This document shows positions 1 through 64,000 of a DNA stretch of 64,000 bases, in pieces. Below the pieces are notes generated by a model. The model worked only from the letters and a program-made list of their open reading frames with translations. It was not told the origin of the DNA and did not search any database. How positions within the stretch are numbered: the stretch's first letter is position 1; the number at the start of each line of letters is the position of its first letter. The translations under genes were made by a program, and so were the position numbers. This DNA comes from Thioalbus denitrificans. GTDB taxonomy: Bacteria; Pseudomonadota; Gammaproteobacteria; DSM-26407. The DNA is taken from positions 62,001 to 126,000 of the forward strand of contig NZ_QPJY01000004.1 of assembly GCF_003337735.1 (NCBI RefSeq), in the 5' to 3' direction.

Positions 1-2864
1 GGATGCCCGTGCGCCAGGGCACCGACGCCGCCGCCTTCCTGGCCATGGGCCACGTGGCGCTGAAGGAGTTCTACCTGGAACGGCAGGATCCCTACTTCCA
101 GGAATATGCCCGCAAGTACACCGACTTCCCCATGCAGGTGCTGCTGCGCCGGCAGGGGGACAGCTACGTCAGCGACCGCTACCTGCGCGCCTCCGACTTC
201 GACGGCGGCCTGGGGGAGACGAACAATCCCGAGTGGAAGACCATCGTTTTCGACGCCGGGAGCGGCGCCTTCGTGGTCCCCAACGGCTCCATGGGCTTCC
301 GCTGGGGCGAGAACGGCAAGTGGAACCTGCTGCCGAAGAACGCCGCCGACGCCAGCGACATCGAGGCGGAGATCACCTGCATCGACAGCCGCGACGAGGT
401 GGTTCCCGTGGCCTTCCCCCACTTCAACCCGGGCGAGGAGCGGGTGCTGGAGCGCAATGTGCCGGTGCGCCGGCTCACCCTCGCCTCCGGCGAGGAGGTC
501 CTGGTCACCTCGGTGTTCGACCTGCAGCTGGCCCAGTACGGGCTCGACCGCGGACTCGGCGGCGGCAACGTGGCCGCCTCCTACGACGACGAGGTGGCCT
601 ACACCCCCGCCTGGGCGGAGAAGGTGACCGGCGTGAAGCGCGCCGACCTCATCCGCACCGGGCGGGAGTTCGCCGACAACGCCGCCAAGACCCGCGGCAA
701 GTCCATGGTCATCCTCGGTGCCGCCATCAACCACTGGTACCACAATGACATGAACTACCGCGCCATCATGAACCTGCTGCACATGTGCGGGTGCGTGGGG
801 CAGTCGGGCGGCGGCTGGGCCCACTACGTGGGACAGGAGAAGCTGCGCCCGCAGGCGGGCTGGGCGCCGGTGGCCTTCGGCCTCGACTGGCACCGGCCGC
901 CGCGGCAGATGAACTCCACCAGCTTCTGGTACTTCCACACCGACCAGTGGCGCTACGAGCGGGTGAGCGCCGATTCGCTCCTCGCCCCCACCGCCAAGGG
1001 GAAATACCGCGGCTACACCCTGGCCGACTACAACGTGGTGGCCCAGCGCCTCGGCTGGCTCCCCTCGGCGCCCCACTTCAACCGCAACCCCCTCGACATC
1101 GTCAACGATGCCGAGGCCGCGGGCGCGGCCGACGAGGCGGGGGTGGGGAAATACGTGGTGGAGCAACTCAAGTCCGGTGACCTCCGCTTCGCCGCGGAGG
1201 ACGTGGACGCCCCGGAGAGCTGGCCGCGCAACCTCTTCGTCTGGCGCGCCAACCTCATCGGCTGCTCGGCCAAGGGCCACGAGTACTTCCTGAAGCACCT
1301 GCTCGGCGCCCAGAACGGCGTCATGTCCGAGGGCGTCGAGGGCGCGGAGACGAAGGAGATCAAGTGGCACGAGAAGGCGCCCATCGCCAAGCTCGACCTG
1401 ATGGTGGACATCAACTTCCGCCTCAACTCCACCGGTGCCTACTCCGACATCATCCTGCCCACGGCCACCTGGTACGAAAAGGCGGACCTCAACACCACCG
1501 ACATGCACCCCTTCGTGCACCCCCTCTCCGAGGCGGTGGACCCGGCCTGGGAGTCGAAGACCGACTGGCAGATCTTCAAGACCATCGCCAGGGAGTTCTC
1601 GGAGCTGGCCGGCAAGCACCTGGGCACCCGCAAGGACCTGGTGGCCCTGCCCATGCTCCATGACACCCCCATGGAGCTGGCCCAGCCCTTCGGCGTGCAG
1701 GACTGGAAGCGCGGCGAGTGCGAGCCGGTGCCCGGCAAGAGCCTGCCGCTGCTGAAGGTGGTGGAGCGCGACTACGCTAACACCTACAAGAAGTTCACCT
1801 CGCTGGGCCCGCTGATGACCAAGCTCGGCAACAACGTCAAGGGCATCGACTGGGATACCCAGGACGAGTACGAGCACCTGAAGCACCACAACCGCACCAT
1901 CCAGGAGGACGGCGTCTCCAAGGGCATGCCGCAGCTGGAGGACGATATCGCGGTTTGCGACACGGTCCTGCTGATGGCCCCGGAGACCAACGGCGAGGTG
2001 GCCCACAAGTCGTGGAAGGCGCTGGGGAAGAAGACCGGCATCGACCACAACCACCTGTGCGACCCGCGCCGGGACGAGAAGATTCTCTACCGCGACATCC
2101 AGGCCCAGCCGCGCAAGATCATCACCGCGCCCACCTGGTCCGGGATCGAGTCCGAGGAGGTGAGCTACAACGCCGGCTGGACCAACATCCACGAGCACAT
2201 CCCGTTCCGCACCCTCACCGGGCGGGCCCAGTTCTACCAGGACCACGAGTGGATGCTCGACTTCGGCGAGGGCTTCTGCGCCTACCGCCCGCCGGTGGAC
2301 CTGAAGGCCCACGAGACGGTGCCCGACGCGGTGCGCGCCAAGCCGCACCTGGTGCTCAACTGGATCACCCCCCACTCCAAGTGGGGCATCCACTCAACCT
2401 ACCAGGACAACCTGCGCATGCTCACCCTGTTCCGCGGCGGCCCCTACATGTGGGTGGCCGAGGACGACGCGAAGAGCATCGGCCTCAGGGACAACGACTG
2501 GGTGGAGGCGGTGAACGCCAACGGTGCCACGGTGGCCCGGGTGGTGGTCTCCCAGCGGGTGCCACGGGGCATGGCCATCATGTACCACGCCCAGGAGAAG
2601 AACGTGAACGTGCCGGGCTCCAACACCACCGGCAAGCGCGGCGGCATCCTCAACTCGGTGACCCGCGTGGTGGTCAAGCCCACCCACATGATCGGCGGCT
2701 ACGCGCAGCTCTCCTACGGCTTCAACTACTACGGCACCGTGGGATCCCAGCGCGACGAGTACGTGGTGATCCACAAGATCGAGGACCGCGACGTGGACTG
2801 GCTGGAGCGCCCGCTCACACCCGAGCGCGAGGCACAGCTCAACCCGGTCGGTGTGAACAACTGA
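1..2864 (+). CDS. narG: Respiratory nitrate reductase alpha subunit NarG (5' end outside window)
   Basis: Molybdopterin catalytic subunit of the membrane-bound nitrate reductase, reducing nitrate to nitrite on the cytoplasmic side. About 953 residues are present. They align by eye with E. coli NarG from roughly residue 280 to the C-terminus, with near-identical blocks such as SYDDEVAYTPAWAE, CGCVGQSGGGWAHYVG, SDIILPTATWYEK and KPTHMIGGYA. The family is about 1,245 residues, so the N-terminal 280 or so, including the FS0 iron-sulfur ligands and the Asp that binds molybdenum, lie upstream of base 1. The reading frame runs straight through base 1, so the first ATG at 3 is internal. narHJI follow on the same strand. 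The nar promoter is outside the window. Confidence 0.97.
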   Translation, partial: MPVRQGTDAAAFLAMGHVALKEFYLERQDPYFQEYARKYTDFPMQVLLRRQGDSYVSDRYLRASDFDGGLGETNNPEWKTIVFDAGSGAFVVPNGSMGFRWGENGKWNLLPKNAADASDIEAEITCIDSRDEVVPVAFPHFNPGEERVLERNVPVRRLTLASGEEVLVTSVFDLQLAQYGLDRGLGGGNVAASYDDEVAYTPAWAEKVTGVKRADLIRTGREFADNAAKTRGKSMVILGAAINHWYHNDMNYRAIMNLLHMCGCVGQSGGGWAHYVGQEKLRPQAGWAPVAFGLDWHRPPRQMNSTSFWYFHTDQWRYERVSADSLLAPTAKGKYRGYTLADYNVVAQRLGWLPSAPHFNRNPLDIVNDAEAAGAADEAGVGKYVVEQLKSGDLRFAAEDVDAPESWPRNLFVWRANLIGCSAKGHEYFLKHLLGAQNGVMSEGVEGAETKEIKWHEKAPIAKLDLMVDINFRLNSTGAYSDIILPTATWYEKADLNTTDMHPFVHPLSEAVDPAWESKTDWQIFKTIAREFSELAGKHLGTRKDLVALPMLHDTPMELAQPFGVQDWKRGECEPVPGKSLPLLKVVERDYANTYKKFTSLGPLMTKLGNNVKGIDWDTQDEYEHLKHHNRTIQEDGVSKGMPQLEDDIAVCDTVLLMAPETNGEVAHKSWKALGKKTGIDHNHLCDPRRDEKILYRDIQAQPRKIITAPTWSGIESEEVSYNAGWTNIHEHIPFRTLTGRAQFYQDHEWMLDFGEGFCAYRPPVDLKAHETVPDAVRAKPHLVLNWITPHSKWGIHSTYQDNLRMLTLFRGGPYMWVAEDDAKSIGLRDNDWVEAVNANGATVARVVVSQRVPRGMAIMYHAQEKNVNVPGSNTTGKRGGILNSVTRVVVKPTHMIGGYAQLSYGFNYYGTVGSQRDEYVVIHKIEDRDVDWLERPLTPEREAQLNPVGVNN

Positions 2865-2876
2865 CAAAAGATCATT

Positions 2877-2967
2877 CACCACGAAGGCACGAAGAGCACG
2901 AAGAACTGCTTCTTGTTTCGTTCTCAGCCTTCACGCTTTCTTCGTGTCCTTCGTGACTTTGTGGTGA
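2877..2967. repeat. Inverted iterated repeat, CACGAAG family, between narG and narH
   Basis: The left arm (2877-2904) is built from CACGAAGG/CACGAAGA-type units. The right arm (about 2938-2967) carries the same units on the opposite strand (TTCGTGTCC, TTCGTGAC, TTTGTGGTG). A core of about 33 bp separates them. The arms can pair, so a transcript crossing narG-narH would carry a hairpin. Two further copies of this unit family form the outer arms of the elements at 29563 and 59007. Confidence 0.8.
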
Positions 2968-2989
2968 GATTTTCCGTGAGGAGATTTTC

Positions 2990-4558
2990 ATGAAGATCCG
3001 TGCACAGATCGCGATGGTCCTCAACCTGGACAAGTGTATCGGTTGCCACACCTGCTCGGTGACCTGCAAGAACATCTGGACCAACCGCAAGGGCGTGGAG
3101 TACGCCTGGTTCAACAACGTGGAGAGCAAGCCCGGCATCGGCTATCCCAAGCAGTGGGAGAACCAGGACAAGTGGCGGGGCGGCTGGAAACTGAAGAACG
3201 GCGAGCTGGAGCTCAAGGCGGGCGGTCGCGCCTCCAAGCTGCTCAACATCTTCGCCAACCCCGACATGCCGGAGATCGACGACTACTACGCGCCCTTCGA
3301 CTACGACTACGCCCACCTGCAGAACGCGCCGCTGTCCGAGGCGACGCCCACCGCCCGGCCCCGCTCCCAGATCGACGGCTCGCGGATGGAGAAGATCCAG
3401 TGGGGCCCCAACTGGGAGGATGACCTCGCCGGCGAGTTCGCCGAGCGCGCCCGCGATCCGAACTTCGCCGACATCGAGAAGCAGATGTACGGCCAGTTCG
3501 AGAACACCTTCCACATGTACCTGCCGCGGCTGTGCAACCACTGCCTCAACCCGGCCTGCGTGGCCGCCTGCCCCGCCGGCTCCATCTACAAGCGCGAGGA
3601 GGACGGCGTGGTGCTGGTGGACCAGGACAAGTGCCGCGGCTGGCGCATGTGCATCAGCGGCTGCCCCTACAAGAAGGTCTACTACAACTGGGAGTCGGGC
3701 AAGTCGGAGAAGTGCATCCTCTGCTACCCGCGCATCGAGTCGGGCCTGCCCACCGCCTGCGCCGAGTCCTGCGTGGGGCGCATCCGCTACATGGGCGTCA
3801 TCCTCTATGACGCCGACAGGATCGGCACCGCCGCGGCCACGGAAAATCCCAAGGGGCTCTACGAGGCCCACCAGGGGGTATTCTGCGATCCCAACGATCC
3901 GGAGATCATCGAGCAGGCGCGCCGCGACGGCATTCCCGAGAGCTGGATTACCGCGGCCCAGAACTCCCCGGTGTGGAAGATGGCCATGGAGTGGAAGATC
4001 GCCTTCCCCATCCACCCGGAGTTCCGCACCCTGCCCATGATGTGGTACGTGCCGCCTCTCTCGCCCGTGCAGAGCCAGCTGGACCAGGGCAATCTGCCCA
4101 CCGGCGAGGACGGCGTCATCCCCACCGCCGATGCGCTGCGCTTCCCCGCCCGCTACCTGGCCAACCTGCTCACCGCCGGCGACACCGCCCCCATCATCAG
4201 CGCGCTCAACCGGCTCATCGCCATGCGCAGCCACCAGCGTTCGAAGCGGGTGGAGGGCTCCGGCAACGCCGCGGTGCTGGAACGGGTGGGGCTGACCGAG
4301 GCGGAGGCCGAGGAGATGTACCGCTACCTGGCCATCGCCAACTATGAGGATCGCTTTGTCATTCCCACCTCTCACGAGGAGATGCGCCAGGAGGATCCCT
4401 ACGCCTTCCAGGGCCAGATGGGGTTCGGGCCCGGCAACAGCAGCGCCTACGGCATCGATGCGGGCGAGGGCTTCAGCCTCTTCCCCACCCGCCGCACCCG
4501 CTCGGAGGTGCCCATCACCTTCGTGCCGCCGCCGAGCAAGGAAACCGAGAAGGCCTGA
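2990..4558 (+). CDS. narH: Nitrate reductase beta subunit NarH
   Basis: Electron-transfer subunit of 522 residues (E. coli NarH has 512) that passes electrons from the NarI hemes to NarG. Four cysteine clusters are visible: CIGCHTCSVTC (residues 16-26), CNHCLNPACVAAC (near 182-194), CRGWRMCISGC (near 216-226) and CILCYPR...CAESC (near 243-261). The Trp in CRGW replaces the fourth Cys and marks the [3Fe-4S] site typical of NarH; the other clusters should be [4Fe-4S]. The start follows GTGAGGAGATTTTC, which contains a good ribosome-binding site. The gene lies 125 bp after narG, across a repeat element, and 12 bp before narJ. Confidence 0.97.
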   Translation: MKIRAQIAMVLNLDKCIGCHTCSVTCKNIWTNRKGVEYAWFNNVESKPGIGYPKQWENQDKWRGGWKLKNGELELKAGGRASKLLNIFANPDMPEIDDYYAPFDYDYAHLQNAPLSEATPTARPRSQIDGSRMEKIQWGPNWEDDLAGEFAERARDPNFADIEKQMYGQFENTFHMYLPRLCNHCLNPACVAACPAGSIYKREEDGVVLVDQDKCRGWRMCISGCPYKKVYYNWESGKSEKCILCYPRIESGLPTACAESCVGRIRYMGVILYDADRIGTAAATENPKGLYEAHQGVFCDPNDPEIIEQARRDGIPESWITAAQNSPVWKMAMEWKIAFPIHPEFRTLPMMWYVPPLSPVQSQLDQGNLPTGEDGVIPTADALRFPARYLANLLTAGDTAPIISALNRLIAMRSHQRSKRVEGSGNAAVLERVGLTEAEAEEMYRYLAIANYEDRFVIPTSHEEMRQEDPYAFQGQMGFGPGNSSAYGIDAGEGFSLFPTRRTRSEVPITFVPPPSKETEKA

Positions 4559-4570
4559 GGAGGAGAGATC

Positions 4571-5089
4571 ATGCAACTCTATACCGTCATTGCCCGCCTG
4601 CTGGACTATCCCGACGAGCTCCTCCATGGCCATCTCGGCGCGTTGCAGGAGTGGCTCCACGACGAGCCCGATATCGCCGCAGAGGACCGCGCCGCGGTTT
4701 CCGAGCTGGTGGCCTGGATGAGCTCGCAGCCGCTGCTGGCCCTCCAGGGACACTACGTGCAGACCTTCGACATGACCCCGGAGCACAGCCTGCACCTGAC
4801 CCATCACCTGTTCGGTGACGACCGTGGCCGCGGCCCGGCGCTGGTGGATCTCTCCGAGCACTACAAGGGCGCGGGGCTGGAGGCGGTGGCCGGCGAACTG
4901 CCCGACTACCTGCCCCTGGTGCTGGAGTACTGCTCCACCCTGGAGCCGTTCGCCGCCCGGGTCTTCCTGGGCGACGCGGCCAAGGTGATCCGGGTCCTGG
5001 CCGCCAACCTGGAGCGCGCCGGCAGCCCCTATGCCCCGGTCCTGCGCGTCATCGAGAAACACGGCCACCTGGCCCGCACCGCCGCCTGA
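4571..5089 (+). CDS. narJ: Nitrate reductase assembly chaperone NarJ
   Basis: System-specific chaperone of the NarJ/TorD-like helical family. It is needed to insert the molybdenum cofactor into NarG before the complex docks on NarI, and is not part of the final enzyme. The protein has 172 residues, shorter than E. coli NarJ (about 236) but within the range of other proteobacterial homologues. The N-terminal YTVIARLLDYPDELL and the central HYVQTFDMTPEHSLHLTHH blocks are typical of the family. It starts 12 bp after narH with GAGGAGAG upstream and ends 11 bp before narI, so the genes are very probably co-translated. The product rests on family pattern and operon position. Confidence 0.93.
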   Translation: MQLYTVIARLLDYPDELLHGHLGALQEWLHDEPDIAAEDRAAVSELVAWMSSQPLLALQGHYVQTFDMTPEHSLHLTHHLFGDDRGRGPALVDLSEHYKGAGLEAVAGELPDYLPLVLEYCSTLEPFAARVFLGDAAKVIRVLAANLERAGSPYAPVLRVIEKHGHLARTAA

Positions 5090-5100
5090 GGAGATACCCC

Positions 5101-5796
5101 ATGAACCTGCACGACTTCCTGTACGGGGCCTACCCCTACCTGGCGGGAACCATCTTCCTGCTGGGCAACTGGATTCGCTTCGACCGCGAACAGTACACCT
5201 GGAAAAGCGACTCGAGCCAGATCCTTTCCAACCGCAACATGCGCCTGGCGAGCAACCTGTTCCACGTGGGCATCATCGCCATCTTCCTCGGTCACCTGGT
5301 GGGCCTGCTGACCCCCCACGGCCTGTTCCTGGCCCTGGGCGTATCCGACATGCTGCACCAGTACGTGGCCATCACCGCCGGCAGCGTCTTCGGTACCCTG
5401 TGCCTCATCGGGGGGGTGCTGCTGTGGCTGCGCCGGCTCACCAATCCGCGGGTGCGCCACGTCTCCCGCCGGCGCGACATATTCGTGCTTGGCTGGATCC
5501 TGGTCACCCTGCTGCTGGGGCTCTCGACCATCCCCTTCTCCCTGCACCATGCGGCCAATGGCGATGCTTCGGTGATGGTCGCGCTCGCCGAATGGGCCCA
5601 GAGCGTGTTCACCCTGAACGCCAACCCGGACCTGCTGCGGGGCGTGGACCTGATTTTCAGAATCCACCTCTTCTTCGGCATGACCGTGTTCCTCATCTTC
5701 CCTTTCACCCGGCTGGTCCATGTCTGGAGCGTGCCGCTGGGCTACCTGGGGCGGGCCTACCAGATCGTACGGCGCAAGCAGGTGCCGGCACGCTGA
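5101..5796 (+). CDS. narI: Nitrate reductase gamma subunit NarI (cytochrome b)
   Basis: Membrane diheme cytochrome b of 231 residues that oxidises quinol and feeds electrons to NarH. Five hydrophobic segments are visible. Candidate heme ligands are His55 and His65 (NLFHVGIIAIFLGH) and His189 and His207 (RIHLFFG, RLVHVW), matching the spacing of E. coli His56/66/187/205. The start follows GAGGAGATACCCC. It is the last gene of narGHJI and is followed at once by a strong hairpin. Confidence 0.96.
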   Translation: MNLHDFLYGAYPYLAGTIFLLGNWIRFDREQYTWKSDSSQILSNRNMRLASNLFHVGIIAIFLGHLVGLLTPHGLFLALGVSDMLHQYVAITAGSVFGTLCLIGGVLLWLRRLTNPRVRHVSRRRDIFVLGWILVTLLLGLSTIPFSLHHAANGDASVMVALAEWAQSVFTLNANPDLLRGVDLIFRIHLFFGMTVFLIFPFTRLVHVWSVPLGYLGRAYQIVRRKQVPAR

Positions 5797-5805
5797 TGCC
5801 ATCCG

Positions 5806-5835
5806 GCGCCCCGGCGGTAATCACTGCCGGGGCGC
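5806..5835 (+). terminator. Hairpin after narI
   Basis: A perfect 10-bp stem, GCGCCCCGGC (5806-5815) with GCCGGGGCGC (5826-5835), and a 10-nt loop begins 9 bp after the narI stop codon. There is no long T run after it, so it could be a terminator or a 3'-end stabiliser of the nar mRNA. Confidence 0.55.
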
Positions 5836-6045
5836 TCAGGTCGGTTTCCCGCACCTGACCTCCCGCCGCACAGGCAGGACAGACCCGCCGCTACCCCTTT
5901 CGTGGTAGTCACCCGCGCCGTTTAACCTGTATTGGATATACTTCTTTTCATGTTCCGGGACTAATATCCGTCGCCAGGGGACGGAGAAGGCGCTCCTGCG
6001 GCGCGCGGATTCCCGTCCCGGCAGACGGACAAGGAGAGCACGACC

Positions 6046-6417
6046 ATGACGATGCAGACCAATCCCTATGCCCACCGGATCAAGACCATCAATGTGGACG
6101 GGCGTCCCGTGGAGACCGATTCCGAAGGCTACCTGCAGGATCTCGACGAATGGTCCGAGGCCTTCGCCGTCGCCCTCGCCGAGGAGGAGGGCCTGGAGCT
6201 CACCGACGAGCACTGGGAGGTGATCCGCTTCATCCGCGACTACCATGAACGGAACCACATCCAGGCCCAGGTGCGCCACATGATCCAGCATTTCCGCAAG
6301 GCTTGGGGTCCCGGGCGCGGCAACAACCACTACCTGCACGATCTCTTCCCCCGGGGCGGCCCGCAGAAGCAGGGCAACCGCCTGGCCGGAATCCGCCGCA
6401 CCAAGGGCGAGCACTGA
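6046..6417 (+). CDS. DsrC/TusE-family protein without cysteines (RspA-like)
   Basis: 123 residues with the DsrC/TusE fold signature: NVDGRPVETDSEGYLQDLDEW, the helical LTDEHWEVIRFIRDYHER block and LFPRGGPQKQGNRLAG near the C-terminus. DsrC carries two functional C-terminal cysteines and TusE keeps the penultimate one. Here the position after KQG is Asn, the protein ends RRTKGEH and there is no cysteine anywhere. Such homologues have been called RspA and are thought to be regulatory rather than sulfur carriers. The start has a strong AAGGAGAG site. The gene lies 249 bp after narI on the same strand and probably has its own promoter. A role linked to sulfur or nitrate regulation is inference. 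Confidence 0.85.
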   Translation: MTMQTNPYAHRIKTINVDGRPVETDSEGYLQDLDEWSEAFAVALAEEEGLELTDEHWEVIRFIRDYHERNHIQAQVRHMIQHFRKAWGPGRGNNHYLHDLFPRGGPQKQGNRLAGIRRTKGEH

Positions 6418-6429
6418 CGGGGGCACGAT

Positions 6430-6528
6430 GGACAATGGAAAAGGGATAAGGGACAAGGGACAATGGATAAGGGAAAAAGGTTAAAGATAAACCCTTGACC
6501 TTTGACCTTTGTCCATTAACCCTTATCC
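6430..6528. repeat. Inverted iterated repeat, GACAAGG/GATAAGG family
   Basis: The left arm (6430-6473) carries repeated GGACAATGG, GGGATAAGG and GGACAAGG units. The right arm (6492-6528) carries their complements (CCTTTGACC, TTTGTCC, CCCTTATCC). The core is only about 18 bp. The element fills the gap between the DsrC-like gene and the amidotransferase and ends 8 bp before the ATG, so a folded transcript could mask that start. Confidence 0.75.
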
Positions 6529-6536
6529 TCAACCGC

Positions 6537-7235
6537 ATGAAACCGATACGCATATTCCGCCACGTGGCCTGCGAGGGTCCCGGCTACCTCGCGACCTTTC
6601 TCGACCGGGCCGGAATCCCCTGGGAACTGGTGGCCGTGGACGCGGGCGAGGCCATTCCCGGCGCATTGTCGGACGTCTCCGGGCTGGTGTTCATGGGCGG
6701 GCCCATGAGCGTCAACGATCCCCTGCCCTGGATCGGCGCCGAGCTGGCCCTGATCCGCCGGGCGTCGGAGGCGGACGTTCCGGTTCTCGGCCACTGTCTC
6801 GGTGGCCAGCTGATCGCCAAGGCGCTGGGCGGCGCGGTGGGGCCGAACGCGGTGCGGGAGATCGGCTGGCACCCGGTGGAGCGGCTGCCGGACACGGACG
6901 CCTGGCTGGAGGGGCTGCCGGCCACTTTCACGGCCTTCCACTGGCACGGCGAAACCTTTTCCCTCCCGGCCGGGGCCGTGCCCCTGCTGCGCAGCGCGCA
7001 CTGTGAAAACCAGGCCTTCGCCATCGGCAACACCCTCGCGCTCCAGTGTCACGTGGAAATGACCGCCCCGATGGTGCGCGAGTGGGCCGCGCTCTACCGC
7101 GATGAACTGGACGATCCGTCGCCCGCGGTCCAGGATGCCGGAGAGATGCTCGCGGCTATCGAGAACCGCGTGGCCGGGCAGCAGGCCGCCGCTGATCGCC
7201 TCTACCGTCGGTGGCTGCGCCCCATCACCGACTGA
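6537..7235 (+). CDS. Class I glutamine amidotransferase (GMP synthase-like)
   Basis: Stand-alone amidotransferase domain of 232 residues. The nucleophile elbow GHCLGGQ holds the catalytic Cys; HWHGETFSLPAGA and LQCHVEMT supply the expected His region. The fold is that of the GMP-synthase-like group (GATase1), with unknown acceptor. The start at 6537 is chosen because MKPIRIFRHV begins the conserved beta strand, whereas the frame upstream of it is repeat DNA. A 65-residue gene follows 30 bp downstream. Confidence 0.85.
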   Translation: MKPIRIFRHVACEGPGYLATFLDRAGIPWELVAVDAGEAIPGALSDVSGLVFMGGPMSVNDPLPWIGAELALIRRASEADVPVLGHCLGGQLIAKALGGAVGPNAVREIGWHPVERLPDTDAWLEGLPATFTAFHWHGETFSLPAGAVPLLRSAHCENQAFAIGNTLALQCHVEMTAPMVREWAALYRDELDDPSPAVQDAGEMLAAIENRVAGQQAAADRLYRRWLRPITD

Positions 7236-7265
7236 CACCCCCAGGGACAGCCCGGAGGAGACGAC

Positions 7266-7463
7266 ATGAGCCGGGAATCGGACCGCAGACTGGCCGAACG
7301 GGTGCGCAGCGCCTGCATCGAGGCGGCACTCGCCGGCTATGAAAACGCCTCCATCTCGGGGCTGTGCCACGAAGGCGCCTGGGAGGCCGCCATCAGCGCC
7401 ATCCGCATGGTGGATCTCTCCGAACTGTTGGTGTCGAACCGGGACGTTCGACCACAGACATAG
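7266..7463 (+). CDS. Small conserved protein, unknown function
   Basis: 65 residues, acidic and helical, with no signal peptide or membrane segment. The core ISGLCHEGAWEAAISAIRMVDL looks conserved and contains one Cys. From memory, similar small proteins occur in purple sulfur and other sulfur-oxidising gammaproteobacteria, sometimes labelled acetyltransferase with no visible basis. A clear GGAGGA site precedes the ATG, and the gene lies 30 bp after the amidotransferase, so the two are probably co-transcribed. Confidence 0.65.
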   Translation: MSRESDRRLAERVRSACIEAALAGYENASISGLCHEGAWEAAISAIRMVDLSELLVSNRDVRPQT

Positions 7464-8005
7464 ATAGACCAGGTCATTGACCATCCGCCCCGGATCAGGT
7501 CCCGGTCCCGTTATCGTCATTCGAACCGCCCCGGGTCCGGTGTCGGCCCGCCCCCCGTTATATTCAACTTCCAGTAACGGTACCGCCCATTTATCCGCGT
7601 CTTCCGGACGACATCCAGCCGGCGCGCGCACCCGCCTGTAATGAATACACCGCGGAATGACAATTATCAGTTTCTGTTTTGTCGCCTTTCCAACACTCCC
7701 CCCGCCGGACCCCATGAAAAGTGATGTCCGGGAGCCGTGGCCGGGGCGTTATTTCATTCTAGGGTTCTGATAGTTCTTGATTCATGCATTGCAACATACA
7801 AAATACTTATTTCGAAAAACATTATATTTGATTTCAACGCTGTTCAAATGCCCTCTAGGATGCCTGGTGCCAATGGTTTTACCGACTGGGAGTCAGTCCG
7901 GTTTTGGCGCAGGACGGTCCATGATCTGGCCGACTCCCGGGAACAAAACAGATCCCTGATTCAGCAACGTCAGGGTGCCAGGTCATTATTCGGGGGAGGA
8001 TTCGA
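7464..8005. other. 542-bp gap upstream of hppA
   Basis: No convincing gene is visible. The stretch 7755-7850 is clearly more AT-rich than its surroundings and is the likely promoter region of hppA; TTGATT at 7777 is a possible -35, but no clean -10 was found. The last 150 bp would be a GC-rich 5' leader ending in a GGGGGAGGA ribosome-binding site just before the hppA ATG. No riboswitch was recognised. Confidence 0.5.
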
Positions 8006-10030
<2,025 letters not shown>

Positions 10031-10084
10031 ATGAGCATGGCGCAACCATAACCGGTATTTATAAATAACGAGGGAGAGACGCCC

Positions 10085-10312
10085 ATGGCAAAAGTACGTG
10101 TACAGATCGCCCCCGAGGTGGAGTTCAAGATGGAAGTGGAGGTGGAGGGCGTGGACCCCACCACCCGGGACTACGACGTCCAGCAGCACAAGACCAAGGT
10201 CTACGCGGAATTCGAGCGCCGGCTGAACGAGGCCTTCCCTGAAGGTCTCCTGATCCACAGCTTCGAGTTCGGCCTCGATCGCGGCTGGCACGATGAACTG
10301 AAGGAAGAGTGA
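10085..10312 (+). CDS. Small conserved hypothetical protein downstream of hppA
   Basis: 75 residues, acidic, with no signal peptide or membrane helix. Alternating hydrophobic and charged residues in KVRVQIAPEVEFKMEVEVEG suggest a beta hairpin, followed by an amphipathic helix (KTKVYAEFERRLNEAFPEG). A strong CGAGGGAGAG site precedes the ATG. It lies 54 bp after hppA and ends in front of a hairpin, so the two probably form one transcript. No function is recognised. Confidence 0.6.
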   Translation: MAKVRVQIAPEVEFKMEVEVEGVDPTTRDYDVQQHKTKVYAEFERRLNEAFPEGLLIHSFEFGLDRGWHDELKEE

Positions 10313-10318
10313 ATCCCC

Positions 10319-10348
10319 CGCCCCGCCACCGAAGACGGTGGCGGGGCG
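10319..10348 (+). terminator. Hairpin after the hppA unit
   Basis: A perfect 12-bp stem, CGCCCCGCCACC (10319-10330) with GGTGGCGGGGCG (10337-10348), and the loop GAAGAC lies 6 bp after the stop codon. The stem is very stable, but only a weak T run follows. Confidence 0.65.
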
Positions 10349-10434
10349 TCCGTTCCGGTGAACCATCCCCCGCCCGTGCAGTCTCTGGAGTAGATCCAGT
10401 ACACTGCTGCGAAACCAATCATTCGGGAGAGGGT

Positions 10435-12267
10435 ATGGGCCGATTCAACCCCATCGCCGCACTGGGCGCCGGCATCCTGGCGCTGCTCACCACCGCCGCC
10501 CCGGCCATCGGGGCTACCGTCAGCCATGGACTGGCGATGCACGGGGACCTCAAGTACGGTCCCGGCTTCACCCACTTCGACTACGCCCGTCCCGAGGCCC
10601 CCAAGGGCGGCGACGTGCGCCTTGCGGCCGTGGGCACCTACGACACCCTCAACCCCTTCACCCTCAAGGGGGTGTCCGCCTCCGGCCTGGGCCGACTCTT
10701 CGATACCCTCACGATCCGGTCCGACGATGAAGCGTTCTCCGAGTACGGACTGCTGGCGGAGACCATCGAAATCCCGGAGGATCGCTCCTGGGTCGCCTAC
10801 ACCCTGCGCCCCGAGGCGCGCTTTCACGACGGTTCCCCGGTCACGCCCGAGGATGTCATCTTCTCCTTCAACACCCTGAAGGAGAAGGGGCACCCCTTCT
10901 ACCGCGCCTACTACGGCAGCGTCGCCAGGGCGGAGAAGGTGGGAGACAGGAAGGTGAAGTTCACCTTCGACGCCGGCGAAAACCGCGAGTTGGCCCTCAT
11001 CATCGGCCAGCTTCCGGTCCTCTCACGGGCCGACTGGGAGGGCAAGGACTTCGCCGCCACCACCCTGAAGGCGCCGCTCGGCAGCGGCCCCTACGAGGTG
11101 GCCGCCTCGGACCCGGGGCGTTCCATCACCTACCGGCGGGTGGCGGACTACTGGGGCGGGGACCTGCCGGTCAACCGCGGACGGGACAACTTCGACACCA
11201 TCCGCGTCGACTACTACCGCGACGCCACCGTGGCGCTGGAGGCCTTCAAGGCCGGCGAGTACGACTTCCGGCTGGAGAACACGGCCAAGAACTGGGCCAC
11301 CGCCTACGATGTTCCTCCCGTGAACGAGGGATTCATCAAGCTGGAGGAGATCCCCAACGAGCAGCCGACCGGAATGCAGGCCTTCGTCTACAATACCCGC
11401 CGCGAGCTGTTCAGCGATCCGCGGGTACGCGAGGCCCTGGCCTACGCCTTCGATTTCGAGTGGACCAACAAGAACCTCTTCTATGGCGCCTACACCCGCA
11501 CCCGCAGCTACTTCTCCAACTCGGAGCTGGCGGCCCGGGGCCTGCCCTCCCCCGGCGAGCTGAAGGTGCTGGAGCCCTACCGCGGCAAGGTGCCCGAGGC
11601 GGTCTTCACCACGGCCTACGAGCCCCCCGCCAGCGACGGCAGCGGCAACATCCGCGGCAACCTGCGCAAGGCCACGGAACTGCTCCGGCAAACCGGCTGG
11701 GAGATCCGCGGACGGCAGCTGGTCGACAGCGCCACCGGCAGGCCCTTCAGCTTCGAGATCCTGCTCGTGAACCCCGCCTTCGAGCGGGTCGTGCTGCCCT
11801 TCGTCCGCAATCTCGAGCGGCTCGGCATCGAGGCACGGGTGCGGACCGTTGACACCACCCAGTACCAGAACCGTCTCAACGACTTCGATTTCGACATGAT
11901 CGTGGATGTCTTCGGCCAGTCCCTCTCCCCGGGCAACGAGCAGCGCGACTTCTGGTCCTGCGAGGCCGCCAGGACCCCGGGCAGCCGCAACACCGCCGGC
12001 GTCTGCGACCCGGTGGTCGACGCACTGGTGGAGAAGGTCATCAGCGCCACGGACCGGCAGGAGCTCATCGATCGCACCCGCGCGCTCGACCGGGTCCTGC
12101 AGTGGGGCTTCTACGTCATCCCCAACTGGCACACCCGCGTCTACCGCGTCGCCTACTGGGACAAGTTCTCCCGCCCCGCGGTGACCCCCAGGTACGACCT
12201 CGGCTTCGGCTTCTGGTGGGTGGACCCCGACAAGGCCGCCGCCCTGACCGCCAAGCGCGGTAAGTGA
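10435..12267 (+). CDS. yejA: Periplasmic substrate-binding protein of a YejA-type peptide ABC importer
   Basis: 610 residues, family 5 solute-binding protein. The start at 10435 is preceded by GGGAGAGGG and begins a clear signal peptide ending near PAIGA. Family features are GLAMHGDLKYGPGFTHFDYARPEAPKGG, RPEARFHDGSPVTPEDVIFSF and the closing YRVAYWDKFSRP block. In E. coli YejA delivers peptides, including microcin C, to the YejBEF transporter. The permease and ATPase genes follow, separated by a 213-bp gap that holds a repeat element. Confidence 0.9.
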   Translation: MGRFNPIAALGAGILALLTTAAPAIGATVSHGLAMHGDLKYGPGFTHFDYARPEAPKGGDVRLAAVGTYDTLNPFTLKGVSASGLGRLFDTLTIRSDDEAFSEYGLLAETIEIPEDRSWVAYTLRPEARFHDGSPVTPEDVIFSFNTLKEKGHPFYRAYYGSVARAEKVGDRKVKFTFDAGENRELALIIGQLPVLSRADWEGKDFAATTLKAPLGSGPYEVAASDPGRSITYRRVADYWGGDLPVNRGRDNFDTIRVDYYRDATVALEAFKAGEYDFRLENTAKNWATAYDVPPVNEGFIKLEEIPNEQPTGMQAFVYNTRRELFSDPRVREALAYAFDFEWTNKNLFYGAYTRTRSYFSNSELAARGLPSPGELKVLEPYRGKVPEAVFTTAYEPPASDGSGNIRGNLRKATELLRQTGWEIRGRQLVDSATGRPFSFEILLVNPAFERVVLPFVRNLERLGIEARVRTVDTTQYQNRLNDFDFDMIVDVFGQSLSPGNEQRDFWSCEAARTPGSRNTAGVCDPVVDALVEKVISATDRQELIDRTRALDRVLQWGFYVIPNWHTRVYRVAYWDKFSRPAVTPRYDLGFGFWWVDPDKAAALTAKRGK

Positions 12268-12273
12268 CTTTCT

Positions 12274-12467
12274 AATAGACAGGATTTACAGGATTCACAG
12301 GATTGCTTGATTATGAGGCACTATCCCTATCGAGACGTCCCATGACACTTCACATGTCACCATCCGCCCCGGGTCGAAAACCATTCGGGGCGGAGTCACC
12401 ACAACCAGTGACATCCTCCAATGGGACCTCTTTGAACATCCTGTTAATCCTGTAAATCCTGTCTATT
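12274..12467. repeat. Inverted iterated repeat, CAGGATTTA family, between yejA and yejB
   Basis: The left arm (12274-12304) has ACAGGATT/TACAGGATT units and the right arm (about 12435-12467) the complementary AATCCTGTA units. The roughly 130-bp core contains its own perfect palindrome, TCCGCCCCG (12363-12371) and CGGGGCGGA (12386-12394). A second element with the same arms but a different core lies at 63794-63992. Confidence 0.8.
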
Positions 12468-12480
12468 CAAAATAACAACC

Positions 12481-13578
12481 ATGCTCGCCTACATTCTCCG
12501 GCGCCTGCTGCTGATCATCCCGACGCTGTTCGGCATCATGGTGCTGAACTTCGTCATCGTGCAGGCGGCGCCCGGCGGACCGGTTGAACGGCTCATCGCC
12601 GAGCTCAAGGGAACCGGCGTGGAGGCCACGGCGCGGGTGGGCGGCAGCAGCGTGGGCGAGACCGGAGGGCGCATCTCCAGCACCGGGGAGTCCTCCCAGT
12701 ACCGCGGCGCGCAGGGGCTGGACCCGGAGCTCATCAAGGAGATCGAGAAGCTCTACGGCTTCGACAAGCCGCCCTGGGAGCGTTTCTGGGGGATGATCAG
12801 CAACTACGTACACTTCGACTTCGGCGACAGCTTCTACCGTGACCAGTCGGTGGTGGATCTCGTCATCGACAAGATGCCCGTTTCCATCTCGCTGGGGCTG
12901 TGGACCACGATCCTGGTCTACCTCATCTCCATCCCGCTCGGCATCGCCAAGGCGGTGCGCGACGGCAGCCGCTTCGACGTGTGGACCTCGGCGGTGGTGA
13001 TCGTGGGCTACTCCATTCCCGGATTCCTGTTCGCCGTGCTGCTGGTGGTGCTCTTCGCCGGCGGCAGCTTCCTGGACTGGTTCCCCCTGCGCGGGCTGGT
13101 ATCCGAGAACTGGGAGGATCTCGCCTGGCCGGCGCGCATCGCCGACTACTTCTGGCACATCACCCTGCCGGTGCTGGCCATGACCATCGGCGGCTTCGCC
13201 GGACTCACCATGCTCACCAAGAACTCCTTCCTGGAGGAGATCAACAAGCAGTACGTGGTCACGGCCAAGGCCAAGGGGCTGGACGAGCGCCGGGTGCTCT
13301 ACGGCCACGTCTTCCGCAACGCCATGCTGATCGTTGTGGCGGGCTTTCCCAGCGCCTTCGTGAGCATCCTGTTCACCGGCTCGCTGTTGATCGAGGTGAT
13401 CTTCTCCCTCGACGGGCTGGGGCTGCTGGGCTTCGAGGCGGCCATCAACCGCGACTACCCGGTCATGTTCGGCACCCTCTACTTCTTCACCCTGCTCGGA
13501 CTGCTGCTGAACCTGGCCGGTGACCTGATGTACGTGGTGATAGACCCGCGCATCGACTTCGAGAGCCGGGAGGTGTGA
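12481..13578 (+). CDS. yejB: Peptide ABC transporter permease YejB
   Basis: Inner-membrane permease of 365 residues with the BPD-transport-1 fold. [20 protein letters not shown] is the usual first membrane segment. A periplasmic loop holds [16 protein letters not shown]. Cytoplasmic EAA-type contact loop: [22 protein letters not shown]. No strong Shine-Dalgarno sequence is seen right before the ATG, because the repeat element at 12274-12467 ends only 13 bp upstream. It pairs with YejE to form the channel. Confidence 0.92.
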
Positions 13579-13610
13579 TGTGGATGTGAGGGGTGAGGCT
13601 TCGGTGAGGC

Positions 13611-13683
13611 GCAGGATGGGCAAAGGAGCGGAGCGACATGCCCATCCTGCTGCGCGCGATGGGCACGCTGTGCTTTTCCCATC
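13611..13683. repeat. REP-like palindrome pair between yejB and yejE
   Basis: First palindrome: GCAGGATGGG (13611-13620) and CCCATCCTGC (13641-13650), a perfect 10-bp stem. A second, GATGGG...CCCATC at 13658-13683, repeats the same sequence in the opposite phase (GATGGGCACGCTGTGC). This GATGGGCA/GCCCATCCTG pattern is a widespread REP-type intergenic repeat in proteobacteria, cited here from general knowledge. Confidence 0.65.
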
Positions 13684-13725
13684 CTGCGGGCAGGCGACCG
13701 GCAACCGGCCGCTGGAGAATTCCAA

Positions 13726-14751
13726 ATGGCCCTGAGCCCCCTCAACCAGCGCCGGCTCCACAGTTTCCGCGCCAACCGCCGCGGCTGGTGGTCGCTGTGG
13801 ATTTTCCTGCTGCTGTTCACCCTGAGCCTATTCGCGGAGTTCATCGCCAACGACAAGCCGCTGCTGGTGCGCTATGACGGCGGGTGGTACTTCCCGGTGG
13901 TGCAGGAGTACGCCGAGATCACCTTCGGCGGAGAGTTCGCCACCGAGGCGGACTATCGCGATCCCTACGTGCAGGACCTGATCGACGCCAGGGGCTGGAT
14001 GATCTGGCCGCCCATCCGCTACAGCTACCAGACCATCAACTACGATCTCCCCGTCCCCGCCCCGTCCCCGCCCTCGGCGGAAAACTGGCTCGGCACCGAC
14101 GACCAGGGACGGGACGTGCTGGCGCGGCTCATCTACGGCTTCCGCATCTCGGTGCTGTTCGGCCTGGCGCTGACGCTGGCCAGCTCCGTCATCGGCGTGG
14201 CCGCCGGCGCCGTGCAGGGCTACCTGGGGGGCTGGACCGATCTCCTGTTCCAGCGCTTCATCGAGATCTGGTCGGGACTGCCGGTGCTCTACCTGCTCAT
14301 CATCCTGGCCAGCGTGGTGGAGCCCAACTTCTGGTGGCTGCTGGGACTGATGCTGCTGTTCTCGTGGATGACCCTGGTGGGAGTGGTGCGGGCGGAATTC
14401 CTGCGCGGGCGCAACTTCGACTACGTCCGCGCCGCCCGGGCGCTGGGGGTGAACAAGCTGACCATCATGTTCCGCCACGTCCTGCCCAATGCCATGGTGG
14501 CCACCTTCACCTTCCTGCCCTTCATCCTCAACGGCTCCATCACCACCCTGACCTCGCTGGACTTCCTCGGCTTCGGTCTGCCCCCCGGCTCGGCCTCGCT
14601 GGGCGAGTTGCTGGCCCAGGGCAAGTCCAACCTGCAGGCGCCCTGGCTGGGCATCACCGCGTTCACCGTGCTGGCGCTGATGCTGAGCCTGCTCATCTTC
14701 GTCGGCGAAGCCGCCCGCGACGCCTTCGATCCGCGCAAGACCACGCTATGA
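13726..14751 (+). CDS. yejE: Peptide ABC transporter permease YejE
   Basis: Second permease of the importer, 341 residues. An N-terminal membrane segment (WWSLWIFLLLFTLSLFAEFI) is followed by the long YejE-specific periplasmic region with GWMIWPPIRYSYQTINYDLP and NWLGTDDQGRDVLARLIYGF. The cytoplasmic ATPase-contact loop is RAARALGVNKLTIMFRHVLPNAM. The start is preceded by a weak GGAGAATTCCAA. A 147-bp gap with a REP-like palindrome separates it from yejB. Confidence 0.93.
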   Translation: MALSPLNQRRLHSFRANRRGWWSLWIFLLLFTLSLFAEFIANDKPLLVRYDGGWYFPVVQEYAEITFGGEFATEADYRDPYVQDLIDARGWMIWPPIRYSYQTINYDLPVPAPSPPSAENWLGTDDQGRDVLARLIYGFRISVLFGLALTLASSVIGVAAGAVQGYLGGWTDLLFQRFIEIWSGLPVLYLLIILASVVEPNFWWLLGLMLLFSWMTLVGVVRAEFLRGRNFDYVRAARALGVNKLTIMFRHVLPNAMVATFTFLPFILNGSITTLTSLDFLGFGLPPGSASLGELLAQGKSNLQAPWLGITAFTVLALMLSLLIFVGEAARDAFDPRKTTL

Positions 14752-14765
14752 AAACCCTGACTGCC

Positions 14766-14897
14766 CATCCACGGATGACACGGATCGCGCCGATTTCCGC
14801 TGGTGCAGCGGCCACGGGACGGGTGGATCCCTTCGCCGCCGCCCATGGCGTCAGGCGCAATCCGCCCACAGCCCGTTCCAATCCGCGCGGTCTGTGG
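14766..14897. repeat. Degenerate inverted iterated repeat between yejE and yejF
   Basis: The left arm, from about 14766, reads CCACGGATGACACGGAT followed by GCGCCGATT. The right arm (about 14880-14897) reads AATCCGCGCGGTCTGTGG, its degenerate complement. Unit spacing and composition resemble the CAGATTA family, but the arms have diverged. Confidence 0.5.
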
Positions 14898-14937
14898 AGA
14901 GAAAATCATGCCGACGCCACCGGGAACGGGGGGCACC

Positions 14938-16566
14938 ATGGCTGAGCTGCTGCTGGAGGTGGACGACCTGTCGGCGAGCTTCGACACGCCGGGGGGGACG
15001 GTGGAGGCGGTCAAGGGGGCCTCCTTCGGCATCCGCCGCGGGGAGACCCTGGCGCTGGTGGGCGAAAGCGGCTCGGGCAAGTCGGTCACGGCCCTGTCCC
15101 TGCTGCAGCTGCTGCCCTACCCCCGCGCCCGCCACCCCTCCGGCAGCATCCGCTTCCTGGGCCAGGAGTTGATGGGGGCCTCGCCGCGGACCCTGCGCTC
15201 CATCCGCGGCGATCGCATCAGCATGATCTTCCAGGAGCCCATGACCTCGCTGAACCCGCTGCACACCATCGAGAAGCAGATCGGCGAGACCCTCCAGCTG
15301 CACAAGGGGCTGCGGCCCGCCCAGGCCCGGGAGCGCATCCTGGACCTGCTGCGGCTGGTGGGGCTGCCGGAGGCGGAAAAGCGCCTCAATGCCTATCCGC
15401 ACCAGCTCTCCGGCGGCCAGCGCCAGCGGGTGATGATTGCCATGGCGCTGGCCAACGAGCCCGACCTGCTCATCGCCGACGAGCCCACCACCGCCCTGGA
15501 CGTGACCATCCAGGCCCAGATCCTGGAGCTGCTGCAGGACCTGCGCGAACGGCTGGGCATGGCGCTGCTGCTCATCACCCACGACCTGGGCGTGGTGCAC
15601 AAGGTGGCGGACCGGGTGTGTGTCATGCAGGGCGGGGAGATCGTGGAATCCGGACCGGTGGCGCAGGTCTTCGCGGCCCCCGCCCACCCCTACACCCGGC
15701 GCCTGCTCGCCTCCGAGCCCGGCGGCCACCCGGTGGAGGCGCCGGCCGACGCCCCCGTGCTGCTGGAAGCCGAGGCGATCAAGGTCTGGTTCCCCATCAA
15801 GCGCGGCTTCCTGCGCCGCACGGTGGACCACGTGAAGGCGGTGGACGGCATCTCGCTGACCGTGCGCGAGGGGCATACCGTGGGCATCGTGGGCGAGAGC
15901 GGCTCGGGCAAGACCACCCTGGGGCTGGCCCTCCTGCGGCTGGAATCGAGCCGCGGCAGCATCCGTTTCGACGGCCGCGAGCTGCAGGGGCTCAAGAGCC
16001 GGACCCTGCGCCCGCTGCGACGGGAGATGCAGATCGTCTTCCAGGATCCCTTCGGCTCCCTGAGTCCGCGCATGTCGGTGGGACAGATCATCGAGGAGGG
16101 CCTGCGGGTCCACGGACTCGGCGGCACGGCGGCCGAGCGCGATGGCCTGATCGGCCAGGCCCTGGAGGAGGTGGGACTGGAGCCCGGGAGCCGCCACCGC
16201 TACCCCCACGAGTTCTCCGGGGGCCAGCGCCAGCGCATCGCCATCGCCCGGGCCATGGTGCTGAAACCCCGACTGCTGGTGCTCGACGAGCCCACCTCCG
16301 CGCTGGACCGCTCGGTGCAGGCCCAGATCGTGGACCTGCTGCGGACGCTCCAGGCGCGCCACCGCCTCGCCTACCTCTTCATCAGCCACGATCTCAAGGT
16401 GGTGCGCGCCCTCAGTGACGAAATCCTGGTGATGCGGGCCGGAGAAGTGGTTGAACAGGGGCCCGCACGGCGCATCTTCAACGCCCCCGAAGCGCCCTAC
16501 ACCCGCGCCCTGCTCGCCGCGGCCTTCGACCTGCATGCGACCGAGGGGCCGGAAGTGGCGACCTGA
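14938..16566 (+). CDS. yejF: Peptide ABC transporter ATPase YejF, tandem nucleotide-binding domains
   Basis: Two ABC domains in one 542-residue chain. Domain 1: Walker A GESGSGKS (42-49), signature [15 protein letters not shown], Walker [14 protein letters not shown]. Domain 2: Walker [10 protein letters not shown] (from about 319), signature [15 protein letters not shown], Walker [16 protein letters not shown] hydrolysis here drives import through YejBE. The start at 14938 ([11 protein letters not shown]) is preferred to upstream ATGs because it begins the first ABC strand and follows GGAACGGGGGGCACC. Confidence 0.95.
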
Positions 16567-16584
16567 TGGGGGGGCTGGTGGGGA

Positions 16585-16780
16585 CTAGTGTACTGCGCCG
16601 CTCTTGGAGGTACTTTCAGAGCCCCCCGAAAGTGCCAGGACAAGGCGCAGTGCGCAGGCAATGGTTGTTCCCTTGCCAAGCGCTGCAACGCCGTCATGGC
16701 ACTTTCGGGGGGCTCCCTGCGGGCGCGCCGCTGGCCGGCGACTCGCTGAATGGGCCTCCAAGAGCGGCGCAGTACACTAG
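16585..16780. mobile_element. MITE-like element with 26-bp perfect inverted ends
   Basis: The ends at 16585-16610 and 16755-16780 are perfect 26-bp inverted repeats. The outermost four bases, CTAG at both ends, could be a 4-bp target duplication, leaving a 22-bp terminal repeat starting TGTACTGCGCCGC. A second perfect 18-bp inverted pair lies inside (16619-16636 and 16698-16715; core CCCCCCGAAAGTGCC). The 196-bp unit has no coding capacity. It sits 19 bp after the yejF stop codon and may act as its terminator. No transposase in the window could mobilise it. Confidence 0.75.
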
Positions 16781-16928
16781 GAGCCGGGGTCAGGTTCGGC
16801 TATGATTCCCGCCACAGAAAGAATGTCCGGCCACTGGCAGCGGACACGCAGGGCCCGGGATTGAACGGATGGAGCAGCGACAGGGATAGTGCGCCGGCAC
16901 GGCGCCTTACCGCGAGGCCCCACTGCTC

Positions 16929-17822
16929 ATGAGTTTTCTGGATCGTATTCGCGCCTGCAACACCTTCGACCTCAGCAATTACCTCCCCTTCTGTATCGAT
17001 CGTCAGCAGGTGGGCTGGATCCGTCCGGCGGTAAGGGACATCCTCGCCGAATGGCCCGAGGTATTCATTATCCGGCCTGGTCACGTGGATTTCGCACACC
17101 GTTTCAACACCATCGACCAGAGAACCGCGGTCCTCGACCGGATCACCCATACCCTGGTGAAGCGGGGCACCATCGCGCGCCGGCATGGCGAGCGCTACCC
17201 GGTCACCGCCCGGGACCGGCTCCGTCCACTCCTGCTCATCGATCGCGCCGCAACCTCCACCTACGGCGTGCGATCCTTCGGCCAGCATCTCAACGGCTTC
17301 GTCCGCACACCCGCGGGACTCAAGCTGTGGGTCGCCCGCCGGGCCGTTGACAAGCCCACCTACCCGGGGATGCTCGACAACCTGGTGGCGGGCGGACTGC
17401 CCTACGGCATCGCCCTGGCCGACAACCTGGCCAAGGAGTGCTGGGAGGAAGCGGCCATTCCCCCGACCCTGGCCGCCAGGGCGCGTCCGGTCGGTGCCAT
17501 CTCCTACTGCTGGGAAACCCCCGCCGGGCTGAAGCCGGATGTGATGTTCACCTATGACCTGGAACTGCCGGAGAGTTACACTCCCCGCTGTACCGATGGC
17601 GAGGTGGAGTCCTTCGAGCTGTGGCCGGTTGAGCAGGTGGCCGAAATGGTCCAGGGCAGCAACGCATTCAAGCCCAACTGCAACCTCGTCATCATCGACT
17701 TCCTGATCCGGCACGGTGTAATCAGCGCCGACGATCCGGACTACCTCGAACTGGTGACCGGGTTGCGGCGCCCGCTGAACCTGGCCGCACTGCACGAGAA
17801 TCGTTCCCTGCCAGAACCATGA
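16929..17822 (+). CDS. Nudix hydrolase with N-terminal DUF4743-type domain
   Basis: 297 residues. The N-terminal half (about 1-125) resembles the DUF4743 region found next to Nudix domains in the thiamine-related Tnr3/YJR142W group. The Nudix box is at about 153-176: GGLPYGIALADNLAKEC then WEEAAI. The first Glu of the consensus GX5EX7REUXEEXGU is Ile and RE is KE, possibly a family trait, while the metal-binding EE pair is kept. Characterised relatives act on oxidised thiamine diphosphates; the substrate here is unproven. The TGA overlaps the ATG of the next gene by 4 bp. Confidence 0.82.
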   Translation: MSFLDRIRACNTFDLSNYLPFCIDRQQVGWIRPAVRDILAEWPEVFIIRPGHVDFAHRFNTIDQRTAVLDRITHTLVKRGTIARRHGERYPVTARDRLRPLLLIDRAATSTYGVRSFGQHLNGFVRTPAGLKLWVARRAVDKPTYPGMLDNLVAGGLPYGIALADNLAKECWEEAAIPPTLAARARPVGAISYCWETPAGLKPDVMFTYDLELPESYTPRCTDGEVESFELWPVEQVAEMVQGSNAFKPNCNLVIIDFLIRHGVISADDPDYLELVTGLRRPLNLAALHENRSLPEP

Positions 17823-18670
17823 CCATGAATCCGTCTCTCCGCAACACCCTGTTCCTGCTGCCCCTGCTGGCCCTCCTCCTGGCCGCGGCGTCCCCCGCCG
17901 GCGCCGCCGACGCCCCCTGGCTCCGCTCGTCCAAGGGACTGGTCCTCGGCCTCAGCGACGGCCGCGAGCTCTACGCCAAGGAGGCGGACACGCCCACGCC
18001 CATCGCCTCGCTGACCAAGCTCATGACCGCCATGGTGATCCTCGACGCCGGGCTCAAGCTGGAGGAGCCCGTCGTGGTCACCAGCGCTGACCGCGACCGC
18101 ATCCGCGGCAGCAGCTCGCGGCTGCTGCCGGGCACCAGCGTCTCGCGCCGGGTTCTCCTGCTGCTGGCGCTCATGGCCTCGGAGAACCGCGCGGCAAACG
18201 CCCTGGCACGCACCTATCCCGGCGGCACCCCGGCCTTCGTGGCGGCGATGAACCGCAAGGCGCAGGGGCTGGGCCTGAACCAGACGAAGTTCGCCGATCC
18301 CGCCGGCCTGGACAGCGGCAATGTCTCCACGGCCCGCGAGCTGGCCAACCTCGTCCGCACGGCCATGGACTATCCCCTCATCCGCCAGTACACCACCACC
18401 TGGGAGCACGAGGTGGCGGTGGGCAGGGGCAAGAGCCGGCAGGTCATCCGCTTCCGCAACACCAACCGCCTGCTGCGCAACGAGAGCTGGGACATCGCCC
18501 TGAGCAAGACCGGCTACATTTCCGATTCGGGCCGCTGCCTGGTCATGCAGGCGCGCATCGCCGGAGAACCGGTCATCCTGGTGCTGCTCGACTCCTGGGG
18601 CAAGCTGAGCCCCATGGGGGACGCCAACCGCGTGCGCAAGTGGATGGAGAAGCACCACCGGGATACCTGA
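17819..18670 (+). CDS. pbpG: PBP7-type D-alanyl-D-alanine endopeptidase
   Basis: Periplasmic low-molecular-mass penicillin-binding protein of 283 residues (family S11) that cleaves D-Ala-DAP cross-links in peptidoglycan. A signal peptide ends near SPAGAA (residue 30). The three active-site motifs are present: SLTK (64-67), SEN (121-123) and KTG (230-232). There is no C-terminal amphipathic anchor such as DacA has, which favours PbpG. The start overlaps the Nudix stop (ATGA). A second ATG at 17825 is possible and would shorten the signal peptide by two residues. Confidence 0.9.
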   Translation: MTMNPSLRNTLFLLPLLALLLAAASPAGAADAPWLRSSKGLVLGLSDGRELYAKEADTPTPIASLTKLMTAMVILDAGLKLEEPVVVTSADRDRIRGSSSRLLPGTSVSRRVLLLLALMASENRAANALARTYPGGTPAFVAAMNRKAQGLGLNQTKFADPAGLDSGNVSTARELANLVRTAMDYPLIRQYTTTWEHEVAVGRGKSRQVIRFRNTNRLLRNESWDIALSKTGYISDSGRCLVMQARIAGEPVILVLLDSWGKLSPMGDANRVRKWMEKHHRDT

Positions 18671-18704
18671 GTCTTTCGACTTGAGTGACCCATGACCTGA
18701 CTTG

Positions 18705-18845
18705 CCACAGAGGACACGGAGAACGCGGAGAAGCAGCTGTATGGCACTGTGCCAGGAGCCGGTGACATCCTCCCGAACCGTACCCGCGCAGGGCCATTCC
18801 ACGGAAAATTCCCGGTGACCCCCGCGGCCCCCGTGGCCTCTGTGG
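18705..18845. repeat. Inverted iterated repeat, CACAGAGGACACGGAG family
   Basis: The left arm (18705-18731) has CACAGAGGA, CACGGAGAA and CGCGGAGA units. The right arm (about 18821-18845) has CCGCGGCC, CCCGTGGCC and TCTGTGG. The core is about 90 bp. It fills most of the gap between pbpG and gabD and ends 45 bp before the gabD start. Confidence 0.7.
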
Positions 18846-18889
18846 CAAAGACACTGTCCGTCCTGGACGATGACTTCGAGGAGCTGACC

Positions 18890-20347
18890 ATGGAATTGCG
18901 CGATCCCGACCTTTTCCGCAGCCGTGCCTACCTGGACGGGGCGTGGGTCGGCGCCGACGACGGTGCCACCTTCCCGGTCACCAACCCCGCCGACGGCGCG
19001 ATGCTCGGCCGGGTCCCGGACATGGGCGCCGCCGAGACCCGCCGGGCCGTGACCGCCGCCGGGGCCGCCTGGCCCGCCTGGCGGGCGCTGACCGCCAAGG
19101 CCCGCGCCGGCCTGCAGCGGCGCTGGTTCGAACTCATCATGGCCAACCAGGAGGACCTGGCGCTGCTGATGACCACCGAGCAGGGCAAGCCGCTGGCCGA
19201 GGCCCGGGGCGAGGTGGCCTACGGCGCCTCCTTCGTGGAGTGGTTCGCCGAGGAGGGCAAGCGCGTCTATGGGGACACCATCCCCGCCCACGCGCCGGAC
19301 AAGCGCCTGCTGGTGCTCAGGGAGCCGGTCGGGGTGGTGGCGGCCATCACCCCCTGGAACTTCCCCCTGGCGATGATCACCCGCAAGGTGGCCCCGGCCC
19401 TGGCCGCCGGCTGCACGGCGGTGGTCAAGCCCGCCGAGGACACGCCCTTCTCGGCACTGGCCCTGGCGGTACTGGCCGAACGGGCCGGCATCCCCGCCGG
19501 GGTGTTCAACGTCATCACCGGCGACGCCGAGGCCATCGGCGCCGAGCTCACCGGCAACCCGGCGGTGCGCAAGCTCTCCTTCACCGGCTCCACCGAGGTG
19601 GGAAAGCTGCTGATGCGCCAGTGCGCCGGAACCGTGAAGAAGCTGTCGCTGGAGCTGGGCGGCAACGCCCCCTTCATCGTCTTCGACGACGCCGACCTGG
19701 ACGCCGCCGTGGCGGGTGCGCTGGCCTCCAAGTACCGCAACTCCGGCCAGACCTGCGTGTGCGCCAACCGGATGCTGGTGCAGGAGGGCATCTACGACGC
19801 CTTCGCCGAGAAGCTGGCCGCCGCGGTGCGGGAACTGCAGGTGGGCCCGGGGACCGAGTCGGGCAGCCAGCAGGGCCCCCTCATCAACAGCGCGGCGCTG
19901 GAGAAGGTGGAGGGACTGCTGGCCGACGCCGTGGACAAGGGGGCCCGCGTACTCACCGGCGGCCACCGCCACGCTCTCGGCGGCACCTTCTTCGAGCCCA
20001 CGGTGGTCTGCGACGTAACGCCCGAGATGCGCATGACCCGGGAGGAGATCTTCGGCCCGGTGGCGCCGCTCTACCGCTTTTCCACCGAGGCCGAGGCGTT
20101 GCGGATGGCCAACGACACCCGCTACGGCCTGGCCGCCTACTTCTACAGCCGCGACATCGGCCGGATCTGGCGCGTTTCCGAGGGGCTCGAATACGGCATC
20201 GTGGGCATCAACGAGGGCATCATCTCCACCGAGGTGGCTCCCTTCGGCGGCATGAAGGAGTCGGGCATCGGCCGCGAGGGCTCCCGTTACGGCATCGACG
20301 AGTTCCTGGAGATCAAGTACCTCTGCCTGGGTGGCATCGATCGCTGA
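18890..20347 (+). CDS. gabD: NAD(P)-dependent succinate-semialdehyde dehydrogenase
   Basis: Aldehyde dehydrogenase of 485 residues oxidising succinate semialdehyde to succinate. TPWNFPLAMITRK and GSTEVGKLLM are cofactor-binding blocks. The general base Glu255 lies in LELGGNAPF and the nucleophile Cys289 in GQTCVCANR; the CVCANR context and the KRVYGDTIP region are typical of GabD. The start at 18890 follows GAGGAGCTGACC; upstream codons in the same frame run through repeat DNA. No gabT lies nearby, so it may serve other semialdehydes. Confidence 0.9.
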   Translation: MELRDPDLFRSRAYLDGAWVGADDGATFPVTNPADGAMLGRVPDMGAAETRRAVTAAGAAWPAWRALTAKARAGLQRRWFELIMANQEDLALLMTTEQGKPLAEARGEVAYGASFVEWFAEEGKRVYGDTIPAHAPDKRLLVLREPVGVVAAITPWNFPLAMITRKVAPALAAGCTAVVKPAEDTPFSALALAVLAERAGIPAGVFNVITGDAEAIGAELTGNPAVRKLSFTGSTEVGKLLMRQCAGTVKKLSLELGGNAPFIVFDDADLDAAVAGALASKYRNSGQTCVCANRMLVQEGIYDAFAEKLAAAVRELQVGPGTESGSQQGPLINSAALEKVEGLLADAVDKGARVLTGGHRHALGGTFFEPTVVCDVTPEMRMTREEIFGPVAPLYRFSTEAEALRMANDTRYGLAAYFYSRDIGRIWRVSEGLEYGIVGINEGIISTEVAPFGGMKESGIGREGSRYGIDEFLEIKYLCLGGIDR

Positions 20348-20575
20348 GCGGAGCGCTCCAGCCGGCCCGCAGCCGGGACCGCGGAATGACCGGTGGCGAT
20401 GACCCGCCGCCCAGTTCTCCCCGCCTCCGGCCGTGCGCCTGGCGCGGCACCCACCGCGACCTCCCGAACCCCGGGCGCCATCTGCACGTAACCCTCCGCG
20501 GGATCACGGATACCGCTCGTCCGTGGAGCAGGCTACCATGCCGGAAACCGAACGCAGAAGGAGCCCCGTGCAGCC

Positions 20576-21139
20576 ATGTCGCTGGAGCAGCTGGTACAGA
20601 ACTATGGCTACCTGGCCGTCCTGACCGGCACCTTCCTCGAAGGCGAGACCATCCTGGTGCTGGGCGGCATGGCCGCCAAGCTCGGCTACCTCCGACTGCC
20701 CGGCGTCATTGCCGTGGCCTTTGCCGGCACCCTGGCCGGCGATCAGCTCTACTTCCACCTGGGACGCCGGCACGGCCCCGCGCTGCTCGCACGCCGACCG
20801 GCCTGGCAGGCGCGGGCCGGGCAGGTCCAGGCCCTGCTCGGCCGGCATCCGGACGTGGTCATCCTCGGTTTCCGGTTTCTCTACGGGCTGCGCACCGTCA
20901 CCCCGTTCATCATCGGCATGAGCGACATTTCCAGCCTGCGCTTTCTGCTCCTCAACGCCATCGGCGCAGCGGGCTGGGCGGTCGTCATCGGCAGCCTGGG
21001 CTATCTGTTCGGCCATGGGCTGGAGATCATCCTGGGCGATCTCCACCGCTACGAGCTGGAGGCGATGGCCGCCACGGGCGTCATCGGCGGCCTGGTCTGG
21101 CTCGGGAGCCGGCTGCACCGGCGACACCGGCCGCGCTGA
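20576..21139 (+). CDS. DedA-family inner-membrane protein
   Basis: 187 residues with several hydrophobic segments and the DedA/SNARE-associated (PF09335-type) signatures: FLEGETILVLGG with an acidic residue in the first re-entrant region, AGTLAGDQLYFHLGRRHG, and GFRFLYGLRTVTPFIIGMS with the conserved Arg. Some family members are undecaprenyl-phosphate or lipid flippases, but the substrate cannot be read from the sequence. The 228 bp upstream holds no feature I recognise. The gene ends 40 bp before corA. Confidence 0.85.
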   Translation: MSLEQLVQNYGYLAVLTGTFLEGETILVLGGMAAKLGYLRLPGVIAVAFAGTLAGDQLYFHLGRRHGPALLARRPAWQARAGQVQALLGRHPDVVILGFRFLYGLRTVTPFIIGMSDISSLRFLLLNAIGAAGWAVVIGSLGYLFGHGLEIILGDLHRYELEAMAATGVIGGLVWLGSRLHRRHRPR

Positions 21140-21179
21140 TGCGGCTGCTACACTGGAGAGTGGAGAGGGAGGGCCTTTC

Positions 21180-22247
21180 TTGAGCTACTTCACCAAGCGC
21201 TACCACCCGCCGGGCACCCTGCCCGGCACCCTGCGACCGGCCATCGCCGAGGCGCCGCTGGTCTTCACCCTGGTGGACTACGACGCGGCCGACATCACCG
21301 AGATCCTGGATGCCCGGCCCGAGGACTGCCGCCCCTTCATGGATCGGGACAGCGTCACCTGGATTCACATCCAGGGCCACGCCGCCCCCGAGGTCCTCGG
21401 TGAGCTGGGGGAGATGTTCCGGCTCCATCCCCTGGCGCTGGAGGACGTGCACAACACCGGGCAGCGGCCCAAGGCCGAGCTCTACGACAACCAGCTGTTC
21501 ATGATCCTCAGCCGCCCCCGGGGCGCCGGGGCCCAGGATGTCGGCGGACAGGTCAGCCTGTTCCTCGGCCAGGGCTACGTCGTCAGCTTCAACGACGGCC
21601 CCGACGATCCCTTCGAGCCGATCCGCGCGCGCCTGCATGCCAACCAGGGCCGCATCCGCCGCCGGGGGGCCGACTACCTGCTCTACTCCCTGGTGGACCT
21701 GGTCATCGACGAGGGCTTCCCGGTCCTGGAAACCCTGGGCCTGCGCATCGAGGAGCTGGAGGAGGAAGTGCTGGAGACACCGACCCGGGAGACCCTCGGC
21801 CGCATCCAGGCCCTCAAGCGCGAGCTGCTCCTGCTCCGGCGCATGGTCTGGCCCCACCGGGAGGTGGTGAACATGATGGTGCGCGAGGATTGCACCCTGC
21901 TCGAGGAAGGCACCCGGGTCTACCTGCGGGACTGCTACGACCACAGCATCCAGATCATGGACCTGCTGGAGAGCTACCGGGACATGACCGCCAGCATGCT
22001 GGACATCTACCTCTCCAGCGCCAGCTTCCGGCTCAATGACGTGATGCGGGTGCTCACCATCATCGCCACCCTGTTCATCCCCCTGACCTTCATCGTCGGC
22101 GTCTACGGCATGAACTTCGACCGCAACGCCGGGCCCTGGAGCATGCCCGAGCTGGGGTGGCCCTACGGCTACCTGCTGGTGTGGGTCCTGATGATTGCCA
22201 TCGCCGGAGGGATGTTCGTCTACTTCCGGCGCAAGGGCTGGCTCTGA
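21180..22247 (+). CDS. corA: CorA-family magnesium/cobalt transporter
   Basis: 355 residues. A long cytoplasmic N-terminal domain with charged helices is followed by two C-terminal membrane segments. The selectivity motif YGMNF (GMN at 310-312) ends the first, and the protein finishes VYFRRKGWL after the second. The chosen start is TTG at 21180, giving MSYFTKRYHPPG, because GAGAGGGAGGG lies 5-10 bp upstream and no ATG occurs near it; in-frame sequence further upstream overlaps dedA. Confidence 0.92.
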   Translation: MSYFTKRYHPPGTLPGTLRPAIAEAPLVFTLVDYDAADITEILDARPEDCRPFMDRDSVTWIHIQGHAAPEVLGELGEMFRLHPLALEDVHNTGQRPKAELYDNQLFMILSRPRGAGAQDVGGQVSLFLGQGYVVSFNDGPDDPFEPIRARLHANQGRIRRRGADYLLYSLVDLVIDEGFPVLETLGLRIEELEEEVLETPTRETLGRIQALKRELLLLRRMVWPHREVVNMMVREDCTLLEEGTRVYLRDCYDHSIQIMDLLESYRDMTASMLDIYLSSASFRLNDVMRVLTIIATLFIPLTFIVGVYGMNFDRNAGPWSMPELGWPYGYLLVWVLMIAIAGGMFVYFRRKGWL

Positions 22248-22251
22248 GCCT

Positions 22252-22605
22252 TCATGCCTCGCGGGTGACGCCTTCCGCCTCCAGCCGGGCGAGGTACGCC
22301 AGCCAGTAGCGTTCCCGGTTGACCGCGAGGTCGTGGAGGGTCTCCCAGGAGTAGACGCCGGACTTGTGGCCGTCGTCGAAGAACAGGCGGATGGCGTAGC
22401 GGCCGATGGGGATTATGTCGGTGATGTTGACCCGCTCCCGGCCGCTCACCAGCTCGCCGAGGCCGCTCACCTCCACCGAGGGGGAGTGGACCCGGAGGTA
22501 TTCGCAGGGGAGTTCGAAGACCGCCCCGTCCGGATAGGCCAGTTCCAGGACCCGGCGCTGCTGGTGCAGCCGGATATCGGTGGGTATGTGATGCTGTTCG
22601 GTCAT
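22252..22605 (-). CDS. DUF971 (GBBH-like N-terminal domain) protein
   Basis: 117 residues. The domain is found alone in bacteria and at the N-terminus of gamma-butyrobetaine hydroxylase. Typical blocks are PTDIRLHQQRRVLELAYPDG, FELPCEYLRVHSPSVEV and YAIRLFFDDGHKSGVYSWETL. In other bacteria it often lies near iron-sulfur or ATPase genes; function is not established. The start at 22605 fits the conserved N-terminus. Its stop lies 4 bp from the corA stop, in convergent orientation. Confidence 0.88.
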   Translation of the reverse strand: MTEQHHIPTDIRLHQQRRVLELAYPDGAVFELPCEYLRVHSPSVEVSGLGELVSGRERVNITDIIPIGRYAIRLFFDDGHKSGVYSWETLHDLAVNRERYWLAYLARLEAEGVTREA

Positions 22606-22724
22606 GGCAGCCTCGGTTCCGCGTCCCGTTCGGCGGTGGAGCACAGCTTAGGCCGCTGCGGCAGCCGCGGCAACGCCGGGGTTTCAGGGGTTATTGCCGA
22701 ACCGGATCCCCGCCAGCGCCGCAT

Positions 22725-23306
22725 TCATCCGAAGTAGTCGGGTTCGTTGCCCGCCTGCCACTTGATGTTGCAGCCGATGCTTGGCACCTGCTCCGCCGCT
22801 ACCGGCCGGCCCGCCAGCACCGCTTCCACCGCCGCGCGCAGCGCTTCCCCGCTGACCGGGATGTCGTTGCCGGGGCGGCTGCCGTCGAACTGGCCGCGGT
22901 AGACCAGCCGCCGCTCGCCGTCGAAGAGGAAGAAGTCCGGGGTGCAGGCGGCCCGGTAGGCCTTGGCCACCGCCTGGCTCCCGTCATAGAGGTAGGGGAA
23001 GGTGTATTCCTGCCGCCGGGCCTCTTCGGCCATGAACTCCGGCCCGTCGTCGGGGTGGGTGGTGACATCGTTGGAACTGATCCCCACCGCCGCCAGTCCC
23101 CGCTCCTGGTACTCCCGGATGAAGGCGGCCAGCTCGTGCTGCACATGCTTCACGTAGGGGCAGTGGTTGCACATGAACACCACCAGCAGGGCCGGCGCGC
23201 CGGCGAAGTCCCGGAGTCCGACCGTCTTGCCGGTCAGCGGCTCGGGCAGGCTGAAATCGGGAGCCGGGGTGCCCAGCTCCAGCATCGTGGACGGGGTCAG
23301 GGCCAT
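22725..23306 (-). CDS. Thioredoxin-fold peroxiredoxin-like protein (AhpC/TSA family)
   Basis: 193 residues with no signal peptide, so cytoplasmic. After PAPDFSLPEPLTGKTVGLRDF comes FMCNHCPYVKHV (Cys46 and Cys49), the pattern of the PRX-like-1 group, in which a CxxC sits where peroxiredoxins keep a single peroxidatic Cys. TPDFFLFDGERRLVYRGQFD is also typical. Likely a thiol-disulfide or peroxide-related protein, exact substrate unknown. It is 119 bp upstream of the DUF971 gene on the same strand. Confidence 0.88.
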   Translation of the reverse strand: MALTPSTMLELGTPAPDFSLPEPLTGKTVGLRDFAGAPALLVVFMCNHCPYVKHVQHELAAFIREYQERGLAAVGISSNDVTTHPDDGPEFMAEEARRQEYTFPYLYDGSQAVAKAYRAACTPDFFLFDGERRLVYRGQFDGSRPGNDIPVSGEALRAAVEAVLAGRPVAAEQVPSIGCNIKWQAGNEPDYFG

Positions 23307-23569
23307 CTGGATTCCTCCCTCGCGGTCTGGCTCGACGTTCAGACTGCATGGGTAACCCCGCCGGCGCCCCGAGTCAAGGCACCAGCGCCGCGTCAGGGGT
23401 CGGCTGCAACCGGGCGGCGGATTGCGAATCCATCGCGGAGATGCCGGGAAGGGATGCGATCAACCGGGCGCGCCACCGGTGTGCCCGGCGGCCATGCGTT
23501 CCTGCGCGGGCGCCTCCCCCCATCGCCGTGCCTATCCCCCATCCGGGCAGGCGTGTAACCTTGGCGGCC

Positions 23570-24250
23570 ATGCAGCGACTGGAGCGAACCATTGCCATCG
23601 ACGACGCCACCGCGGTCTCCTCGGTCTGGCTGGTGCCGGAGGATTACCGGCCGGGCGGCGGCGACGCCGTGGTGCTGGCCCACGGCGCCGGCACGGACAT
23701 GCACGCCCCCTTCCTCAGCGCGCTGCATGAAGCACTGGCCAGGCGGGGACTGCTGGCGGTGAAGTTCAATTTTCCCTACCGTGAGCAGGGCCGTCGGGCG
23801 CCGGATCGGGCGCCGCGGCTGGAGGCCGCCTGGCGGGCCGTGCTCGAGGCGCTGGAGCGGGATCCCCTGTCGCCGCGGCGGGTATTCATCGGCGGACGCT
23901 CCATGGGCGGGCGGATCGCCACCCATCTCGCCGCCGCGGGCGCGGCGGTGGATGGCCTGGTGCTGCTAGGCTATCCCCTCCATCCGGCCGGGAGGCCGGA
24001 ACGGGAGCGCTCGGCCCATCTCCAGGCCATCCCCTGTCCGATGCTGTTCGTCCAGGGCAGCCGCGACCGGCTCTGTGGCCTCGACCGCCTGCGGCAGCTC
24101 GTCGCCGCCCTCGAACCGCGGGCGCGATTGCATGTCATAGAGGAAGGCGATCACGGCTTCGCGGTACCGCAGCGCAGCGGACGCACAGAGCAGGAGGTGT
24201 GGACTGAAATCGAAGCGGTCGTCGCCGACTGGATCGCGGCCCGGCAATGA
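23570..24250 (+). CDS. Alpha/beta hydrolase of the KANL3/TEX30-like family
   Basis: 226 residues. The oxyanion region is VLAHGAGTDMHAPFL, the nucleophile elbow is GGRSMGGR (Ser111), the acid probably lies in FVQGSRDRLCG and the His in EEGDHGF, completing a catalytic triad. The start at 23570 is the first ATG that gives the conserved N-terminal strand. It lies 263 bp from the divergent thioredoxin-fold gene, a gap that probably holds both promoters. Substrate unknown. Confidence 0.85.
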   Translation: MQRLERTIAIDDATAVSSVWLVPEDYRPGGGDAVVLAHGAGTDMHAPFLSALHEALARRGLLAVKFNFPYREQGRRAPDRAPRLEAAWRAVLEALERDPLSPRRVFIGGRSMGGRIATHLAAAGAAVDGLVLLGYPLHPAGRPERERSAHLQAIPCPMLFVQGSRDRLCGLDRLRQLVAALEPRARLHVIEEGDHGFAVPQRSGRTEQEVWTEIEAVVADWIAARQ

Positions 24251-24400
24251 CCCCACCGGGATCGGGTTTTCACCCTGTCATGGCGGCACGTACCATACGC
24301 TGAGCACTTGCTTTCCGGGCCCCCGCCCCCATCTGCTGTAAGGTGAGCCGACCGGCAGGCCCGTACACACCCGACGCACAGAACCACCGACGAGGTATCG

Positions 24401-27310
24401 ATGACACACCCGGCATTCGAGCACATCCGCACGGCCCACCTTCCCTCCCTCAATATCGACGTGGAGGAGTACCGGCATCGTGCCACCGGCGCGCGTCATC
24501 TGCACCTCGCCTCCGGCGACCCGAACAACGCCTTCCTGGTGGCCTTCCTGACCGTGCCCCAGGACTCGACCGGAGTGGCCCACATCCTCGAGCACACGAG
24601 CCTGTGCGGCAGCCGCAAGTACCCGGTGCGGGATCCCTTCTTCATGATGATCCGCCGGTCGCTGAACACCTTCATGAACGCCTTCACCGCCAGCGACTGG
24701 ACCGCCTATCCCTTCGCCAGCCAGAACCGCAAGGATTTCTACAACCTGCTCGAGGTCTACCTCGACGCCGCCTTCTTCCCCACCCTGGACGCGATGGACT
24801 TCGCCCAGGAGGGCCACCGGGTGGAGTTCGCCGTTCCCGACGATCCCTCCAGCGACCTGGTCTACAAGGGCGTGGTGTACAACGAAATGAAGGGGGCCAT
24901 GAGCTCCCCCGTGCGACGGTTGTGGGACGACCTGCAGAGCGCCCTGTTCCCCACCACCACCTACCACTACAACAGCGGCGGCGAACCGGCGGAGATTCCG
25001 AAGCTCACCCACGCCGATCTCAAGGCCTTCCACGCCCGCCACTACCACCCCTCCAACGCCGTCATCATGACCTACGGCAGCTTCCCCGTGGAGGAGCACC
25101 AGGAACGGATCGAAGCCTGGGCCCTGTCGCGCTTTCAGCGGCTGGACCTGGACCTCGCCATTCCCGACGAGCGGCGCTACGACGCCCCGCAGGTGGTCGA
25201 GACCCGCTATCCGCTGGAGGGCGGGGCGGAGACCCGGCGCAAGACCCACGTGGTGCTCGGCTGGCTGCTCGGCCACAGCGCCGACCTGAAGGAGGTCATG
25301 GAGGCCAACCTGCTCTCGGGCGTCCTGCTCGACCACAGCGGCTCGCCCCTGCGCCAGGCCCTGGAGACCACCGGCCTGGGCACCGCGCCCTCGGAGCTCT
25401 GCGGGCTGGACGACTCCACCCGGGAGACAATCTTCGCCTGCGGCCTGGAAGGAACCGATCCGGAACAGGCGGAGGCGGTGGAGCGGCTGGTGCTGGAGAC
25501 CCTCGAGCGGGTGGCCCGCGACGGAGTTCCCCAGGACCAGGTGGAGGCGGTGCTGCACCAGCTGGAACTGCACCAGCGCGAGGTCGGCGGCGGCCACTTC
25601 CCCTATGGCCTGCAGCTGATGGTCAAGGCCCTGCCCGCGGTGCTGCACGGCGGCGACGCGGTGGCGGTCCTGGATATCGACCCGGTGCTCAAGGAGCTGC
25701 GTGAGGCCATCCGGGATCCCGGCTACATCAGGAACCTGACCCGGCGCCTGCTGCTCGACAATCCCCACCGGATTCGCCTGGCCATGGCCCCCGACCCGGA
25801 GCTGGCCGATCGCCTCGCGGCCGAGGAGCGGGCGCGCCTGGCCGCACTCAGGGAGACGCTCGGCGAAGCCGACCGGCTGCGGATCGTGGAGCAGGCGCGC
25901 GAGCTGAAAGCGCGCCAGGAGCAGTCCGACGATCCCGAGATCCTGCCCAAGGTGACCCTGGCGGACGTGCCGGACGAGCTGAAGATCGCCGAGGGCACCG
26001 ACGCCACCATCGCCGGCACGCCGGTGGCGGCCTATGCCCAGGGTACCAACGGTCTCGTCTACCAGCGAGTGGTGGTGGACCTGCCGGAATTCTCCGACGA
26101 GCTGCTGGACGAGCTGCCCCTGTTCTGCGATCTCCTGACCGAAGTGGGCATCGGGGAGCGCGACTACCTGGATATCCAGGCGCTGCAGTCGGCGGTCACC
26201 GGCGGGATCAGCGCGGGCACCTCGGTGCGGGGCGCCATCGACGACGCCCAGTCCATCTACGGGGTCTTCACCCTCTCCGGCAAGGCCCTGGAGCGCAACC
26301 GGGATGCCCTCGCCGCTCTCCTCAACGAGACCTTCCTCCAGGCCCGCTTCGACGAGCTGTCGCGGCTGCGCGAGCTGGTGGCCCAGGTCCGCGCCCACCG
26401 GGAATCCTCGATTACCGACAACGGCCACGGTCTGGCCATGATGGCCGCGACGGCCGGCTTGGCCCCCTGCGGCGCCCTGAGCCACCGCTGGAGCGGTCTG
26501 CAGGGTCTCAAGCGGCTGAAGGCGCTGGATGACAGCCTGGACGACACCACCGCGCTGGAGGCGTTTTCCGGGCGGCTCATCGCCATCCGCGAGGCCATCG
26601 CCTCCGCCCCGCGCCAGTTCCTGGTGGTGGCCGAGGAAAGCGCCCTCGAGGGCGTCGTGAAGGGATTGGAACGGCACTGGCAGGCAAACCCGGCCGCCAC
26701 TTCCGGCAAGCTGCGCCTGGAACCGGTCAACCGGAGCATCCGCCAGGGCTGGGCGACCAATACCCAGGTGAACTTCTGCGCCAAGGCCTTCCCCACCGTC
26801 GCGCCGGAGCATCCCGACGCGGCCGCGCTGACCGTGCTCGGCCCCCTGCTCCGCAACGGCTTCCTGCATCGGGCCATCCGTGAGCAGGGCGGCGCCTACG
26901 GCGCCGGCGCCAGCTACGATCCGGACACCACCGCCTTCCGCTTCTTCTCCTACCGGGATCCCCGCCTGGCGGAAACCCTGGAGGATTTCGATCGCGGAAT
27001 CCAGTGGCTGCTGGAGAACCGGATCGAGCCGCGCCTGCTGGAGGAGGCGGTGCTGGGCGTCGTCGGCAGCATCGACCGGCCCGACTCCCCGGCCCGGGAA
27101 GCGATGAACGCCTTCTTCGGACGCCTGCACGGGCGCACCGCGGAGCAACGCCGGCGCTTCCGCCGGCGGGTGCTGGAGGTGGGACTCGACGATCTGCGGC
27201 AGGTTGCGGAGCGTTACCTCACCGGTTCGAACGCCAGTGTGGCGGTCGTCTCCGACGCGAAGTCGCTGGCCCGCAACGAGGCCCTTGGTCTCGAGGTCAC
27301 CAGCCTCTGA
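24401..27310 (+). CDS. M16C metallopeptidase, presequence-protease-like
   Basis: 969 residues, the full length of the PreP/Cym1 family. The inverted zinc motif HILEH is at residues 61-65, followed by TSLCGSRKYPVRDPFFMM and NTFMNAFTASDWTAYPFASQN, both strongly conserved. The distal zinc Glu is expected in the EMKGAMSSP region. Four homologous domains form a closed chamber that degrades unstructured peptides. No signal peptide is visible, so cytoplasmic peptide turnover is likely. It converges with galU on a shared terminator. Confidence 0.93.
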   Translation: MTHPAFEHIRTAHLPSLNIDVEEYRHRATGARHLHLASGDPNNAFLVAFLTVPQDSTGVAHILEHTSLCGSRKYPVRDPFFMMIRRSLNTFMNAFTASDWTAYPFASQNRKDFYNLLEVYLDAAFFPTLDAMDFAQEGHRVEFAVPDDPSSDLVYKGVVYNEMKGAMSSPVRRLWDDLQSALFPTTTYHYNSGGEPAEIPKLTHADLKAFHARHYHPSNAVIMTYGSFPVEEHQERIEAWALSRFQRLDLDLAIPDERRYDAPQVVETRYPLEGGAETRRKTHVVLGWLLGHSADLKEVMEANLLSGVLLDHSGSPLRQALETTGLGTAPSELCGLDDSTRETIFACGLEGTDPEQAEAVERLVLETLERVARDGVPQDQVEAVLHQLELHQREVGGGHFPYGLQLMVKALPAVLHGGDAVAVLDIDPVLKELREAIRDPGYIRNLTRRLLLDNPHRIRLAMAPDPELADRLAAEERARLAALRETLGEADRLRIVEQARELKARQEQSDDPEILPKVTLADVPDELKIAEGTDATIAGTPVAAYAQGTNGLVYQRVVVDLPEFSDELLDELPLFCDLLTEVGIGERDYLDIQALQSAVTGGISAGTSVRGAIDDAQSIYGVFTLSGKALERNRDALAALLNETFLQARFDELSRLRELVAQVRAHRESSITDNGHGLAMMAATAGLAPCGALSHRWSGLQGLKRLKALDDSLDDTTALEAFSGRLIAIREAIASAPRQFLVVAEESALEGVVKGLERHWQANPAATSGKLRLEPVNRSIRQGWATNTQVNFCAKAFPTVAPEHPDAAALTVLGPLLRNGFLHRAIREQGGAYGAGASYDPDTTAFRFFSYRDPRLAETLEDFDRGIQWLLENRIEPRLLEEAVLGVVGSIDRPDSPAREAMNAFFGRLHGRTAEQRRRFRRRVLEVGLDDLRQVAERYLTGSNASVAVVSDAKSLARNEALGLEVTSL

Positions 27311-27346
27311 TCCGGGACCCGGCAATCACGCCAGGCAGCAATTGAA

Positions 27347-27376
27347 AGGGCGGGTGGCCCGTCGGCCACCCGCCCT
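27347..27376. terminator. Bidirectional terminator between the M16C protease gene and galU
   Basis: A perfect 13-bp stem, AGGGCGGGTGGCC (27347-27359) with GGCCACCCGCCCT (27364-27376), and the loop CGTC. It lies between two convergent genes. AAA precedes it and GTTT follows a few bases later. Confidence 0.8.
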
Positions 27377-27416
27377 GTCCCGTTTCACTCCGGCAACCTG
27401 GGGTCTGCAGGAGCAG

Positions 27417-28298
27417 CTACACGGTCTCCAGCCGGTGGCGCAGGTAGTCGGCGAACTTCTCGCCCAGCTCCGGGTGCTTCAGCGCATACTCCACGTTCGC
27501 CTCCAGGAATCCCAGCTTGGAGCCGCAGTCGTAGCGCCTGCCCGCGAACCGGTAGGCCAGCACAGCCTCCTTCTGCAGGAGCATGCTGATGGCGTCGGTG
27601 AGCTGAATCTCGCCGCCGGCTCCGGGCGTGGTCTGCCTGAGCATGGAGAAGATCCGGGGGGTGAGGATGTATCGGCCCACTACGCCGAGGTTGGAAGGCG
27701 CCACGTCCGGCTTCGGCTTCTCCACGATCTTCTCCACCCGGCTGCAACGACCTTCGGTCTCGCTGACCTTGACGATGCCGTACTGGTCGGTCTTGTCCGG
27801 ATCCACCTCCTCCACCGCCAGCACGCTGACACCCTCGCGCTCGTAGACGCGGCGCATCTGGGAGATGCAGGGTTCGTCACCCCCGTCGATGAGGTCGTCG
27901 GCCAGGATGACCGCGAAGGGCTCATCCCCCACCACCGGGCCGGTCAGGGAGACCGCGTGGCCAAGACCCAGCGCCTCGGCCTGGCGCAGGTAGACGCAGT
28001 TCACGTGCGAGGGCAGCACCCGCGCCAGTTCCAGCGCCTTCTCCTTGCCCCGCGCCTCCAGTTCCGCCTCCAGTTCGTAGGCCTTGTCGAAGTGATCGGC
28101 AATGGCGCGCTTGGTCCGGCCGATGACGAAGATGAGGGTGTCGATACCGGCGGCCACCGCCTCCTCGGCCGCGTACTGGATGAGGGGCTTGTCGACGATG
28201 GAAAGCATCTCCTTCGGGCTTGCCTTGGTCGCGGGCAGGAACCGGGTACCCAGTCCCGCTACCGGGAACACCGCCTTTCTGAGGGTCTTGCCTTCCAT
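27417..28298 (-). CDS. galU: UTP-glucose-1-phosphate uridylyltransferase
   Basis: 293 residues making UDP-glucose for LPS, glycans and osmolytes. The nucleotide-binding signature [21 protein letters not shown] is at the N-terminus, followed by [21 protein letters not shown] and the sugar-binding [19 protein letters not shown]. Length matches the bacterial GalU group (about 290-300). It is the last gene of the minus-strand block, 168 bp after comEA with the comEA terminator in between, so it probably has its own promoter. Confidence 0.96.
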
Positions 28299-28411
28299 TC
28301 ACTTGCCTCCCAATCCAGAGTCATTCAACTGACACGCCGGGCGGAAATTCCGCCGAACCGCCACCGACAGTGTAATCAGCCGCGCCGCCCGCGTCAGCCC
28401 TCGCCGTTCCG

Positions 28412-28442
28412 GCAAAGAAAAAGGCCCGGCGATGCCGGGCCT
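28412..28442 (-). terminator. Rho-independent terminator of comEA
   Basis: Read on the minus strand: a 9-bp stem AGGCCCGGC / GCCGGGCCT with the loop ATC, followed directly by TTTTTCTTTG. It lies 25 bp after the comEA stop codon. Confidence 0.85.
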
Positions 28443-28466
28443 CCGTTTGCGGATTCGGCTCCCCCG

Positions 28467-28769
28467 CTACGGCGTGAGCGTGATTCGCTCCCGGTTCAGT
28501 TCCACGGTCTTCACGCCGATACCCTGCACCCGGGCCAGATCGTCCACCGACTGGAACGGGCCGTTCGCCTGCCGGTCGGCCACGATGGCCTCGGCCTTGC
28601 TGGGACCCACGCCGACCAGGCCGGACGCCAGGGCATCCGCATCGGCGCGGTTGATGTCCACCATGGTGACTGATGCCGGCGCGGCGGTCCCGGCGTCCGC
28701 CGGTTCCGCCGCGCAGAGCGGCAGCGCCAGCGCCGCCATCAGCAGGAACAGTGCAATCCGTTGCAGCAT
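28467..28769 (-). CDS. comEA: ComEA-type helix-hairpin-helix DNA-binding protein
   Basis: 100 residues. The signal peptide (MLQRIALFLLMAALALPLCA) is followed by a short Ala-rich linker and two helix-hairpin-helix motifs: VDINRADADALASGLVGVG and FQSVDDLARVQGIGVKTVE. It is the periplasmic DNA receptor type used in natural transformation. comEC in the same window (56640-58955) supplies the matching channel. It lies downstream of pyrF on the same strand and has its own terminator. Confidence 0.9.
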   Translation of the reverse strand: MLQRIALFLLMAALALPLCAAEPADAGTAAPASVTMVDINRADADALASGLVGVGPSKAEAIVADRQANGPFQSVDDLARVQGIGVKTVELNRERITLTP

Positions 28770-28821
28770 GATTTCCTCCTTGGATTTCCGTTCTATAGGC
28801 AGGAATCAGGCTACCGGCTTC

Positions 28822-29538
28822 CTACCCGGCGAGCACAGCGCCGATCTCCGCTTCCACTGCCAGCAATACGCCCATCGGGTCGTCAGCCCCGGTAACCGGC
28901 CGGCCGATGACCAGGTAATCGGAACCGCTCCGGATCGCATCGCCCGGAGTCATCACCCGCTTCTGGTCCCCGAGCGCCGCACCGCTGGGCCGGATTCCGG
29001 GCGTCACCAGGCGGAAGCCTTCTCCATGGGCCGCGCGCAGCGTGGCCACCTCGCGCGGTGAACAGACCACGCCGTCCAGTCCCGAGCCCTGGGCCAGCGC
29101 CGCAAGACGCTGGACGTTCTCCATGGGCGAGCCGGCCAGCCCGATCTCGGCGAGGTCCGCTTCGCTGTGGCTGGTGAGGACGGTGACGGCAATCAGCAGC
29201 GGCCGCCGGCCGCCGGCCTCCAGCGCCTCGCGCGCGGCCTCCATCATGGCCCGCCCGCCCAGGGCATGGACGTTCACCATCCACACGCCCAGGTCGGCGG
29301 CCGCGGCGCAGGCCCCGGCCACGGTGTTGGGAATGTCGTGGTACTTGAGATCCAGGAACACGTCGAAGCCGCCGTCCACCAGCCGCCGCACCAGCTCGGG
29401 ACCGGCGCGGGTGAACAGCTCCTTGCCCACCTTCACCCGGCAGCGCGCCGGGTCCAGGCGCTCCACCAGCGCCAGCGCGGCGTCAGCGGAAGGATAGTCG
29501 AGGGCGACGATGACACGGGGATCGTTCGTATTCTGCAT
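28822..29538 (-). CDS. pyrF: Orotidine 5'-phosphate decarboxylase
   Basis: 238 residues catalysing OMP to UMP, the last step of pyrimidine synthesis. The catalytic Lys-Asp array is in [13 protein letters not shown], with [15 protein letters not shown] at the N-terminus and the phosphate-binding PGIRPSG and [14 protein letters not shown] at the C-terminus. The start at 29538 ([14 protein letters not shown]) is preferred over an ATG 30 bp upstream, as it follows GGAGCC and fits the family N-terminus. It follows lapB, as in many gammaproteobacteria, but across a 306-bp gap holding a nested repeat. Confidence 0.95.
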
Positions 29539-29562
29539 TCCAGGCTCCGTTGGATGTGAATT

Positions 29563-29823
29563 CACCACGAAGGCACGAAGGGCACGAAGAAAGGACTTTT
29601 TCTACAGATGACACAGATTACGCAGATTGGTTTTCAACAACCGGCCGCTTCTGAGTGCAGCGGCACCGGTGGTCCCGGCCAGGCACCAGCTCAGCTCTCG
29701 CCGACTCTATGGCGACACCGGTTGCAGAACCGCGGCAGAGGCGAAACCGTAAAAAAATCTGCGCAATCTGTGGTTAAACAGGTCTTTTGCTTTTCTTCGT
29801 GCCCTTCGTGCCTTCGTGGTGAA
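29563..29823. repeat. Nested inverted iterated repeat: CACGAAG outer arms, CAGATTA inner arms
   Basis: Outer arms at 29563-29592 and about 29792-29823 carry CACGAAGG units and their complement. Inner arms at 29602-29628 and 29755-29776 carry CAGATTACG-type units and their complement. The unique core is about 126 bp. Short AAAGGACTTT and AGGTCTTTT stretches join inner and outer arms. It fills the gap between lapB and pyrF. The element at 59007-59290 has the same nested order. Confidence 0.8.
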
Positions 29824-29844
29824 TATTGTTTTTTTCCGACTGTA

Positions 29845-31014
29845 CTACTCGCCCACCACGCCGTGGATGGGCTTGACGGTGTTCCACTGCTTGCAGCTCG
29901 GGCACTGCCAGTGCAGGGAGCGGCCGGAGAAGCCGCAGGAGCGGCAGCGGTAGACGGGCTCATTCTCCAGCAGCTTGGTGGTGAGATCCTTGAGAATGGT
30001 CAGGCTCTCCTGCGCGGCGCCCTCGGTGTGGGCGAGGTGGAGCTGGATCAGCCGATCGAGGCCCCGCACGGAGGGACGCTGGCGCAGCTGCTCGATGATG
30101 AACTCGGCCGCCTCCTCGTCGCCGTGCTCCTGGCTCAGGAGATCCGCCAGCGACAGCATCACCGAGATCCCGCCATGGGAGGTGAGGCAGTGGTGGAGGA
30201 AGGCGATGAGCTCGCTGCGGCTGCCGGTATGGCCATAGCACTGCTTGAGCAGGGGCAGCGTTTCGGGCAGGAAGTCCGGATCCTGGGACTCGACCCCGGT
30301 CAGCGCCTCGATGGCCTCGCGCCAGCGCCCCTCGGCGGCGGCGATGCGGCCCACGATGAGACTGCCGCGCACGCCTTTCGGGTCGGTCCTGAGCGCCTGT
30401 TCGGCCAGCTCTCCGGCCTCCCCGCGCCGGGCACGATTCCAGGCCGACTCGGCCAGTTCGCAGTAGAACTGGGCGATCTCGGCATTCATGGGCTCGCCGG
30501 TCGCGCTCTCGAGGCGCCGGGCGATGGAGATGGCTCGCTCCCAGTCCTTCTCCTGCTGGTAGATCACCAGCAGGTGCCGGAGCCCCGCCACGGGATGCTC
30601 GTTGAGCTCCACCAGCTCCAGGAACAGGCTCTCGGCCCGGTCCAGCAGCCCGGCCCGCATGTAGTCCTGGGCCAGCTCGAGCAGGGCCATCGAGCGCTGC
30701 TCGCTGTCCAGGTTGTTGCGCGCGACCAGGTTCTGGTGGATGCGGATGGCCCGATCCACTTCGCCCCGCTGGCGGAACAGGTTGCCGAGCGCCAGGTGCA
30801 TCTCGACGGTGTCGGGGTCCACCTCCAGCATCTTCACGAACACCTCGATGGCCTTGTCGGGCTGTTCGTTGAGCAGGTAGTTCAGACCGCGGAAATAGTC
30901 CGAGGAGAAGCCCACCGGCTGGCGTCTGGTCACGCGCCTGCGCAGGCTGTGGACGGCCGCGAACCAGCCAGCCGCGGCCGCCAGGGGCAGAAGCAGGAAC
31001 AACAGTGGGTTCAT
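29845..31014 (-). CDS. lapB: LPS assembly protein B (TPR/rubredoxin-type zinc protein)
   Basis: 389 residues. One N-terminal membrane helix (MNPLLFLLLPLAAAAGWFAAV) anchors a chain of tetratricopeptide repeats facing the cytoplasm, and a C-terminal zinc ribbon CRSCGFSG...CPSCKQW closes the protein. In E. coli LapB works with FtsH to control LpxC turnover and thus LPS synthesis. The start at 31014 gives the normal membrane anchor; an ATG 33 bp upstream is also in frame. The usual partner lapA is not found between this gene and ihfB. Confidence 0.93.
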   Translation of the reverse strand: MNPLLFLLLPLAAAAGWFAAVHSLRRRVTRRQPVGFSSDYFRGLNYLLNEQPDKAIEVFVKMLEVDPDTVEMHLALGNLFRQRGEVDRAIRIHQNLVARNNLDSEQRSMALLELAQDYMRAGLLDRAESLFLELVELNEHPVAGLRHLLVIYQQEKDWERAISIARRLESATGEPMNAEIAQFYCELAESAWNRARRGEAGELAEQALRTDPKGVRGSLIVGRIAAAEGRWREAIEALTGVESQDPDFLPETLPLLKQCYGHTGSRSELIAFLHHCLTSHGGISVMLSLADLLSQEHGDEEAAEFIIEQLRQRPSVRGLDRLIQLHLAHTEGAAQESLTILKDLTTKLLENEPVYRCRSCGFSGRSLHWQCPSCKQWNTVKPIHGVVGE

Positions 31015-31322
31015 TGTCTGTCCAGGCCCCCTGGGAACCGGGGGCATCCATCCGCCAGTCGGAAACTCACTGACCTGTGACCCGGCATGACCGCGTGCAG
31101 CCGCTCAGCCGGATTCCGGGTGCATTCGCGTTGCCTCAGTCGAGGCACCGCGGCGCAGTCTTCTGCTAATCACTTCAGTGGCCGGGAGACCGCGAAGCGG
31201 GCCGCTCCCGACCGGCGGTCACCTCGCACGGGCCGCCCTGTCATCCGGCAATGCTGACAAAAAAGGCGGTATGAACACAAGGTCCATACCGCCCGTTGTG
31301 CTCACCGAGAGCCGCGGTCGGA
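31015..31322. other. 308-bp gap between ihfB and lapB, no lapA
   Basis: Contains the ihfB terminator (31258-31294) and otherwise GC-rich sequence with no plausible gene on either strand. In many gammaproteobacteria a DUF1049 gene (lapA, about 80-110 codons) occupies this place. The lapB promoter is presumably here. Confidence 0.6.
31258..31294 (-). terminator. Rho-independent terminator of ihfB
   Basis: On the minus strand: a stem GGCGGTATG / CATACCGCC with an 11-nt loop, followed by TTTTTTGTC. The stem starts about 30 bp after the ihfB stop codon. Confidence 0.88.
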
Positions 31323-31616
31323 TCAGCTGTCGGATCCTCCGTTGACCCGCTCACGCAACTCCTTGCCCGGCTTGAAGTGGGGGACATACTTCCCGGACAA
31401 AGCCACCGCCTCGCCGGTCTTCGGATTGCGGCCGATACGGGGCGGACGGTAATGCAGCGAGAAGCTGCCGAATCCGCGGATCTCGATGCGCTCCCCAGTG
31501 GCCAGCGAGTTGGCCATCTGATCGAGGAGACTCTTCACCGACAGCTCCACGTCCTTGTAGGAGAGCTGGGCCTGCTTCTGTGCCAATCGTTCAATCAGTT
31601 CGGACTTCGTCATCAC
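31323..31616 (-). CDS. ihfB: Integration host factor subunit beta
   Basis: 97 residues, HU/IHF family. [23 protein letters not shown] is the usual helical start; [27 protein letters not shown] is the DNA-binding beta arm, including the IGRNPKTG motif with the intercalating Pro. It pairs with IHF-alpha to bend DNA at specific sites. It lies 87 bp after rpsA, the standard gammaproteobacterial position, and ends in its own terminator. Confidence 0.97.
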
Positions 31617-31662
31617 GCTCGCCTAGCAACCAGTAAATTGGAACCTGGAACGGCCGGGGCGG

Positions 31663-31684
31663 CGGACGCGGTTGCTCGCGTCCG
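31663..31684 (-). terminator. Hairpin after rpsA
   Basis: A perfect 8-bp stem, CGGACGCG (31663-31670) with CGCGTCCG (31677-31684), and a 6-nt loop, 20 bp after the rpsA stop codon. No T run follows, so it may only attenuate or stabilise the rpsA transcript ahead of ihfB. Confidence 0.4.
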
Positions 31685-31703
31685 TCACCCCTCCGGTCCG
31701 GGC

Positions 31704-33386
31704 TCAGTCCTTGTTGTTTTCCATCTGCTCCTTGAGCAGATCACCGAGCGTCGGGTTGGCTGCGGCCTGGTTCATGCGGCTGCTGTAGTCGCTGAGGGCC
31801 TCTGCCTCCTCGTCGGTGTCCTTGGCCTTGATGGACAGGGCAATGGAGCGGTTCTTCCGGTCGAGACCGACGAACTTGGCCTCCACCTCGTCACCCACCT
31901 TGAGCAGGGCGCGGGCATCGTCCACGCGCTCGCGGGAGAGCTCGGAGGCGCGCAGATAACCCTCGACGCCGTCGCCCAGGTCAATCACCGCACCCTTGTT
32001 GTCCACCTCGGTGACCACGCCGTTGACGAAGGTGCCCTTGGGGTGATCAGCCAGGTACTGGGAGAAGGGATCCTGCTCCAGCTGCTTGATGCCCAGCGAA
32101 ATGCGCTCGCGCTCCGGGTCCACGGACAGGACCACGGTGTCGATCTCCTGGCCCTTCTTGTAGTCGCGGATGGCTTCCTCGCCGGGCATGTTCCAGGAGA
32201 TGTCGGAGAGGTGCACCAGGCCGTCGATACCGCCGTCCAGACCGATGAAGATGCCGAAGTCGGTGATGGACTTGATCTTGCCGGAGATGCGGTCGTTCTT
32301 GTTGTGGATGGCGGCGAAGGTCTCCCAGGGGTTGGCCTGGCACTGCTTCAGGCCCAGCGAGATGCGGCGGCGCTCCTCGTCGATGTCGAGGACCATCACT
32401 TCCACCTCGTCGCCCACCTGCACAACCTTGGAGGGGTGGATGTTCTTGTTGGTCCAGTCCATCTCGGAGACGTGCACCAGACCCTCGACGCCCTCCTCGA
32501 TCTCCACGAAGCAGCCGTAATCGGTGATGTTGGTGACCTTGCCGAACAGGCGGGTGCTCTCGGGGTAGCGGCGGGAGATATCCACCCACGGATCCTCGCC
32601 CAGCTGCTTGAGGCCGAGGGAGACGCGGTTGCGCTCGCGATCGAACTTCAGCACCTTGACTTCGATCTCGTCGCCCACGTTCACCACTTCGCTCGGATGC
32701 TTGACGCGCTTCCAGGCCATGTCGGTGATGTGCAGCAGGCCGTCGATGCCGCCCAGGTCCACGAACGCGCCGTAGTCGGTGAGGTTCTTGACCACGCCCT
32801 TGATGACCTCGCCTTCCTGCAGGTTGGCGAGCAGCGCCTCGCGCTCGGCGCTGGTCTCGGCCTCGAGCACCGCGCGGCGGGAGACCACCACGTTGTTGCG
32901 CTTGCGGTCCAGCTTGATGACCTTGAAATCGAGATCCTTGCCTTCCAGGTAGGCAACGTCGCGCACGGGGCGGACGTCCACCAGGGAGCCGGGGAGGAAG
33001 GCACGGATGCCGGAGACGTCGACCGTGAAGCCGCCCTTGACCTTGCCGGTGAGCATACCGGAGACGGTCTCCTCCTTGTCGAACGCGCTCTCGAGAACGT
33101 TCCAGGAGTGGTGGCGCTTGGCCTTTTCACGGGACAGGCGGGTGGCGCCGAAGCCGTCTTCGACCGCCTCGAGGGCCACGTCGACCTCGTCACCCACCTG
33201 GACTTCAAGCTCGCCCTGCTCGTTGTAGAACTGCTCGGTGGGAATGACGCCCTCGGACTTCAGACCGGCGTTGACGGTGACGGCCTCGCTGTTGATGGCC
33301 ACCACGATGCCCTTCACGATGGTGCCGGGCTTCATCTCGGTCTTGGCCAGGCTCTCTTCAAACAGTTCCGCAAAACTTTCAGACAT
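31704..33386 (-). CDS. rpsA: 30S ribosomal protein S1
   Basis: 560 residues (E. coli S1 has 557) with six S1 RNA-binding repeats. Repeats 3 to 6 are easy to see from recurring [44 protein letters not shown] and [15 protein letters not shown] blocks. It brings mRNA to the ribosome and unfolds structured leaders. The tail is shorter and more acidic than the repeats. cmk lies 131 bp upstream, and that gap probably holds the strong rpsA promoter. Confidence 0.97.
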
Positions 33387-33517
33387 TGAAATTAACCCCT
33401 GACGGAAAATGGCGCGTGCTCCGGCTCACCGACACCCGCTCTTCCGTCGCTCACGTTGTTGTGCGCATGCGCGCATGGTTGATGTAAATCCGGCCCCCAC
33501 CCGGGAACCGGACCGCC

Positions 33518-34216
33518 TCACTGCACTGCTTCGCCGCCTTCGAGCCCCGCATCGCGTACCGCCAGCAGGACCCTGTCGAGCACCTGTTCGATACCCACGC
33601 CGGTGGTATCCACCACCAGCGCGTCCGGGGCCGGCCGCAATGGCGCCACGGCGCGCTCGCTGTCACGCGCGTCCCGGGCGGCGATCTCCTCTAAAAGGCT
33701 GGAAAGATTAGCATCGATTCCTTTTTCCTTCAACTGGTTATAACGCCTCTGCGCACGTTCCCCGGGACTGGCGGTGAGGAATATCTTCACCTGGGCATCG
33801 GGAAACACCACCGTGCCCATGTCCCGACCGTCCGCCACCAGCCCCGGAATCTCGCGGAAAGCCCGCTGGCGCTGGAGCAGGGCGGCGCGAACGGCCGGCA
33901 AGGACGCCACCCTGGAGGCGTCGTTGCCGGCCGTTTCGGTGCGGATCAGATCGCTCACGTCCTCGCCCTCGAGGATGACCCGCGGGGGCTCGCCCGGTCC
34001 GCCGGCCACGAACTGGACGTCCAGGTGGGCGGCCAGCACCTCCAGCGCCGCCTCGTTGTCGAGCGCGACGCTGTGGTGCCTGGCGGCCAGCGCCAGCAGC
34101 CGGTACAGGGCGCCCGAGTCGAGAAAGTGCCAGCCCAGCCGGGTGGCCAGCAGCTGGCTGATGGTGCCCTTGCCGGCGCCGCCGGGCCCGTCGATGGTGA
34201 TCACCGGTGCCGTCAT
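33518..34216 (-). CDS. cmk: Cytidylate kinase
   Basis: 232 residues phosphorylating CMP and dCMP. The P-loop GPGGAGKGT is at residues 10-18, followed by [15 protein letters not shown] and the CMP-binding segment with [21 protein letters not shown]. Length and the insert before [12 protein letters not shown] fit the bacterial type. Its ATG overlaps the aroA TGA by 4 bp, so translation is probably coupled. Confidence 0.96.
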
Positions 34217-35541
34217 GCGCCCTCGCCCCCCTCGGCCGTGACCGCCAGCCCCGCGGCGGCGGCGATGCGGACGAACCCGGGAAAGGAGGTGGCCACGTTC
34301 TCGCAGTTGCGTATGGTGATGGTCCCGCCGGCATGCAGCCCGGCCATGGCGAAGGCCATGGCGATGCGGTGATCGCCGTGGCTGTCCACCTCGCCGCCGC
34401 CCATGGCACCGCCCTCGATGATCATTCCGTCGGGGGTGGGCGTGGCGGCGACGCCGAGCGCCTGCAGGCCGTCGGCCATCACCTGGATGCGGTCGCTCTC
34501 CTTGACCCGGAGCTCCTCGGCGCCGGTGAGCACGGTCCGCCCCTCGGCGGCGGCGGCGGCCACGAACAGCGCCGGGAACTCGTCGATGGCGAGCGGCACC
34601 TGGCCGGGCGGGATATGGATGCCGTGCAGGCGCGAGGAGCGGACGCGGATGTCCACCACCGGCTCGCCGCCCACCTCGCGCTCGTTCTCGAGGCTGATGT
34701 CGGCGCCCATCTCCCGCAGGATATGGATGATGCCGGTACGGGTCGGGTTCATGCCCACGTGCTCGAGCAGCAGGTTGGAACCGGGCGCGATGCTCGCGCC
34801 CACCAGGAAGAAGGCCGCCGAGGAGATGTCGGCCGGGACCTCGATGTCGGCCGCCACCAGGTGGCCGCCGCCATGGAGACAGACCTGCGGACCGGCGCGC
34901 TCGACGCTGTAGCCCAGCCCGCCGAGCATGCGCTCGGTATGATCGCGGGTCGGGGCCGGCTCGGTGACGCAGGTATAGCCGTGGGCGTAGAGGCCCGCCA
35001 GCAGCAGCGCCGATTTCACCTGGGCGCTCGCCACCGGGAGCCGGTAGTCGATGCCGTGGAGCATGCGCGTTCCGCGGATGGCCAGCGGCGGGCGGCCGCC
35101 CTCGGCGGTCTCCACCGTGGCGCCCATCAGCCGCAGCGGCTCGGCCACCCGACCCATCGGCCGCTTGCGCAGCGAGGCGTCGCCGGTCAGGACGGAGTCG
35201 AAGGGCTGGCCGGCCAGCAGGCCGCAGAGCAGGCGCATGGAAGTGCCTGAATTGCCCAGATCGAGCGGCTCGCGCGGGGGCATGAGGCCGTGCACGCCCA
35301 CCCCGTGGATGCGCACCAGCCCCTCCCGGGGCCCCTCGATCTCCACGCCCATGGCGCGGAAGGCGGCGATGGTGGCCAGGCAGTCCTCGCCCTCGAGGAA
35401 TCCGGTCACGGTGGTGATCCCCTCGGCCAGGGCGCCCAGCATGATGGCCCGGTGGGAGATGGACTTGTCGCCGGGGACGCGGACCCGTCCGGTCAGGGCG
35501 CCGCCCGGCTGAACACGGATCGTGGCAGGTATATTGGTCAT
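34213..35541 (-). CDS. aroA: 3-phosphoshikimate 1-carboxyvinyltransferase (EPSP synthase), class II-like
   Basis: 442 residues; transfers enolpyruvate from PEP to shikimate-3-phosphate. The class II motif set is visible: GDKS (24-27), SAQVK (172-176), RDHTE (199-203) and NPTR (265-268), with [12 protein letters not shown] between. The PEP-pocket loop reads GNSGTSMRL (96-104), so Gly occupies the site that is Ala100 in the glyphosate-tolerant CP4 enzyme. [10 protein letters not shown] is the usual C-terminal motif. The start at 35541 overlaps the tyrA stop by 4 bp and the stop overlaps cmk by 4 bp. Frame continuing upstream is a shadow of tyrA. Confidence 0.95.
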
Positions 35542-36410
35542 GGCTGCTCGATGAAGATGGTGGAGAAGTGGTCCCGTGCCCGCTTGGCGCGCTGGAACAC
35601 GGCTTTCACGTACTCCCCGTCGCCGCGATCGATGGCCGCGCGCAGGGTATCGAGGTCCTCCTCCAGGCGCGTCAGCACGCCGAGGATCGCCTCGCGGTTG
35701 GCGAAACAGATGTCGTGCCACATCACCGGGTCGGAGGAGGCGATGCGGGTGAAATCCCGGAACCCGCCGGCAGCGTAGCGGAAGATCTCCCAGCTGTCGT
35801 CCATGCGCGCCAGGGTGTCCACCAGGGTGAATGCCAGCAGGTGCGGCAGATGGCTGGTGGCGGCCAGCACCTCGTCGTGATGGGCCACCGGCATCACCAC
35901 CACCTCCGCGCCGGTGTCCCGCCACAGGGTGCGCACCCGTTCCAGCGCCGCCGGCGATGTTTCGGGCAGGGGGGTCAGGATCACCTTGCGCCCCCGGAAC
36001 AGGGTCGGAAATGCCGCCCCCACCCCGCTCTTCTCGGTTCCGGCGATGGGATGGGCGGGAACGAAGCCGGGCGGGAGGCTGGACCACACCGACCGGGCCG
36101 CCGTCACCACGCTGGCCTTGGTGCTGCCCACGTCGGTGATCACCGCCCCGGGATCGAGGTGCGGGGCGATGGCGGCGAACACCGCTTCCATGGCCCCCAC
36201 CGGCACCGCCACCACCACCGTATCGGCCCCGGCCACGGCCCGCGCGGGCTCGACCTCGGCGCGATCGATGATCCCCAGCGCCAGCGCCTCCTCCAGCGCC
36301 GACCCGTCCCGGTCGCAGCCCACGATCTCGCCCCGGAAGCCGGCCTGCCGCTGCGCCAGCGCCAGGCAGCCGCCGATGAGACCCACGCCGATGATGCAGA
36401 GTTTATCCAT
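35538..36410 (-). CDS. tyrA: Prephenate (or arogenate) dehydrogenase
   Basis: 290 residues. A Rossmann fold starts at once with [26 protein letters not shown] and [18 protein letters not shown] (catalytic His and substrate region) follow, and the helical dimerisation domain holds the C-terminal half. There is no chorismate mutase or ACT domain, so this is the compact TyrA type that makes the tyrosine precursor. In some relatives it is fused to AroA; here they are separate with an ATGA overlap. hisC lies upstream across a 258-bp repeat-bearing gap. Confidence 0.94.
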
Positions 36411-36426
36411 TGGGGTCTTTTTTATT

Positions 36427-36635
36427 CTCCGCAGATTACGCAGATTGCGCAGATTGCGCAGATTTATTCACGTCGTTTCCCGTGCGGCCACCAGAAACCA
36501 AGGTTGACCTGGACACCCGTGACCGAACATGAACCCCCTCGGAATCACACACTGTTTCGCGACCCCCATCGGGCATACGCAAGACGCTTAAAGACAGCTG
36601 ATCGAATCTGTGTAATCTGCGTAATCTGTGGATAA
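36427..36635. repeat. Inverted iterated repeat, CAGATTA family, between hisC and tyrA
   Basis: The left arm (36427-36466) has four CAGATTACG/CAGATTGCG units. The right arm (36605-36635) has the complementary AATCTGTGT, AATCTGCGT and AATCTGTGG. The core is about 138 bp with no coding signal. GAAGTCTTCTTTT follows the right arm, matching the AAAGACTTT found beside other copies. Confidence 0.8.
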
Positions 36636-36668
36636 GAAGTCTTCTTTTCAGTGTTCGTGCTCACCACA

Positions 36669-37769
36669 TCAGCTGCCGAGCACCTTTTCCAGTGCCCGGA
36701 TGAAGCGCCGGTTCTCCTCCGGCAGGCCGATGGTGACGCGCAGGTGGTTGGGCATGCCGTAGCCGCCCACCGGCCGGACGATGACCCCCTCGCGCAGCAG
36801 CGCCTCGAACAGCGGCCCCGCCGGGCGGTCCGTGTCCACGCTGATGAAGTTGCCCTTCGAGGGAATCCATGCCAGCCCCAGGCGGCGGAACTCGCCCTCG
36901 AGCCAGGCCATGCCGTCGCGGTTGAGCGCCACGCTGCGGGCGATGTGCTCGCGATCGTCCAGGGCCGCCGCCGCGGCGGCCAGCGCCACGCTGTTGACGT
37001 TGAACGGCTGGCGCACCCGGTTGAGAAGATCCGCCACCTTCGGATGGGACAGCGCATAACCCACCCGCAGGCCCGCCAGGCCGTAGGCCTTGGAGAAGGT
37101 CCGGGTCACCACCAGGTTGGGATAGCGGCCCACCCAGTCCGCGGCGCTCTCCCCGCCCTCCAGGTACTCGGTGTAGGCCTCGTCGACCACCACGATCACC
37201 TGCTCCGGCACGCCGGCCACGAACCGTTCCAGGGCATCGGCCCCGAGCCAGGTGCCGGTGGGGTTGTTGGGATTGGCGATGAACACCAGCCGGGTGGCCG
37301 GGGTGATGGCCGCGGCCATGGCCTCCAGGTCATGGCCCCAGTCCAGCGCCGGGGTCACCACCGCGCGCGCGCCGATGGCCTGGGTCACGATGGGATAGAC
37401 GGCGAAGGCGTGGGCGGAGAAGACCGATTCGTGCTCGGGGGTGAGAAAGGCCCGCGCGAGCAGTTCCAGCACGTCGTTGGAACCGTTGCCCAGGGTGATG
37501 CGGTCCATCTCCAGTCCGTGCCGGGCGGCGATCTTCTGCTTCAGCGTGAAGCCGTTGCCGTCCGGGTACCACTGCAGGCCGGCGGCCAGGGCCCGGCTTG
37601 CGGCCTCGCGCGCGAGCGGACCGGCGCCCAGAGGGTTCTCGTTGCTGGCCAGCTTGACGATATCGCGGATGCCCAGCTCCCGCTCCAGCTCCTCGATGGG
37701 CTTGCCCGGCTGGTAGGGATGCAGGCCGCGCACACCGGGTGCGGCCAGGGCCAGAAAGTCGCAGCTCAT
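36669..37769 (-). CDS. hisC: Histidinol-phosphate aminotransferase
   Basis: 366 residues, fold-type I PLP enzyme. The Schiff-base lysine lies in TRTFSKAYGLAGLRVGYAL; LASNENPLGAGP and FIANPNNPTGTWL are typical HisC blocks. Its place between pheA and tyrA, away from other his genes, is the arrangement in which HisC is thought also to transaminate aromatic precursors (hisH2/hisHb position in Pseudomonas relatives). Both adjoining gaps carry repeat elements. Confidence 0.93.
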   Translation of the reverse strand: MSCDFLALAAPGVRGLHPYQPGKPIEELERELGIRDIVKLASNENPLGAGPLAREAASRALAAGLQWYPDGNGFTLKQKIAARHGLEMDRITLGNGSNDVLELLARAFLTPEHESVFSAHAFAVYPIVTQAIGARAVVTPALDWGHDLEAMAAAITPATRLVFIANPNNPTGTWLGADALERFVAGVPEQVIVVVDEAYTEYLEGGESAADWVGRYPNLVVTRTFSKAYGLAGLRVGYALSHPKVADLLNRVRQPFNVNSVALAAAAAALDDREHIARSVALNRDGMAWLEGEFRRLGLAWIPSKGNFISVDTDRPAGPLFEALLREGVIVRPVGGYGMPNHLRVTIGLPEENRRFIRALEKVLGS

Positions 37770-37800
37770 TACTGGAATCTCGTTGGTCGTTGGGAATCGG

Positions 37801-38105
37801 GTGCGTTAGCGCGTTAGTGCGTTAGTGCGTTAGTGCGTTAGTGCGAAAAAGCCCCGGCTTTGCGCAACTCGCCCTGTCTCTGATCAATCAAGACTTTCAC
37901 GTCATCCCCCCCGGCTACCGCTCCCGCACTCCCGCACTCCCGCACTCCCGCACTCCCGCACTCCCGCACTCCCGCACTCCCGCACTCCCGCACTCCCGCA
38001 TTCACGCACTCCCGCATTCACGCATTCACGCATTCACGCATTCACGCATTCACGCATTCACGCATTCACGCATTCACGCACTCACGCACTCACGCACTCA
38101 CGCAG
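37801..38105. repeat. Octamer tandem array with inverted arm between pheA and hisC
   Basis: The left arm (37801-37845) has about five GCGTTAGT units. After a unique core of about 75 bp, the region from about 37917 to 38105 is a continuous array of some 23 octamers in the opposite sense: first CCGCACTC repeats, then CGCATTCA repeats, then CGCACTCA. The block-wise change of unit shows local expansion of variants. The array stops 3 bp before the pheA stop codon. It has no CRISPR-like spacers. Confidence 0.85.
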
Positions 38106-38107
38106 AC

Positions 38108-39205
38108 TCACATCACCGCCATCGGATAGGAGCCCAGCACCTTCAGCAGCGTGGACACCTCGTCCAGTTCGCCCAGCGCCTTGGCCACCTGGGCGTCCTC
38201 GGCATGCCCCAGGATGTCGATGAAGAAGACGTAGTCCCACATGCCCCGGCGCGAGGGCCGCGACTCGATGCGGGTCATGCTGATCTGGTGGCGGAACAGG
38301 GGGTCCAGCAGCCGGTAGAGCGCGCCCGGCTTGTTCGGCGCCGAGATGAGCAGGCTGGTCTTGTCCTTGCCGCTGGGTCCGGGCGACTGCTTGCCGATGA
38401 TGAGGAAGCGGGTGGTGTTGTCCGGTTCGTCCTCGATATTGCGCACCAGGGCGGGGAGCTCGTAGCGCTCGGCGGCCAGGTCGCCGGCAATGGCGGCCAC
38501 GCCCCCCTCCTCCACCGCGGCGCGGCGGGCGGCTTCGGCGTTGCTGCTCACGTCGATGCGCTCCACCCGGGGCAGGTGGGCATCGAGCCACTCGCGGCAC
38601 TGGGCGAGGGACTGCTGGTGGGAATAGACCCGGCGGATGCGATCGATATCCGGCTCCCGGGAGAGGAGGTGGTGGTGGATGCGCTGCTCCACCTCGCCGC
38701 AAATCTGCAGCGGCGAGTTCATGAAGGTGTCGAGGGTATGGTTCACCACGCCCTCGGTGGAGTTCTCCACCGGCACCACGCCGTAGTGGGCGTTGCCCGA
38801 TTCCACCTCGCGGAACACCTCGTCGATGGCGCCAAGCGGGACGCTGATGACGGAGTGGCCGAAATGCTTGAGCGCCGCGGCCTGGGTGAAGGTTCCCTCG
38901 GGACCCAGGTAGGCGATCTTCATGGGCTGCTCGAGCGCCAGGCAGGCGGACATGATCTCGCGGAACAGCCGCGCCACCTCCTCCGCCGAGAGCGGACCGG
39001 CGTTGCGGTCCAGGATCCGGCGCAGCACCTGGGCCTCGCGCTCGGGCCGGTAGAAGAACACCTTGCCGCCGGTGCCGGAGCGCTCCTTGATGTGCGCCAC
39101 GGCCTGGGCGCACCTGGCCCGTTCGTTGATGAGCGTCTGGAGCTCCTGGTCCAGCGCATCGATGCGCTGGCGGATGTCCTCCAGCTGCTGCTGCTCGTCG
39201 TTCAT
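38108..39205 (-). CDS. pheA: Bifunctional chorismate mutase/prephenate dehydratase (P-protein)
   Basis: 365 residues. The AroQ-type chorismate mutase occupies about 1-90 (IRQRIDALDQELQTLINERA and RRILDRNAGPLS). The prephenate dehydratase follows from MKIAYLGPEGTFTQAAA, with PVENSTEGVVNHTLD and the catalytic TRFLIIG. The C-terminal ACT domain starts at KTSLLISAPNKPGALYRLL and contains ESRPSRRGMWDYVFFIDI, the Phe-binding ESRP motif, so feedback inhibition by Phe is expected. The start at 39205 overlaps the serA stop (ATGA); the long frame upstream of it is a shadow of serA. Confidence 0.96.
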   Translation of the reverse strand: MNDEQQQLEDIRQRIDALDQELQTLINERARCAQAVAHIKERSGTGGKVFFYRPEREAQVLRRILDRNAGPLSAEEVARLFREIMSACLALEQPMKIAYLGPEGTFTQAAALKHFGHSVISVPLGAIDEVFREVESGNAHYGVVPVENSTEGVVNHTLDTFMNSPLQICGEVEQRIHHHLLSREPDIDRIRRVYSHQQSLAQCREWLDAHLPRVERIDVSSNAEAARRAAVEEGGVAAIAGDLAAERYELPALVRNIEDEPDNTTRFLIIGKQSPGPSGKDKTSLLISAPNKPGALYRLLDPLFRHQISMTRIESRPSRRGMWDYVFFIDILGHAEDAQVAKALGELDEVSTLLKVLGSYPMAVM

Positions 39206-40401
39206 CTGGCTTCGGACTCGTGCTCGGGAACGGTCCCGGGTATGAGGCGGACCGCGAGCACCCCGCTGATGGCGCCGATGCGCTCCAGCACCGCGGCGGA
39301 GACTTCGTTGTCCACGTCGATCAGGGTGTAGGCTACCTCCCCCCGGGACTTGTTCAGCATGTCGATGATGTTGAGCCCCGCCTCCGCCAGCGCCGTGGAA
39401 ATCTGTCCCACCATGTTGGGGGTATTGGCGTTGGCGATGCCGAGCCGCACGCCCCCGTTGCGGGGCATGGAGACCTCGGGGAAGTTCACCGAGTTGTGGA
39501 TGTTGCCGTTCTCGAGGTAGTCGCGCACCTGGTCGACCACCATCACCGCGCAGTTCTCCTCCGCCTCCCGGGTCGATGCGCCCAGGTGCGGCAGGGTCAC
39601 CACCCGCGGGTGGTTCTTGAGCAGGTTGGTGGGAAAGTCGCAGATATAGGCATAGGCCCGCCCGCTGTCCAGGGCCTCCACCATCGCCTCGTCGTCCACG
39701 ATGCCCTGGCGCGAGAAGTTGAGGATCACCACCTCCTCGCGCATGCGCCGCAGCCGCTGGGCGCTGATGAGGCCGCGGGTGCCCTCCACCAGCGGTACAT
39801 GCAGGGTGATGAAATCGCTGCGGGCGAACAGGTCGTCGACGCTGGTGGCCTGCTGGACCTGGGAGGAGAGCTGCCAGGCCCGCTGCACCGTGATGTCGGG
39901 GTCGAAGCCCACCACGTTCATGCCCAGTGCCAGCGCCGCGTTGGCCACCTTCACGCCGATGGCGCCCAGCCCCACCACGCCCAGGGTCCGCCCCGGCAGC
40001 TCGAAGCCGGCGAAGTTCTTCTTCCCGGCCTCGGTCTGCCGGTGCAGGGTCTCGTCGTCGCCCTCCAGGCCGCGGGCGAAGTCCCAGGACTGGACGATGT
40101 TGCGGGCGCCCAGCAGCATCCCGGCGATCACCAGCTCCTTGACGGCGTTGGCATTGGCGCCGGGCGCGTTGAAGACGGGGATTCCGCGCTGGCTGAGCTC
40201 CGCGACGGGGATATTGTTCACCCCGGCGCCGGCCCGGCCCACCGCCTTGAGCGTATCCGGGAGCGCCATGCCGTGCATGGCGTGTGAACGCACCAGGATG
40301 GCGTCGGGATGCTGGAACTCGGAGGCCACCTCGTAGCGGTCGCGCGGCAGCCGCTCCAGCCCGGCCAGGGCAATATTGTTCAGCGTCAGTATCTTGTACA
40401 C
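39202..40401 (-). CDS. serA: D-3-phosphoglycerate dehydrogenase
   Basis: 399 residues, first step of serine synthesis. The NAD-binding motif VVGLGAIGVKVAN, catalytic-site VPLVEGTRGLISA and VVTLPHLGASTREAEENCA (active His) are clear. A C-terminal ACT domain (VAYTLIDVDNEVSAAVLERI) predicts serine feedback. Length and lack of the intervening ASB domain match the E. coli type. It stands between serC and pheA, which in most relatives are adjacent, and overlaps pheA by 4 bp. Confidence 0.95.
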   Translation of the reverse strand: MYKILTLNNIALAGLERLPRDRYEVASEFQHPDAILVRSHAMHGMALPDTLKAVGRAGAGVNNIPVAELSQRGIPVFNAPGANANAVKELVIAGMLLGARNIVQSWDFARGLEGDDETLHRQTEAGKKNFAGFELPGRTLGVVGLGAIGVKVANAALALGMNVVGFDPDITVQRAWQLSSQVQQATSVDDLFARSDFITLHVPLVEGTRGLISAQRLRRMREEVVILNFSRQGIVDDEAMVEALDSGRAYAYICDFPTNLLKNHPRVVTLPHLGASTREAEENCAVMVVDQVRDYLENGNIHNSVNFPEVSMPRNGGVRLGIANANTPNMVGQISTALAEAGLNIIDMLNKSRGEVAYTLIDVDNEVSAAVLERIGAISGVLAVRLIPGTVPEHESEAR

Positions 40402-40463
40402 GGCGCATATCCCCTTCGTGCATTCAGCGCCCCACGTTCTGTGCGGGGGCGCCCGTGTTACCT

Positions 40464-40536
40464 CGTGAGTGCGTCAGTGCGTGAGTGCGCAAAGGCTTCC
40501 CCGCATTCACGCATTCACGCATTCACGCATTCACGC
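40464..40536. repeat. Inverted octamer repeat between serC and serA
   Basis: The left arm (40464-40490) has GTGAGTGC and GTCAGTGC units. The right arm (40502-40536) has four CGCATTCA units, their complement. The core is about 11 bp. Unit family as in the array at 37801-38105. It ends 4 bp before the serC stop codon. Confidence 0.8.
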
Positions 40537-40539
40537 TCT

Positions 40540-41622
40540 TCACCCATGCTTGCGCTCGAACTCGGCCATGAAGGCCACCAGCGCGTCCACGCCCTCCTCC
40601 GGCATGGCGTTGTAGATGCTGGCGCGCATGCCGCCCACGGAGCGATGGCCCTTGAGCGTGACCAGCCCCTCGGACTTGGCTTCGCTGAGGAAGGTGGCAT
40701 CGAGCTCCGGGTTGGCCAGGGTGAAGGGCACGTTCATCCACGAACGGCAGGCCGGGTCCACCGGGTTGGCATAGAAGTCCGAGCCGTCGATGGCGGCATA
40801 GAGCTTGCCGGCCTTGCGCTGGTTGATGGCGCCCATCGCCTCCAGCCCGCCGAGATCCTTGATCCACTCGAACACCAGCCCCGCGAGGTACCAGCCGTAG
40901 GTGGGCGGGGTGTTGTACATGGACTCGTTATCGGCATGGGTCCGGTAGTCGAACATGGTGGGCGTGCCGGCCAGCGGCTCGGCGAGCAGGTCCTCGCGCA
41001 CGATGACCACCGTCAGGCCGGCGGGACCGATGTTCTTCTGCGCCCCGGCATAGATGATGCCGTAGCGGGAGACGTCCACCGGCCGCGAAAGAATGGTGGA
41101 GGACATGTCCGCCACCAGCGGCACCGTGCCGGTATCGGGCACCCAGTGGAACTCCACGCCGCCGATGGTCTCGTTGGGCGTGTAGTGGACGTAGGCCGCG
41201 CCGGAGTCCAGCTGCCAGGCGTCGAATGCCGGAACGGTGTTGAACTTCTCCGCCTCGGAGCTGGCCGCGATGTTGACCGTTCCGTAGCGCCTGGCCTCGG
41301 CGATGGCCTTCTTCGACCAGGCTCCCGTATTCACGTAATCGGCCCGTCCGGCAGCGCCGAGGAGATTCATGGGCACCATCGCGAACTGGCTGGAGGCGCC
41401 GCCCTGGAGGAACAGCACCTTGTAGTTGGCGGGAATGGCCATCAACTCGCGCAGATCCGCCTCCGCCCTGGTGGCGATGGACATGAACTCCTTGCCGCGA
41501 TGGCTCATCTCCATCACCGACATGCCGCTTCCCTGCCAGTCGAGCATCTCCGTGCGCGCCCGCTCCAGAACCGCCTCGGGCAGCATCGCCGGACCCGCGC
41601 TGAAGTTGTACACCCGTGCCAT
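40540..41622 (-). CDS. serC: Phosphoserine aminotransferase
   Basis: 360 residues, PLP class V aminotransferase converting 3-phosphohydroxypyruvate to phosphoserine (also used in pyridoxine synthesis). RVYNFSAGPAMLPEAVL is the conserved start, and the PLP lysine lies in YAGAQKNIGPAG. C-terminal GHRSVGGMRASIYNAMP binds substrate. The start at 41622 is chosen to match that N-terminus. It lies 93 bp downstream of gyrA and begins the serC-serA-pheA-hisC-tyrA-aroA block. Confidence 0.97.
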   Translation of the reverse strand: MARVYNFSAGPAMLPEAVLERARTEMLDWQGSGMSVMEMSHRGKEFMSIATRAEADLRELMAIPANYKVLFLQGGASSQFAMVPMNLLGAAGRADYVNTGAWSKKAIAEARRYGTVNIAASSEAEKFNTVPAFDAWQLDSGAAYVHYTPNETIGGVEFHWVPDTGTVPLVADMSSTILSRPVDVSRYGIIYAGAQKNIGPAGLTVVIVREDLLAEPLAGTPTMFDYRTHADNESMYNTPPTYGWYLAGLVFEWIKDLGGLEAMGAINQRKAGKLYAAIDGSDFYANPVDPACRSWMNVPFTLANPELDATFLSEAKSEGLVTLKGHRSVGGMRASIYNAMPEEGVDALVAFMAEFERKHG

Positions 41623-41714
41623 CGCCTTCTCCCCTGTGGTTGACTCAACGCCGGGGTGCCGACCGCCAACTGCCGCCGGCTCCAGCCCGGCCCTCCCGAT
41701 GAACCCTGTCGCGA

Positions 41715-44336
41715 TCAATCGTCCCCGGCGCCGCTCTCTCCGCCCGCGCCGGTATCCGCCGCGGCATCCTCCGCATCCGCCTCTTCCGACGTCTCGGCAT
41801 CGCCGATATCCGCCTCGGCGATGCGCTCCAGGCCCACCAGATTCTCCTCCTCGGCCAGGCGGATGAGGGTCACGCCCTGGGTATTGCGGCCCAGCCTGGA
41901 GACCCCGGCCACCGGCGTGCGCACCAGGGTGCCCTGGTCGCTGATGAGCATGATCTCGTCATCGTCGTTCACCTGCACCGCGCCCACCACGGCGCCGTTG
42001 CGCTCGCTGGTCTGGATGGAGATGACGCCCTGGCCGCCGCGGCCGTAGGTGGGATACTCCTCCACCGCCGTGCGCTTGCCGTAGCCGTTCTCGGTGGCGG
42101 TGAGAACACAGCCGCCCGGCTGGGCGATGATGAGGGAGATGATCCGCGCCCCCGGGGGCAGGCGCATGCCGCGCACGCCGCGGGCGACCCGCCCCATGGC
42201 GCGCACGTCGCGCTCGGAGAAGCGGATCGCCTTGCCGGCGTCGCTGAACAGCATCACGTCGCGCTCGCCGTCGGTGATGTCCACGCCCACCAGTGCGTCG
42301 CCCTCGTTCAGGTCCAGGGCGATGATGCCGCTGCTGCGCGGGCGGGAGAAATCGGTCAGCGGGGTCTTCTTGACCGTGCCGCCGGCGGTGGCCATGAACA
42401 CGCAGAGCCCCTCCTCGTACTCGCGCACGGGCAGGATGGCGGTGATGCGCTCCCCTTCGGTGAGGGGCAGCAGGTTGACCAGCGGCTTGCCGCGGGCGCC
42501 GCGGCCGGCCTGGGGCAGCTGGTAGACCTTGAGCCAGTAGACCTTCCCCGCGCTGGAGAAGCAGAGGATGGTGTCGTGGGTGTTGGCGATGAGCAGGCGG
42601 TCGACGAAATCCTCGTCCTTCACCGCCGTCGCGCTCTTGCCCCGGCCGCCCCGGCGCTGGGCGCGGTAGTCGGCCAGCGGCTGCGCCTTGGCATAGCCGG
42701 TGTGGGACAGGGTCACCACCACGTCCTCCTCGCTGATCAGGTCCTCCAGCGTGAGGTCGAGCTGGGATTCCAGGATCTCGGTGCGGCGGGTATCGGCGTA
42801 CTGGTCCCGGATCTGGGTGAGCTCCCCGCGAATCACCTCCAGCAGCCGCACGGTGCTGCCCAGGATGCCGAGCAGATCCTGGATGGCGTCGAGCAGATCC
42901 TTGTACTCGTTGACGATCTTGTCCTGCTCCAGCCCGGTCAGGCGGTGCAGGCGCAGGTCCAGGATGGCCTGGGCCTGGGCCTCGGAGAGGCGGTAGCCGT
43001 CCGGCTGCAGACCGAATTCCGCGGCCAGGTCCTCGGGGCGGGAGGCCGCGGCGCCGCTGCGCTCCAGCATGGCCAGCACCGGACCCGGCGCCCAGGCCTG
43101 CGCCATCAGGCCCGTCTTCGCCTCGGCCGGGCTGGGCGCGGCCTTGATCAGGGCGATGATGGGATCGATGTTGGCCAGGGCCACCGCCAGGCCTTCCAGG
43201 ATGTGGGCGCGATCCCGCGCCTTGCGCAGATCGTAGAGGGTGCGGCGGGTCACCACCTCGCGGCGGTGGCGCAGGAACGCCTCCAGCAGGTCCTTGAGGT
43301 TGAGCAGCCGCGGCTGGCCGTCGGCCAGGGCCACGATGTTGATGCCGAACACGGTCTGCAGCTGGGTATGGGCGAAGAGGTTGTTGAGCACCACCTCTCC
43401 CATCTCGCCGCGCTTGAGCTCGATGACCACGCGCATACCGTCCTTGTCGGACTCGTCGCGCAGCTCCGAGATGCCCTCCAGTTTCTTCTCCTTGACCAGT
43501 TCGGCGATCTTCTCGATCAGCCGGGCCTTGTTCACCTGGTAGGGAAGCTCGGTGATGATGATGGTCTGGCGGCCGGTCCCCGGGTCGGTCTCGATGGCGG
43601 CGCGTCCGCGCACGTAGATGCGGCCCCGGCCGGTGCGGTAGGCCTCGACGATGCCGCGGCGGCCGTTGATGATGGCCCCGGTGGGGAAATCGGGCCCCGG
43701 CAGGTAGCCCATCAGGTCGTCCACGGTCAGGTCCGGGTCGTCGATGAGCGCCACGCAGGCGTCCACCACCTCGCCCAGGTTGTGGGGCGGGATATTGGTG
43801 GCCATGCCCACCGCGATGCCCGCCGCGCCGTTGACCAGCAGGTTCGGCACCCGGGTGGGAAAGACCGAGGGCTCCTTCTCGGTCTCGTCGTAGTTGGGGA
43901 CGAAGTCGACGGTCTCCTTGTCGAGATCCGCCAGCAGCTCATGGGCGATGCGCGCCATGCGCACCTCGGTGTAACGCATCGCCGCCGGGGCGTCGCCGTC
44001 AACCGAGCCGAAGTTGCCCTGGCCGTCCACCAGCATGTAGCGCAGGCTGAAGGGCTGGGCCATGCGCACGATGGTGTCATAGACCGCGGCGTCGCCGTGG
44101 GGATGGTACTTACCGATGACGTCACCCACCACGCGGGCCGACTTCTTGTAGGGCTTGTTCCAGTCGTTGCCCAGCTCGCTCATGGCGAACAGCACCCGCC
44201 GGTGCACGGGCTTGAGGCCGTCGCGCACATCCGGCAGGGCGCGGCCTACGATAACGCTCATGGCGTAGTCGAGGTAGGACTGTTTCAGCTCGTCCTCGAT
44301 GTTGACAGGCAGAACTTCCCGGGCGATTTCAGCCAT
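41715..44336 (-). CDS. gyrA: DNA gyrase subunit A
   Basis: 873 residues from [16 protein letters not shown]; an in-frame ATG 21 bp upstream is less likely. The active-site Tyr is Tyr122 in AMRYTEVRM. The quinolone-binding region reads [10 protein letters not shown], so residue 83 is Ala where E. coli has Ser83, and Asp87 is kept. The C-terminal beta-pinwheel has the GyrA-box ([10 protein letters not shown]). The chain ends in an acidic tail ([15 protein letters not shown]...DD). Its position next to serC is standard. Confidence 0.97.
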
Positions 44337-44429
44337 CCTGACGGTGTTCCCTTGCATGCCGGGGCGCGGCGTTCCCGCACCCCCATAATAAAGCGTTCAA
44401 TGATACCACAAGGCTGCCGGCGGGTGCCT

Positions 44430-45482
<1,053 letters not shown>

Positions 45483-45584
45483 CCGTCCGGTTCCTCCCCT
45501 CATGCCGAATCCTCTGCAAAACCGCGTGATTTTCGCACATCCCCCCACCCGCACCAACTCGCCGCGGCCACAGAAAATCCCATG

Positions 45585-45768
45585 AGCCGCAGATTTCGCT
45601 GATTGACGCTGATTTCACCTTGCCCCCGGAAGCGCGCATCAGCAGAACCACAGGGCGGCACTGGCTCGCAGACACGCGACACCCAGTCCCCGGGAACCTG
45701 AATCAGGCACCACCCTGACCTTGTGCACAACCCGAATAATCCGCGCAAATCAACGTAATCTGCGGTTA
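45585..45768. repeat. Inverted iterated repeat, CAGATTA family (diverged), between mtnA and maf
   Basis: The left arm (45585-45615) has CCGCAGATTTCG, CTGATTGACG and CTGATTT. The right arm (45735-45768) has AATCCGCG, CAAATCAACG and TAATCTGCGG. The core is about 120 bp. CCAGGTCTTTTCC follows the right arm, as at 29777. It occupies the divergent promoter region of mtnA and maf. Confidence 0.75.
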
Positions 45769-45840
45769 GCCAGGTCTTTTCCTCGAACCCGGCGGGGCTG
45801 GTATCATGCCACCCCCTACCCGGATAGCGGAGCAAGACCC

Positions 45841-46419
45841 ATGCAACCCCTGGTACTCGCCTCCACCTCGCCCTATCGGCGCGAACTGCTGGAACGGCTC
45901 GGCCTGCCGTTCACCACCGCCGCCCCGGAAGCGGACGAAACCCGCCATGGCGGCGAGAGCCCGGAGGCGCTGGTCCGGCGCCTGGCCGAGGCCAAGGCCC
46001 GCGCGGTGGCGGGACAGTTCCCCGACGCGCTGGTCATCGGATCGGACCAGGTGGCGGTGAACGGCGGCGAGGTGCTGGGCAAGCCGGGGGGATTCGAGCG
46101 GGCGGCCGAACAGCTGCGCCGGGCCTCGGGCCGGCGCGTCGGCTTCCTGACCGGGCTGTGCCTGCTGAACACCCGCACGAACCGGGCCCAGGTCACCCTG
46201 GAGACCTTCGGGGTGGTGTTCCGCCACCTGACCGATGCACAGATAACCCACTACCTGGAGCGCGAGCAGCCCTACAACTGCGCCGGCAGCTTCAAGTCGG
46301 AAGGCCTCGGCATCGCCCTGTTCGAACGCATGGAGGGGGACGACCCCAGCACCCTCATCGGCCTGCCCCTCATCCGCCTGGTGCGGATGCTGGAGGCCGA
46401 GGGCGTGGAGGTGGTCTGA
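45841..46419 (+). CDS. Maf-family nucleotide pyrophosphatase (YceF-type)
   Basis: 192 residues. The N-terminal [17 protein letters not shown] and the acidic [12 protein letters not shown] are Maf signatures; [19 protein letters not shown] with the Cys-containing loop resembles YceF, which hydrolyses 7-methyl-GTP, rather than dTTP-type YhdE. The start at 45841 opens the conserved first strand. It is divergent from mtnA and convergent with sppA. Confidence 0.9.
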
Positions 46420-46455
46420 AATCCGCCACGCAGACACATTGGAAAGTAAAAGACT

Positions 46456-46638
46456 TTATCCGCAGATTACACAGATTACGCAGATTTATTGGAGCCGATT
46501 CCGTGCTCCCTGCCAGAAATCCCACTCGGTGCAACGGGAGGGTTGTTCGCCGAGAGGTCATCTGTCTCTCCGGGCGATGTGATGCGCCCCAAGATGCCGC
46601 CTGTCAGGAAGAAATAATCTGCGTAATCTGCGGATATA
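46456..46638. repeat. Inverted iterated repeat, CAGATTA family, between maf and sppA
   Basis: The left arm (46456-46490) has CAGATTACA, CAGATTACG and CAGATTTATT. The right arm (46612-46638) has TAATCTGCG, TAATCTGCGG and ATATA. AAAAGACTT precedes the left arm. The core is about 120 bp. It lies between the convergent ends of maf and sppA, so it could serve both as a terminator. Confidence 0.8.
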
Positions 46639-46673
46639 TTTACTCTTTTCCCGTCGCTGCGTGGAGGAGAAGC

Positions 46674-47645
46674 TCAGCGGGCCAGGAGGGCTCCCGGGGC
46701 GCCCTGGCTCCAGAGCAGGTTGGCCATGACCAGACCGAAGCGCTCCAGGAACTGGTCGATGAGATCCTTCTCCACGGTGAAGTCCACCAGCTTCTCCGCG
46801 CCGATGACCTCGCGGGCCACGTAGCCGGCGCTGCCGAGGCCGTCCACCAGCCCCAGGGCCAGGGCCTGCTCGCCGGACCAGAACAGGCCGCTGAACAGCT
46901 GCGGGTCGTCCTTGAGCCGGTCGCCGCGCCCCGCCTTCACGCTGTCGATGAACTGGGCGTGGATCTCCTCGAGCATGGTCCGGATATGGTCCGCCTCGAC
47001 GGGATCGAGGGGGGTGAAGGGATCCAGCAGGGCCTTGTGCTCACCGGCGGTGAACAGCCGCCGCTCCACGCCGATCTTTTCCATGGCGTCCACGAAACCG
47101 AAGCTGTTCATGACCACGCCGATGGAGCCCACAAGGCTGGCCTTGTCGGCGTAGATGGCATCGGCCGCACTGGCGATGTAATAGCCGCCGGAGGCGCCCA
47201 TGTCGGTAATCACCGCGTAGAGCTTCTTGCCCGGGTGCTGCTCCCGCAGGCGGCGGATCCCGTCATAGATCTCCCCCGCCTGGACCGCGCTGCCGCCCGG
47301 GCTGTTGATGCGCACGATGACCCCGGCCGCATGGCTGTCCTCGAAGGCGGCGCGCAGGGCGGTCATCACCCGCTCGGCGCTCGCGTCGGTCTCCTCGGCG
47401 ATGAGACCCCGCACATCCACCAGCGCCGTGTAGCGCCCGGTGGGCATGGTCGGCACCTCCATGTCCCGCGGCCACCAGGCGACGAGAACCACGCTCAGGT
47501 AGAGAAAGCCCAGCAGCTTGAAGAAGTTGCCCCAGCGCCGGCGCCGCCGCGCCTCCACCAGGGAGGCGAAGGCCAACCGTTCGAGCAGATCCTCGCGGCT
47601 CTCCTGCCCCTCCGCCCTGCGCCGGAACCAGTTCCTGTCAGCCAT
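46674..47645 (-). CDS. sppA: S49-family signal peptide peptidase, SppA-like
   Basis: 323 residues, the short single-domain form (E. coli SppA is 618). One N-terminal membrane segment (LLGFLYLSVVLVAWW) anchors a periplasmic catalytic domain. The nucleophile Ser is in DMGASGGYYIAS and the general-base Lys in YADKASLVGSIGVV, with VRINSPGGSAVQAGE shaping the oxyanion hole. It overlaps the HAD hydrolase gene by 8 bp, in the common rluC-gph-sppA order. Confidence 0.93.
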   Translation of the reverse strand: MADRNWFRRRAEGQESREDLLERLAFASLVEARRRRRWGNFFKLLGFLYLSVVLVAWWPRDMEVPTMPTGRYTALVDVRGLIAEETDASAERVMTALRAAFEDSHAAGVIVRINSPGGSAVQAGEIYDGIRRLREQHPGKKLYAVITDMGASGGYYIASAADAIYADKASLVGSIGVVMNSFGFVDAMEKIGVERRLFTAGEHKALLDPFTPLDPVEADHIRTMLEEIHAQFIDSVKAGRGDRLKDDPQLFSGLFWSGEQALALGLVDGLGSAGYVAREVIGAEKLVDFTVEKDLIDQFLERFGLVMANLLWSQGAPGALLAR

Positions 47646-48348
47646 GCCTTCTGTCCTCGGTTCTCTCGGATGGGCCAGTGGAGTGTTTCACGCCTGCGCC
47701 TTCCAGCCAGGAGGGCAGCTCGCCGATCGAGTCCAGGCAGTGCAGCGGAGCGTGGCGGCGCAGCCGGTCGCAGGAGTGCACCCCGTAGCTGACCGCCAGG
47801 GACGCCGCCCCCGCGTTGACCGCCATCTCCATGTCGTACTCGCTGTCGCCGATCATGAGCGTGTCCCGGGGATCGACTCCCGTGATCCGCATGATCTCCA
47901 GCAGCATCTGCGGATGGGGCTTGGAGCGGGTCTCGTCGGCGCAGCGGGTGACGTGGAAGCACGGGCCCAGGCCGGTTTCCTGCAGCACCCGGTCGAGCCC
48001 TCCCCGGCCCTTGCCGGTCGCCACGGCCAGGAAATAGCCCGCCTCGGCCAGCCTCTCCACCACCTCCCGCGCTCCCGGGAAGAGCGCCGAGGGGGTGGTG
48101 TCGGCCACCAGGTAGTGATGCCGGTAGCGTTCCACCAGCCGCTGCTGCAGCGCTTCGTCGCCGCCGGGATAGAGCCGGTCCATGGCCTCGCGCAGTCCCA
48201 GGCCGATGACGTTGCGCACCGCCTCGGCGCCCAGCGCGGGCAACCCCAGGTCGGCGAAGGCCGCCTCCATGCAGGCCACGATGCGGGCCTCGGAATCCAT
48301 CAGGGTTCCGTCCCAGTCGAAGACCAGCAACTGATAGGGACCATTCAT
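47638..48348 (-). CDS. HAD-family phosphatase (phosphoglycolate phosphatase-like)
   Basis: 236 residues. HAD motif I is VFDWDGTLMDS (both Asp present), motif II lies in VATGKGRGG, motif III Lys is in TRSKPHPQM, and motif IV is IGDSEYDMEMA. A C1 cap helix bundle lies between I and II. Often named gph in this gene context; the true substrate is uncertain. It overlaps both rluC (4 bp) and sppA (8 bp), so all three are probably translated from one mRNA. Confidence 0.9.
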   Translation of the reverse strand: MNGPYQLLVFDWDGTLMDSEARIVACMEAAFADLGLPALGAEAVRNVIGLGLREAMDRLYPGGDEALQQRLVERYRHHYLVADTTPSALFPGAREVVERLAEAGYFLAVATGKGRGGLDRVLQETGLGPCFHVTRCADETRSKPHPQMLLEIMRITGVDPRDTLMIGDSEYDMEMAVNAGAASLAVSYGVHSCDRLRRHAPLHCLDSIGELPSWLEGAGVKHSTGPSERTEDRRHG

Positions 48349-49301
48349 CGCTTCAATTTCTCCAACACCCGTTCCAGTTCCGGCGGCAGCGGCGCCTCGA
48401 GTTCCAGCGGCTCGCCCGTCTGCGGGTGCTGCAGCCGCAGCGCCGCGGCATGCAGGAACAGCCGCTTGAGACCCAGCTCCCGCAGGCGCCGGTTGAATTC
48501 CTCGTCACCATATTTCTCGTCCCCTGCCAGGGGATGCCCGAGGTGGGCCGCGTGCACCCGGATCTGGTGGGTGCGCCCGGTCTCGAGCCGCACCCTGACC
48601 AGGGTCGCCTCGCTGTAGCGGGCCACAGGCTCGAAATGACTCACCGACGACTTTCCTTCCCCGTCGACCCGCACCACCCGCTCACCCGACTTCAGCACAT
48701 TCTTGCGCAGGGCGGCGTCAATCCGCCGCGCCCCGCCCGTCCAGGCGCCACGCACCAGGGCGAGATAGGTTTTCTCCACCCGCCCCTCGCGCAGCGCCTC
48801 GTGCAGCGCCCGCAGGGCGCTGCGCTTCTTGGCCACCATGAGGCAGCCGGACGTCTCCCGATCCAGGCGGTGGACCAGTTCGAGGAAACGGTACTCGGGA
48901 TAGATGGACCGCAGCGCCTCGATGGCGCCGAAGCTCAGCCCGCTGCCGCCGTGCACCGCGAGCCCGGAGGGCTTGTCCAGCACCAGCAGGGCGGCATCCT
49001 CGTAGATAAGCGACTCCCGGATCCGCTGTACGGTTCCCTCCGCCGGTCGGACAGCGGCCGCGGGCGCGGCCGAGCGTACGGGCGGAATGCGGACCAGATC
49101 GCCGCTCTGCAGGCGGTACTCCGGTCGAATCCGCTTGCGGTTGACCCGCACCTCGCCCTTGCGCAGCAGGCGATAGAGATGGCTGCGGGGTACACCCTTG
49201 AGGCGGGTGGTGAGGAAGTTGTCGATGCGCTGGCCCTCCGCGCCCTCATCCACCTCGACCCACTCCACGCCGGGAGCTCTGGTATCTCGTTCCTGGATCA
49301 T
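48345..49301 (-). CDS. rluC: 23S rRNA pseudouridine synthase RluC
   Basis: 318 residues. An N-terminal S4 RNA-binding domain (about 20-80, IDNFLTTRLKGVPRSHLYRLLRKGEVRVN) is followed by the RsuA/RluA catalytic domain with the Asp in VHRLDRETSGCLMV and the GRTHQIRVHAAHLGHP motif. E. coli RluC modifies U955, U2504 and U2580. Divergent rne upstream is the normal setting for rluC rather than rluA or rluD. Confidence 0.94.
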   Translation of the reverse strand: MIQERDTRAPGVEWVEVDEGAEGQRIDNFLTTRLKGVPRSHLYRLLRKGEVRVNRKRIRPEYRLQSGDLVRIPPVRSAAPAAAVRPAEGTVQRIRESLIYEDAALLVLDKPSGLAVHGGSGLSFGAIEALRSIYPEYRFLELVHRLDRETSGCLMVAKKRSALRALHEALREGRVEKTYLALVRGAWTGGARRIDAALRKNVLKSGERVVRVDGEGKSSVSHFEPVARYSEATLVRVRLETGRTHQIRVHAAHLGHPLAGDEKYGDEEFNRRLRELGLKRLFLHAAALRLQHPQTGEPLELEAPLPPELERVLEKLKR

Positions 49302-49863
49302 CCGCCCATGATACCAGCACTCCCCTCCCCGGCATTAAACACGGCCAAGATTGCACGGCCTTGACAAAGCCTGATATCTTATGCGCCATCCGCGCTTTCC
49401 AGGCCGGGCTTACCGCCCCGGAGCAGTCGTGGTGTGCATCCGCGGTTTCCGCTCCCTTCAGGGCCATAACCCTGCAGTGCATTCGGCAGGGGCCGGGATG
49501 TCAAAAATGGTTTTTCCTGCCGCCGGCGGCTGTGGTCGGCGGCAGCCTGTGCCATGTTGCCGGCGCGCACGCGAACCGGACCGGCACGGACTTTGGAGGC
49601 GTGCGTCTCCAGGAACGAAACGGAACAACCGCCGCGCGGAAGCACTCTTCCCGTTGCGAAGCGGCTGACCACACGGCCTCCCCTCCCGACGTTGCGCGGC
49701 TCGCTGTTACGCGCCCCGGCGGGCCCAAGGGCTGGCGCCGGGTGGTGGCTGCCGTCGGATTGCGATGGCGACCCGTTCCGTGGAATTCCTGCCGCACGCG
49801 GTCACATTCAATGGCGATCCCGCCGCAAGCGGTCGAGCGCCAACCGGACATAAAGATAACTCA
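49302..49863. other. 562-bp rluC-rne divergent region with a long rne leader
   Basis: No gene is evident. TTGACA at 49361 and TTGCAC at 49351 lie just upstream of TATCTT (49375); neither pair has ideal spacing, so the rne promoter is only roughly placed here. If so the rne leader is about 450 nt. It is GC-rich with strong local stems, for example CTGCCGCC with GGCGGCAG around 49517-49545. In E. coli a long rne leader is the target of RNase E autoregulation. No clear ribosome-binding site precedes the rne ATG (ATAAAGATAACTCA). Confidence 0.5.
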
Positions 49864-52791
49864 ATGAAAAGAATGCTGATAAACGCAACTCAGCAGGAAG
49901 AGTTGCGCGTGGCCCTGGTGGACGGGCAGAAACTCTACGACCTGGACATCGAACTCCGCTCCCGGGAGCAGAAAAAAGCCAACATCTACAAGGGACGCAT
50001 CACCCGCGTCGAGCCCAGCCTCGAGGCGGCCTTTGTCGACTACGGGGCCGAACGTCACGGCTTCCTTCCCCTCAAGGAAGTGGAACGCAGCTACTTCCGC
50101 AAGACCCCGGAATCCGGCGGTCGCGTCAACATCCGGGACGTGCTCCAGGAAGGCCAGGAGCTGGTGGTCCAGATCGACAAGGAGGAGCGCGGCACCAAGG
50201 GTGCGGCCCTCACCACCTTCATCAGCCTCGCTGGCCGCTACCTGGTCCTGATGCCCAACAATCCCCGCGCCGGGGGCATCTCGCGCCGCATCGAGGGCGA
50301 GGACCGCACCGAGATGCGCGAGGCGATGAGCTCGCTGGAGATTCCTCCGGGCATGGGCCTCATCCTGCGCACCGCCGGCGTGGGCAAGAGCGCCGAGGAG
50401 CTGCAGTGGGACCTCGATTACCTGCTGCACCTGTGGGAGGCCATCAGCCAGGCCGCCAGCGACAAGAAGGCGCCGTTCCTGGTCTACCAGGAAAGCAACA
50501 TCATCATCCGGGCCATCCGTGACTACCTGCGCAAGGACATCGGCGAGATCCTCATCGACGACGACGGGGTCTACCGGCAGGCGCAGGAGTTCATGCAGCA
50601 GGTGATGCCCCACAACCTGAGCAAGGTCAAGCGCTACACCGACTCCACCCCGCTGTTCACCCGCTTCCAGATCGAGAGCCAGATCGAGTCGGCATTCCAG
50701 CGCGAGGTGCGCCTGCCTTCGGGCGGCGCCATCGTCATCGATCACACCGAGGCGCTGGTATCCATCGATATCAACTCCGCCAAGGCCACCAAGGGTGGCG
50801 ATATCGAGGAGACGGCGCTCAACACCAACCTGGAAGCCGCGGACGAGGTCGCCCGCCAGCTGCGCCTGCGCGATGTGGGCGGCCTGGTGGTCATCGACTT
50901 TATCGACATGACCCCGGCCCGCAACCAGCGCGAGGTGGAGAACCGGCTGCGCGATGCGCTGAAGGTGGATCGCGCCCGCGTGCAGGTCGGCCGCATCTCC
51001 CGCTTCGGCCTGCTGGAGATGTCACGCCAGCGCCTGCGCCCGTCGCTGGGCGAATCCAGCCACGTGGTCTGTCCCCGCTGCGAGGGTCAGGGCACCATCC
51101 GCAGCATCGAATCCCTCTCCCTGTCCATCATCCGCCTGGTCGAGGAAGAGGCGATGAAGGACAACACCGGTCAGGTGGTGGTCCAGGTGCCCGTGGAGGT
51201 GGGAACCTTCCTCCTCAACGAGAAGCGCGCCGCGGTGTCCCAGATCGAGGCGCACAACGGGATCCGCGTCCTGATACTGCCCAACCCCCACATGCACACG
51301 CCCCACTTCGAACTGGAGCGTACCCGCCGGGACGACAGCCAGGCCCAGGCACCGCTCACCCCGAGCCACCGCCTGATCAGCGAGCCGGAGGCACCAAGCC
51401 TCCCCGCCGCCGCCGGCAGCCGCGCGACGGCCGATGAGCCCGCCGTGAAGACCGTGGCGCCGCCCATGCCGGCCCCCGCACCGGCGCCGCAGAGCGAGGC
51501 GCCGGCCACGCAGCCCGGGGAGACCCGGACCCATCCCAGCGGTGGTTTCATCCGCCGTTTCTGGTCGAGCCTGTTCGGCGGCACCGAAGAGGAAGCCGCC
51601 GCGGAAGGCGCCACCACCGGGGAGCCGGCGGCAAAACCGCGCCCGGCTCCGGCCAGGGCACGGGCTGCGGACACCGACGAACCCCGGAGCCGCGGCGGGC
51701 GTGAGCGTGGCGGAAACGGCGGCCGGGAGCGTGCCTCCGGCCGCGGGCGCAGCGGCGGAGAACGCCAGGAAACCGGGGAGCGGGGTGAGCGCGGCCGTCG
51801 TGGACGTACGGCAGAAGGCCGCGGCGGACAGGAGGCCGCGCCGTCCCCCGCGGAGCGGAAGACCGCCCAGGGCGACAAGCCCGCAGTCCCGGCCAGGGCC
51901 GACGAGAGCGGCGACGAGTCCCGCAGTGATTCGCGCAGCGGTGCCCGTCGTGGCCGCCGGGGCGGCCGTCGTCGGCGCCGTTCGGACAGTGGCGAGGGCG
52001 CTACGGAGCAGCAGGCCGGCGCGACGAACAATGCCGGCGTTGACGCGGAGACCCGTGAACGGCCCTCCGCCCAGCCCGGGAAGAAGCCCAACGAGGAACC
52101 CGCTCGCGGCGGCGCCCCCAGCACCGACTCCGGGAGTACCGAGGGGAAGGCGGGCCAGGACCGGCCCGAGGACGGAGAAGGCGGGGAGCGTCCGTCCCGA
52201 CGCCGTTCCCGGCGCCGGCCCCAGGATCGGAGACGCGACGAGAGCGGCCAGGGCGGACCGGGAGAGGGTTCGACCGAGGGCTCCGTACCGCGTACGGCCT
52301 CCGAAACGGCTGATCACAGCCCGCCGGGCCGGGAACCGGCGGAGAATCGTACGCCCGCAGCCGACATCCCGCCTGTAGGCGAGCCCCGCTCCACGACCCC
52401 GGTTGCCCCGGCGCCTGCCGCCCCGGTTCCGGCGGAGTCCAGGCCCGCGGCTCCGGCCCCCGCGGCTCCGGCCCCGGCCGCACCGGCTCCGGCCCCCGCG
52501 GCACCGAAGCCCGCCGCCCCGGCGCCTGCCGCCCCGGCTCCGGCGGAGTCCAGGCCCGCGGCTCCGGCCCCGGCCGCACCGGCTCCGGCCCCCGCGGCGC
52601 CGAAGCCCACCGCTCCGGCGCCTTCCGCCCCGGCTCCGGCGGAGTCCGGGCCCGCGGCTCCGGCCCCGAACACGCCGACTCCGGCCCCCGCGGCACCGAA
52701 GCCCGCCGCCCCAGTCAAGGATCGGTCCGAGAGAACGGAACAGCCGGGCTCCGTCGAGTCTGCGCCCAAGCCGACCAGCCAGGGCGAGTAG
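49864..52791 (+). CDS. rne: Ribonuclease E
   Basis: 975 residues. The catalytic half (about 1-510) has the S1 domain ([29 protein letters not shown]), catalytic Asp302 (SIDINSA) and Asp345 (VIDFIDM), and the Zn-link CPRCEGQG (Cys403, Cys406). [10 protein letters not shown] is the family start. The C-terminal half is disordered: an RG/RGG-rich stretch from about residue 610, poly-Arg segments ([12 protein letters not shown]), then imperfect Pro/Ala repeats at about 840-950. It should seed an RNA degradosome and start mRNA decay and 5S/tRNA processing. The gene ends in a strong terminator. Confidence 0.96.
52403..52720 (+). repeat. Imperfect Pro/Ala-coding tandem repeat in rne
   Basis: The marker GGCGGAGTCC recurs at 52431, 52542 and 52638, giving unit lengths of 111 and 96 bp. 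The repeats encode [11 protein letters not shown]-type peptide. Each length is a multiple of three, so changes in copy number would keep the frame. Confidence 0.75.
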
Positions 52792-52805
52792 CAGTCGATG
52801 CATAT

Positions 52806-52836
52806 AGGCCCCGGTGCCATACACCGGGGCCTTTTT
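52806..52836 (+). terminator. Rho-independent terminator of rne
   Basis: An 11-bp stem, AGGCCCCGGTG (52806-52816) with CACCGGGGCCT (52822-52832), the loop CCATA, then TTTTCTG. It begins 15 bp after the rne stop codon and separates rne from the convergent phosphatase gene. Confidence 0.9.
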
Positions 52837-52865
52837 CTGCGCCCCGTTCCGGGGCGAACCGTCCG

Positions 52866-53351
52866 TTACCGTTCCAGGTGGCGCTCGCGCAGCGTCTGCA
52901 GAAGTCCATCGGCGGCCGCTTCCACCAGGTCCAGCACCTGCTCGAAGCCGGTGGGACCGCCATAGTAGGGATCGGGCACCTCGGCCACGCCCATGTGGGG
53001 CGCGAAGTCCAGAAACATGCCGAGCTTGTGGCTGGCGTGGGCCGGACTGAGCGATTCAAGAATGCGGTAGTTGTCCCGGTCCATCGCGAGGATGTAGTCG
53101 AAGCGGTCGAAGTCGGCCGCCTCCACCTGCCGGGCGCGCAGGTCCGCCAGGTCGACACCGCGGCTCCGCGCCGCCTGCTGCGTACGGCGATCGGGCGCTT
53201 CGCCCAGGTGGTAGGCATGGGTACCGGCCGAGTCGATCCGGATCACATCCCCGTAGCCCGCCTCCTCCACCAGCCGCCGGAACACGCCGTGAGCCGTGGG
53301 TGAACGGCAGATGTTGCCCATGCAGACGAAGAGAATACTGATTCTTTTCAT
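52866..53351 (-). CDS. Low-molecular-weight protein tyrosine phosphatase
   Basis: 161 residues. The N-terminal active-site loop is VCMGNICRSP (C-X5-R-S) and the acid loop DPYYGG supplies the catalytic Asp. In this neighbourhood such phosphatases are often linked to envelope polysaccharide control, but no tyrosine kinase gene is present. It starts 26 bp after the kdsB stop and converges with rne. Confidence 0.93.
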   Translation of the reverse strand: MKRISILFVCMGNICRSPTAHGVFRRLVEEAGYGDVIRIDSAGTHAYHLGEAPDRRTQQAARSRGVDLADLRARQVEAADFDRFDYILAMDRDNYRILESLSPAHASHKLGMFLDFAPHMGVAEVPDPYYGGPTGFEQVLDLVEAAADGLLQTLRERHLER

Positions 53352-53377
53352 GACGCGCTCAAGCTCTCAATCCGGTT

Positions 53378-54145
53378 TCACCCCAGCGCCCGGCGCACCC
53401 GCTCCAGGTCCGCTTCGGTGTCCACCCCCGCCGGCGGCCGCATATGTGCCTCGGCCACGTGGATGCGCCGTCCCTGCCACAGCACCCGCAGCTGCTCCAG
53501 CGCCTCGCTGTGTTCAAGGGCGCAGCCCGGCCAGGCGACATACTCGCGCAGAAAGCCCGCCCGGTAGGCGTAGATGCCGAGGTGGCGGTAGTGACCCGCC
53601 CCCTCCGGCAGCGCCTCGGGCGCTGCGGCGAAGGCGTCGCGCTCCCAGGGGATGGGCGCACGGCTGAAGTAGAGGGCGTAGCCGGCGTGGTCGAACACCA
53701 CTTTCACCACGTTGGGATTGAACAGTTCCTCCGCCGTGCGGATGGGTTCGCACAGGGTCGCCACACCGGCATCTCCATGACATTCGAGGTTGGCCGCCAC
53801 CTGGGCCACGTTCTCCGGCGGCATCTGCGGCTCGTCCCCCTGGACATTGACGATGACATCCCCGGCCGCGCAGCCGAGCTGCTCCACCGCCTCGGCGAGG
53901 CGATCGGTACCGGAGCGGTGGCTGGCGGCGGTCATGATCACCCGGGCACCGAAACCCTCCGCCGCTCTGCGGATGCGTTCGTCGTCGGTGGCAATCACCA
54001 CCTCATCCGCCCCGCTCGCGCGGGCCCGCTCCCAGACGTGCTGGAGCATGGGACGGCCGGCGATCTCCAGTAGCGGCTTGCCCGGCAGGCGGGTGGAAGC
54101 GTAGCGGGCGGGGATGATGACCCGGAAGCGGGGTCTGACGGTCAT
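53378..54145 (-). CDS. kdsB: 3-deoxy-manno-octulosonate cytidylyltransferase
   Basis: 255 residues activating Kdo as CMP-Kdo for [21 protein letters not shown] is the nucleotide-binding signature; [17 protein letters not shown] and [12 protein letters not shown] are the other family blocks. The gene lies downstream of the Trm112-like gene and lpxK on the same strand, as in Pseudomonas-type clusters. Confidence 0.96.
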
Positions 54146-54252
54146 GGCTCGGTCTCAATCCAGGTGCGATCGGGGCTCGGGAAGCAGCGGGGGGAACAGG
54201 GCGACGCGGACACGTTTCCATCCGGCTCCCGGCCGCCACCCCGCCGTCGCGG

Positions 54253-54432
54253 TCAGATCTCCTCGTCGGGCTCCAGGTGCCGCGCCTCCGACTCCAGCAT
54301 CACCGGGATATCGTCCCGGATCGGGTAGGCCAGACGATCGGCCTTGCAGATGAGTTCCTGGGCCCTCTTGTCGTAGGCCAGGGGCCCCTTGCAGACGGGG
54401 CAAACGAGAATCTCTAGGAGTTTACTGTCCAT
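54253..54432 (-). CDS. ycaR: Trm112/YcaR-family small protein
   Basis: 59 residues. [21 protein letters not shown] has one zinc-type CPVC pair; the second half ([25 protein letters not shown]) keeps only one Cys. E. coli YcaR is similar and of unknown role, found between lpxK and kdsB. Here the start overlaps the end of lpxK by 11 bp. Confidence 0.9.
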
Positions 54433-55516
54433 TGCCAGCCTCTCTGTCGCTGCACGTGCGGGTGGTGTCCCGTTGCGCGCCATCGATGCGGTTCAACAAC
54501 TGCAGCAGCCGCTGGCCGAAGGCCGGCGCGAGCTCGGCATCCACCGGCAGATACCACTGGTTGTCCACCGCGAAACGTTCGCATTTTACCGCATCCTTCT
54601 CGGTCATCAGTACCGGACGACCGTCCCCGAAAGCGAGATCGGAGGCCAGGTAGCGGTGATGATCGGGGAACGGGTGCTCCATGACCCGGATGCCGCGATC
54701 ACGCAGCGCCTGGAAGAAGCGCCCGGGGTTGCCGACGCCCGCCACGGCGTGCACCTCGCGGCTCATGAAGGCACCGATCCGCAGTGGCTCTCCCCCCGCC
54801 AGGGGCACCAGCGTCTCACCCCGGTAGGTCATGGGAAACTCGCCCTGCAGGGCCCCGCCGCTGGTGACGACCAGATCGACCTCCTCCAGACGCCGGGCGG
54901 GCTCGCGCAGTGGGCCCGCGGGCAGGCAACGGCCGTTGCCCAGGCGACGGGTGCCGTCCATTACCGCAATCTCCACATCCCGGGCCAGACGGTAGTGCTG
55001 CAGCCCGTCATCGCTGATCACCACATCGCAGCGGTTGTGGGCCAGCAACGCCGCGACGGCGGCCGGCCGATCCGGGCCCACGGCCATGGGACAGCCGGTG
55101 TTGCGGGAGATGAGCAGCGCCTCGTCCCCCACCACCCCCGGGTCGCTGTCGGGACGCACCTGCTGGGGATAGCTCCGCGCCCGCCCCCCGTAGCCGCGGC
55201 TGACGATGCCGGGCCGGTAGCCGGCCGCCAGGAGAAAGTGCGCCAGCCAGATGACCAGCGGCGTCTTGCCCGTTCCGCCCACGGTGAGGTTGCCCACGAC
55301 GATGACGGGCACGGGGAACCGGCGGACGCCGAGAATGCCCCGCCCATGGAGCCAGCGGCGCAGCGTCGCGACGCGGCACACCAGCCAGGACAGGGGCAGC
55401 AGCAGCGTGGAGAGAGGGCCGCCCCGGTACCAGGCCCGCTCCAGGGCCGCCGGCAGACCCCCGCTCCCCGTCGGCCTGCCCACCCCCCGCTCACCGTGCA
55501 TGGTGCGCTCGGTCAC
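54422..55516 (-). CDS. lpxK: Tetraacyldisaccharide 4'-kinase
   Basis: 364 residues, inner-membrane lipid A kinase. A hydrophobic N-terminal segment ([18 protein letters not shown]) is followed by the P-loop [19 protein letters not shown] and [17 protein letters not shown], both LpxK signatures, and later FPDHHRY. The start overlaps the exbD stop by 4 bp, tying lipid A kinase expression to the ExbBD-type motor. Confidence 0.95.
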
Positions 55517-55929
55517 GGCTCCGTGCGCTGGGTGGCCACGCGCAGATGAACGAAGCCGAGCCGGCCGGCAACGTCCATGGCCGTAACCACCGCCTGGTGG
55601 GGAGTCTTGGCATCGGCCACGATGAGCACCGGGCGATCGGTGTCGGTTCCGCCCACCTTCTCGATGGCCCGCATGAGGGTCTCGGGCTGGGTGTTGATGA
55701 GGGCCTGGTCGTTGACGTAGTAGCGCCCTTCCGCGTCCACCTGGATCTCCACCGCGTTGTCGCTGGCCGCGCCGGCCTCGGCCGAGGCCTGGGGCAGCTC
55801 GATGCGCACCTGCGTTTCGCGGTTGAAGGTGGTGGAGACCATGAAGAAAATCAGCAGCAGCAGCACCACGTCGATGAGCGAGGTGATGTTGATGTCCGGG
55901 TCGTCCCGGCGGGCGCGGCGGAAGTTCAC
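55513..55929 (-). CDS. exbD: ExbD/TolR-family energy-transduction protein
   Basis: 138 residues. One N-terminal membrane helix (SLIDVVLLLLIFFMVSTTF) contains the conserved Asp (LIDVV) needed for proton use. The periplasmic domain ends DVAGRLGFVHLRVATQR. It overlaps exbB upstream and lpxK downstream by 4 bp each. No tonB is adjacent, so the client is uncertain; a TolR-like role is less likely as tolA and tolB are absent. Confidence 0.9.
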   Translation of the reverse strand: MNFRRARRDDPDINITSLIDVVLLLLIFFMVSTTFNRETQVRIELPQASAEAGAASDNAVEIQVDAEGRYYVNDQALINTQPETLMRAIEKVGGTDTDRPVLIVADAKTPHQAVVTAMDVAGRLGFVHLRVATQRTEP

Positions 55930-56558
55930 GCCTCCCGCTCCCCGGGCTCCCGCTCCCGCTCGCCGTGCAGCACCTCCACCATCTTCAGCGCTTCCTGTTC
56001 CATGGTGACCACCAGCGCGTCCACGCGGCCGCGGAAGTAGCGGTAGAACATGAGGCTGGGGATGGCCACGGTAAGGCCGGCCGCGGTGGTGATGAGCGCC
56101 TCGGAGATGCCGCCAGCCAGCGCGGCGGGGTTGCCGACACCGAGGGCGGTGATGGTATTGAAGACCTTGATCATGCCCACCACCGTGCCCAGCAGCCCCA
56201 GCAGCGGGGTGATGGCGGCGATGGTGCCCAGCGAGTTGAGATAGCGTTCGAGGTCCATGGCCACGTGGCGGCCCACCTCCTCGATGCTCTCCTTCATCAC
56301 CTCGCGGTCATGCTCGCGGTTCACCAGCCCGGCGGCGAGTACCCTGCCCAGGTGGGAATTGCGGCGCAGGCTGGCGATATGCTTCGCGTCCAGTTGGCCC
56401 TGGCGGGCCAGGTTCCAGGCCTGGGCCACCAGGTGGCGGGGGCAGACCCGGCCGCCGCGCAGCGCCCAGAAACGCTCCAGGATGATGGCCAGCGCCACCA
56501 CCGAGCAGAGGATGATGGGCAGCATGATCCAGCCGCCCGATTTCACCAGTTCCCACAC
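55926..56558 (-). CDS. exbB: ExbB/TolQ/MotA-family proton channel protein
   Basis: 210 residues with three membrane segments: IMLPIILCSVVALAIILERF at the N-terminus, then LGTIAAITPLLGLLGTVVGMI and GGISEALITTAAGLTVAIPSL, the conserved proton-path pair. It forms the motor with ExbD encoded 4 bp into its end. Gene order exbB-exbD-lpxK is common in gammaproteobacteria. Confidence 0.92.
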   Translation of the reverse strand: MWELVKSGGWIMLPIILCSVVALAIILERFWALRGGRVCPRHLVAQAWNLARQGQLDAKHIASLRRNSHLGRVLAAGLVNREHDREVMKESIEEVGRHVAMDLERYLNSLGTIAAITPLLGLLGTVVGMIKVFNTITALGVGNPAALAGGISEALITTAAGLTVAIPSLMFYRYFRGRVDALVVTMEQEALKMVEVLHGEREREPGEREA

Positions 56559-56639
56559 GTTCGACGTGACCTCCTGTTGAGTGGTGCTAACTCTACCATA
56601 AACGCCGGAACCGCCGATGGACCCGCGCCGGGCGGATGT

Positions 56640-58955
56640 TCAGTCCGCATGCCAGTAACGCCGGGCCGTCTCCCGGTGGCGGCGCACCGTCATCCCTCCC
56701 CGCCCCGCCGGCGGCAATGTGAGGAGGATGGCGCCGCTGGCGGCGGTGACCAGCCCGCGGGCGCCTACGGCCTCGTAGCGGGCCACCACCGGCGGACGGG
56801 GGAAGCCGAAGCGGTTGCGGTAGCCGGCGGAGTAGATGGCCAGCCGCGGCCGCACGGCGGCTACGAAGTCCGCCCCGGACGAGGTTTCGCTGCCATGGTG
56901 CGGCACCACGAGGGCATCCGCGGCAATGGCCTCCCGGTGCCGCTCCAGCAGTCGCGCCTCGCCCCGCGCCTCCAGATCGCCGCCCAGCAGCAGGCTGGCA
57001 CCGCCGCTCGCCACCCGCAGCACGCAGGTGGCGGCGTTGTCACGCCACGAGCCGTCGCCCGGCGGATGGAGCATCCTGAACTCCACTCCGTCCCAGCGCC
57101 AGCTCATGCCGTCCCTGCAGGCCTCGGCGCCCGCGACCGTGGCCGCCGCCGCGCCGCCGCCGAGAATCCGGCCGGGCGGATAGGCCCGGATCAGGCTGTC
57201 CGCCCCCCCCACATGGTCGCCGTCGCCGTGGCTCAGGATCAACAGGTCCGGATTGCCGGCGCCGATGGCGCGCAGGTAGGGAACCAGTACCCGCTCGCCC
57301 GCGTCGCTTCCGGGTCCGTAGCCGGGGCCGGTGTCATACACGAGCAGGTGCCCGTGGGTCCGCACCACCACCGCCAGCCCCTGGCCCACGTCGAGCACGG
57401 CCACCTCGGCCGCCCCCGGCGCCGGCGCCTGTCCGGCGGGCCACAGCAGCGGCAGCAGCCACAGCATCCCCAGCCAGCGCCCGGGGATTCCCCGCGGTGC
57501 CAGCAGCAGGAACACGCCCGCGATGGCGAGGAGCACGGCCGCGGGCCCGGGCGCCGGGGCGCTCCACTGGGCCCACTCCAGCCCCGCGCCCCACTCCAGG
57601 CCCGCCCACAGCGGTGACAGCACGGCATGGGCGGCGCCGAGCAGCCAGGCGCCGGTCCCGGGCAGGATCACCAGCAACGCCGTGCCCGCCAGGGTCAGGG
57701 GTACCACCAGCAGTCCCATCCATGGCACCGCCACCAGGTTGGCCAGGGGCCCCACGAGGGAAACCCGCTGGAACAGCAGCAGGGTCAGCGGCGCCAGCGC
57801 CAGGAATACCGCCAGTTGCAGACGGGCGGACTGCAGCCAGCGGGAAGCACCGCCCCGACCCGCCAGGGCGAACAGGATGGCGGCCACGGCGCCGAAGGAG
57901 AGCCAGAACCCTGAATCCAGCACGGCCAGCGGATCCAGGATCAGGATCAGCAGCAGCGCCAGGGCCAATCCCCGCCCGGGCCGCACCGGGCGCATCAGCA
58001 GCCGCGCCCCGAACAGCACCCCCAGCATGACCAGCGCCCGGGTGGTGGGCAGGGAGAACCCGGCCAGCGCGCTGTAGCCGGCCGCCGCCAGCAGCGCGGC
58101 GGCCGCGGCCGCCCGGGGCGCGGCACAGCGGAGGGCGAGGCGCCGGGAGAGACGCCAGCCATGGAACGTCAGCCACCAGGCCAGTCCCGCCACCAGGCCC
58201 ACGTGCAGGCCGGAGATGGCCACCAGGTGGCTGGTGCCGGTGCGGGTGAACACCTCCCACTGGCGGGCACCGATGCCGCCGCGGGCGCCCACCGCCAGCG
58301 CGGCGAGGATGCCGCCCAGGGGCTGTTCCGCCAGCGCCGCCCCGATCCGGTCCAGCAGCCGCTCCCGCCACCCGTCGAGACTGTGGCCGGACGCCTCCAG
58401 GCGGCGGTTTTCAGGGTCCTCGCGGACATAGCCGGTGGCGCCGACACCGCGCCGGTGGAGCCAGGCCTCGTAGTCGAAACCGCCGGGGTTGAGCAGGCCG
58501 TGGGGGCGCTTCAGGCGCACGCGCAGCTGCCAGCGCTCCCCGGATCGCAGCCGCGGGGCGGTGCGGTACCAGGAGAGACGGATGCGTGAAGGGCCGTCGG
58601 CCAGCGCCGGATCGAGCCAGCGCTCCACCGCCAGCACGAAGCGCAGCACCCCGCCCCCATGGTCCGGCAGCCCCTCCACCCGTCCCTCCACCAGGAGGTC
58701 CCTGCCTTCCAGGGCCTCCGGCAGTTGGGATCCGGCGCCCAGGACGGCGTGGAGCAGCGCCCACAGGAAGCCCGCCCCGAACAGCGCCGGCAGACGCCAG
58801 CGCGGCCGGCGCCAGGCCAGCCACGCCAGGACCGGCAGCGCGGCACACCAGCCCCCATGGGGCAGGGCCGGGAGCTGCTGGAGCAGCAGCACGCCCAGCA
58901 AGAAGGCGATCGTCCCTGACGCCAAGTTTCCTCCGCGGGAGCCTCCTGCTCCCAT
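56640..58955 (-). CDS. comEC: DNA internalisation protein ComEC/Rec2
   Basis: 771 residues, the inner-membrane channel for transforming DNA. An N-terminal soluble DUF4131-type region lies between membrane helices. The central Competence domain begins around VFTRTGTSHLVAISGLHVGLVAGL, which is its hallmark. The C-terminal metallo-beta-lactamase-like domain has LSHGDGDHVGGADSL and DALVVPHHGSETS. With comEA at 28467 this is evidence for natural competence; pilus genes are not in the window. Confidence 0.94.
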   Translation of the reverse strand: MGAGGSRGGNLASGTIAFLLGVLLLQQLPALPHGGWCAALPVLAWLAWRRPRWRLPALFGAGFLWALLHAVLGAGSQLPEALEGRDLLVEGRVEGLPDHGGGVLRFVLAVERWLDPALADGPSRIRLSWYRTAPRLRSGERWQLRVRLKRPHGLLNPGGFDYEAWLHRRGVGATGYVREDPENRRLEASGHSLDGWRERLLDRIGAALAEQPLGGILAALAVGARGGIGARQWEVFTRTGTSHLVAISGLHVGLVAGLAWWLTFHGWRLSRRLALRCAAPRAAAAAALLAAAGYSALAGFSLPTTRALVMLGVLFGARLLMRPVRPGRGLALALLLILILDPLAVLDSGFWLSFGAVAAILFALAGRGGASRWLQSARLQLAVFLALAPLTLLLFQRVSLVGPLANLVAVPWMGLLVVPLTLAGTALLVILPGTGAWLLGAAHAVLSPLWAGLEWGAGLEWAQWSAPAPGPAAVLLAIAGVFLLLAPRGIPGRWLGMLWLLPLLWPAGQAPAPGAAEVAVLDVGQGLAVVVRTHGHLLVYDTGPGYGPGSDAGERVLVPYLRAIGAGNPDLLILSHGDGDHVGGADSLIRAYPPGRILGGGAAAATVAGAEACRDGMSWRWDGVEFRMLHPPGDGSWRDNAATCVLRVASGGASLLLGGDLEARGEARLLERHREAIAADALVVPHHGSETSSGADFVAAVRPRLAIYSAGYRNRFGFPRPPVVARYEAVGARGLVTAASGAILLTLPPAGRGGMTVRRHRETARRYWHAD

Positions 58956-59006
58956 GTTTCACGCTCCCGGACCGTCCGGCCGGTGCGGGCCCGTCATCCG
59001 TTCGAT

Positions 59007-59290
59007 TTCACCACGAAGGCACGAAGGACACGAAGAAAGGACTCAAATGAAAAGACTTTTGTTATCCGCAGATTACGCAGATTACACGGATTTTTTCCAG
59101 TCAGACCACCGGGCCGTGTGCGCTTTCAGATGTGCCCATGAGGCATATACCTGGACTGGAATCAGGAGGCATCAGAAGCCTGGTCAGTGGCAGGGCACTG
59201 AAAACAGTGCCATGTAATCTGCGTAATCTGCGTAATCTGCGGATAAAAGCTTTTCGGTGTTCTTCGTGTCCTTCGCGCCTTCGTGGTGAA
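59007..59290. repeat. Nested inverted iterated repeat: CACGAAG outer arms, CAGATTA inner arms
   Basis: Outer arms at 59007-59038 and about 59260-59290. Inner arms at 59062-59093 (CAGATTACG, CAGATTACA units) and 59211-59246 (TAATCTGCG three times). AAAAGACTTT joins left outer and inner arms. The unique core is about 117 bp. It has the same two families in the same nested order as at 29563-29823. The 453-bp gap between comEC and the DUF2062 gene holds nothing else that I recognise. Confidence 0.82.
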
Positions 59291-59408
59291 TACAAGCGCC
59301 GAATCCTGCGAATGCCGCGGTGTCCTGTAACCGGCCGGCAATGGCTTACGGACGAAAAAGTGTGGATAATGCCAGCTTCGTCAACTGGCGCCACGAGTTT
59401 CCGACGGC

Positions 59409-59921
59409 ATGCCGAAGCGGCTTCTGCGTCGATATCTGCCCGACCACCACAAGATCCGGAGCCACCGCCACCTGTCACGCTTCGGAAGCCGGCTCCACGA
59501 TCCCAATCTCTGGCATCTCAACCGGCGCTCTGTGGCGGGTGCGGCGGCCATCGGCCTGTTCTGCGCCTTCCTGCCCATCCCCGGGCAGATGATCGTGGCC
59601 GCGGCGCTGGCCGTGGCGGTGCGGGTCAACCTGCCCATGTCGGTGGCCCTGGTCTGGCTCACCAATCCGGTGACCATGCCGCCGGTCTATTTCTTCTGCT
59701 ACAAGGTGGGCGCCTGGCTCCTGGGTCTCCCGGCACGCGCGGAACCCTTCGAGTTGAGCCTGACCTGGGTCCGCCACGAACTGGCCAGCGTCTGGGAACC
59801 CTTCCTGCTCGGCAGCCTGGTTTGTGGCCTCCTCTCCGCCGCCGCGGGCTATGGCCTGATCCGGCTGATCTGGCGCTGGCAGGTGGTGCGCAGCTGGGAA
59901 GCGCGCAAGAGCCGTCGGTAG
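59409..59921 (+). CDS. DUF2062 membrane protein
   Basis: 170 residues. A basic N-terminus (MPKRLLRRYLPDHHKIRSHR) leads to WHLNRRSVAGAAAIGLFCAFLPIPGQM, the DUF2062 signature, then two or three more hydrophobic segments including VWLTNPVTMPPVYFFCYKVG. Function unknown; the family is widespread next to comEC and lolCDE in gammaproteobacteria. It converges with lolD. Confidence 0.88.
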   Translation: MPKRLLRRYLPDHHKIRSHRHLSRFGSRLHDPNLWHLNRRSVAGAAAIGLFCAFLPIPGQMIVAAALAVAVRVNLPMSVALVWLTNPVTMPPVYFFCYKVGAWLLGLPARAEPFELSLTWVRHELASVWEPFLLGSLVCGLLSAAAGYGLIRLIWRWQVVRSWEARKSRR

Positions 59922-59963
59922 TCGTCCTGAACCGGCTTCCGGCCGCTCCCTGCGCCGTCACCC

Positions 59964-59980
59964 CGGCACGCCCGGTGCCG
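59964..59980. terminator. Weak hairpin between the DUF2062 gene and lolD
   Basis: CGGCAC (59964-59969) pairs with GTGCCG (59975-59980) around the loop GCCCG, in the 100-bp gap between two convergent genes. No T run is present. Confidence 0.3.
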
Positions 59981-60021
59981 TGTCGGACCCGTCACCCGCA
60001 CGCCACCCGCGCCTCTTGCCA

Positions 60022-60723
60022 TCAGCCGGCGGGCTGCAGCCTGCCATCCACCAGAGTCAGCACCCGGTCCATGCGCCCCGCGAGATCCGCATCGTGGGTC
60101 ACCACCACGAAGCTGGTCCCCAGTTCCCGGTTGAGCTCCAGCATCAGGTCGTAGACCTGTCCGGCGGTACGCGGATCCAGGTTGCCCGTAGGCTCGTCGG
60201 CCAGCACGCAGCGTGGCCGGGTCACCAGCGCCCGGGCCACGGCGGCCCGCTGCCGTTCGCCGCCGGACAGCTCGCCGGGCTTGTGGCTGAGCCGCTGCCC
60301 CAGCCCCACGGCCTCCAGCAGCGGCGCGGCGACGGCTATCGCCTCCGCCGGGCTGGCCCCGCGGATCAGCCAGGGCATGCAGACATTCTCCAGTGCCGTG
60401 AACTCGGGCAGGAGGTGGTGGAACTGGTAGATGAAACCGAGCGCCTCGTTGCGGATGCGGGAGCGCGCACCCTCCCCGAGCCGGGCGAGGTCCTGTCCCT
60501 CCACCGCCACCGAACCGGCGCTGGGCCGGTCGAGCCCGCCGAGCAGGTGCAGGAGCGTGGACTTGCCGGAGCCCGAGGCGCCCACCACCGCGACCCGCTC
60601 GCCGATCTCCACCACCAGGTCCACCCCGCGCAGAACCTCCACGTCCAGCCCGCCTTCCCGAAAGCGCTTCGCCAGCCCGTTGCAGGTGATGACCGGGGTG
60701 GAGGACTTCGGCTTCTCACTCAT
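60022..60723 (-). CDS. lolD: Lipoprotein-releasing ABC ATPase LolD
   Basis: 233 residues. Walker [10 protein letters not shown], signature [16 protein letters not shown], Walker [13 protein letters not shown]; the [19 protein letters not shown] stretch is characteristic of LolD. It powers extraction of lipoproteins to LolA. The start at 60723 (MSEKPKSS) overlaps the lolC end by 8 bp; upstream frame is a shadow of lolC. Confidence 0.95.
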
Positions 60724-61966
60724 AGCGAAGGGCCTCCGCGGGCTGGGTGCGCGATGCGCGCCAGGCCGGGTAAAGAGTGGCGAAGAACCCCATGCCCAGG
60801 GAGGCGGCGCTGATGCGGAGCACGTCCGACCAGTGCATGTCCGAGGGCAGCTCGCTGATGTAGTAGACATCGGCGGAGAGGAACTGGATGCCGAACAGGT
60901 GCTCGATGGCCGGCACGATGGTCTCCACGTTCAACGCCAGCGCCACCCCTCCCGCCACGCCGATGAGGGTGCCGATGGCGCCGATGAGCGAGCCCTGGAC
61001 CATGAAGATCAGCATGATGCGCCGCGGCGTCGTGCCCAGGGTGCGCAGGATAGCGATGTCGCTGGTCTTGTCGGTCACCGTCATCACCAGGGTGGAGACG
61101 ATGTTGAAGGCGGCCACGGCGACGATGAGCAGGAGAATGACGAACATCACCGTCTTCTCGATGCGGATGGCGCGGAAGAAGTTGGCGTGCTGGCGGGTCC
61201 AGTCGGTCAGGCGGTAGCCGGGCGGCAGGGCGCCGGCCAGTTCACGGACCACCAACGGTGCGGCGTAGAGATCATCGAGCTTGAGCCGCACCCCGCTCAC
61301 CGCCCCCGCGTCGAGGCGGAACAGCCGGGCCGCGTCCTCCAGGTTCAGCAGGGCGAGCGCGCTGTCGTAGTCGTACATCCCCACCTCGAACAGGCCGACC
61401 ACGGTGAAGCGCTTCATGCGCGGCTCCACCCCCACCACGGTCACGTTGGCCTGGGGGATGAGGAGTGTGACCTTGTCGCCGATGCCGGCGCCGAGGGTAT
61501 AGGCAAGTTCGCGGCCGAGGACGATTGCGAACTCCCCGGCGCCGAGCGCGTCCAGTGACCCGGCCACCATTTTCGCCCCCACGTCGGAGACCCCGGGCTC
61601 AAGCGCCGGGTCGATGCCGCGCACCAGCACGCCGTGCACTGCGTTGCCGCGGCTGAGCATCCCCTGGCCGCTGACGAAGGGCGCCGCGTCCAGCACGCGG
61701 GCATCGCGTCCGGCCGGGGCGGCGACGGCGCGCCAGTCCCGCACCTCGCCCTCGGCGCCGGTGATGGTCACGTGGGCGGCCATCCCGAGAATGCGCTCGC
61801 GCAGTTCCTTCTCGAATCCGTTCATCACCGACAGCACCGTAATCAGGGCGGCCACGCCGAGGGCCACGCCCAGCATGGAGATGAGTGAGATGAAGGAGAT
61901 GAAATGGTTGCGGCGCTTGGCGCGGGTATAACGCAGGCCGACAAAGAGCTCTAGAGGTCTGAACAT
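60716..61966 (-). CDS. lolC: Lipoprotein-releasing permease LolC/LolE
   Basis: 416 residues with four membrane segments and a large periplasmic domain. [37 protein letters not shown] is the standard LolC/E opening. The C-terminal FtsX-type domain includes [18 protein letters not shown], and the gene ends [18 protein letters not shown]. Only one permease gene is visible here, which could mean a LolF-type single permease forming a homodimer or a second gene elsewhere. It is divergent from the BamE-like gene. Confidence 0.93.
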
Positions 61967-62108
61967 GGGCGGAGATTAAAGCATACCGCCAGGAGACCTG
62001 CCAAAGTATCCTGCAGGGCTCGGGGGCCGGACCGTTCTGCGGGGTGTGCCCGGGCCCGCTCGCGCCGGCGCCGGGCGGAGCGGTGAAAGTGGGACCGGTT
62101 TCGGATTT

Positions 62109-62137
62109 TTGCCCGCTCACGGCGTGTAGATTATAGT
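62109..62137 (+). promoter_or_regulatory. Candidate sigma-70 promoter of the BamE-like gene
   Basis: TTGCCC (62109-62114) and TATAGT (62132-62137) are separated by exactly 17 bp and lie about 60 bp before the ATG at 62199. The -10 box matches five of six consensus bases and the -35 four of six. Confidence 0.5.
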
Positions 62138-62198
62138 TAAATCAGTTCGTATCTCAGAATCTTGCCATCGGCTGGAACAGGGACGAGGGTCCAACACC

Positions 62199-62495
62199 AT
62201 GCAGCGACTGCGCATCAGCTTCCTGCTCGCCACCACCATCCTGGCCACCGGGGCCAACGCCCAGGTGCTGGAACAGCCCGCCACGACGCCCATCACCCAG
62301 CAGGGCGGCCAGTATGCCGACGCGCCGCGGCCCGGCAACGGCCTGACCATGGCGCAGGTGGAACAGCGTTTCGGCGCCCCGAAGGAGAAAGTCCCCGCCG
62401 TGGGTGATCCGCCCATCAGCCGCTGGGTCTACGACCACTTCACCGTCTACTTCGAATACGACAAGGTCCTGCACTCGGTCGTGAACAAGCCCTGA
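62199..62495 (+). CDS. Secreted small protein with SmpA/BamE-like motif
   Basis: 98 residues. A signal peptide ends at ATGANA (about residue 21) and there is no lipobox Cys. The mature part has GLTMAQVEQRFGAPKEKVPAVGDPP and ISRWVYDHFTVYFEYDKVLHSVV, which resembles the BamE/SmpA fold unit (an MTxxQVxxxxGxP helix then strands ending in a VVF-like pair). BamE itself is a lipoprotein, so this is a periplasmic relative of unknown role. It has a candidate promoter and a strong terminator, so it is a single-gene unit. Confidence 0.75.
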   Translation: MQRLRISFLLATTILATGANAQVLEQPATTPITQQGGQYADAPRPGNGLTMAQVEQRFGAPKEKVPAVGDPPISRWVYDHFTVYFEYDKVLHSVVNKP

Positions 62496-62546
62496 GCCGC
62501 CGCTGTCCGTCTGCGGCCCGTCCCGAACGGGATCCGTCACAGGCCG

Positions 62547-62576
62547 AGGCGCACCCCGCGGGGTGCGCCTTTTTTC
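62547..62576 (+). terminator. Rho-independent terminator after the BamE-like gene
   Basis: A 10-bp stem, AGGCGCACCC (62547-62556) with GGGTGCGCCT (62561-62570), the loop CGCG, then TTTTTCG. Confidence 0.9.
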
Positions 62577-62747
62577 GTATGGCGCCCCCTTGCTGTATCC
62601 TTTCACCGGATGCGTGCATCCCCCGTTGACGTACGCGGCATCGTTCTCCTGCGGAGCGATACGGAACCAATCCCTTGCGGCGAACAGCATTATGACCCTT
62701 GCTTGCCACCAGGCCCGGCGCGGTCGCCGGCTATGGGCGCGGATGCG

Positions 62748-63422
62748 ATGAGCGGATGGATTTCGCGCTTTCCGTCCCTGGCGGACGTGGCGGACCCCCT
62801 GCTGCGCAGCAGCCTGTCCGCGGTCCGCGTCATGGAGCTTCCCTCAGGCGCAACCGTCTTTCGCGGTGGCGATCCCTGCCGCAACTACCTGCTGGTGCTC
62901 GAAGGCTCGGTGCGGGTGCAGAAGGTCTCCGAATCGGGCCGGGAGATACTGCTCTATCGCGTCGAGAGCGGCCAGTCCTGCATCCTGACCACCGCCTGCC
63001 TGCTGGCCGGGGAGGACTACGCCGCCGAGGCGGTCACCGAGACGCCGGTACGGGCGGTGGCCATTCCGCTGGGCCTGTTCCATGAGGCGATGGGGGCCTC
63101 GCGCCCGTTCCGGGAGTTTGTCTTCCGCGCCTATGCCGAGCGCATCACCAGCCTCATCCTGCTGGTGGAGGCCGTGGCCTTCGGCCGCATGGACGTGCGC
63201 CTGGCCCGCTGCCTGCTGGAGCGGGCCGGCGATGGCGCGGAGCTGAACACCACCCACCAGGACCTGGCCACGGAGCTCGGCACCGCGCGGGAGGTCATCA
63301 GCCGCCTGCTGAAGGAGTTCGAGCGTACCGGCCTGGTCCGCCTGCAGCGGGGCCGGATCATCCTGGACGACAGCGCCGAGCTGGGGCGGATTGCCTCCGG
63401 CGCAGGCGGCAACACGCCCTGA
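62748..63422 (+). CDS. Crp/Fnr-family transcriptional regulator
   Basis: 224 residues. The N-terminal cyclic-nucleotide-binding-like barrel (about 25-130) contains YLLVLEGSVRVQKVSESGREILLYRV. The C-terminal winged helix (about 150-215) has NTTHQDLATELGTAREVISRLLKEFERTG as its helix-turn-helix. FNR's four N-terminal cluster cysteines are missing. Three cysteines, at 44, 78 and 84, sit in or by the sensor barrel (GQSCILTTACLLAGE), so thiol-based sensing is possible but unproven. The start at 62748 is the nearest ATG to the domain. It lies 127 bp before the DUF2892 gene. Confidence 0.85.
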   Translation: MSGWISRFPSLADVADPLLRSSLSAVRVMELPSGATVFRGGDPCRNYLLVLEGSVRVQKVSESGREILLYRVESGQSCILTTACLLAGEDYAAEAVTETPVRAVAIPLGLFHEAMGASRPFREFVFRAYAERITSLILLVEAVAFGRMDVRLARCLLERAGDGAELNTTHQDLATELGTAREVISRLLKEFERTGLVRLQRGRIILDDSAELGRIASGAGGNTP

Positions 63423-63549
63423 TGACCTTTGGCCCCTGTGTGATTTTGTTACTTAACCCCGGGCACAACCCCGTCTATCCTCTGTCCAACGAGTGTATGC
63501 AGCGTCCCCACCCGGGGGCAGTCCGGACACGACCGAAGAGGTGGATGAA

Positions 63550-63741
63550 ATGAAGACCAACGTTGGTGGTATCGACAAGATTCTGCGCATCGTGGTGGGC
63601 CTGGCCCTGGTGGCCGCCGCCGCGACCGGTTACCTGGGCGTGTGGGCCTGGATCGGCGTCGTGCCCCTGGTCACCGGCCTGATGGGCTGGTGCCCCGCCT
63701 ACAGCCTGTTCGGCATGAGCACCTGCCCGGCCAAGAAGTAG
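63550..63741 (+). CDS. DUF2892 (YgaP-like transmembrane) protein
   Basis: 63 residues. MKTNVGGIDKILRIVVGLALVAAAATG with two hydrophobic segments, then GWCPAYSLFGMSTCPAKK, the usual DUF2892 ending with two Cys. The domain occurs at the C-terminus of the rhodanese YgaP and alone beside sulfur or redox genes. The start at 63550 has GAAGAGGTGG upstream. The Crp/Fnr gene immediately upstream may regulate it. Confidence 0.88.
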   Translation: MKTNVGGIDKILRIVVGLALVAAAATGYLGVWAWIGVVPLVTGLMGWCPAYSLFGMSTCPAKK

Positions 63742-63758
63742 GACCGCACCACCCCATG

Positions 63759-63788
63759 AACAAGGGCGGCCTTGAGGCCGCCCTTGTT
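63759..63788 (+). terminator. Hairpin after the DUF2892 gene
   Basis: A perfect 13-bp stem, AACAAGGGCGGCC (63759-63771) with GGCCGCCCTTGTT (63776-63788), and the loop TTGA. The AA and TT at its ends extend it and make it work in either direction. Confidence 0.8.
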
Positions 63789-63793
63789 CCTAT

Positions 63794-63992
63794 ATAGACA
63801 GGATTTTCAGGATTGGCAGGATTTATTAGTGCCTATCCTGGCCGCGTTGACCCATATCACCGGTGATGCGCGTGGATGGCCACCCCGTTCCATCCAGGTC
63901 GATATCACACCCTGTCAACCCAAACCAAAGCCCTGTACGAACTCGACGGCTCCAGGCCTAATCCAGTAAATCCTGTGAATCCTGTCGATTAA
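63794..63992. repeat. Inverted iterated repeat, CAGGATTTA family
   Basis: The left arm (63794-63825) has ACAGGATTTTC, AGGATTGGC and AGGATTTA. The right arm (about 63965-63992) has GTAAATCCTG, TGAATCCTG and TCGATT. The core is about 140 bp and differs from that of the sister element at 12274-12467. No gene is seen between here and the window end. Confidence 0.8.
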
Positions 63993-64000
63993 AAAGTCCT

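Follow-up and report, generated by a model that had tools for sequence, protein, structure and literature searches.

Cysteine-free DsrC-like proteins that end in KGEH form a clade of their own in Beta- and Gammaproteobacteria, and their genes are associated with the reverse-Dsr (rDsr) pathway of sulfur oxidation and with cytoplasmic nitrate reductase genes, a pattern suggestive of a so far unrecognised connection between the oxidation of sulfur and nitrate respiration. The protein that led to this clade is encoded in a 64,000-nucleotide stretch of the Thioalbus denitrificans genome (contig NZ_QPJY01000004.1, positions 62,001 to 126,000), referred to here as the window. The relevant features of the window are the following.

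3..2864, forward strand: 3' part of narG, whose start lies upstream of the window at about G000:C4:61118 (TIGR01580, 1959 bits in a search of the whole genome; ORF in L010)
2990..4558, forward strand: narH (TIGR01660, 866 bits, cut-off 524)
4571..5089, forward strand: narJ (TIGR00684, 114 bits, cut-off 59)
5101..5796, forward strand: narI (TIGR00351, 256 bits, cut-off 106)
6031..6036, forward strand: ribosome-binding site AAGGAG, read from the sequence
6046..6417, forward strand: KGEH-type cysteine-free DsrC-like protein, 123 amino acids (PF04358, 118 bits, cut-off 24.9; zero Cys; DsrC fold in AlphaFold2)
6346..6414, forward strand: C-terminal arm of the KGEH protein, residues 101-123, FPRGGPQKQGNRLAGIRRTKGEH (column conservation, arm Cys count)
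6540..7235, forward strand: class-I glutamine amidotransferase, a neighbour only (PF00117, 60 bits)

The reading frame at 6046..6417 is a genuine gene that starts with ATG, and its product is a member of the DsrC superfamily by profile score and fold. In addition to the Pfam DsrC match, the protein matched TIGR03342 with 105 bits (cut-off 53.5) and the TusE equivalog profile with 96.6 bits, which is about half of the cut-off of 191. The AlphaFold2 model (pLDDT 90) was found to resemble most closely the solved structure 1yx3, the DsrC of A. vinosum (Z 16.8), with 1sau at Z 16.2; a search of the PDB by sequence returned no structure from the KGEH subfamily itself. There is no Cys anywhere in the 123 residues. 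In the arm, N111 occupies the position of DsrC Cys-B, E122 that of the penultimate Cys-A, and the C-terminal residue is His. With both arm Cys absent, the protein is unable to act as a sulfur carrier in the manner of DsrC or TusE, and the initial annotation was right in describing a DsrC-fold protein without this capacity. The gene is retained in a sister genome at 97% amino acid identity, with a dN/dS of about 0.1 that derives from only 4 amino acid and 15 nucleotide differences.

A search with the whole protein of 369 genomes of the class (Gammaproteobacteria) identified 20 carriers at 133-284 bits, followed by a gap down to 113 bits, where the two-Cys DsrCs begin. These orthologs are 53-97% identical and all 20 possess the arm FPxGGPQKQGNR.AG....GE followed by His (Val once). 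Conservation is highest in the arm: in this set, selected on the whole protein, 15 of its 23 columns are invariant, as compared to 16 of the 88 columns of the body (p 3e-5). When about 85,000 species genomes were scanned with the pattern GGPQKQGN, 587 relatives emerged, of which 80 were kept, and the arm invariance within this set is partly built in by that selection. The GEH end lies outside the scan pattern and was present in 91 of the 92 distinct sequences. None of the 92 has a Cys in the arm, and in all of them Cys-B is replaced by Asn and Cys-A by Glu. The pattern scan of viral contigs revealed no close relative, and a plasmid collection contained only TusE-type matches, at about 42%. A separate draw from the phylum added two new carriers, with the gene located after narI in one and after dsrN in the other.

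In phylogenetic trees, which are unrooted, based on short alignments and uncertain in their deep branches, the 92 KGEH sequences from Beta- and Gammaproteobacteria are placed on one side of a branch with support 99/98 and 39 DsrC sequences on the other. When the arm columns were removed, the KGEH clade still formed one side of a branch (support 93). The clade is also apart from enteric TusE, so that it lies outside both DsrC and TusE and does not represent a recent loss of Cys from within TusE.

The distribution of the clade follows that of dsrA, which is present in 19 of the 20 carriers versus 98 of the 349 other genomes (p 1.7e-9), the sole exception being an 81%-complete genome. Among the 34 genomes of this set that possess narG and lack dsrA, none encodes a KGEH protein. 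Of 41 further carrier genomes, 37 likewise showed a dsrA-family match, which was above the family cut-off in 35; two matches are fragments or dsrB-like, and the four genomes lacking a match are MAGs of unknown completeness. Within the dsrA-containing genomes, narG or MoX, a Mo-enzyme of the nitrate-assimilation type, was present in 18 of 19 carriers versus 49 of 98 non-carriers (p 2e-4, indicative only, since this test was chosen after the neighbourhoods had been seen and the genomes are related). T. denitrificans itself has both dsrA and narG. The KGEH protein is not obligatory for this combination, since 49 of the 67 dsrA-containing genomes with narG or MoX do not have it.

Gene neighbourhoods were compared in 91 non-duplicate loci. 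The gene flanks narGHJI in 31 of these (27 directly after narI, 4 between narK and narG), forms part of nitrate-assimilation operons of the type NarK-NirB-NirD-MoX-FeSX(-NasA) in 13, and is found in or beside dsr operons in 27, mostly directly after dsrN; nine loci encode fusions with the KGEH protein as C-terminal domain and 11 are of other types, several at contig ends. One of the orthologs located after narI is that of Sedimenticola selenatireducens (L078). Nar-type loci are favoured in these numbers because the 80-locus set was ordered by how closely each protein resembles that of the window; a group of 22 carriers free from this bias comprised nar-type loci in 8 cases, nitrate-assimilation loci in 6, fusions in 5, a dsr locus in 1 and other loci in 2. 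The gap between narI and the KGEH gene, 250 bp in the window, ranges from 9 bp upward with a median of 225, and co-transcription with narI is likely in many genomes. A simple scan of the gap in the window found neither a promoter nor a terminator.

The position after narGHJI and before an amidotransferase gene, as initially described, agrees with the window annotation. The nar adjacency is conserved in relatives; nar is not the sole context, as the gene also occurs in nitrate-assimilation operons, at the ends of dsr operons and in fusions. The link between sulfur oxidation and nitrate respiration that had been suggested is strengthened by the co-occurrence data and by the repeated, phylogenetically broad adjacency to narGHJI. 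The amidotransferase, in turn, is a neighbour only in T. denitrificans and a genus mate, and the idea of a conserved linkage was dropped in view of its absence beside the KGEH gene outside the genus.

MoX scores below the cut-offs of the curated nitrate reductase families that it matches. That it represents an unknown system was considered and dropped, since the gene order NarK-NirB-NirD-MoX-FeSX and the presence of NasA in some loci point to a nitrate-assimilation cluster. In loci L105 (2551-8400), L083 and L147, this operon contains a membrane-type MoX and an Fe-S/DmsC fusion, sometimes also a NasA-type enzyme. In the nitrate-assimilation loci L059, L063, L064, L068 and L089, a YccA-like gene faces the KGEH gene convergently or lies close to it. 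In E. coli, yccA adjoins tusE (L174), and the YccA-like neighbour is possibly a trace of an ancestral locus. In the fusion loci (L060, L067, L071-L073, L103, L130, L131 and L151), the KGEH protein is preceded by an N-terminal domain of roughly 90 amino acids, the model of which (pLDDT 80, nine sequences) shows a weak likeness to transthyretin-like sandwiches.

Nar and Nas produce nitrite in the cytoplasm, and MoX probably does so as well. Cytoplasmic nitrite would hence be common to Nar, Nas and MoX-type enzymes, and rDsr is common to the carriers. In structure 2v4j, a complex of DsrAB with DsrC, the penultimate Cys of the arm is located at the siroheme. We know of no demonstration that any DsrC-like protein protects DsrAB from nitrite. 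Sulfite reductases, including the A. fulgidus Dsr, bind and reduce nitrite (PMC10202398).

A DsrC fold combined with an equally long and near-invariant arm that ends in Glu-His is best read as a non-redox mimic acting at the same site. We consider it plausible, though short of probable, that the KGEH protein is a non-redox DsrC paralog that serves rDsr in cells making nitrite in the cytoplasm, with its arm in the DsrAB channel gating or shielding the siroheme. The arm would enter the site that receives the arm of DsrC, most likely the substrate channel of DsrAB, and Glu122-His123 would take the place at the siroheme that the persulfide Cys has in DsrC. With nitrate as the electron acceptor, the docked arm may keep nitrite away from the siroheme, as a gate or a shield, or may lock DsrAB in an inactive state. 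The narrower version, in which KGEH proteins act as siroheme guards and the Glu-His end of the arm closes the DsrAB channel, making rDsr tolerant of the nitrite released in the cytoplasm by Nar or Nas, is a possibility to which we attach low confidence. The arm core KQ..(K/R).AG is common to TusE and gives no specific pointer to DsrAB. Furthermore, more than 10 positions in body and arm that are conserved in the clade differ from DsrC, among them Q73, W87, H98 and Q107, so that another partner may be involved. NirB, although present in a nitrate-assimilation locus, was set aside in this respect, since none was found above the cut-off in the T. denitrificans genome and it is thus not the siroheme partner there.

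Sulfur-oxidising denitrifiers have a siroheme sulfite reductase in the same compartment where Nar makes nitrite, a ligand that sulfite reductases also bind, and would have to avoid cross-inhibition. The KGEH clade is a specific candidate for this role in Thiobacillus-, Thiothrix-, Sedimenticola- and Hydrogenophaga-type bacteria. A siroheme guard, if real, would couple sulfur oxidation to nitrate reduction through a protein devoted to that purpose. Cys-less DsrC proteins, hitherto without a firm role, gain a defined clade with its own sequence signature, together with a prediction of the physiological setting.

Several other explanations were weighed against the siroheme-directed function. The frequency of loci that flank narGHJI or lie in nitrate-assimilation operons, in positions both 5' and 3' of the reductase genes, would suit an accessory or assembly subunit of the cytoplasmic nitrate reductases NarGHI and NasA/MoX that is unrelated to Dsr. 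This explanation is weakened by the dependence of the KGEH protein on dsrA, as evidenced by its absence from all 34 narG-containing genomes without dsrA, and by the 27 loci in or beside dsr operons; moreover, NarG and NasA lack close homology, which makes a single partner surface unlikely. We regard such a subunit as improbable. The occurrence where both pathways overlap and the many positions specific to the clade in an otherwise DsrC-like body are also what may be expected of a scaffold that joins the electron-output side of Dsr (DsrAB, DsrL, DsrMK) to nitrate reductase and conveys electrons from sulfur to nitrate. The protein has, however, no cofactor or Cys for electron transport, and the nitrate-assimilation and dsr-only contexts need no such bridge, so that this role appears quite improbable.

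A different type of function would be that of a DNA-binding regulator, in which the helical core acts as a helix-turn-helix and sulfur or nitrate is the signal for its control over transcription of nar, nas or dsr genes. Residues 50-118 of the core match LexA helix-turn-helix domains (Z 3.6), the KGEH gene adjoins operons that are open to such control, and one fusion locus is adjacent to NsrR- and NnrS-type genes. The structural match to LexA is nevertheless weak and partial, the gene is the last of its operon in many loci rather than divergent, and a regulator gives no reason for the flexible C-terminal arm to be the best conserved segment; we hold this to be an unlikely function. Finally, the membership in the DsrC family and the existence of other paralogs without one or both Cys in the same genome could be taken as signs of a drifting TusE or DsrC with a recent loss of its Cys. 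A single clade outside TusE, an arm that is near-invariant across Beta- and Gammaproteobacteria and a dN/dS of about 0.1 speak against it; the reading as a degenerate TusE is contradicted by tree and conservation, and drift can practically be dismissed.

DsrC of the Allochromatium vinosum type is the Cys-A/Cys-B sulfur carrier of DsrAB. The KGEH protein shares with it the fold (40% identity to 1yx3), the arm length from GP to the C-terminus, the arm core and the occurrence together with dsrA. It differs in the replacement of both C-terminal Cys (CxxxGLPKPTGC) by Asn111 and Glu122, in an extra Gly before GP, in the KGEH end, in its separate clade and in a gene location beside nar or nas as often as beside dsr. 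TusE, which functions in the tRNA 2-thiouridine sulfur relay, likewise has the DsrC fold and the arm core, but it retains the penultimate Cys and forms a separate clade. "RspA", the label used in the initial annotation, refers to Cys-less DsrC-family proteins; the KGEH protein resembles this type in lacking a functional arm Cys and in being a Cys-less DsrC homolog encoded outside dsr operons. Searches for RspA together with DsrC or sulfite reductase returned nothing relevant in the literature covered, mostly without subscription papers.

Cys-less DsrC homologs as such are already known. Homologs of dsrC without the two Cys were noted in the Solemya velum symbiont, in a report that describes neither a clade nor an arm motif nor a connection to nitrate (PMC4287430), and some of the dsrC-like auxiliary genes of phages lack one or both arm Cys (PMC8190135, PMC4164917). 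The literature searched, again mostly without subscription papers, contained no earlier description of the KGEH arm signature or of its link to rDsr and nitrate, and nothing on a DsrC-like protein in connection with denitrification and a sulfur carrier.

The genome of T. denitrificans contains seven DsrC-family genes, including the KGEH gene. Two of them are true DsrCs with both Cys, one of which adjoins dsrAB, and no canonical one-Cys TusE was seen among the seven. Three are divergent paralogs with a single arm Cys or a displaced Cys (G000:C1:671626, C12:48578 and C7:122075). The remaining one is a second Cys-free paralog, which ends in KGGY and is encoded close to the dsr locus (G000:C2:369118-369423, about 17116-17430 in L008), with a YccA-like gene convergent downstream. 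Genes of the KGGY type are also located immediately 5' of the KGEH gene near dsrAB in L114, L122 and L138. Sequence resembling short dispersed repeats was observed in two spacers of the window, namely, between narG and narH (2865-2989) and 3' of the KGEH gene (6430-6500). A Thiothrix locus (L148:3669-11020) possesses two KGEH genes, one before narG and one after narI.

Follow-up and report, generated by a model that had tools for sequence, protein, structure and literature searches.

REPINs are gene-less inverted pairs that occupy many intergenic places; a low-copy RAYT gene lying beside the same repeat is believed to move them in trans, and the repeat and the RAYT enzyme are thought to co-evolve (as outlined in PMC3116915). 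The composite palindromes described here (A>B elements, with A arms outside and B arms inside) are likewise gene-less inverted hairpin pairs, but differ from REPINs as outlined there in three features: the gene bracketed by such arms codes for a GxxExxY protein of predicted PD-(D/E)XK type, the arms are made of about 30 nt of tandem 8–9-mers, and the elements are nested. The BrickBuilt MITE of Porphyromonas gingivalis (PMC4596501) is also intergenic and has tandem repeats inside; it carries a 23-nt repeat in its body and small inverted ends, whereas here words of 8–9 nt form the inverted arms, and its abstract mentions no linked gene. Among open-licence papers we found no description of the elements reported here, and they may be described elsewhere. 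The small dispersed and heptamer repeats of Nostoc, an account of which is ascribed to Elhai in 2008, are said to be very small nested mobile repeats, often lying in heptamer arrays, with elements reportedly of 21–27 nt; we know of no link between them and GxxExxY genes.

The window is a stretch of 64,000 nucleotides (G000:C4:62001–126000) of a 4.14-Mb genome (G000) assembled in 21 contigs. At two loci, 29560–29824 (element 1) and 59007–59290 (element 2), inverted CACGAAG arms (A) lie outside and inverted CAGATTA arms (B) inside, and the nested order reported in the initial annotation is real at both. In element 1 the outer left arm, consisting of three CACGAAG words (29560–29592, plus strand), pairs with the outer right arm (29792–29824, minus), the two being 33 nt long and 100% complementary, and the inner left arm CAGATGACACAGATTACGCAGATTG (29605–29629, plus) pairs with the inner right arm (29755–29770, minus) around an unstranded core at 29630–29754. 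Element 2 has outer arms at 59007–59037 (plus) and 59260–59290 (minus), pairing over 31 nt at 97%, inner arms at 59062–59092 (plus) and 59210–59246 (minus), of which 59062–59092 and 59216–59246 pair over 31 nt at 94%, and an unstranded core at 59093–59209 that is unrelated to the core of element 1: the impression that the two cores are unlike was borne out by an all-against-all core comparison, in which they gave no match. Both words are strongly overrepresented in the window, CACGAAG with 27 occurrences against 7.6 expected and CAGATTA with 14 against 1.0, counts reached in none of 100 shuffles, and RNA folding z-scores are –10.7 for the element 1 locus and –16.2 for the element 2 locus.

According to Pfam, the neighbours of element 1 are pyrF and a lapB-like gene whose domains are TPR and LapB rubredoxin, and those of element 2 are a comEC-like and a DUF2062 gene, so neither interrupts a 23S rRNA gene. 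The A>B elements lie between genes and contain no ORF of note. Mechanical ORFs running through the arms (window 58489–59217, plus strand) translate to HEGHEE and ADYADYTD, and strings of this sort may be the source of some hypothetical proteins in databases.

A count of copies and of their order over the whole genome, proposed in the initial annotation, was made on the first 100 exact matches listed for A (contigs C1–C17) and for B (C1–C5), with B places past C5 included only where they lie inside an A locus, so that B outside A is under-sampled. Among the matches listed in G000 there are 62 inverted pairs of A, 73 of B, 17 of C (ACAGGATT arms) and 3 of G (GCCAAG arms), forming at least 42 A>B, at least three A>C, at least two C>B, at least one C>G and at least one B>G nestings, and the orders B>A, C>A and B>C do not occur. 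The nested counts are lower bounds, since visual inspection shows that not all of the 29 seemingly outermost B pairs lie outermost, some being enclosed by degenerate or different arms that the patterns missed; further C>B cases seen by eye are at L069, L078, L089 and other loci. The other four nesting types have few cases. At L082:741–858 the arms are mixed, with A on the left only and B followed by C on the right, as if two composites had recombined. A third layer is seen by eye at L154:1270–1790, where an outer inverted pair (GGCTCGTCAGC...) surrounds a GCCAAG-armed partial GxxExxY gene.

In the all-against-all comparison 42 of the 106 cores have a relative. In nine pairs of related A>B elements the likeness covers the full unit from A to A (identity 0.75–0.92 in the best orientation), while the 100-bp flanks of the same pairs match at 0.40–0.56, compared to a mean of 0.51 and a maximum of 0.60 for random 100-mers. 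As the unit is alike over its full length and the flanks are at random identity, the composite has been copied as one unit with the A arms as its ends, in support of the initial suggestion of a composite that moves as a whole. Both loci are non-autonomous copies of a single mobile element, a composite palindrome with an AAAAG-rich linker. The linkers between A and B arms, left and right, resemble each other across all loci (0.55 compared to 0.47 in shuffled pairs), as expected of one lineage, and the alternative suggestion that the outer family targets the inner one finds no support. With the unit copied and the linkers shared, the fixed order is explained by descent, being inherited in the A>B lineage, and not by A targeting B. 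The argument that two independent chance insertions in one order are improbable loses its premise, because most loci are probably not independent nestings. Arm-against-arm correction was also considered as a candidate and rejected: the left linker of a locus is no closer to its own right linker than to those of other loci (permutation p = 0.94). A counter-example to the unit pattern is the core of element 1, which is 65% alike, in inverted orientation, to the L069 core with C-like outer arms; therefore, outer arms can differ around related cores.

The window contains further elements of the same design, about three words of 8–9-mers in inverted order around a core, with arms of A alone, B alone, C, D (GGATAAGGGACAAGG), E (CCACAGAG), or B-type with CGCTGATT words; none of them is assigned a strand. 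A simple A element without B lies at 2876–2967. B elements are found at 36422–36638 and, with degenerate A-like outer arms (CCACGCAGACAC/CTGCGTGG), at 46420–46673, and a B-type variant (CGCAGATTTCGCTGATTGACGCTGATT) at 45587–45765. C elements occupy 12246–12480, with ACAGGATT arms, and 63794–63989; an E element with CCACAGAGGACACGGAG arms is at 18702–18848, and a D element with GGATAAGGGACAAGG words at 6444–6528. A strict A-to-B pattern, which is exact and recovers just 11 places even in G000, matched solely the two genomes of this genus among 369 genomes of the class.

Beyond what the initial annotation proposed, every arm family is also found around a GxxExxY gene. The A pair at C1:721700–722236 encloses a 123-aa ORF that matches PF13366 with 143.5 bits (cut-off 22) and TIGR04256 (GxxExxY) with 145.6 bits (cut-off 35). 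The five PF13366 matches in G000 lie within A, C, B-type, G (GCCAAG) and nested B-type over G arms, respectively; two of the five are partial genes, 84% alike over 239 nt, of which one is free and the other lies inside B-type arms. At none of these five loci do the ends of an A>B composite surround the gene, and the autonomous partner of the A>B composite itself is unseen.

The association extends over other classes and phyla. The test set comprised 43 loci, 30 of them from the 57 genomes with a match among 299 genomes of the phylum, eight from plasmid matches and five from G000 itself; two lie too close to a contig end, leaving 41. Inverted arms with a score of at least 16 within 300 bp were found at 29 of the 41 loci, compared to none of 286 control intervals from the same DNA and none of 205 shuffles; the remaining 12 loci have no arms at this score. 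The arm-bracketed plasmid cases include Bacteroides finegoldii and Sphingomonas parapaucimobilis. Most of the arm words vary a common theme, approximately C[AG]C[ACG][AG]A[GT], and the word class follows the protein tree: on a tree of 33 proteins (29 labelled) it changes nine times, compared to 18.5 in shuffled labels, with none of 200 shuffles as low, a result to which near-copies contribute. At least three CACGAAG pairs are present in 24 of 57 genomes with GxxExxY and in six of 242 without (p = 1e-14; 299 genomes); the excess comes mostly from one family (f200), inside which the proportions are 23 of 45 and five of 29 (p = 0.004). The arms and the GxxExxY gene are, by this association, one element type, and the hairpins are its gene-less relatives. 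Small nuclease-like genes of many bacteria are flanked by ends that match the outer ends of the hairpins, which suggests selfish DNA of a little-described kind.

In 18 GxxExxY proteins the residues E27, D67, E77 and K79 are invariant, which fits the E ... D ... ExK pattern of PD-(D/E)XK nucleases, and the predicted nuclease identity rests on this pattern and on the Pfam family name. No sequence relative of the GxxExxY protein was found in PDB, and a single-sequence structure model (pLDDT 40) was too poor for a fold search. A defence or phage family was also considered for the protein; PADLOC and PHROGs gave none. A viral contig (L271) has a GxxExxY gene with visible CACAAAG-type arms; the first viral scan yielded no relative. 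In Gemmatirosa (L181:2800–3500), perfect 32-nt arms beside a GxxExxY gene face outward, opposite to the others.

Four-helix-bundle genes of PF05635, a family named after 23S rRNA intervening sequences, form a parallel class. They lie between inverted 7-mer arms (e.g., TAGGCAG, GTGAGGG) with a score of at least 16 at 18 of 29 loci, compared to none of 99 controls (the set includes loci L242–L270, L158 and L159; four of 33 were skipped at contig edges). For the intervening sequence of Coxiella, PMC4990558 describes an inverted end of 28 bp and an S23p ORF with tandem heptamers next to it, and calls the origin of intervening sequences unclear. The likeness to this description (PMC4990558) is in the terminal inverted repeat of about 28 bp, the S23p-type ORF and the heptamers, as the PF05635 genes studied here have inverted heptamer arms; in contrast to the sequences described, A>B elements are intergenic without an ORF of note, and GxxExxY proteins belong to another family. 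A kinship with the PF05635 four-helix bundle links our parallel class to the Avd proteins of diversity-generating retroelements, which according to PMC10053308 have a reverse transcriptase as their partner.

Movement of the elements was studied by comparison with G001, the second species of the genus, whose assembly is fragmentary (87% complete, 510 contigs). The B element at 46420–46673 and the C element at 12246–12480 are absent from the orthologous places of G001, with junctions at these empty places not clean enough to name a target; the C element at 63794–63989 is present, and element 1 has the same core in the same orientation. A further multi-copy palindromic element with GTGTACTGCGCCGCTC ends, at window 16585–16780, has many near-identical copies in G001, which lacks it at 16585 and has one at the place of window 62150, where G000 has none. 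Elements are inverted in place between the species clearly at L114/L052 and at L126/window 2876, the core of the simple A element, and weakly at L096/L051; of the in-place inversions at L114 (against L052/L111) and L126 (against window 2876), one has 98% identity in the inverted sense.

Fourteen A elements lie in the fetched G001 loci, and 13 of them have an orthologue in the fetched G000 loci. Over these 13, the divergence of the element tracks that of the near flank (5–105 bp; rho 0.83, permutation p = 0.0009) and not that of the far flank (205–505 bp; rho –0.15): near flanks of the seven elements diverged by less than 1% differ at 11 of 1400 positions, and those of the six elements at 1% or more, at 65 of 1187. 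In nine loci the flank divergence increases with distance from 0.4% (5–55 bp) through 1.4 and 3.0% to 5.2% (155–205 bp), stays near 5% up to about 800 bp and then rises, and in the remaining four loci it is 9.8% next to the A element; this grouping partly used the near flank, and the rho test regrouped the loci by element identity alone. Over 48.4 kb of alignment, changes number no more than one per 200 positions in ten tracts, of which the four at A elements are the longest, 304–484 bp compared to 200–259 bp. No such tract is seen at the window's C, D and E elements. We read the tracts, a signature observed at 13 loci in comparison with one sister genome, as the product of recent copying of short stretches with A elements at their centre, following breaks at the palindrome. 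Direct repeats (k = 2 to 9) at the ends of the 62 A palindromes show no excess over re-paired flanks, and target duplication was rejected there.

Taken together, the composite unit, the element type made of arms and GxxExxY gene, and a cut-and-copy movement form the explanation we prefer, and as a whole we judge its chance of being right to be about even. Most likely, a palindrome would be cut by the GxxExxY protein in trans, or by it together with host enzymes, and another copy of the locus would supply the element and roughly 100–150 bp of its flank for repair of the break. Such cut-and-copy would leave target sites unduplicated, often invert elements in place and produce short conversion tracts. 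That GxxExxY cuts DNA and acts on these arms is a prediction; copying would follow breaks, and cutting of palindromes with repair fits the data. Hosts cut long palindromes, and host enzymes could also do it here: cleavage, e.g., by SbcCD, could leave the tract signature without GxxExxY. The palindromes would then be recombination hotspots only, with repair producing inversions and tracts, and GxxExxY would have another role, for example in silencing of elements or in defence. Long imperfect palindromes with the folding z-scores given above, and the inversions and tracts themselves, agree with such hotspots; left unexplained are the arm word following the GxxExxY protein tree and the word copy number going with GxxExxY presence, and tracts are missing at the C, D and E palindromes; we regard this explanation as doubtful. 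One could also suppose that these are ordinary MITEs, in which a conventional transposase (DDE or HUH/RAYT), so far undetected, mobilises the composite and the GxxExxY genes are passengers between the arms. The many gene-less hairpin copies with terminal inverted repeats, the unit copying and the presence/absence between species would be expected of MITEs, and the lack of target duplications at 62 A elements counts against them, with the qualification that HUH transposases require none; a further point against them is that, at the loci examined, it is GxxExxY and four-helix-bundle genes that lie between the arms. We find ordinary MITEs rather unlikely.

Two further alternatives concern the hairpins as such and the comparison between species. 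Host regulatory or terminator structures kept by selection would account for very stable folds and for several elements identical between the species, but hardly for presence/absence between them, unrelated cores, paralogues with random flanks or inversion in place, and a search of five of the fetched loci against known RNA families in Rfam gave no match; this is very improbable. An artefact of metagenome assembly, which would affect only the movement step, is suggested by the state of the G001 assembly; still, the number of tandem copies varies between orthologues whose divergence is otherwise near zero (18-nt gaps) and one orthologous element is inverted, so the elements of G000 and G001 are not the same reads, and other families have no tract, which makes the artefact quite unlikely.

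Returning to cut-and-copy movement, a wider proposal can be made tentatively, being possible rather than probable: selfish palindromes without a transposase would form two wide classes, one headed by nuclease-like GxxExxY genes and one by S23/Avd-like four-helix-bundle genes, whose tandem-word arms are the protein's own recognition array and which spread by cutting and short-tract copying, so that elements of one word nest in those of another and travel with them, and 23S rRNA intervening sequences would be members of this class that have landed in rRNA. The placing of rRNA intervening sequences in one class with arm-bracketed genes would make the old question of their origin testable. GxxExxY is an annotated and nearly unstudied family; the link to inverted word arms offers a likely substrate for both GxxExxY and PF05635 proteins, and gives the dispersed repeats of many genomes a home.

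Single observations were made in more distant genomes. A plasmid of Anabaena cylindrica has a single A-like arm between efflux genes (L177:2001–2031, 97% over 31 nt). In another genome, four CCACGAAGGCACGAAG copies follow each other with a spacing of about 165 bases (G425:C34:4007–4520), perhaps as a tandem array of a whole element.
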